IMG/VR virus record: IMGVR_UViG_3300017714_000146
Span: 1 to 25,565 of that record
Direction: 5' to 3' (one strand)
Length of the DNA stretch: 25,565 nucleotides
DNA from: a virus
Translations under genes and position numbers: made by a program
Part shown: piece by piece, positions 1 to 25,565 of the stretch
How positions within the stretch are numbered: the first letter of the stretch is position 1
Layout of the letters: every line of letters starts with the position of its first letter
The notes under the pieces: model-generated
What the model was told of the DNA's origin: nothing
The model's database searches: none
What the model saw: only the letters and a program-made list of their open reading frames with translations

Positions 1-2
1 AG

Positions 3-1169
3 AAGGAGGCTTTGAATGCGAAGGTTGCCGAGTTATCTTCTTTAGGCGCGGCGGCTATGGCTGATCTTCAGGCAAAGGCAGATGAGATGAAAGATGCTCT
101 GCTCGCCGCGATTCCGGTGCCTCCCGTAATTCCTAACTTCAAAAAAGAACTTGAGGAGTTACGTGATAAGGTAGGAGAAGAACTTGTAGAGGCGAAGGCA
201 GCTTTTAAAGAAAGGTGGGGTGATTCTCTACCTGATATCGATATAGATGGTATGATGGAGAAGGTTGCGGCAGCGAAGAGTTTAGTCGATAACTTTGAAG
301 AAGATCTTAACGATTTCGTGACCGGCGCTGTCAGTAATATTGCAGGTGCGGCAGGGGATGCGTTAAGTGATGTAGCAGGTGCAGTAGAAGATAAGTTCGA
401 TTTCTGTAAGGATGTACCTAATATCGAAGCGCCGGAAGTCAGTCCTGAAGGCAAAGTAGAAAAGGTGAAAGTCAAAGCCGCGGAGCCTACCGTAGCTGCA
501 GATATTCCAAAGAAGGTAGAAGAAGTGGTGCCGACCGTAATCGAGAAAGAGAAGGAGCCTAGCGTGAGTCCTAAGGTCGATACATCTGCACAAGATCTAC
601 ATCGCGCGAGAGAGTTCCGAGCTCAAGAATTAAATCATTATCGTAATAAATACTCAGAGCTACTTCGAGAAAAAGGATTCGAAGTACAACGAATTCTCAG
701 ACAGGGCGGAGGATCGAATGATACAGAATTTGCTGCCAGAGATAATGACGCAACTTCGTTTAAGAATAGCCGAGGATCAGTAGGGAAAGAAGCCACGAAA
801 GCCGCGGCAAAAGGAATAAGTCTTATTGACTGGTACAACGCTGGTAAGATTAGAAGAAAAATGGCGAAGGGACTAGTCAAGAAATATCTTATTGCACACT
901 CTGAAGAATTAAAGTATGACAAATATAACGATCAAATTATGGCGATTAATCACGCGGTTGCTTATGGTGCTTATATGCCGAATGGACTTGAAGGTGAAGC
1001 AAAAGAACGTGAAGCTTTCATGAATAAAAAAATAGTCATAGTCAAAGAAGAAGGTGATGCTCTTGTTGAAACAACTCCGGGCGGCCACGATGGAGTACTT
1101 ACTGGTTATGTCGCAGTGATAGAAAAACATAAACAGATTATGGCTGATCTGCAAGCCTATAAAGCATAA
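3..1169 (+). CDS. Phage structural protein of unknown role, C-terminal part (5' end outside window)
   Basis: The frame is open to the left edge, so the true start probably lies upstream. A TTG at 12 is possible but has no well-spaced ribosome site. About 388 codons are visible. The first ~115 residues are Ala/Lys/Glu-rich with heptad-like spacing and a Pro-rich hinge (IPVPPVIPNFKKELEEL), which suggests a helical, partly coiled-coil protein. A Val/Pro/Glu/Lys-rich linker follows (about residues 145-195), then a charged helical C-terminal region (RAREFRAQELNHYRNKY) and a Gly-containing end. Lying directly before gene 25 in a T4-like late region, it is probably a virion or baseplate-associated protein. 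I do not recognise a catalytic motif and cannot name a family. The reading frame is secure; the function is inferred from context only. Confidence 0.7.
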   Translation, partial: KEALNAKVAELSSLGAAAMADLQAKADEMKDALLAAIPVPPVIPNFKKELEELRDKVGEELVEAKAAFKERWGDSLPDIDIDGMMEKVAAAKSLVDNFEEDLNDFVTGAVSNIAGAAGDALSDVAGAVEDKFDFCKDVPNIEAPEVSPEGKVEKVKVKAAEPTVAADIPKKVEEVVPTVIEKEKEPSVSPKVDTSAQDLHRAREFRAQELNHYRNKYSELLREKGFEVQRILRQGGGSNDTEFAARDNDATSFKNSRGSVGKEATKAAAKGISLIDWYNAGKIRRKMAKGLVKKYLIAHSEELKYDKYNDQIMAINHAVAYGAYMPNGLEGEAKEREAFMNKKIVIVKEEGDALVETTPGGHDGVLTGYVAVIEKHKQIMADLQAYKA

Positions 1170-1254
1170 TCATTACCGGCCATTACAAATTGAGAAATAC
1201 ATTTCACATACCATACCTGCTCAAGTTCATCACTGCATATTCAAATTGTCTTCG

Positions 1255-1274
1255 AAATCTCGCGCGAGATTTTT
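1255..1274 (+). terminator. Probable intrinsic terminator: perfect palindrome with T-run
   Basis: The 18-bp sequence AAATCTCGCGCGAGATTT at 1255-1272 is a perfect palindrome. Folded as RNA it gives a 7-bp stem (AAATCTC/GAGATTT) with a GCGC loop, and the 3' arm runs into a five-T stretch. It lies in the only long gap of this part (1170-1313), after the end of one gene and just before a late promoter, where transcription of the previous unit would be expected to stop. The T-run is partly shared with the stem, so the terminator is not ideal. A protein-binding palindrome is the alternative. Confidence 0.5.
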
Positions 1275-1297
1275 CAGCTTTGAAACCATGAAAGTAT

Positions 1298-1305
1298 TAT
1301 AAATA
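1298..1305 (+). promoter_or_regulatory. T4-type late promoter TATAAATA before gene 25
   Basis: An exact TATAAATA box lies eight bases before the ATG of gene 25. In T4 this box is at -13 to -6, which puts the predicted start of transcription at about 1311, three bases before the start codon. It would drive the 25-6-7-like block. Confidence 0.85.
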
Positions 1306-1313
1306 GATTATAT

Positions 1314-1748
1314 ATGTCAAACATACTTTCAGACTATAATAAGGAAAGGTCTTCAAATGTTCTGAAAAGGAATCTTTATGCAGACTTGCCTTTAGGTGTT
1401 CAAATACATCCTAATCTGAAAGACGTAATTGCATTCAAAGATATCGAGGCGGTGAAGCAAGCTGTCCGTAATCTTATTTTAACGAATCAAGGGGAGAGGC
1501 CGTTTCAACCTGAGATTGGATCAAACATTACTGCTTTGCTTTTTGAGCCTGCAGATACTTTTACCGCGGTTGCTATTCAAAAAGAAGCTCTTCGTGTTTT
1601 AAAGAAGTTCGAACCAAGAATAACAAATATTAACGTGCAGGTTTTTGATAACTCTGATAGGAATGCCTATCAGGTTACGATATCATTTAGAATTATCTTT
1701 TCAGATACTCAAGAAGAAATTAACTTTTATTTAGAACGACTTAGATAG
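1314..1748 (+). CDS. 25: Baseplate wedge subunit gp25
   Basis: This 144-aa protein matches the GPW/gp25 family in length and motifs. PLGVQIHPN (26-34) and TNQGERPFQPEIGS (57-70) are the typical conserved segment, followed by the EALRVLKKFEPRI helix and a terminal beta region ending INFYLERLR. gp25 is a lysozyme-fold-related sheath-initiator and wedge protein found in contractile tails; in T4 it bridges gp6 dimers and the first sheath ring. The ATG at 1314 follows the late promoter immediately, and no Shine-Dalgarno sequence is present. Gene 6 follows after two bases, as in marine T4-like phages and unlike T4 itself, where 25 and 6 are apart. The identification is firm. Confidence 0.95.
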   Translation: MSNILSDYNKERSSNVLKRNLYADLPLGVQIHPNLKDVIAFKDIEAVKQAVRNLILTNQGERPFQPEIGSNITALLFEPADTFTAVAIQKEALRVLKKFEPRITNINVQVFDNSDRNAYQVTISFRIIFSDTQEEINFYLERLR

Positions 1749-1750
1749 AC

Positions 1751-3595
1751 ATGAAACAACTTAACGTAACAGAACTCGATTTTGACAAGATTAAAAGCAA
1801 TCTAAAGGATTACTTGAAAGAGCTTCCTGGCGGTGAATATCAAGACTGGGATTTTGAAGGCTCAGGTCTGAATCAATTACTTGATGTTCTGGCGTATAAC
1901 ACGCACTATAACGCTATCCTTGCGCATAACACCATGAACGAGTCTTTTATTGATTCGGCTCAGATACGCGGTAACGTTGTTTCACGTGCAAAGCTTCTTG
2001 GTTATGTTCCGCGGTCAGTTACTGCACCAAAGGCAACACTTTCAATTGCATTTCCGGGAGATATAAATGAAAGTAGAGATACTTATTCTATTACGTCTGG
2101 TCTTAAGTTTACAACGATTGTTGATGATGTAACATACACATTTATAACGATTGAAGATTACACCACACAGCTTGATACAGTAAGTGATTCATATGTTTTC
2201 CCCGCCGTTGAAATTTATCAAGGTCGGATTAAGCATAATAAGTACGTTGTAGATGAGGGGTCGATTAATCAGAATTTTGAGATTAACGATACAACGATCG
2301 ATATCTCTCAATTGAGTGTTGATGTATATGATAATAGCAGGTCGAACGCGTTCCAGTCATACACAAGATTTGATCAAATAGGAGATGTTGGACCCGACTC
2401 AGCAGTTTACTTTATTCAAGAAAACTACGATAACCATTATGAGATTTCTTTTGGCGATAACGTTTTCGGCAAAAAACCCGATGCTTTAAATATTATTGAT
2501 TTTAAATATTTGAGTACATTTGGTGCTGATGCAAATAACGCATCGATCTTTGAATGGGCTGGTGTTGGAGCTTCTCCATCGTCGATCTCAACGATTTCAA
2601 AGGCATCAGGCGGTACTTCTCGTGAAGGAGTTGAAAGTATTCGATTTAATGCACCACTTTCATTTATAGCACAAAACAGAACAGTGACTATCGATGATTA
2701 TAAATCAATCATTGGTCAAAACATCACAGGTATTCAATCACTTTCTGTTTGGGGCGGACAAGACAATAATCCTCCAGAATTTGGAAAAGTCTTTATTAGT
2801 GCTAAGCCCGTTGAAGATGATTTTCTGAGTGTGCAGACAAAGGCTGATATCATGGATTTGCTAAAAACAAAAAGAGTAGTTGCGATTCTGCCAAAAATAG
2901 TTGATCCTACTTTTACACGATTATACTTTGATGTTTTGCTTAAGTACGATTCAAATCGTACGAGCTTATCTCAAGGGCAACTAGAAACAAAAGTGCGAGG
3001 AGCAATTGAAGAGTTTAACGCTGAAGAACTACAAAGGTTCGATGGTGTCTTTCGTTCTTCTCAACTGCTTTCTCTTATTGATAATAGTGACTTTTCAATT
3101 CTTAATTCAGTTATTCGAGTGTTTGTGTATAAAACACTTGACATCGTTTATGCTAATCTTACTCCAATGCAATTGAATTTTGATATGACTTTATACGGTG
3201 ATGAAGATGAAGATGAATCTTTAATGACTTCTGACCCGTGGGAATTTGGTGGTGTAACATATCGTTTAGCAGATGAAAGAAAAACTGATGGATCAGCAGG
3301 AAGAAATGTGTATGCTTATCGTGAATCATCTGCTGGAGAGAGAATTAAAGTATATAAATCAATTGGCACGTTATTTCTCGAAGAAGGCCAACTTAGTTTA
3401 AACGCGCTTCCTGTTGAGCAAAACGAATCAATTAACATTTACGTTTCGCCTTCTTCAAATGATATTGTTTCAAAACGAAACAATCTGCTTTCAATTGATA
3501 TTCAGAAAACATTTATAGGTGCTGAAGTTGATGCTATAGCGGTCGCTGGTTCTTCTGGAGCAATTGACTATAATACATTTAATCGACATCGCTAA
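1751..3595 (+). CDS. 6: Baseplate wedge subunit gp6 (baseplate J-like)
   Basis: This 614-aa protein resembles gp6 of T4-like phages (T4 gp6 is 660 aa). The N-terminal region has the typical segment LPGGEYQDWDFEGSGLNQLL (about 25-44) and NTHYNAILAHNTMNESFIDS, followed by the RAKLLGYVPRSVTAPKA motif (about 78-94). These are the hallmarks of the baseplate J / gp6 family. The middle holds beta-rich segments (SFGDNVFGKKPD), and the core J-like region (FNAPLSFIAQNRTVTIDDYKS) lies near residue 300. gp6 forms the inner ring of the baseplate, linking neighbouring wedges with gp25 and gp53. The start lies two bases after the gene 25 stop, so the genes are probably translationally coupled. No Shine-Dalgarno sequence is seen. 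The C-terminal ~100 residues look less conserved. Confidence 0.93.
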   Translation: MKQLNVTELDFDKIKSNLKDYLKELPGGEYQDWDFEGSGLNQLLDVLAYNTHYNAILAHNTMNESFIDSAQIRGNVVSRAKLLGYVPRSVTAPKATLSIAFPGDINESRDTYSITSGLKFTTIVDDVTYTFITIEDYTTQLDTVSDSYVFPAVEIYQGRIKHNKYVVDEGSINQNFEINDTTIDISQLSVDVYDNSRSNAFQSYTRFDQIGDVGPDSAVYFIQENYDNHYEISFGDNVFGKKPDALNIIDFKYLSTFGADANNASIFEWAGVGASPSSISTISKASGGTSREGVESIRFNAPLSFIAQNRTVTIDDYKSIIGQNITGIQSLSVWGGQDNNPPEFGKVFISAKPVEDDFLSVQTKADIMDLLKTKRVVAILPKIVDPTFTRLYFDVLLKYDSNRTSLSQGQLETKVRGAIEEFNAEELQRFDGVFRSSQLLSLIDNSDFSILNSVIRVFVYKTLDIVYANLTPMQLNFDMTLYGDEDEDESLMTSDPWEFGGVTYRLADERKTDGSAGRNVYAYRESSAGERIKVYKSIGTLFLEEGQLSLNALPVEQNESINIYVSPSSNDIVSKRNNLLSIDIQKTFIGAEVDAIAVAGSSGAIDYNTFNRHR

Positions 3596-3622
3596 GAATG
3601 TTGAAGGTAGCTATTAAAATTT

Positions 3623-6600
3623 ATGTCATATCATTCTTCATCGGGCAGTAGTTCTTCTGGATCAAGTAGTTCTTCTGGATCAAGTAGTTCTTCTGGATCA
3701 AGTAGTTCTTCTGGATCAAGTAGTTCTTCTGGATCTTCGAGCAGTAGTTCATCACCCACTGTCTCTGGGGCAGTTTATTATTTACAAGGTGAAAGCAATA
3801 GCGGGAATACGTCCGGAACCGTGGGTTATTTTTATCCTCTTTATACCGATGAGTCATTGATTAGCGGAGCATATCATTCTCATACATTTACAGGATTGAA
3901 CCAGGTATTTTATATGCCTTCAAATGAGATGAATCATGGAGTTGCAAACCCACCGTCATTCGCGTATTATGGTAACTTTACGTATCAAGAGTATGCAACC
4001 TATAGTGTTACTAATGACATAGTTTCATATACAAATATTTCAACTACACAATCTGCTATTGCAGTTGCGTCTGTCTCTGATTCTGTTGTTCCTCAAAACC
4101 TTGAAACAACTCGGACAAACACTCTTATACCCGAGCAGCTTATAGGTAAGGCACAAGGTCTTATTCATTTACTTAAAGATTATTACAATTATTTAAATGC
4201 AGAAGGCCTTCCTTCGTATGAAATAAATCTTATTCTCGATAATCACGACATTGATCGAGTTTCAGCAAAGTACATAGATAGTATTGGAAGAGAAATAGCG
4301 AAAAACGTGCCAAACTCAAAGGTGCTTGATCAAGTTTCTCTTTACAAAAAGATTGTTAAATTCTATTCAACTCGAGGATCAGAGGATAGCTTATACGCGT
4401 TTTTTCGTATTTTCTTTGATGAAGCTGTAACTGTAGTATATCCAAAGGAAAGACTATTTAAACTTTCTGATGGCGCGTGGAAACCCCGCGACGATAGTGA
4501 AGAATTTGAAATCATTGGTAATCTTTTATCCGGCGATTTAAAAACTGAAGATAATAATACTCTCTTTAACGTTAATGATGCACAAGGAAACAAATTAGGT
4601 ACCGGTCAACTATCTAGTTTTGTTAATGTTGATGCATCTTTCGATTATGATAATATAGAAGAAGGTTTACAGATTGCTTTTGATAGTAAACAAAATGCTA
4701 CAGACGCCACTTGGATATCGAATACTGATTATCCTTGGGTAGGGAATATTCGAGGAAGTGTTACATATAATGAAGAAATCTCCGAATTTGTTTTTCCTGG
4801 AGGAGACAATGATTATATTAATCTAGGCACAGTTGGAAATCAGTCTTCAGGGCTTGTTACAAATGACCACACCATAGTCGCAAGAGTAAAAAGAGAATCA
4901 CGCGGTAGGCAATATCAAGGTATGTTTTCAGCTTCACAGATTTCGCAGGATCGTGCAGGTCATGAATTATACATAGATCGAGATACAGGTAAATTAGGTC
5001 GACAATTTGTTGATATCGATAATCCAATGATCGTAGCAGATGGAAGCAATATCCGTATTCGTAACTTTAAGTCGATGAACAATTGGCGAGGAAACTTAGG
5101 AAATACTGCATCCTCTGGAGAAACATATTATAAAAACACTGCATACGCTAGCGGCACTGGACTATATAACGGTAAACCGTTTTATGTAGATAACATTTAT
5201 TACTTTGGCGCGACTTCGACATCGCTCGCAACACCATACACCACTTGGGACGAAAATACGGGATTCGGCACTGTAGAAAATTGGCCGGTTGCTAAAATAT
5301 ATTATGATGGGAATAAGTGGGTGTTTAAAGGCGCAGCAGTGTGGAATTTAATAACACAGACGTTTTCTTCTACAGGTGTAATTCTGTGTTATTCAGAAGA
5401 CACCAGTGAAGATGTGTTCTCGGCAAATATTGAATGGTTTAACGAAAGTGGTTCGCCAACGGAGAACGCGTTTGTAAATACACCTGTAGAAATTGATGGC
5501 TCATCTGCAGCTATGAACTTTTCTTCACAAGCCACTATTCCAATCGATAACGAATACCACACTGTTGCTTTGACAGGAAAGCAGGCGCGTAAAGGAGGCT
5601 ATATTAAAGTGTCAGTTGATGGTGGCGCTTGGGAAACTATTATTTCAGGTGACACTAGCGTGCATTTAGATGTTGATTCTAATACAAATATTCAAATTGG
5701 CAAAGGGTATAGTTATCCTTTTAAAGGATCTATGACGAATGTTCAGTATTATAATACTGTTCTTTCAGCAGCCGATGTTTTGCAATTACATAACTATTAT
5801 ATAGGTATAGCGTTAGACTTTTATCAAATAACATTTGAGAATAAAGATGGAAGTTATGTAAATGGATTAAAGTTGGTTGAAGCTGAAAAAGAAGCGTATA
5901 CTTTAAACATATTATCAGGTCATGAAATTGATTCATTTATTGAATTTACGGGCCCCACATTAAATGAATCTGGAGTTGGACCAACTGTGCGTATAAAGGC
6001 TGAGTATACTCAATCAGTCGCAGTTGAAAAACAAAAGGTAAGATGGGGAGATTCTAGGTCTGATTTATTTTCATCGGGAAATAATGTTAGACACACCTAT
6101 ACGCCAAGAAATATTGGCACATATGAAAATCAACATAGTTTTGCTTCAGACATTAATCGATTGCATGATGGTGATTTTTGGCAGGAGTTTTCTTATGTTA
6201 TTAATGTTGGTTTATCTTCTGATCAATGGGAAAACGAATATATTAGAATGGTGCACCCCGCTGGCCTGAAATTCTTCGCGGCCGTGCTTTATATACTTTC
6301 TCTAGAAAACAATTGGCTTGGCCCGAAAGTGCGGTTTGATGAAGTATTAAGACAATATAAGACAACGTTTGATAGTGCACGATACAAACAAACCTATAGA
6401 ACTAAGGATCCTCTGATTGATCTTGATTGGATGGAAGGTTTGACACCACCATCTATCTTAGATGCAAGTGCTAACGCGCACCACATGCCACTCTTTCAGC
6501 CGGGTTGGTTAACTGGAGACTTAAGGTTCCTTGAAATGATTATTGAAGCTTTCGAATTTGGTCTTGGGCCCAATGATCCTTCATATCAAAGGATGGTACT

Positions 6601-6889
6601 ATCGACACTTCATCTTCTTCATATAACAACAAAGGATAGGAATGCATTTGCTCGCGGAGACTATTTACAAAATCTTAAATTTTTCGATGTAAACGAAATT
6701 GGACCTTATTTAAACACTACGTTTGAAGAAGCGGTTTTCAATAATCAAAATATTTTTAATAACATAAGATCTATTATTGATATATCTCTTATAGACAATC
6801 TTCGCTTGAACACTGAAGATCTTAAAGATATAACAACTGAAGATAAGGATGCGACAGACCCCAATGGCGATGCATACTTAATAAAATAA
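3623..6889 (+). CDS. 7: gp7-like baseplate wedge protein with Ser/Gly repeat and inserted LamG-like domain
   Basis: This is a 1088-aa protein in the gene 7 position, after gene 6. Residues 1-45 are almost pure Ser/Gly (an 18-nt tandem repeat). A helical region at about 170-290 (LIHLLKDYYNYLNAEG, VSLYKKIVKFYSTRGSEDS) resembles the conserved part of large virion structural proteins of marine T4-like phages. A LamG/concanavalin-like domain follows in two pieces: about 395-480 (NDYINLGTVG, DHTIVARVKRES) and 614-722 (DNEYHTVALTGKQ, GGYIKVSVDGG, FKGSMTNVQYYNTVLS). A different module is wedged between them (about 485-612; LYNGKPFYVDN, KIYYDGNKWVFKG). The structural core appears to resume after 725 and ends acidic. 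The role is inferred: wedge assembly by the core, glycan or surface binding by LamG. The gp7 assignment rests on order and architecture more than on a signature motif. Confidence 0.78.
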   Translation: MSYHSSSGSSSSGSSSSSGSSSSSGSSSSSGSSSSSGSSSSSSSPTVSGAVYYLQGESNSGNTSGTVGYFYPLYTDESLISGAYHSHTFTGLNQVFYMPSNEMNHGVANPPSFAYYGNFTYQEYATYSVTNDIVSYTNISTTQSAIAVASVSDSVVPQNLETTRTNTLIPEQLIGKAQGLIHLLKDYYNYLNAEGLPSYEINLILDNHDIDRVSAKYIDSIGREIAKNVPNSKVLDQVSLYKKIVKFYSTRGSEDSLYAFFRIFFDEAVTVVYPKERLFKLSDGAWKPRDDSEEFEIIGNLLSGDLKTEDNNTLFNVNDAQGNKLGTGQLSSFVNVDASFDYDNIEEGLQIAFDSKQNATDATWISNTDYPWVGNIRGSVTYNEEISEFVFPGGDNDYINLGTVGNQSSGLVTNDHTIVARVKRESRGRQYQGMFSASQISQDRAGHELYIDRDTGKLGRQFVDIDNPMIVADGSNIRIRNFKSMNNWRGNLGNTASSGETYYKNTAYASGTGLYNGKPFYVDNIYYFGATSTSLATPYTTWDENTGFGTVENWPVAKIYYDGNKWVFKGAAVWNLITQTFSSTGVILCYSEDTSEDVFSANIEWFNESGSPTENAFVNTPVEIDGSSAAMNFSSQATIPIDNEYHTVALTGKQARKGGYIKVSVDGGAWETIISGDTSVHLDVDSNTNIQIGKGYSYPFKGSMTNVQYYNTVLSAADVLQLHNYYIGIALDFYQITFENKDGSYVNGLKLVEAEKEAYTLNILSGHEIDSFIEFTGPTLNESGVGPTVRIKAEYTQSVAVEKQKVRWGDSRSDLFSSGNNVRHTYTPRNIGTYENQHSFASDINRLHDGDFWQEFSYVINVGLSSDQWENEYIRMVHPAGLKFFAAVLYILSLENNWLGPKVRFDEVLRQYKTTFDSARYKQTYRTKDPLIDLDWMEGLTPPSILDASANAHHMPLFQPGWLTGDLRFLEMIIEAFEFGLGPNDPSYQRMVLSTLHLLHITTKDRNAFARGDYLQNLKFFDVNEIGPYLNTTFEEAVFNNQNIFNNIRSIIDISLIDNLRLNTEDLKDITTEDKDATDPNGDAYLIK
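3647..3736 (+). repeat. Five-copy 18-nt in-frame tandem repeat (Ser/Gly linker)
   Basis: The unit AGTAGTTCTTCTGGATCA occurs five times head to tail, the last copy differing in its final base. It encodes SSSSGS repeats at the N-terminus of the gp7-like protein. Because the unit is a multiple of three, changes in copy number would alter linker length without breaking the frame. Confidence 0.95.
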
Positions 6890-6909
6890 TAAATAAAATA
6901 AAATAATCG

Positions 6910-6917
6910 TATAAATA
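6910..6917 (+). promoter_or_regulatory. T4-type late promoter TATAAATA before the RCC1-repeat gene
   Basis: An exact TATAAATA box lies in the short AT-rich gap 6890-6922, ending six bases before the A of the ATG at 6923. With T4 geometry (+1 six bases after the last A), transcription would start on the start codon itself. Confidence 0.85.
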
Positions 6918-6922
6918 TAACT

Positions 6923-9900
6923 ATGGCTGAAATCAAAATATCGGAACTGAACGCGGTTCCATCAACTCCAACTGGCACTGAGCTATTGGCAATAGTACAA
7001 TCAGATGGACAAAGCGGGCTGGATACGTATAAAGCAACAATAGATGATCTTAAACCTGCGCTTGAAGATAATCTAAGTACTGGTGCGCCATCGTGGACAA
7101 CAGGCGGGGTGTTAAGAGCGGGCCACGATATTATTGCAGGATATGTTGATTCGGGTGCAAGCACTGATGGAGGAGGTACCATTGGTCTTACACTTAATGA
7201 TGGTTACGGTGATGCTAATATCACATTTAATCATACAGGTGGTATTCCTGATAGAGCTGGCTCTTCTGCGAGAATTACATCTTCTGTTGACAGTAATCAA
7301 GAGCTATTAGATTTTCAATTAAAGGGAGGCACCACAACAGGTAGTGTTGCAACACTAACATCTGTACTTCAATTGCGTGACGATAAAATATCGCTACTTC
7401 AGCCTACTTTACTGAGTACAAATGGAAGCGCTACGACATCACTTGTAAATAAAGGATACATTGATAGTGCTGATAGTGCAGAAACCGCAGCGCGCACCGC
7501 TGCGGATTCCGCCAATCTTACAGCGGCCAAAAATCATGCTAATAGTCTCGTTGCTGCCGAGGCCGCGACTAGAAGTGCTGCTGACACTACACTAACCAAT
7601 GATCTTAGTGATCTTACTGCAGAAGTAGAAGGAAAGATTGGTGAAACCGAGATCGATACTTTGGCTTTTACTTTTGCAAATAATACACTATCACTTAACA
7701 CAATTCTGGAAGGACAGATTGGAACAGGTGCAGTAACGACAACTAAGATAGACGATTATAACATCACTGCTAATAAATTAGTAGGAACAGAGAGTATCCA
7801 AGCAAACGACTTCTTGATTTATGATTCAAACAGTGGAGGATTTCAAACTACTGCTTCAACTATAACACCGCACAAGCTATTTAGTAATAATCATACTGAT
7901 GTAGACTCAAGCGTAACTCCTTCCTATGGCGATTCAATGTACTATAACGGTACGGAATGGACTACCGGAAACTTTGGCAATTACGGTGCTGACATGGAGT
8001 ACATGCCAATTAGCGGGGCAAGTAATGCTACATTCACGAATCTTTTATGGTATGGCCTTGGTAATAGTTCTGCAAGAGATTGCCCAGATCACTATCACCG
8101 CTATTTTACTTGCGCAGATGCGACTGCAGACATCGACACTACATCTACTGGCAACGAAGCACGACAAAGCAATCCTCAGTCTGGTGTTTTCAATCCAGGC
8201 ATTATGGAGCAAACGGTTGCAAATACGTTTAATTCAGATGAGTATAATACTTCACGAGTTGGTTTTGCGACATGGAAGCAGTCGGATGGACGTGATGACG
8301 CGAATCATGAAATATCAGGCTCTATTCAATTTCCTCTTGCTGATCTAACAGGTGATGGACTCGTTAATCAAAATATTCGAGGGTTATTTATTAGAGTTCA
8401 TGCTCGTATGCACGCTAACAATACTGAGCGCAAGTCTGAAATGTTTATATCATATCCAGGTGGCTCGAAACAACCTTTATTAAAAACTGATTTTATAGAC
8501 GACGGCGATCTCGGTGCGGTTACTGGAACTAAAATAGATCAGGTATTATTAGTGCCAGTTAATGAAGGTCAAACTCAAATTGAAATCGACTTTAATCTTA
8601 ATAGAAGCACCGACGAAGGTGTAGAATTCGAAATCATTGGAGCTCAATGTACAAAACGAGTTGAGTTAAGTCCAGATGTTGATATTATTCAGATCGTTGG
8701 TTCACAGTTGTCCGAGCAGAGCCCGCAAGGATATGTTGATGAAAACACAAGTACTTTTCAGGGTGATCCATCTGTATGGACGAGTGAGGCTCCAACCACA
8801 ACTGGCGCAACTGACTGGTCTGGTGTATTTCCAATTGAAATTCCAGATAATGTATCTAAATCAGTTATAAGCATAGTAAATAATTGGAATTATGGCGCCT
8901 CATCCAACGAAGAAATAGATCACATTACGATAACAGTTGATTGGAATGCAAATACCATTTTTGGTACTTATACATGGGGCAGTGAATATGAGGAGACTGG
9001 ATTTCTATATTCGACAGACTTAGTAGGAGAAAAAACATTCACAGTTGAACAACGCACTGGTGATGCTAATACTCCTACTACAATAAAATTTGAACTTAAT
9101 GGAAGAAGTATAGTTAAGTTGCCTTGTCCAGCGCATAACACCACATATTTTAATATGGGTCAGAAATACACCATTGAGAATTATAAGACAAATGCAATTA
9201 GCACGTATAAGTCGTATGATAATTCCTTTGGATTTTTCTTTGATCCACCGAATCATCAAGGCTATAGCACATTCTTTGGTTCTAGCTATATTTCGAAAGA
9301 TGGTAGTTTTATCTTCTCTGGTGGTGGAAGTACGTATCAGCTGAATGGCGCATCTCCTGCGACAATACCTTCATACTCTCGTGTGCAAATTCCATTACAA
9401 ACCGGTGAAAAGGTAATCGAGTATTATTATTCAGGTAATAACCTAGTTAGTGCATTCGTGTTAACAGATAGAGGACGAGTGTTCGGTGCAGGGTATGGTG
9501 GTACTGGCCAGCTTGGTCAAGGCAATCTGAGCGAGCAAAAAAGCTTTCAATTGATTCTTGAAGATGTTGCATGGTTATCAGTAGGAAATGGAAACACTTA
9601 CTATGTGCATTGTCTTGCTATTCTAAATGATGGAACAGCTTATTCTTGGGGAAATAATGGTGCGAATGAATTAGGAAGAGGATCAGCGCAGACTTATAAC
9701 AACGCAGTGAATATGTCACCTGGACAAATTCCAGGATTTGGTGAGGGCGCGGCAAATGGTAAAGCTGAAAAGGCATTTGCATTTAGTAGTGTTTCTTATG
9801 GCAAGTCATTTATAATCACTGAAGATCGAAAAGTATGGTCGTGCGGTGCCGTTTATAATGGAGGATTAGGACATAGCACATCACAGTCATCATTTGCTGA

Positions 9901-10927
9901 TACTGGTCGAGAAGGAGATTATCTTGTGGCCAATAGCACTGAGGCTAACAAATCGGTATTTATCGTGGATGGGACAGATCTATGGGCTGCAGGCGATAAC
10001 ACTTATGGTCAATTAGGATTAGGCAATACGACTCACGGTTTGTTATTTCAACAAGTTACACTTACAAATGGTGTTTCTCAAATAAGCACAGCCGGTACAA
10101 ATGCTTCAACCATTGTCATAGAAACTGATGGTAGTATTACAGTGTTTGGATACAACGCGCTTGGTCAATTAGGAACAGGTGATTTAACTCAGAGAAATTC
10201 TCCTACTACTATAGCTGCTTTAGGAACAAACAATAAGAAAGTAAAACTATTTGGCCCTGATAACTATGTTGCGGCGTATATTCTTAAAAATGATGGAACA
10301 GTGTTTGTATCAGGCTATAACGGATATGGCCAATTAGGAACAGGCGATTTAACTGACCGTAGCACATTTACAAAAATGGTTAAAGAGGATAGAGTCTTTA
10401 TAAAGGATTTCCAACTCTTCGGTTATAACAGTCAGAATTCATTTGTAGGAGTTGATCAAGACGATAACCTATGGGGCGTTGGACAAAATTCTGATTATAG
10501 AATGTTAAGTACGACTAACGGCGTCGGTGTTCATCGATCTCTTTTAACAAAAATTGATGCGGTTGATGGAGTTTCTTCTGGCGGCGATATCACGGCCCTC
10601 GATCCTGCAAGAGAATACAACAGTCTTACACACTCTACTGTTACCGATGTAATACAATATAACGATACTGGCAGGCCATTGTGGGTAAGTTTTACTATCT
10701 ATTCCAACGCCGCGGATATCGCATATTTGTTAGGTGAAATCAATCCGAACGCAAGTATGACTGGGAGTGGGGGTGCAAGAGTAGGTCAAACTCGGATCTA
10801 TAGTGACGAGCGTGGTGATTCTGGAGCGCAGGTTACTATGATTGTCCCAAGTGGTTGGTATTGGAAGTTTGGTTACAACGCGACGAATGGAGGAACAGAA
10901 AAGGTTCACTCTAGCTTTACACTATAA
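6923..10927 (+). CDS. Large fibre-like structural protein with seven RCC1-type repeats
   Basis: This 1334-aa protein lies between the 7-like gene and gene 8. The N-terminus (MAEIKISELNAVPSTPTGTE) is of the type found on many phage tail proteins. Residues about 180-260 are Ala/Asp-rich and probably coiled (SAETAARTAADSANLTAAK). Regions at about 350-600 and 630-800 look like beta-sandwich domains. From about 840 to 1195 there are seven RCC1-like repeats, recognisable by DGTVFVSGYNGYGQLGTGD-type motifs (also GRVFGAGYGGTGQLGQG, GTAYSWGNNGANELGRG, DLWAAGDNTYGQLGLG). Seven is the number needed to close a beta-propeller. A small C-terminal domain ends at FTL. The likely role is a baseplate-attached fibre or receptor-binding protein; the target is unknown. 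The gene has its own late promoter, and no Shine-Dalgarno sequence precedes it. Confidence 0.85.
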   Translation: MAEIKISELNAVPSTPTGTELLAIVQSDGQSGLDTYKATIDDLKPALEDNLSTGAPSWTTGGVLRAGHDIIAGYVDSGASTDGGGTIGLTLNDGYGDANITFNHTGGIPDRAGSSARITSSVDSNQELLDFQLKGGTTTGSVATLTSVLQLRDDKISLLQPTLLSTNGSATTSLVNKGYIDSADSAETAARTAADSANLTAAKNHANSLVAAEAATRSAADTTLTNDLSDLTAEVEGKIGETEIDTLAFTFANNTLSLNTILEGQIGTGAVTTTKIDDYNITANKLVGTESIQANDFLIYDSNSGGFQTTASTITPHKLFSNNHTDVDSSVTPSYGDSMYYNGTEWTTGNFGNYGADMEYMPISGASNATFTNLLWYGLGNSSARDCPDHYHRYFTCADATADIDTTSTGNEARQSNPQSGVFNPGIMEQTVANTFNSDEYNTSRVGFATWKQSDGRDDANHEISGSIQFPLADLTGDGLVNQNIRGLFIRVHARMHANNTERKSEMFISYPGGSKQPLLKTDFIDDGDLGAVTGTKIDQVLLVPVNEGQTQIEIDFNLNRSTDEGVEFEIIGAQCTKRVELSPDVDIIQIVGSQLSEQSPQGYVDENTSTFQGDPSVWTSEAPTTTGATDWSGVFPIEIPDNVSKSVISIVNNWNYGASSNEEIDHITITVDWNANTIFGTYTWGSEYEETGFLYSTDLVGEKTFTVEQRTGDANTPTTIKFELNGRSIVKLPCPAHNTTYFNMGQKYTIENYKTNAISTYKSYDNSFGFFFDPPNHQGYSTFFGSSYISKDGSFIFSGGGSTYQLNGASPATIPSYSRVQIPLQTGEKVIEYYYSGNNLVSAFVLTDRGRVFGAGYGGTGQLGQGNLSEQKSFQLILEDVAWLSVGNGNTYYVHCLAILNDGTAYSWGNNGANELGRGSAQTYNNAVNMSPGQIPGFGEGAANGKAEKAFAFSSVSYGKSFIITEDRKVWSCGAVYNGGLGHSTSQSSFADTGREGDYLVANSTEANKSVFIVDGTDLWAAGDNTYGQLGLGNTTHGLLFQQVTLTNGVSQISTAGTNASTIVIETDGSITVFGYNALGQLGTGDLTQRNSPTTIAALGTNNKKVKLFGPDNYVAAYILKNDGTVFVSGYNGYGQLGTGDLTDRSTFTKMVKEDRVFIKDFQLFGYNSQNSFVGVDQDDNLWGVGQNSDYRMLSTTNGVGVHRSLLTKIDAVDGVSSGGDITALDPAREYNSLTHSTVTDVIQYNDTGRPLWVSFTIYSNAADIAYLLGEINPNASMTGSGGARVGQTRIYSDERGDSGAQVTMIVPSGWYWKFGYNATNGGTEKVHSSFTL
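10007..10354 (+). repeat. DNA-level repeats in neighbouring RCC1 blades
   Basis: The motif encoding GQLGTGDLT recurs with little divergence. The 27-nt stretches beginning at 10163 and 10328 differ by only two bases and lie 165 nt (55 codons) apart. A more diverged copy begins at 10007, 156 nt (52 codons) earlier. This is consistent with internal duplication of propeller blades. Confidence 0.75.
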
Positions 10928-10970
10928 TAAACCTATTCGAGTAATTATATATCAGCAATCGATTAATCTT

Positions 10971-10978
10971 TATAAATA
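10971..10978 (+). promoter_or_regulatory. T4-type late promoter TATAAATA before gene 8
   Basis: An exact TATAAATA box in the gap 10928-10983 ends six bases before the A of the gene 8 ATG, so the predicted transcript would begin at the start codon. No other clear signal is visible in this gap. Confidence 0.85.
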
Positions 10979-10983
10979 ACATT

Positions 10984-12420
10984 ATGTCAGCAATTATTAC
11001 AAACCAATTTAGAAAAAATTCAAGAGAGTTATTCATTAACGATATTGAAGATAGTACTACTGATGATTATTTTATCGGTATCGGAAAAACGGAACCTTGG
11101 CCAACACTTAATGGTGTTGACGAGTCGAACTTGAATTATGCAGTGCCTCTTCCAACTAATACATTAATTGAAAAAGAAGACACTCTGAAAAATCTTATTT
11201 CTCTTTTAAAGGTAGAAGAAACCTTTAGTGTAATACCGCGCAACCAATGGCGCAGTGGTAGAGTATATAAGGTCTACGATCCTTATGATCCTAACATCTT
11301 TAACTTCGAAACAATCGGCGCATCGGCGTATTATCCGTGCTATATGACACATACGGTCGATAATGTCGATAAGATTTTTGTGTGTCTAAATAATGACGGT
11401 GCTACTGCGAGTTCAGTTAATCCTACAGTGACTACATACGCTTCACCTGGCATACAAACTGATGGCTATCTTTGGGCATATGTTTGTGATCTAGATAGTA
11501 CGTCTAATTTTTACACAGATCAGTTTGTTGACATCCCTGCTGATCTTACACCGCTCAGCAGTCCAGCTTCAGATGCATCTAATGCGACTGGAGGTATTGT
11601 ATATGGCTTTAAGGTTGTCGATGGAGGTAGTGGCGTTGGTGGAACAGAAGACATTCGATTAGTTGGAAAAGACTCAACAGGTGCTATAGTCACAGACGAT
11701 AACATAAGATCTGGCGGTACTGATGGCCAGCATTACGATGTAACTATTTTAAGTGGTTCAATTACTGAAATTAAAATTACAAATGATCAATGGCCTGGCG
11801 GTTACGCAGACGCTTCAGTTATTGTTGATGGTATAGAAACTGACATTAGACCATTAGTTGCGCCAATCTCTGGATTTGGATTTTCTCCAAGAAGTGACTT
11901 GCCTAGTTTTTACGCCGGTTTATTTGGATCATACGAAGGAAACTTAGGCGGTGAAGCGCCAATCAATGTGGCATTTAGACAAGTAAGTCTTGTAAAAGGT
12001 GCAACCCGCACAGATAACGATACTCCTGCCGATGCATCTTTAAGTATATTTGATACTCTCCAATATTTGGAATTGTCTAATGTAAGTGATGTAAGTGGAA
12101 TACCTGTAGACGCTGGTACAGTTATCGAACACCAGACAAACGCAGCAAAAGCGTATTTAGATTATGTTGATACAACCACTAATCGAGTGTATTATCACCA
12201 AAATTCAAGTGGAGAAATTAACGAAAAACCTTTCCTTGCAAGTGGAAATGTTAATTTTACAACACCTGCTGGAACGACCAGCACAAACTATGCAATAAGT
12301 ACTTTAGGACAAGGCGAATATAATCCAGGCACAGGCGAAGCACTTTTTCTTGAAAATAGAAAAGCAATTTTAAGAAACAACAATCAGCAAGAAGACATTA
12401 AACTAGTTATTCAATTCTAA
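10984..12420 (+). CDS. 8: Baseplate wedge subunit gp8
   Basis: This 478-aa protein has the gp8 signature of marine T4-like phages. The N-terminus is SAIITNQFRKNSRELF, followed by YFIGIGKTEPWP, and PRNQWRSGRVYKVYDPYDP occurs near residue 80-100. The C-terminal block NRKAILRNNNQQEDIKLVI is a typical closing motif of this family. It is longer than T4 gp8 (334 aa); a glycine-rich part at about 200-295 (VVDGGSGVGG, GGYADASVIVDG) may be an added module. gp8 forms dimers in the outer baseplate wedge and contacts gp6, gp7 and gp10 in T4. The gene follows a late promoter directly, and its stop overlaps the next ATG by one base (TAATG), so it is likely translationally coupled to the DUF4815-type gene. 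Confidence 0.9.
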   Translation: MSAIITNQFRKNSRELFINDIEDSTTDDYFIGIGKTEPWPTLNGVDESNLNYAVPLPTNTLIEKEDTLKNLISLLKVEETFSVIPRNQWRSGRVYKVYDPYDPNIFNFETIGASAYYPCYMTHTVDNVDKIFVCLNNDGATASSVNPTVTTYASPGIQTDGYLWAYVCDLDSTSNFYTDQFVDIPADLTPLSSPASDASNATGGIVYGFKVVDGGSGVGGTEDIRLVGKDSTGAIVTDDNIRSGGTDGQHYDVTILSGSITEIKITNDQWPGGYADASVIVDGIETDIRPLVAPISGFGFSPRSDLPSFYAGLFGSYEGNLGGEAPINVAFRQVSLVKGATRTDNDTPADASLSIFDTLQYLELSNVSDVSGIPVDAGTVIEHQTNAAKAYLDYVDTTTNRVYYHQNSSGEINEKPFLASGNVNFTTPAGTTSTNYAISTLGQGEYNPGTGEALFLENRKAILRNNNQQEDIKLVIQF

Positions 12421-15400
12421 TGGCAATTAAAACATACGCGGTCCCTCCTTATAATGATGATTTCAATACCAATAGTGTTCAGTTTACTGGTGCTGAAGGT
12501 AAAAATTATTTAAGAATTTTATTCAAACCTGGTGTAAGTGTTCAGGTTCGTGAATTAAATCAAATGCAGTCTATCCTGCAGTCACAGATAGATAAGTTCG
12601 GTCAGAGTGTTTATAAAGAGGGGCCTGTTCTCGATGGGGAGGGAAGTTTAGACAATAATGCCAAGTACATTGATATTACTCTGGATGGTATTGCTCCTGC
12701 TACTCCTGAAGTGATTACTACATACCTTGATCAGATATTAAAGATACAAACTACTAATGGTTTAGAGGCGTCAGTTTTACGTTATGAAGCGTTAGCAGAA
12801 ACAAATACGTATCGTTTCTTTATTCGCTATAATTCATCGGTGCAAAATGGAAGTGGCAATAACATTCAAGAATTCGTTGCAACTGATGTAATCGAATTAG
12901 ATAACGCTATTGTAGATCCAAATGATAATAGTCAAAATCCTACTGAATTAGTTAATACAGGAACATCATTCGCTACTGTTGCATCAACTGGTCATGCTGC
13001 AGTGGTAAAAACAAAGGCAGGAGTATATTTCGTTAATGGCGAATTTGTTTATAATGAGGCGGAAGAACTTTATTTTGCTAAACCCTCAGAAGACTATACA
13101 CTAAATGGTAAAGTCGCCTTTATTGTAACAGACACGATTGTTACTTATGTGACTGATCCATTGCTATTAGATAACGCAACAGGGTATCCGAATGAAACCG
13201 CACCTGGCGCTGATAGGTATAAGATAGATTTCCAACTAGCATTTTTAACTGACCTCGACGATGCGCTTGTTACGAATAACGCCGGTGTTTTCTTTGTAGA
13301 CAATGTTCAATCCTATATAACTTTATTCAAGACTGATTTGGATGTTGTCGTAAAGCCAGCTCGTACTGAATATACGCAACTTGATAGAAAGTTCGCTGAT
13401 CGTACATCTGAAGAAAGTGGTGACTATTGCTTGAAACCTTTTAAGCTTGATCTTAGGGAATATCTAAATGATGAGGTAGGTAATAGAGGTAGATATAGCG
13501 CGTCTGATATTACAGATTTGGATGATATTGAGAAGATTGATCTAGGTAGTGATACTAATTTAATTTATGGCGAAAGACATTACCTTGCTGGTTTAGAACC
13601 TTCTATCGCTTATGTTCAAGGATATAGAGTTCATCTAAAGAACAAGAAAGAGATTCAAGTAGAAAAAGCAAGAGATACAGAAATAGTAGGTGAATCTTTT
13701 GCTACTCTCGCTCTTGGTAATTACGTTGTTGGTAATATTACAGGAGGAAGTGCACTGCCAGATTTTAGTGATCAAAGCGTAACATATGCTATTAATATGT
13801 CCGGAACAAATGGTACATGTAAAGTTCGTTCTTTAGAAAAGATAAGCGCTGGTGTATATCATCTTTATATATATGATGTGAATATTGCAAGCGGCTTTCT
13901 CGGTCAAGCCACTTCAATTTCTACTGCTACATTTACATTTGCACCGCTGTCCGGTGGAGCTTTTGAGCTATTAGAATCAAACGACAATAATCTACTTTTT
14001 CCACTTCCATACGATACAGTAAAGTCAATAGACGTAGATAGTGTAAATTACAAATATACGCAGACTGGCTTGAGTGGTACAACTGTTATAGCAGCTGCTC
14101 CTACTGGTTATAGTTTATACTCCGACGCAACTTCAAATTATATTGGACTTAGTTCGTCCGGGGCCGTGAGGAATTTAACAACAATTCCAGATACGGCAAC
14201 TGGTTCACTTACATTCGATGGTGCTGTTTCAACAATTATATTTCCTATACAAAAAACAACACCAGTAGCAGGTACTAAGACTCGTATAAATTATACACAT
14301 ACTCTAACTTTACCAAGTGTAGCTTTTACTAGTGGTTCTTATATAGACTTGCCTAATTTCGATATTTATGATATAGTAAGTATTACGGAGGTGGATGCGG
14401 ATGGAGTGGAATTAGCAGATTACACATCGCAGTTTACGCTCGATGATGGGCAAAGGGATAATTATTACCAAGATGGTAAGATCACTTATACTGGATCAAC
14501 TGATTTAAATGGTAAAAAGTTATCTATCGTGTATCGTTACTTTAACTGGAATAGTCCAACGGATGCAACGGTATCTCAAAAAGGTGACTTCTTTTGCGCT
14601 AACAGTTATGTAGCGGGTAACATTGAGTATAACGAGATTCCTACGTACGGAAATTCATTCTTAGCTGATGTCTTAGACTTTAGACCTTACATTAATTCTA
14701 CTGATTCTAGAAGTACGCTGGATCCAGATACAGTTGTAGAATTTGATGAAGTAGAAGTCTTTCTTCCAAGATACGATAAGGTGGTCGTTTCAAATATTGG
14801 CGATTTTGGTGTCGTAAAAGGAACGCCTTCTCTTGATCCAATAGTACCTCAAACGCCTGGAGATTCAATGGCTCTCTATGAATTGTTTGTTCCTGCCTAT
14901 ACGTTTGATGCTAGTGATATTACTACGAAGTTCATCGATAATCGTCGATACACAATGAGAGATATCGGCACAATCGAAAAGCGAGTAAAGAATTTGGAGT
15001 ACTATACTTCGCTTTCGCTGCTTGAGCAAGAAGCTAGTGAAAAGAAAATCTTCACAGAAGGAGGAGAAGAAAGATTTAAGAATGGTATTCTTGTAGATAG
15101 CTTTGTTGGTCACAACGTTGGCAACCCGTTTGATTCTGATTATAAATGTGCAATTGAACCCGCGACTGGCATCCTACGTCCTTCCTATAGTACAACTAAT
15201 TTATTACTTGGAGTAGAAAGTGCTTATAGATCTCAGGAGACTGTTTCATTGTCATATACCGAAGTTCCTTTAATTACACAGCCTTATGCGAGTGTTTCAG
15301 AAAGCGTCAATCCATTTGATTTAGCTGCATGGCTTGGAGTTATTAAACTTAATCCTTCAACAGATGAATGGAAAGAAACAAGAGTAAGGCCTGATGTGAT

Positions 15401-17822
15401 TGTTAATTCTACTGGTTCTGCAGACGCGATACAATTTCTTGCTCAAGAATCAGGCGCAATTGGAACTAAGTGGAGTGAATGGGAAACTGACTGGACTGGC
15501 GTTGATTCTCAAGTAGAAAATGTTCAGATTGCTCGTAGTGATAAGAACGGCAGTGCTGCAGCGCGACGAGCTCGTCTTGTGGCTAAGAGAGAACTAACTG
15601 GGAGTAACGATTGGAGACCACTTAGAGGTACTATCACGACTACAACCACGACGAGTGAAGACTCACGAGATGGTATTAGAACTACTATGAGCTTTAGAGA
15701 TCAACAAGAAAATCTTGGCGAAAGAGTTGTAGATGTTTCTTTCGTACCTTTCATTCGTTCACGTAGAATTGAGATACACGGAGAAATGTTTAAACCTCTT
15801 ACAAAAATGTACGTATTCTTTGATGGGGTTGATATTAGCGAGTATTGCACAAAACTCGTAGATGGGAATGGTGACACCGCAGCAGCTTCTACTCCATACG
15901 CGGCCAAAAATGCTGCGGTGACATCCTACTTAAATGATGAACCTGCTGATATAGCTGGTCTATCAACAAGAGTGGAGTTAATCACAGATGCTGCTGGTAG
16001 AATTAATGTTGCATGCTTTATACCTAATAACGCTAAGATTAAATTTAAGACAGGAGAGAGAAATGTTACTCTTACCGATTCACCTAAGAATTCTATTACA
16101 GAAGCTACTACGTACTCTTTCGCAACATATAACGCGACTGGATTAATCGAAACAAAGCAATCAACTATTCTTTCTACAAGAATTCCTGAATTTGATCAGC
16201 AAAGATTATCTCAAGAACGTACTCTTACTGGTGTTGATAGAGATGTAAATGTTAGATACTATGATCCACTCGCGCAGTCTTTTGTGATTGGAGAAATTCC
16301 TACTGGTACTTCTGTTACTAAAGTAGATTTATTCTTCCAAAAGAAACACGCCAGTATTCCTATTACGACACATTTAGTAACTGTAGAAAATGGTATTCCA
16401 ACACAGAACGTTGTTCCATTTAGTAAGGTAGTTAAAAATCCTACTATTGATACTATTAATGTTACAGAAGATGCATCAGTCGCAACTTCGTTTGTGTATG
16501 ACGCTCCTGTTTACTTACAGCCTGGTGTTGAATATGCAATCGTTGTTTTATCGAACTCACCTGATTATCGTCTATGGATGGCAGAAACCGGAGGAGACGA
16601 TGTAAATGGACAGGGGAGAATAGATAAAAATCCTTATGCTGGTGTATCGTTTAAATCGCAGAACGCATCTACCTGGACGCCAGATCAAAATCGCGATTTC
16701 AAATTCACACTACATAGAGCACGATACGACACCGATGAAACAAAAACTATAACGTTTAACGGGTTAGGGACTCCATCATCGTTTGTAATTTCCAACTTCG
16801 TGGTTTTCTCATCTAATGTGCTTCTTCCTAAAACTACTGCTAGCGCTTCGATTAAGTTCTCAGCTTCCGGTGCTTCATATCCTATTAATTTTAATAGCAC
16901 GGAATATTTAGCTGCGCCAATTACAGTTGCAAATGCATCCCAGGTTCAACTTACTACTGTTTTATCGACTACGTCTGAGTATATAGCTCCTCTATTTGAT
17001 CTTTCACGATTATCGCTATTAGGAATAAGTAATATTATCAATAATCCAACAGTATCACGAATTATTAGCTCTGACCGCGGTATAATTACAGGTATCAACG
17101 CTACTACTACTGCTGCTAATTCTAGCCGCACAGCTTCTACTTATAATCCAGTAGTAGGTGCCGGCACTACTGGCGGAGGAGCAACATTTAGTGTTACTGT
17201 TGATGCAACAACTGGCAATGTAAGTGATATTACTCTTGTTTCTGGTGGTACTGGTTACTCTGTAGATGAAGTGGTCACTATTCCCGATAGTTTATTAGGT
17301 GGCGGCGGAGCTCCTGATGTAACATTTACAGTTGCTTCATTACAGGGTCTTGTTATAGGAGAAACTACTGATACACGTGTATCTGCTAATGATGGACGTA
17401 TTGATGATGGATTCGCTTACCTCGATGATTCAAGCACAGCAGACGTTCAATACATTACACGCACAGTGACACTTAACGATCCTGCCGATAGATTAAATAT
17501 TTATCTTTTGGGTAATAGACCGAGCGTTGGTTCTAATATTCGAGTTCTTATTAAGCTGAAGATAGATGATTCGCAATATGACGATGTCCCATGGGAAGAA
17601 ATTAGACCTACTAAGAATATTCCTGTCAATTCGAATGGAAGATACTCTGAGATTGAATACGATTTCGACGCAGAAGCTTTAGAAGATGATAATCCTGGGC
17701 CTGCAGATCCAAGGTTTGGTTTAGAATTTACGGCCTTTGCAGTGAAAATTGTATTAACTTCAACAGACATTGTTAATGTACCAACAGTACGAGACTTTAG
17801 AGCAATCGCAACATTCGATTAA
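12420..17822 (+). CDS. Very large DUF4815-type virion structural protein (gp10 position)
   Basis: This 1800-aa protein begins with YAVPPYNDDFN (6-16) and LRILFKPGVSVQVRELNQM (31-49), the typical start of the DUF4815 structural proteins that follow gp8 in marine T4-like phages. Residue ~1281 onward carries the other familiar segment (YDPLAQSFVIGEIPTG, VDLFFQKKHASIPITTHL). Most of the protein appears beta-rich, with a helical stretch near 840-890 (RDIGTIEKRVKNLEYY). Near residues 1575-1640 there is a glycine-rich module (GTTGGGATFSVTV, LVSGGTGYSVDEVVTI) that looks inserted. By position it stands where T4 has gp9/gp10, so it probably anchors fibres to the wedge; this role is inferred. It starts on the gene 8 stop with a one-base overlap and no Shine-Dalgarno sequence. 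Confidence 0.83.
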   Translation: MAIKTYAVPPYNDDFNTNSVQFTGAEGKNYLRILFKPGVSVQVRELNQMQSILQSQIDKFGQSVYKEGPVLDGEGSLDNNAKYIDITLDGIAPATPEVITTYLDQILKIQTTNGLEASVLRYEALAETNTYRFFIRYNSSVQNGSGNNIQEFVATDVIELDNAIVDPNDNSQNPTELVNTGTSFATVASTGHAAVVKTKAGVYFVNGEFVYNEAEELYFAKPSEDYTLNGKVAFIVTDTIVTYVTDPLLLDNATGYPNETAPGADRYKIDFQLAFLTDLDDALVTNNAGVFFVDNVQSYITLFKTDLDVVVKPARTEYTQLDRKFADRTSEESGDYCLKPFKLDLREYLNDEVGNRGRYSASDITDLDDIEKIDLGSDTNLIYGERHYLAGLEPSIAYVQGYRVHLKNKKEIQVEKARDTEIVGESFATLALGNYVVGNITGGSALPDFSDQSVTYAINMSGTNGTCKVRSLEKISAGVYHLYIYDVNIASGFLGQATSISTATFTFAPLSGGAFELLESNDNNLLFPLPYDTVKSIDVDSVNYKYTQTGLSGTTVIAAAPTGYSLYSDATSNYIGLSSSGAVRNLTTIPDTATGSLTFDGAVSTIIFPIQKTTPVAGTKTRINYTHTLTLPSVAFTSGSYIDLPNFDIYDIVSITEVDADGVELADYTSQFTLDDGQRDNYYQDGKITYTGSTDLNGKKLSIVYRYFNWNSPTDATVSQKGDFFCANSYVAGNIEYNEIPTYGNSFLADVLDFRPYINSTDSRSTLDPDTVVEFDEVEVFLPRYDKVVVSNIGDFGVVKGTPSLDPIVPQTPGDSMALYELFVPAYTFDASDITTKFIDNRRYTMRDIGTIEKRVKNLEYYTSLSLLEQEASEKKIFTEGGEERFKNGILVDSFVGHNVGNPFDSDYKCAIEPATGILRPSYSTTNLLLGVESAYRSQETVSLSYTEVPLITQPYASVSESVNPFDLAAWLGVIKLNPSTDEWKETRVRPDVIVNSTGSADAIQFLAQESGAIGTKWSEWETDWTGVDSQVENVQIARSDKNGSAAARRARLVAKRELTGSNDWRPLRGTITTTTTTSEDSRDGIRTTMSFRDQQENLGERVVDVSFVPFIRSRRIEIHGEMFKPLTKMYVFFDGVDISEYCTKLVDGNGDTAAASTPYAAKNAAVTSYLNDEPADIAGLSTRVELITDAAGRINVACFIPNNAKIKFKTGERNVTLTDSPKNSITEATTYSFATYNATGLIETKQSTILSTRIPEFDQQRLSQERTLTGVDRDVNVRYYDPLAQSFVIGEIPTGTSVTKVDLFFQKKHASIPITTHLVTVENGIPTQNVVPFSKVVKNPTIDTINVTEDASVATSFVYDAPVYLQPGVEYAIVVLSNSPDYRLWMAETGGDDVNGQGRIDKNPYAGVSFKSQNASTWTPDQNRDFKFTLHRARYDTDETKTITFNGLGTPSSFVISNFVVFSSNVLLPKTTASASIKFSASGASYPINFNSTEYLAAPITVANASQVQLTTVLSTTSEYIAPLFDLSRLSLLGISNIINNPTVSRIISSDRGIITGINATTTAANSSRTASTYNPVVGAGTTGGGATFSVTVDATTGNVSDITLVSGGTGYSVDEVVTIPDSLLGGGGAPDVTFTVASLQGLVIGETTDTRVSANDGRIDDGFAYLDDSSTADVQYITRTVTLNDPADRLNIYLLGNRPSVGSNIRVLIKLKIDDSQYDDVPWEEIRPTKNIPVNSNGRYSEIEYDFDAEALEDDNPGPADPRFGLEFTAFAVKIVLTSTDIVNVPTVRDFRAIATFD

Positions 17823-17823
17823 T

Positions 17824-18036
17824 ATGGCACAAAGAAAAATAGTAAAGAATAACACAAATCTTGAGAAAGACATGTTCACCGGCGCTATCTTAAATCGCGA
17901 TTCTAACGCTTATTCTCAAGTAGTAAAACGTAAACAACTTCGTAAACAAAAAGAAACCGAACTACAAGATTTGAAATCTCAGGTTTCTGAATTAGCATCT
18001 TTAGTAAAAACATTGACTGAAAAAATAGATAAATAA
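17824..18036 (+). CDS. Small coiled-coil virion-region protein
   Basis: This is a 70-aa protein starting MAQRKIVKNNTNLEK. The second half (about 34-70) is a charged heptad-like helix (ELQDLKSQVSELASLVKTL) typical of a coiled coil. I chose the ATG at 17824 because it lies just after the upstream stop and gives the Met-Ala start used by most genes here; an earlier in-frame ATG at 17770 would lie inside the preceding gene. Small proteins of this kind sit among tail genes of marine T4-like phages, but I cannot name a function. A linker or trimerisation helper for the neighbouring fibre proteins is a guess. Its stop codon overlaps a possible late promoter variant for the next gene. Confidence 0.8.
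   Translation: MAQRKIVKNNTNLEKDMFTGAILNRDSNAYSQVVKRKQLRKQKETELQDLKSQVSELASLVKTLTEKIDK
18028..18035 (+). promoter_or_regulatory. Possible late promoter variant GATAAATA before the tail-collar gene
   Basis: GATAAATA differs by one base from the T4 late box and overlaps the stop codon of the 70-aa gene. It ends exactly six bases before the A of the ATG at 18041, the same geometry as the exact boxes at 6910 and 10971. That match is the main support, since an eight-base near-match alone would be weak. Confidence 0.5.
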
Positions 18037-18040
18037 GAGT

Positions 18041-19549
18041 ATGGCAGATTTTATACCAGTAGAACAAACTGATACTTTTGATCAGTGGAGGATTAAAACT
18101 AATCAACTTGGCAGCGATTTCGCATCGATCGAAGCGGACGTAGCGGAGACTATAGCAAATATTGATTTATCGACGAAGGCTGATACTAATCACAGTCACG
18201 TAATTGCTAATGTAACTGGTTTGCAAACGGAATTAGACTCCTTAGAGGCCGTAAACGCGGCACATAGCGATAGGATCGACGGTAAGGTTAGTTTGACTGG
18301 AAACGAGAGTATTTTCGGAAGTAAAGTTTTCGGGAACTTGCTTTTGGCAGGCCGCGGCCTTTCCGTGTATAACGGAGGGGTTGATATAAGTGGTCAAGGC
18401 GCAACCAAACTTACTATACAAACGGGCCAAATGAAGCTGCGAAACCAAGATTATACTTGGCCAGCCAGTTATACTGGAGGTAGATATTTACGAACAGACT
18501 CGCAAGGCAATTTAACTTGGGAAGAAGTTGCGGGTGGATCAGGTAGTGTAAATTTAAGTACACTTGTGTTTAATGATATAGTCCCTGTTGGTACGATTAT
18601 GCCGTGGGCTGGTACATCTTTACCTGCTGATGGAAAATGGAAATTCTGTAATGGCGAGAATGTGTCTAAGAATACGTATTCAGAGCTTTTTGGAATAATA
18701 AGTAATAAATACGGTACTGCAAATTCAGGAAATAACTTTAAATTACCTAATCTTAACGGTAAAGTTACTGTAGGTGCAGGGACAGGATTTAGTGTTGGAA
18801 CTGAGGGAGGAAAAACCTCGCAAGACTTTAGTGGGAATGGTGATGTAACTGGTAGCGTGACTATAAGTGGCAGTACAGCTGGTCATAAGCTTACTGGCGA
18901 CCAGACTGGTGTTAAGGCTCATAGTCATGATGGCCTTACTTTCGCAGGTAACGCGACTTTCGGATCAGCAATTAGTAGGAATGGCGGCTACAATGTTAAC
19001 ACGAAGGGTGATCCATCGATACCAGGATTTGGTAATCAATTTATAATAGGAGCTGACACAGGCGTAGGTCAGGAGAACGCCTCCTTCTACGGCGCAAATC
19101 GCGGTAGTAACATACCTGTTGGTACTATTACTTCTTCTTCGCAGGATGCAGATGTCGAGCACTCACACGGCGCTGGTACGTTATCTGGTACATTATCTGG
19201 TGCATCCGCGAGCGTGACGGGCAGTGTTAATGTTATGCAGCCATATCTCGTAACGCAATATATCATTAAGGTTCTTCCTGATGATGTGCAACAGGTAAGT
19301 ATACACGCTGGTAATGGTATAAACGTGCAAAACGCGCAAGGTAATGATAGCGACAAAATCAATCTATTTAGTACTGCGTTGAACGTAGCGGCAGATGCAG
19401 AACATTTTAAATTTAGTGAGTCTGGACTTCTCCAATTGAAAAGCTTGGTCCAAGGACCTCGAGGATATCGAGGATATACTGGGTCTGCTGGCTCGAGTGT
19501 AACTGCATCCTACGACAGCGCAACACGGGTTCTTACTATAACAGTTTAG
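18041..19549 (+). CDS. Short-tail-fibre-like protein with phage tail collar domain
   Basis: This is a 502-aa protein. The N-terminal part holds TNHSHVIANVTGLQTEL (49-65), a segment common in phage fibre proteins. A phage tail collar domain lies at about 183-250 (VGTIMPWAG, KWKFCNGENVSKNTYSELF, FKLPNLNGKVTVGAGTG). HSH triplets occur at 294-296 and 374-376 as well as 51-53; in T4 gp12 an HxH motif binds zinc in the trimer, so a similar role is possible here. The end carries a short collagen-like stretch (GPRGYRGYTGSAG, about 472-484) and a terminal beta strand. By position and domain it is the gp12 or gp12-like receptor-binding fibre. It lies five bases after the previous gene and may have its own late promoter variant. 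Confidence 0.85.
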   Translation: MADFIPVEQTDTFDQWRIKTNQLGSDFASIEADVAETIANIDLSTKADTNHSHVIANVTGLQTELDSLEAVNAAHSDRIDGKVSLTGNESIFGSKVFGNLLLAGRGLSVYNGGVDISGQGATKLTIQTGQMKLRNQDYTWPASYTGGRYLRTDSQGNLTWEEVAGGSGSVNLSTLVFNDIVPVGTIMPWAGTSLPADGKWKFCNGENVSKNTYSELFGIISNKYGTANSGNNFKLPNLNGKVTVGAGTGFSVGTEGGKTSQDFSGNGDVTGSVTISGSTAGHKLTGDQTGVKAHSHDGLTFAGNATFGSAISRNGGYNVNTKGDPSIPGFGNQFIIGADTGVGQENASFYGANRGSNIPVGTITSSSQDADVEHSHGAGTLSGTLSGASASVTGSVNVMQPYLVTQYIIKVLPDDVQQVSIHAGNGINVQNAQGNDSDKINLFSTALNVAADAEHFKFSESGLLQLKSLVQGPRGYRGYTGSAGSSVTASYDSATRVLTITV

Positions 19550-19554
19550 TAATT

Positions 19555-20265
19555 ATGGCGGAACAAACACTAGTCAGTAGCACAAACGGAGGGTCGATAG
19601 ATTGGTGTTTACCTCATAGTGTACTTTTAGATGGCAAAACTAACAGTGCTTCGGATACAGGAGCAACTAACGCAGCCGGTCGAGAAGTTGAAGTTGTTGA
19701 GTTATTTCGTCGCGGCACTGGCGTAAGAACTAAGATGTGGGAAATACCACGAGTTTCGACAACAACAGGCTATGAGGGCTCTACTAAATTACAAGCGCTG
19801 ACAAGAAGCGATGATTTTTTTGTTGATGGAGGTAGATATACCACACAAAATATGGGTGTATCGTGGGGCCCCATTAACACAAGTGCGCTGCTGCCAGACA
19901 CTTTTAATATTCAAAAGCTCGGTTTTAAGCTCGAATGGAACGGTGCGCGGAAGGATTCCGGAAAGGTTATGTACGTGAGATTTGCCTTTACGACTAATGG
20001 AACTGCGATCCCAGATAAAAGCTACAGCTTTACTAATAATACTGGGACTAGTAGTTTTATTGACGTTTTTCAGCCTGATTATAACCCTCTCGAGGGAACA
20101 GATTTTCAATACGGAACAGGCTACAAGACGTGGCCTGAGATTCTATATTTCGATCTGCCTTGTGATGTGACAGAGCTTACTATTACTGCTGTTGTAGGTA
20201 TGCGAACTAATGATAATAGTAATGGTGGCGGAGGTTTTAGACTTACACTGAATAATATAAATTAA
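19555..20265 (+). CDS. Unrecognised structural-region protein (236 aa)
   Basis: A 236-aa protein starting MAEQTLVSSTNGGSIDWCLP, five bases after the tail-collar gene. I do not recognise a family. It is rich in Thr, Gly, Asn and aromatic residues, with alternating patterns that suggest a beta-sandwich (LGFKLEWNGARKDSGKVMYV, ILYFDLPCDVTELTITAVVG) and a glycine-rich C-terminus (GGGGFRLTLNNIN). There is no signal peptide and no membrane segment. Its position right after a gp12-like fibre and before a new promoter suggests a fibre tip, fibre-associated or baseplate decoration protein. Two cysteines (one near residue 18, one near residue 205) are unusual in this low-Cys set. The frame and start are secure; the function is open. 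Confidence 0.8.
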   Translation: MAEQTLVSSTNGGSIDWCLPHSVLLDGKTNSASDTGATNAAGREVEVVELFRRGTGVRTKMWEIPRVSTTTGYEGSTKLQALTRSDDFFVDGGRYTTQNMGVSWGPINTSALLPDTFNIQKLGFKLEWNGARKDSGKVMYVRFAFTTNGTAIPDKSYSFTNNTGTSSFIDVFQPDYNPLEGTDFQYGTGYKTWPEILYFDLPCDVTELTITAVVGMRTNDNSNGGGGFRLTLNNIN

Positions 20266-20270
20266 ATTTG

Positions 20271-20278
20271 TATAAATA
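20271..20278 (+). promoter_or_regulatory. T4-type late promoter TATAAATA before the Mtd-N-like fibre gene
   Basis: An exact TATAAATA box in the 19-base gap 20266-20284 ends seven bases before the ATG at 20285; the predicted transcript has a one-base leader. It would drive the adhesion block 20285-23592. Confidence 0.85.
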
Positions 20279-20284
20279 ACTAAT

Positions 20285-21520
20285 ATGCCATTTGCAAAAA
20301 TTATAGTTACAAACAGCACCACAGCAGGTGCTCAACCGAATCCTCTTGACTTAAGTGTAGGAGAGTTAACGCTTAACGTTGCAGACGGAAAGTTGTTTGC
20401 GCTTGATACTTTAAATAATGTAGTAAAACTTTCTGATAAGACATTTGAATCACGTCTATCTTATCTTGAAGGTAATCCTGGCGTTTGGGGTAGTATTAAT
20501 GGTACTCTTACAGATCAGTCAGATTTAACGACTGCGCTGGATGAAAAAGTAAACAGCGACGAATTAATAAATGCAGATTTTAATACAACTGGAATAGCAA
20601 ACGGTGCACGTATTACTCTTACTCCAAATTTAGGGCCAGATACATCTTTCGATTTAATCCGCGATGGTGATGGTTTAAGTGTCAGTAGTCTTAACGATGT
20701 TATTACAATAGAACACCTTGACACCACTCGTACTAATAGCACAACTACTAGCAGTCCAGCGTTTGGTGATTCGATTGTTGTTGTCACTTCTGTTTCTTCA
20801 AATACAAAAGGCCATACGACTGCCGTTGAAACCTCTACTATAACGTTACCAGATGTCCAAAGTATTGAAAGCAGATTAGATGCTTTAGACGATATTACTG
20901 GAACTGTACTCCAAATCACTTCATTTGATGTATCTCCTTCAACAGAATTATATGAATTTGCAGGAAGCACACAATATGATTTAGATTTTAATTGGAATAC
21001 GAATACGACACCTACTTCCATTTCGCTTACTACAGATTTTAGTTCTCCTGCTCTTACTAGCGCTGATACAACATATGACGAGCCAGCATTTCCTGTAACA
21101 AATAACGCCGACGGTACAGAACGCGAACACTCGTGGACTCTTTCAGTTACAAATTCTTCTCAAACGACTTCATCATCTACAAAAACAATTCGATGGGTAT
21201 ATCCATTCTTTCACGGCACTGACACAACTGATCTAAGTGCTGGTAGTGGTATTGAAGGTTTGACTAAATTGGTTGCTAGAAAACAAGATACCACGGCTCC
21301 AATAAATGCTACAAATGAGTTTATCTATTTCGCGTATCCTAATACATATGGAGATCTTTCAGCGGTTTTAGATGGTAATGGACTAAATGTAACATCAAGC
21401 TTTACGAAATTCGATAGTGTAAATGTTACACCAACCTTAAGTAATGTGTCTACTGCTTACAAGATATACAAATCGAATGCAACAACCACAATCAATCAAA
21501 ACTTCCAATTTAAATTCTAA
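20285..21520 (+). CDS. Tail-fibre-like protein with Mtd-N-like start
   Basis: This is a 411-aa protein. Residues about 18-48 (PLDLSVGELTLNVADGKLFALD) match the short 'GELAVNxADGxLF' start found on many phage fibres and on the Mtd N-terminal domain, which attaches the fibre to the particle. A linker region follows (SRLSYLEGNPGVWGSI), then repeat-like Ser/Thr-rich beta segments. The last ~70 residues (NEFIYFAYPNTYGDLSAVLD, AYKIYKSNATTTINQNF) resemble a terminal domain seen on other phage fibres. No enzymatic motif is seen. It is probably a host-contact fibre. It is the first gene after a late promoter, and its stop overlaps the next ATG by one base (TAATG). The family calls are from memory of motif patterns, not a search. 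Confidence 0.78.
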   Translation: MPFAKIIVTNSTTAGAQPNPLDLSVGELTLNVADGKLFALDTLNNVVKLSDKTFESRLSYLEGNPGVWGSINGTLTDQSDLTTALDEKVNSDELINADFNTTGIANGARITLTPNLGPDTSFDLIRDGDGLSVSSLNDVITIEHLDTTRTNSTTTSSPAFGDSIVVVTSVSSNTKGHTTAVETSTITLPDVQSIESRLDALDDITGTVLQITSFDVSPSTELYEFAGSTQYDLDFNWNTNTTPTSISLTTDFSSPALTSADTTYDEPAFPVTNNADGTEREHSWTLSVTNSSQTTSSSTKTIRWVYPFFHGTDTTDLSAGSGIEGLTKLVARKQDTTAPINATNEFIYFAYPNTYGDLSAVLDGNGLNVTSSFTKFDSVNVTPTLSNVSTAYKIYKSNATTTINQNFQFKF

Positions 21521-21891
21521 TGGCTATTGATATTATAACAGGTTTTAATTCGGCGTCGAAAGAATCTTTAGATAAAAGATCAGGCCCGTACCTTACTTTA
21601 GCAGCAGCTAAAAGCAACTTAGATGCTAGTAGCAGGTTTGTTGGTTTAAAAGTCTTAGTTGCAGATGGAGCGACTCCAGATTCTGCAGGCAATTTTGTTG
21701 ATGGTGATTTAACTGAATATGTTTTCACGGGCGGTGTTGCTGATTCAAATTTAGTTGAAGCTGTAACTCTTAAAAGTGATTTAGATCTAAAACCTTCAAG
21801 TGCAGATATAGATAATATTGTAACTATTACTCAGGCCAACTATACTGCACTTTCGCCTAAAGATAGTAGAACATTATACATTATTACTTAA
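21520..21891 (+). CDS. Small fibre-associated protein (123 aa)
   Basis: A 123-aa protein starting MAIDIITGFNSASKESLDKR. The middle segment (SSRFVGLKVLVADG, EYVFTGGVADSNLVEAV) resembles the short 'R..G..V.V.D...Y...GG...' pattern present in phage fibre or head-fibre proteins. It is coupled to the preceding fibre gene by a one-base overlap and followed five bases later by the LRR gene, so the three are likely expressed together. It may be a fibre connector or chaperone, but this is an inference from context. Confidence 0.75.
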   Translation: MAIDIITGFNSASKESLDKRSGPYLTLAAAKSNLDASSRFVGLKVLVADGATPDSAGNFVDGDLTEYVFTGGVADSNLVEAVTLKSDLDLKPSSADIDNIVTITQANYTALSPKDSRTLYIIT

Positions 21892-21896
21892 TTATT

Positions 21897-23360
21897 ATGC
21901 CAGGAATTTCATTAACAAATCCAGAAAGTGTTACGAGTTTAACGCTGAGACCTGTCACAGGAAGTGTAGGTACACTAAAAGGCACAGTCGACTTAAGTAA
22001 ATATACTAGTCTTGTAAAAATTGATTGCGGCGAAAACGATATTAGCGCAATCAATAGTGATCTGAGTATTAACACCGCGCTTGAAGAATTTTCTTTTAGA
22101 AATAACAAATTGACGGGCAACGCTCCTGACCTTTCGGCAAACGCGAATTGTACGCACATAAGATTAGATAAAAACGAACTCAATGGGCCTTTGCCATCTC
22201 CGTTGCCAACAAGCATACAAGAGTTTAAAGCATTTAGTAATAATTTTGCAACGACTGACACGACGGGAACAACGTATTCTACAATAGCAGCTGGGGATGG
22301 CACATTAGCAAAAGGTGCAGTTTTTACGAAGACAGACGAAGAAACCTTTACGATTGTAGCTACGTCCGCCACTACCGCCGGTGATGCTGACTTCATCCAC
22401 CTTGTCGATTCTACAAATAGCCTTATTGCTGGAAAACACCGTGTGACTTTTGATGTAGTTGTTAACCCTGTTAGTGGGCAAACAGCAACACAGGATAGTA
22501 TTATTTCTAAGGTGGATTTGTACTACCAAACCACATCAGTTGATATACAACCAGGTTCTAATGTAATTGATTTTGATATTTCAGCGACACCTAGTTCTAC
22601 TTTTATAATTAGATTAAGAATAGTCGCGGGCTTCATTGGCGATCTTTCATTCACGAACTTTAAGATTATTCAGAAAGGCTCAGACTATGGTCCTATAGGC
22701 TTCCCGGATTTTAGTACTCTCACGAGCTTAGCTCACTATAATGTTGAAAAGCAGAGTGATAGTTTTGGATCTTCTATAAACACGTATGGCCACGCCTCAA
22801 ATGCAAACAAAGTGCTGAATTATAGTGGGCCAAGTGAATTAGAAAATACCGCTATAACCACTGCTGAAGGTATAGAAGGTGCGATTCCCGAAAGTATTCG
22901 AATACTTAATCTAAACTCAACCAATATTTCAAAAAATTCGAAAAGAATACTTTTAACACAACTCTACGATACGTTTAAAGATAAAGGAATTGTTTCTGCT
23001 GGCAGTTTTGTCTCGAACAGAAGTTATAAAATTGTAACATCAGGTACTGTCTTTACAAATATTGGTGCTGCTGATAGTGCTGTAGGTACTGTGTTTACCG
23101 CCACTGGTACTGGGACATCAGGCGAAACAGGAACAGCTCGTGATATGACTAATCAATGGGCAAAAACTACTGCAGTAAATGGTGTAACATATAGTAATCC
23201 AGTAATTAAGGCAGGTAATAACCGAGGCACGTGGAATAGGACAACGACTGGAACCTTAGCAAATCACCAAAAATTACTAGGAAAACACTCTGCTGTTGCA
23301 ACTGGCAACGCGGTTGATGATTTAGCGGATGTAGGATTTACTCTCAACGGATTCACCTAA
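21897..23360 (+). CDS. Leucine-rich-repeat tail protein with inserted modules
   Basis: This is a 487-aa protein. LRR-like units appear at about residues 35-115 (SLVKIDCGENDISAINSDL, LEEFSFRNNKLTG, THIRLDKNELNGPLPSPLP). Solenoid-like sequence resumes at about 260-360 (FPDFSTLTSLAHYNVEK, IRILNLNSTNISKNSKRILL). Between them, about 118-258, lies a beta-sandwich-like segment (AGKHRVTFDVVVNP, GFIGDLSFTNFKI) reminiscent of carbohydrate-binding modules on phage proteins. At about 369-415 a short module (YKIVTSGTVFTNIGAADSAV, GTVFTATGTGTSG) of a kind seen in unrelated phage proteins interrupts the C-terminal part. LRR proteins usually bind proteins or glycans, so host-surface recognition is likely. 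The fold of the inserted segment is inferred. Confidence 0.78.
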   Translation: MPGISLTNPESVTSLTLRPVTGSVGTLKGTVDLSKYTSLVKIDCGENDISAINSDLSINTALEEFSFRNNKLTGNAPDLSANANCTHIRLDKNELNGPLPSPLPTSIQEFKAFSNNFATTDTTGTTYSTIAAGDGTLAKGAVFTKTDEETFTIVATSATTAGDADFIHLVDSTNSLIAGKHRVTFDVVVNPVSGQTATQDSIISKVDLYYQTTSVDIQPGSNVIDFDISATPSSTFIIRLRIVAGFIGDLSFTNFKIIQKGSDYGPIGFPDFSTLTSLAHYNVEKQSDSFGSSINTYGHASNANKVLNYSGPSELENTAITTAEGIEGAIPESIRILNLNSTNISKNSKRILLTQLYDTFKDKGIVSAGSFVSNRSYKIVTSGTVFTNIGAADSAVGTVFTATGTGTSGETGTARDMTNQWAKTTAVNGVTYSNPVIKAGNNRGTWNRTTTGTLANHQKLLGKHSAVATGNAVDDLADVGFTLNGFT

Positions 23361-23361
23361 A

Positions 23362-23592
23362 ATGGCTATTCAAGAATATACAGAACAAATAAACCGTGTC
23401 GCTTTAACTGCGACTAAATGCGCGATTGTTTTATCAGATGATAATCAAATATTCGATAAAACAATGGGGCAGGTTGGTGAAATTGTGACTACAAGTAAAG
23501 TCGTAACTGGCACACTTCTTCAAATCGAAGCGTACATAAAAGATAACGACTTGGAATATTATGTGCAGCCTTCGTTCGACGACGAAGAATAA
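23362..23592 (+). CDS. Small protein of unknown function (76 aa)
   Basis: A 76-aa protein starting one base after the LRR gene stop (MAIQEYTEQINRVALTATKC) and ending acidic (QPSFDDEE). I do not recognise it. It has no membrane segment or signal peptide. The central part (DDNQIFDKTMGQVGEIVTTS) looks like alternating strands and turns, and the whole may be a compact alpha/beta domain. Position at the end of the promoter-led adhesion block and tight packing argue that it is a real gene expressed with the fibre proteins. A fibre assembly helper is possible but unsupported by any motif. Confidence 0.72.
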   Translation: MAIQEYTEQINRVALTATKCAIVLSDDNQIFDKTMGQVGEIVTTSKVVTGTLLQIEAYIKDNDLEYYVQPSFDDEE

Positions 23593-23597
23593 ATAAA

Positions 23598-23614
23598 CAC
23601 CTTATAGGAAGGTG
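23598..23614 (+). terminator. Stem-loop at end of adhesion block, possible terminator
   Basis: CACCTT at 23598 pairs with AAGGTG ending at 23614, giving a 6-bp stem around a five-base loop, six bases after the stop of the 76-aa gene. A second short palindrome (ATAGCTAT, 23615-23622) follows. There is no clean T-run, so termination strength is uncertain; it could also protect the 3' end of the transcript. A late promoter follows directly, which fits a boundary between two units. Confidence 0.42.
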
Positions 23615-23628
23615 ATAGCTATAATTAT

Positions 23629-23636
23629 TATAAATA
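23629..23636 (+). promoter_or_regulatory. T4-type late promoter TATAAATA before the terminal adhesin
   Basis: An exact TATAAATA box ends seven bases before an ATG at 23643 that opens an 11-codon ORF; the predicted transcript would begin one base before that ATG. The larger adhesin ORF starts only at 23687, so here, unlike at the other promoters, the first ATG is not the long gene. Confidence 0.83.
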
Positions 23637-23642
23637 GATAAT

Positions 23643-23678
23643 ATGGCTATTTACTTTAACATTTTATATTACGGCTGA
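23643..23678 (+). CDS. Possible leader mini-ORF, 11 codons
   Basis: ATG GCT begins an 11-codon ORF (MAIYFNILYYG) ending in TGA, eight bases before the adhesin ATG. Its ATG stands at the same distance from the late promoter as the start codons of the other promoter-proximal genes, and it uses the Met-Ala start common here. It may feed ribosomes to the downstream start by reinitiation, or be the relic of a lost gene. Being so short, it could also be chance. Confidence 0.35.
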   Translation: MAIYFNILYYG

Positions 23679-23686
23679 GATAGATT

Positions 23687-25565
23687 ATGAACTTAACTGA
23701 TGCGCTTAGTATAAAAATAGGGACTGCCGATGCTGTTGATGTTAGGTTAGGATCTGTTTCAGTGTGGTCAGGAGAATCTTTGGCCGAGACCTTTTTGACG
23801 TATGATAGTAGTTCTTTAGGTACTCTTAGGAATCCAGACAATAGCTCAAGGACAATGACATCATCGAATGGCGGGAATTGGATGTCTAGCGTACTTGATT
23901 CAGCGTCGAATGGATGGTGGCCAGGAAATTGGAGTGGTGGTACGATAAGCTCCACGAACACAACTGAGTGGTTACAAATTGATTTAGGAGAAAATCAAAA
24001 TGTCACTGGAGTAGTCGCTCAAGGCCACGAAAATTCAAATCTCTATTATGTTAACAAATACCGAGTAGAGTATTGTATAGAAAATTCTATTCAATTCTCT
24101 GTAAGTGGTATGGCTGCAGGAACAAGCAGCGATACTTATTTCAATAGTTCAACTGTTAGTCACTATGAAGTAAATGGAACTTATGGCGGTAAAATACAAT
24201 ATGTAGCATCAGGTGAAAGCGATTCGTCAATAAGATATAGAAGTTCGGATAATAAATGGGAATTTGTTAACGATGGTGATGAGTATTATATTTCAGATAC
24301 TACTAATAGCGATAATCCATGGGCTGTTACGAGTTGGTCAGTACACCCTGGTGATGGAAGTGGAGATACTAACAGCGGAATAGTACTTAGCGTTGATCAG
24401 AATACGTTTACTGATATTGACAGTGGAGCTGAATTTAACTATGACAATGAAGGAGATGGAAATACTAAGATTTATAATAGTTTTGCTACACCAGTCACTG
24501 CTCGTTATATAACAATATTTCCTACAGGTTACCAAGGCCTTCCTATAATGCGAGCAGGCGCGTTAATAGATGGTGTAGAAATACAATTAATACCTGAGTT
24601 TAGTGGGTCTAGCACTGTTGATTGGGGCGATGATACTACTACTGACGCTTTGGTCAATAATACGTCAGTTAGTCACGTCTTTAATCCCTTTATCGATTCA
24701 ACTGCTATTAACGGTCCTGTTTCAACGTATAATACAACCACCCTCGCTAGAACTGTAAATCCTCCTGAATCAGATCGATCATATTCATCATTATATCGCG
24801 ACTATTCGCCCCACAATCAATCAATGTTAGACTCAATAGGGGCTTGGTCAGTCGCGAGTGGCTATACTATAGGTAGTGAATGGATGCAAATAGATTTAGG
24901 CGCAAATAAGACTATAACTGGAGTAGTTACTCAAGGAAGAGCTAACTTCAGCGCCGGTCAATACGTTACATCATACAAAGTAGAATATTCAAGTGATGGA
25001 ACTAATTGGTCTTGGGTAGATAATGAGAATGTATTTACCGGAAATAGTGATAGTAATACTAAAGTTACAAATACATTTACTACAAGTGTTTTGGCTCGTT
25101 ACATAAGAATATATCCAGAAACATTCTTTGGTTATCCTTCGATGAGAGCGGGTGTAAGAGATTCAACTGCTAATAATATTAATGAAGGAAGCGCGTTAAC
25201 ATTTAACGTTGCTACAACAAATGTAGCAGATGGTACTACACTCCATTATACGATTCTTGGTAATACAGGAGACTTCTCTACAACAAGCGGTGACTTTACT
25301 ATTGGTGCTAATGGCAATGGATCGTTCACTGTAACACCAACTGCTGATTCAGCAACGGAAGGTGACGAAACCTTCCAAGTTCAAATACGAACTGGAAGTG
25401 AAAGTGGTACTATAGTAAATACAACTGATGCAATTACTATTAGTGATACTTCAACTGGCTCTGCCTCTCCAACATATGATGCAACTCCAGCTGCTACTAG
25501 TATTAATGAAGGAAGCGCTTTAACAATTAACGTTACAACTACTAATGTATCAGATAGTACTACGC
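23687..25565 (+). CDS. Large adhesin with F5/8C-like, PKD-like and Calx-beta-like domains (3' end outside window)
   Basis: The frame runs open from ATG 23687 to the window end (626 codons); an in-frame stop at 23681 fixes the start region. The N-terminus (DALSIKIGTADAVDVRLGS, then VSVWSG) is of a type used by phage tail proteins. A first discoidin (F5/8C)-like domain covers about residues 40-295 (EWLQIDLGENQNVTGVVAQG, RYITIFPTGYQGLPIMRAG) and is interrupted at about 130-240 by another module (TYGGKIQYV, NKWEFVNDGDEYYIS). A PKD-like strand follows (VDWGDDTTTDALVNN, about 308-322), then an intact second F5/8C-like domain at about 348-491 (EWMQIDLGANKTITGVV, RYIRIYPETFFGYPSMRAG). Calx-beta-like repeats start near 497 (INEGSALTFNV). 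These folds bind glycans or surface proteins, so this is probably a host- or particle-surface adhesin of the tail. Confidence 0.82.
   Translation, partial: MNLTDALSIKIGTADAVDVRLGSVSVWSGESLAETFLTYDSSSLGTLRNPDNSSRTMTSSNGGNWMSSVLDSASNGWWPGNWSGGTISSTNTTEWLQIDLGENQNVTGVVAQGHENSNLYYVNKYRVEYCIENSIQFSVSGMAAGTSSDTYFNSSTVSHYEVNGTYGGKIQYVASGESDSSIRYRSSDNKWEFVNDGDEYYISDTTNSDNPWAVTSWSVHPGDGSGDTNSGIVLSVDQNTFTDIDSGAEFNYDNEGDGNTKIYNSFATPVTARYITIFPTGYQGLPIMRAGALIDGVEIQLIPEFSGSSTVDWGDDTTTDALVNNTSVSHVFNPFIDSTAINGPVSTYNTTTLARTVNPPESDRSYSSLYRDYSPHNQSMLDSIGAWSVASGYTIGSEWMQIDLGANKTITGVVTQGRANFSAGQYVTSYKVEYSSDGTNWSWVDNENVFTGNSDSNTKVTNTFTTSVLARYIRIYPETFFGYPSMRAGVRDSTANNINEGSALTFNVATTNVADGTTLHYTILGNTGDFSTTSGDFTIGANGNGSFTVTPTADSATEGDETFQVQIRTGSESGTIVNTTDAITISDTSTGSASPTYDATPAATSINEGSALTINVTTTNVSDSTT
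25177..25565 (+). repeat. Calx-beta-like tandem repeat, period 324 nt, second copy cut by window end
   Basis: The stretch starting TATTAATGAAGGAAGCGC at 25177 recurs at 25501, exactly 324 nt (108 codons) later, with about 56 of the 65 visible bases the same by eye. Each copy encodes the INEGSALT.NV start of a Calx-beta-like unit. The in-frame period suggests a tandem domain array that continues past the window. Confidence 0.88.

Follow-up and report, generated by a model that had tools for sequence, protein, structure and literature searches.

Baseplate wedge proteins are usually treated as a conserved scaffold. In phage T4, gp7 is present in six copies, one per wedge, in the baseplate pins. 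It contacts gp8, gp9 and gp10, and infection makes one gp7 domain swivel (PMC3004832). One gp7 and two gp6 molecules make up the trifurcation unit, which has its counterpart in TssF and TssG of the T6SS (PMC6300606). Among non-cyanophages, the gp7 proteins of T4-like phages are very divergent (PMC3037559). In phage A-1(L), an insertion domain of a wedge protein holds the tail fibre (PMC10966104), and a putative wedge protein of phage K8 gained oligosaccharide/receptor binding (PMC9887876). Domain mosaicism in phage tail proteins is already established (PMC10684548).

The gp7 proteins of T4 and of Kyanoviridae and Emdodecavirus phages have two core parts in the same order, encoded beside gp6 and before gp8. 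In T4 gp7, domain V (residues 766-861) lies between the core parts, and about 640 residues precede them. The DNA analysed here, hereafter the window (25,565 nucleotides, the whole of the stretch from IMG/VR record IMGVR_UViG_3300017714_000146), comes from a marine T4-like virus. Its gp7-type protein differs from that of T4 in its middle 540 residues, which carry a LamG domain and a further module, and the Pfam gp7 domains V and VI of T4 were not detected in it.

A gp7-type wedge protein

The ORF at 3623..6889 (1088 residues; all features given here are on the plus strand) is predicted to encode a T4 gp7-type baseplate wedge protein. It matches the Pfam family of phage baseplate wedge subunits PF23786 (E=1.4e-10), which it has in common with the Kyanoviridae and phiM12 proteins, and its PHROG label is also baseplate wedge subunit. 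The gene order in the window is gp25, gp6 (1751..3595), the gp7-type ORF, an ORF with RCC1 repeats and gp8 (10984..12420), with gp6, gp7 and gp8 following one another as in T4. The ORF between gp7 and gp8 (6923..10927) has 1334 residues, with repeats of the RCC1 propeller type.

PDB searches with profiles of the core parts did not retrieve T4 gp7, and homology was then compared directly. The profiles, built from 14 gp7 proteins including that of the window, matched T4 gp7 at residues 667-758 (24.5 bits) and 862-898 (12.6 bits). Because these matches keep the order of the core parts and flank domain V of T4 gp7, the gp7 reading holds. The first match corresponds to an N-terminal core part at residues ~165-290 (4115..4492), which also has matches in phage isolates, and the second to a C-terminal core part at residues ~831-1076 (6113..6850). 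At the very N terminus (3632..3757, residues ~4-45) there is a serine/glycine repeat tract, the length of which differs in the related contigs L002 and L003; the orthologs in L004, L006 and L008 are without the entire N-terminal ~140 residues.

A LamG domain in two parts

A reading made from the sequence only had proposed that the core of this protein is split by a LamG-like domain, and that this domain is in turn split by a smaller module. Our results back both levels of this arrangement, and move its boundaries. The N-terminal half of the LamG domain occupies residues ~346-466 (4658..5020) and the C-terminal half residues ~628-727 (5504..5803), instead of 395-480 and 614-722. The core, which had been drawn to about residue 390 and again from about 725, ends near 290 and starts again at ~831; another stretch, residues 736-830 (5828..6112), which is kept among LamG-bearing orthologs, intervenes where the C-terminal core had been thought to follow the LamG domain directly. 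The inner module grows from ~125 to ~160 residues (about 467-627), and the two motifs reported within it are present as described, LYNGKPFYVDN at residues 514-524 and KIYYDGNKWVFKG at 558-570.

When the halves are joined without residues ~467-627, they match the Laminin_G_3 profile (PF13385) over positions 2-150 of 151, with an E-value of 1.2e-9 and 38.9 bits against a curated cut-off of 27.6; a LamG profile is thus recovered from the joined halves, as the same reading had anticipated. The C-terminal half by itself matches positions 64-150 (5.9e-7), and the N-terminal half by itself has no Pfam match. In the ortholog L004, the joined halves reach 3.6e-12 over positions 1-150, and the unjoined stretch from the module to the end 4e-7 over positions 55-150. 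An independent HMM, built from 68 phage LamG domains, places the N-terminal half on its positions 8-103 and the C-terminal half on 121-183, and is colinear in the joined order only (12.0 bits joined, 4.9 swapped; a score that is weak by itself). The module sits between the LamG strand that ends in KLGRQFVD and the strand before EYHTVALTG. Once joined, the LamG domain of the window gives a full-length profile match like the Laminin_G_3 domains of phage tail proteins, from which it differs in being split by a ~160-residue module and in its location in a wedge protein.

The nested architecture recurs in L061 and in 13 other contigs that a search with the module retrieved (fragments and near-duplicates among them), so it is no accident of assembly. 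Taken together, the profile matches indicate a LamG domain in a gp7-type protein that is split by a second, nested small domain. AlphaFold gave a low-confidence model (pLDDT 31) for residues 285-835 with nine orthologs. A LamG-enriched alignment for structure prediction was dropped, given that MAFFT had placed first halves of LamG domains on the inner module.

The inner module and its family

The inner module (residues ~467-627, 5021..5503; motifs NGKPFY and IYYDGNKW) was modelled on its own, with NGKPYY-family sequences in the alignment, as a beta domain, with moderate confidence (pLDDT 67, pTM 0.69). Fold searches (PDB, BFVD, Foldseek, VIA-align) gave no convincing relative, the best Z being 3.5, and sequence searches were negative in Pfam, PHROGs and isolate phages and yielded nothing credible in the PDB. 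Acyl-CoA dehydrogenases, which the module profile reached among PDB sequences at E 0.05, were judged to be chance matches.

The order of motifs in the module resembles that of what we take to be a repeat module, and a generic probe of such a module was used as a lead for a family search. The probe had no match among isolate phages but retrieved real copies in viral and phage contigs. These are frequently arranged in tandem, and in L080 a LamG-like stretch comes after them. A real copy of this NGKPYY module likewise found isolate phages only at E-values of 1 or more, and no relative in genome_contigs. The gp7 module and the NGTY/NGKPYY modules of phage contigs L080, L083 and L084 have in common the motif order NGKPYY, I-Y-DG--W, Y-S-x-D and W; the gp7 module has additional loops and roughly twice the length, and the likeness exists at profile level only. 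Profile-profile comparison (hhalign) of the gp7 module with this family scored 29.6-33.3 (P 3e-5 to 9e-5), with few columns carrying the score. No more than 15.5 was reached in 60 column shuffles, and profiles made from other parts of gp7 scored 7-10. The family HMM does not directly retrieve the gp7 module. From these profile comparisons, we consider it quite probable that the gp7 module is a divergent member of the NGKPYY family. The family is absent from Pfam and PHROGs, and for this reason the module goes unnamed in annotation.

Variable middles among relatives

Both core parts are present in the gp7 proteins of phages ZZ01, OC, Melnitz, Mosig and phiM12, with no detectable LamG domain between them. 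In the proteins compared, the distance between the core parts goes from 85 residues (OC) to ~1880 (L023), with 542 in the window. The inner module is present in all LamG-bearing orthologs except L023. The 2675-residue gp7 of L014/L023 aligns with that of the window to residue ~472 and again from ~643; the LamG loop that carries the module in the window is taken up here by ~1475 different residues, FG-GAP repeats included. No trace of the inner module was detectable in L023; a candidate remnant of the start of the module scored no better than shuffles. Unlike inserts at a single loop are to be expected of a nested arrangement.

A further case of nesting was found in L037 and L038, the gp7 middles of which both match Pfam E1_FCCH and carry a module of the NGKPYY type. 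In L037 (gp7 residues ~1086-1170) a stretch of ~75-84 residues, with an HGF-GN-V-F motif that resembles the surrounding repeats, breaks up the module, and in L038 (gp7 from residue ~876) the module is uninterrupted; the two thus form a pair with and without a further nested insertion. Searches with profiles of the N-terminal core, the C-terminal core and the second LamG half found no LamG-bearing ortholog with an empty insertion site, and the order in which LamG and module were inserted is therefore not proven. The repeated acquisition of parts suggested by the sequence-only reading agrees with the LamG-free relatives, the other insert of L023, the L037/L038 pair and the recombination of the module described below.

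Exchange of the module and rate of evolution

The window and L003 have in common a block (residues 447-611, 4961..5455) in which only 5 of 495 nucleotides differ (99% identity, dS 0.029), whereas their core parts are 80-88% identical. Across the module dS is 0.03, against 0.60 and 0.87 in the two core parts. With a background of 16%, a binomial calculation for this block gives 2e-30, a figure that is indicative only, since the sites are not independent. On its left side, the block extends ~20 residues into the first LamG half. With L002, a closer relative, the pattern is reversed: the core is 95% identical and the module 80%, with a dS of 0.51 in the module and ~0.2 in the core. A second case is the pair L006-L061 (module 83%, first LamG half 66%, C-terminal core 76%), and a third, smaller one is L006-L011 (module 93%, elsewhere 98-99%). 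These discordant identities show exchange of the inner module among related viruses by recombination, in the manner of a cassette. Such exchange is akin to the mosaicism of phage tails, which likewise involves domain recombination in host-interaction proteins, baseplate proteins included (PMC10684548); the difference is that here, in a wedge protein of the gp7 type, it is the inner of two nested levels that is exchanged.

Between the window and L002, dN/dS is 0.64 and 0.94 in the LamG halves and 0.35 in the module, compared with 0.05 and 0.13 in the core. At the protein level, LamG and module thus evolve faster than the core, a pattern that fits diversifying selection or relaxed constraint.

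Possible roles of the nested insertion

The reading that we favour, and regard as likely on balance, is that a site in the wedge core carries a LamG domain with a loop-borne ~160-residue beta module, that both are displayed at the baseplate rim as a glycan-binding adhesin, and that recombination swaps the module. The LamG domain, which is of the concanavalin A-like, sugar-binding type, occupies the site between the gp7 core parts, the content of which differs greatly among relatives, and the module would fold independently in one of the LamG loops. Both insertion sites may be surface loops that accept extra domains with wedge assembly undisturbed. If, as in T4, each baseplate has six gp7 copies, LamG and module would be displayed at the rim and could act as accessory adhesins for host-surface glycans. 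When relatives infect the same cell, homologous recombination would then swap the inner module, which may alter recognition and would leave the wedge core untouched. The putative surface binding is suggested by the LamG family and by protein evolution faster than that of the core.

Phage LamG domains may be structural only, and the nested LamG and module could serve as a decoration or spacer, for stability or fibre docking, with no role in host binding. We hold this to be somewhat unlikely. It agrees with the wedge insertion domain of phage A-1(L), which anchors a long tail fibre (PMC10966104), and with the fact that no binding residues or ligand could be identified in LamG or module; repeated replacement of the middle, exchange of the module and faster evolution are less expected of a docking surface.

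It is improbable that the inner module is an expanded loop of an unusual LamG domain, grown within the lineage, and not a separate domain. Such an origin would suit the want of a Pfam, PHROG or credible PDB match and the presence of the module in all LamG-bearing orthologs but one, yet the module is predicted to fold alone, with moderate confidence, recombines as a block, is replaced by other material in L023 and resembles a family with members in other places, one of them within an F5/8C domain. That the cassette exchange is an assembly chimera seems very unlikely: the sequences all come from metagenome assembly and L003 is represented by one contig, but two further metagenomes yielded contigs with the arrangement of the window (L001, L007), and the discordance is also seen in pairs without L003 (the window with L002, L006-L061 and L006-L011). 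A row of consecutive domains (a truncated LamG-like stretch, the module and a second, unrelated beta domain) would explain the lack of a Pfam match for the first half and the low pLDDT of the combined region, but it is hardly credible, given that the joined halves span a complete LamG profile in order in both the window and L004, that the separate HMM aligns them to complementary positions, and that L023 retains both halves around another insert.

Whatever the role of the nested domains, the architecture is well supported and clearly illustrates that domains can evolve within domains in a structural protein. Exchange at the inner level alone means that a structural protein can diversify with its assembly surface unchanged. 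A broader proposal, which we advance tentatively, is that in marine T4-like phages the site between the gp7 core parts serves generally as an evolvable socket, filled by nested adhesion modules that recombine independently. An essential wedge protein would thereby also take part in host recognition, changing fast, alongside the tail fibres, and the NGKPYY module would be a mobile insert, so far undescribed, with a preference for the loops of adhesion domains. If the wedge protein is also a variable display protein, prediction of host range from tail fibres only would miss a second determinant in marine T4-like phages.

A second nested insertion in the window

The last ORF of the window (23687..25564) contains a split F5/8C domain (23831..24574) with an insert of ~106 residues, followed by an unsplit F5/8C copy, and thus a second nested insertion in the same genome. 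Its joined halves score 58.7 bits over positions 4-117 of 127, and the first half 37.6. The module inside it (24077..24394) scores 26.7 over 63 columns against the NGKPYY family in hhalign, with a maximum of 14.7 in 60 shuffles, and by this profile comparison it is assigned to the family. An extra F5/8C domain, which resembles the copy in the last ORF of the window, is also found at the C terminus of gp7 in L006, L011 and L061 (PF00754, 1.4e-27 in L006, 7782..8289).
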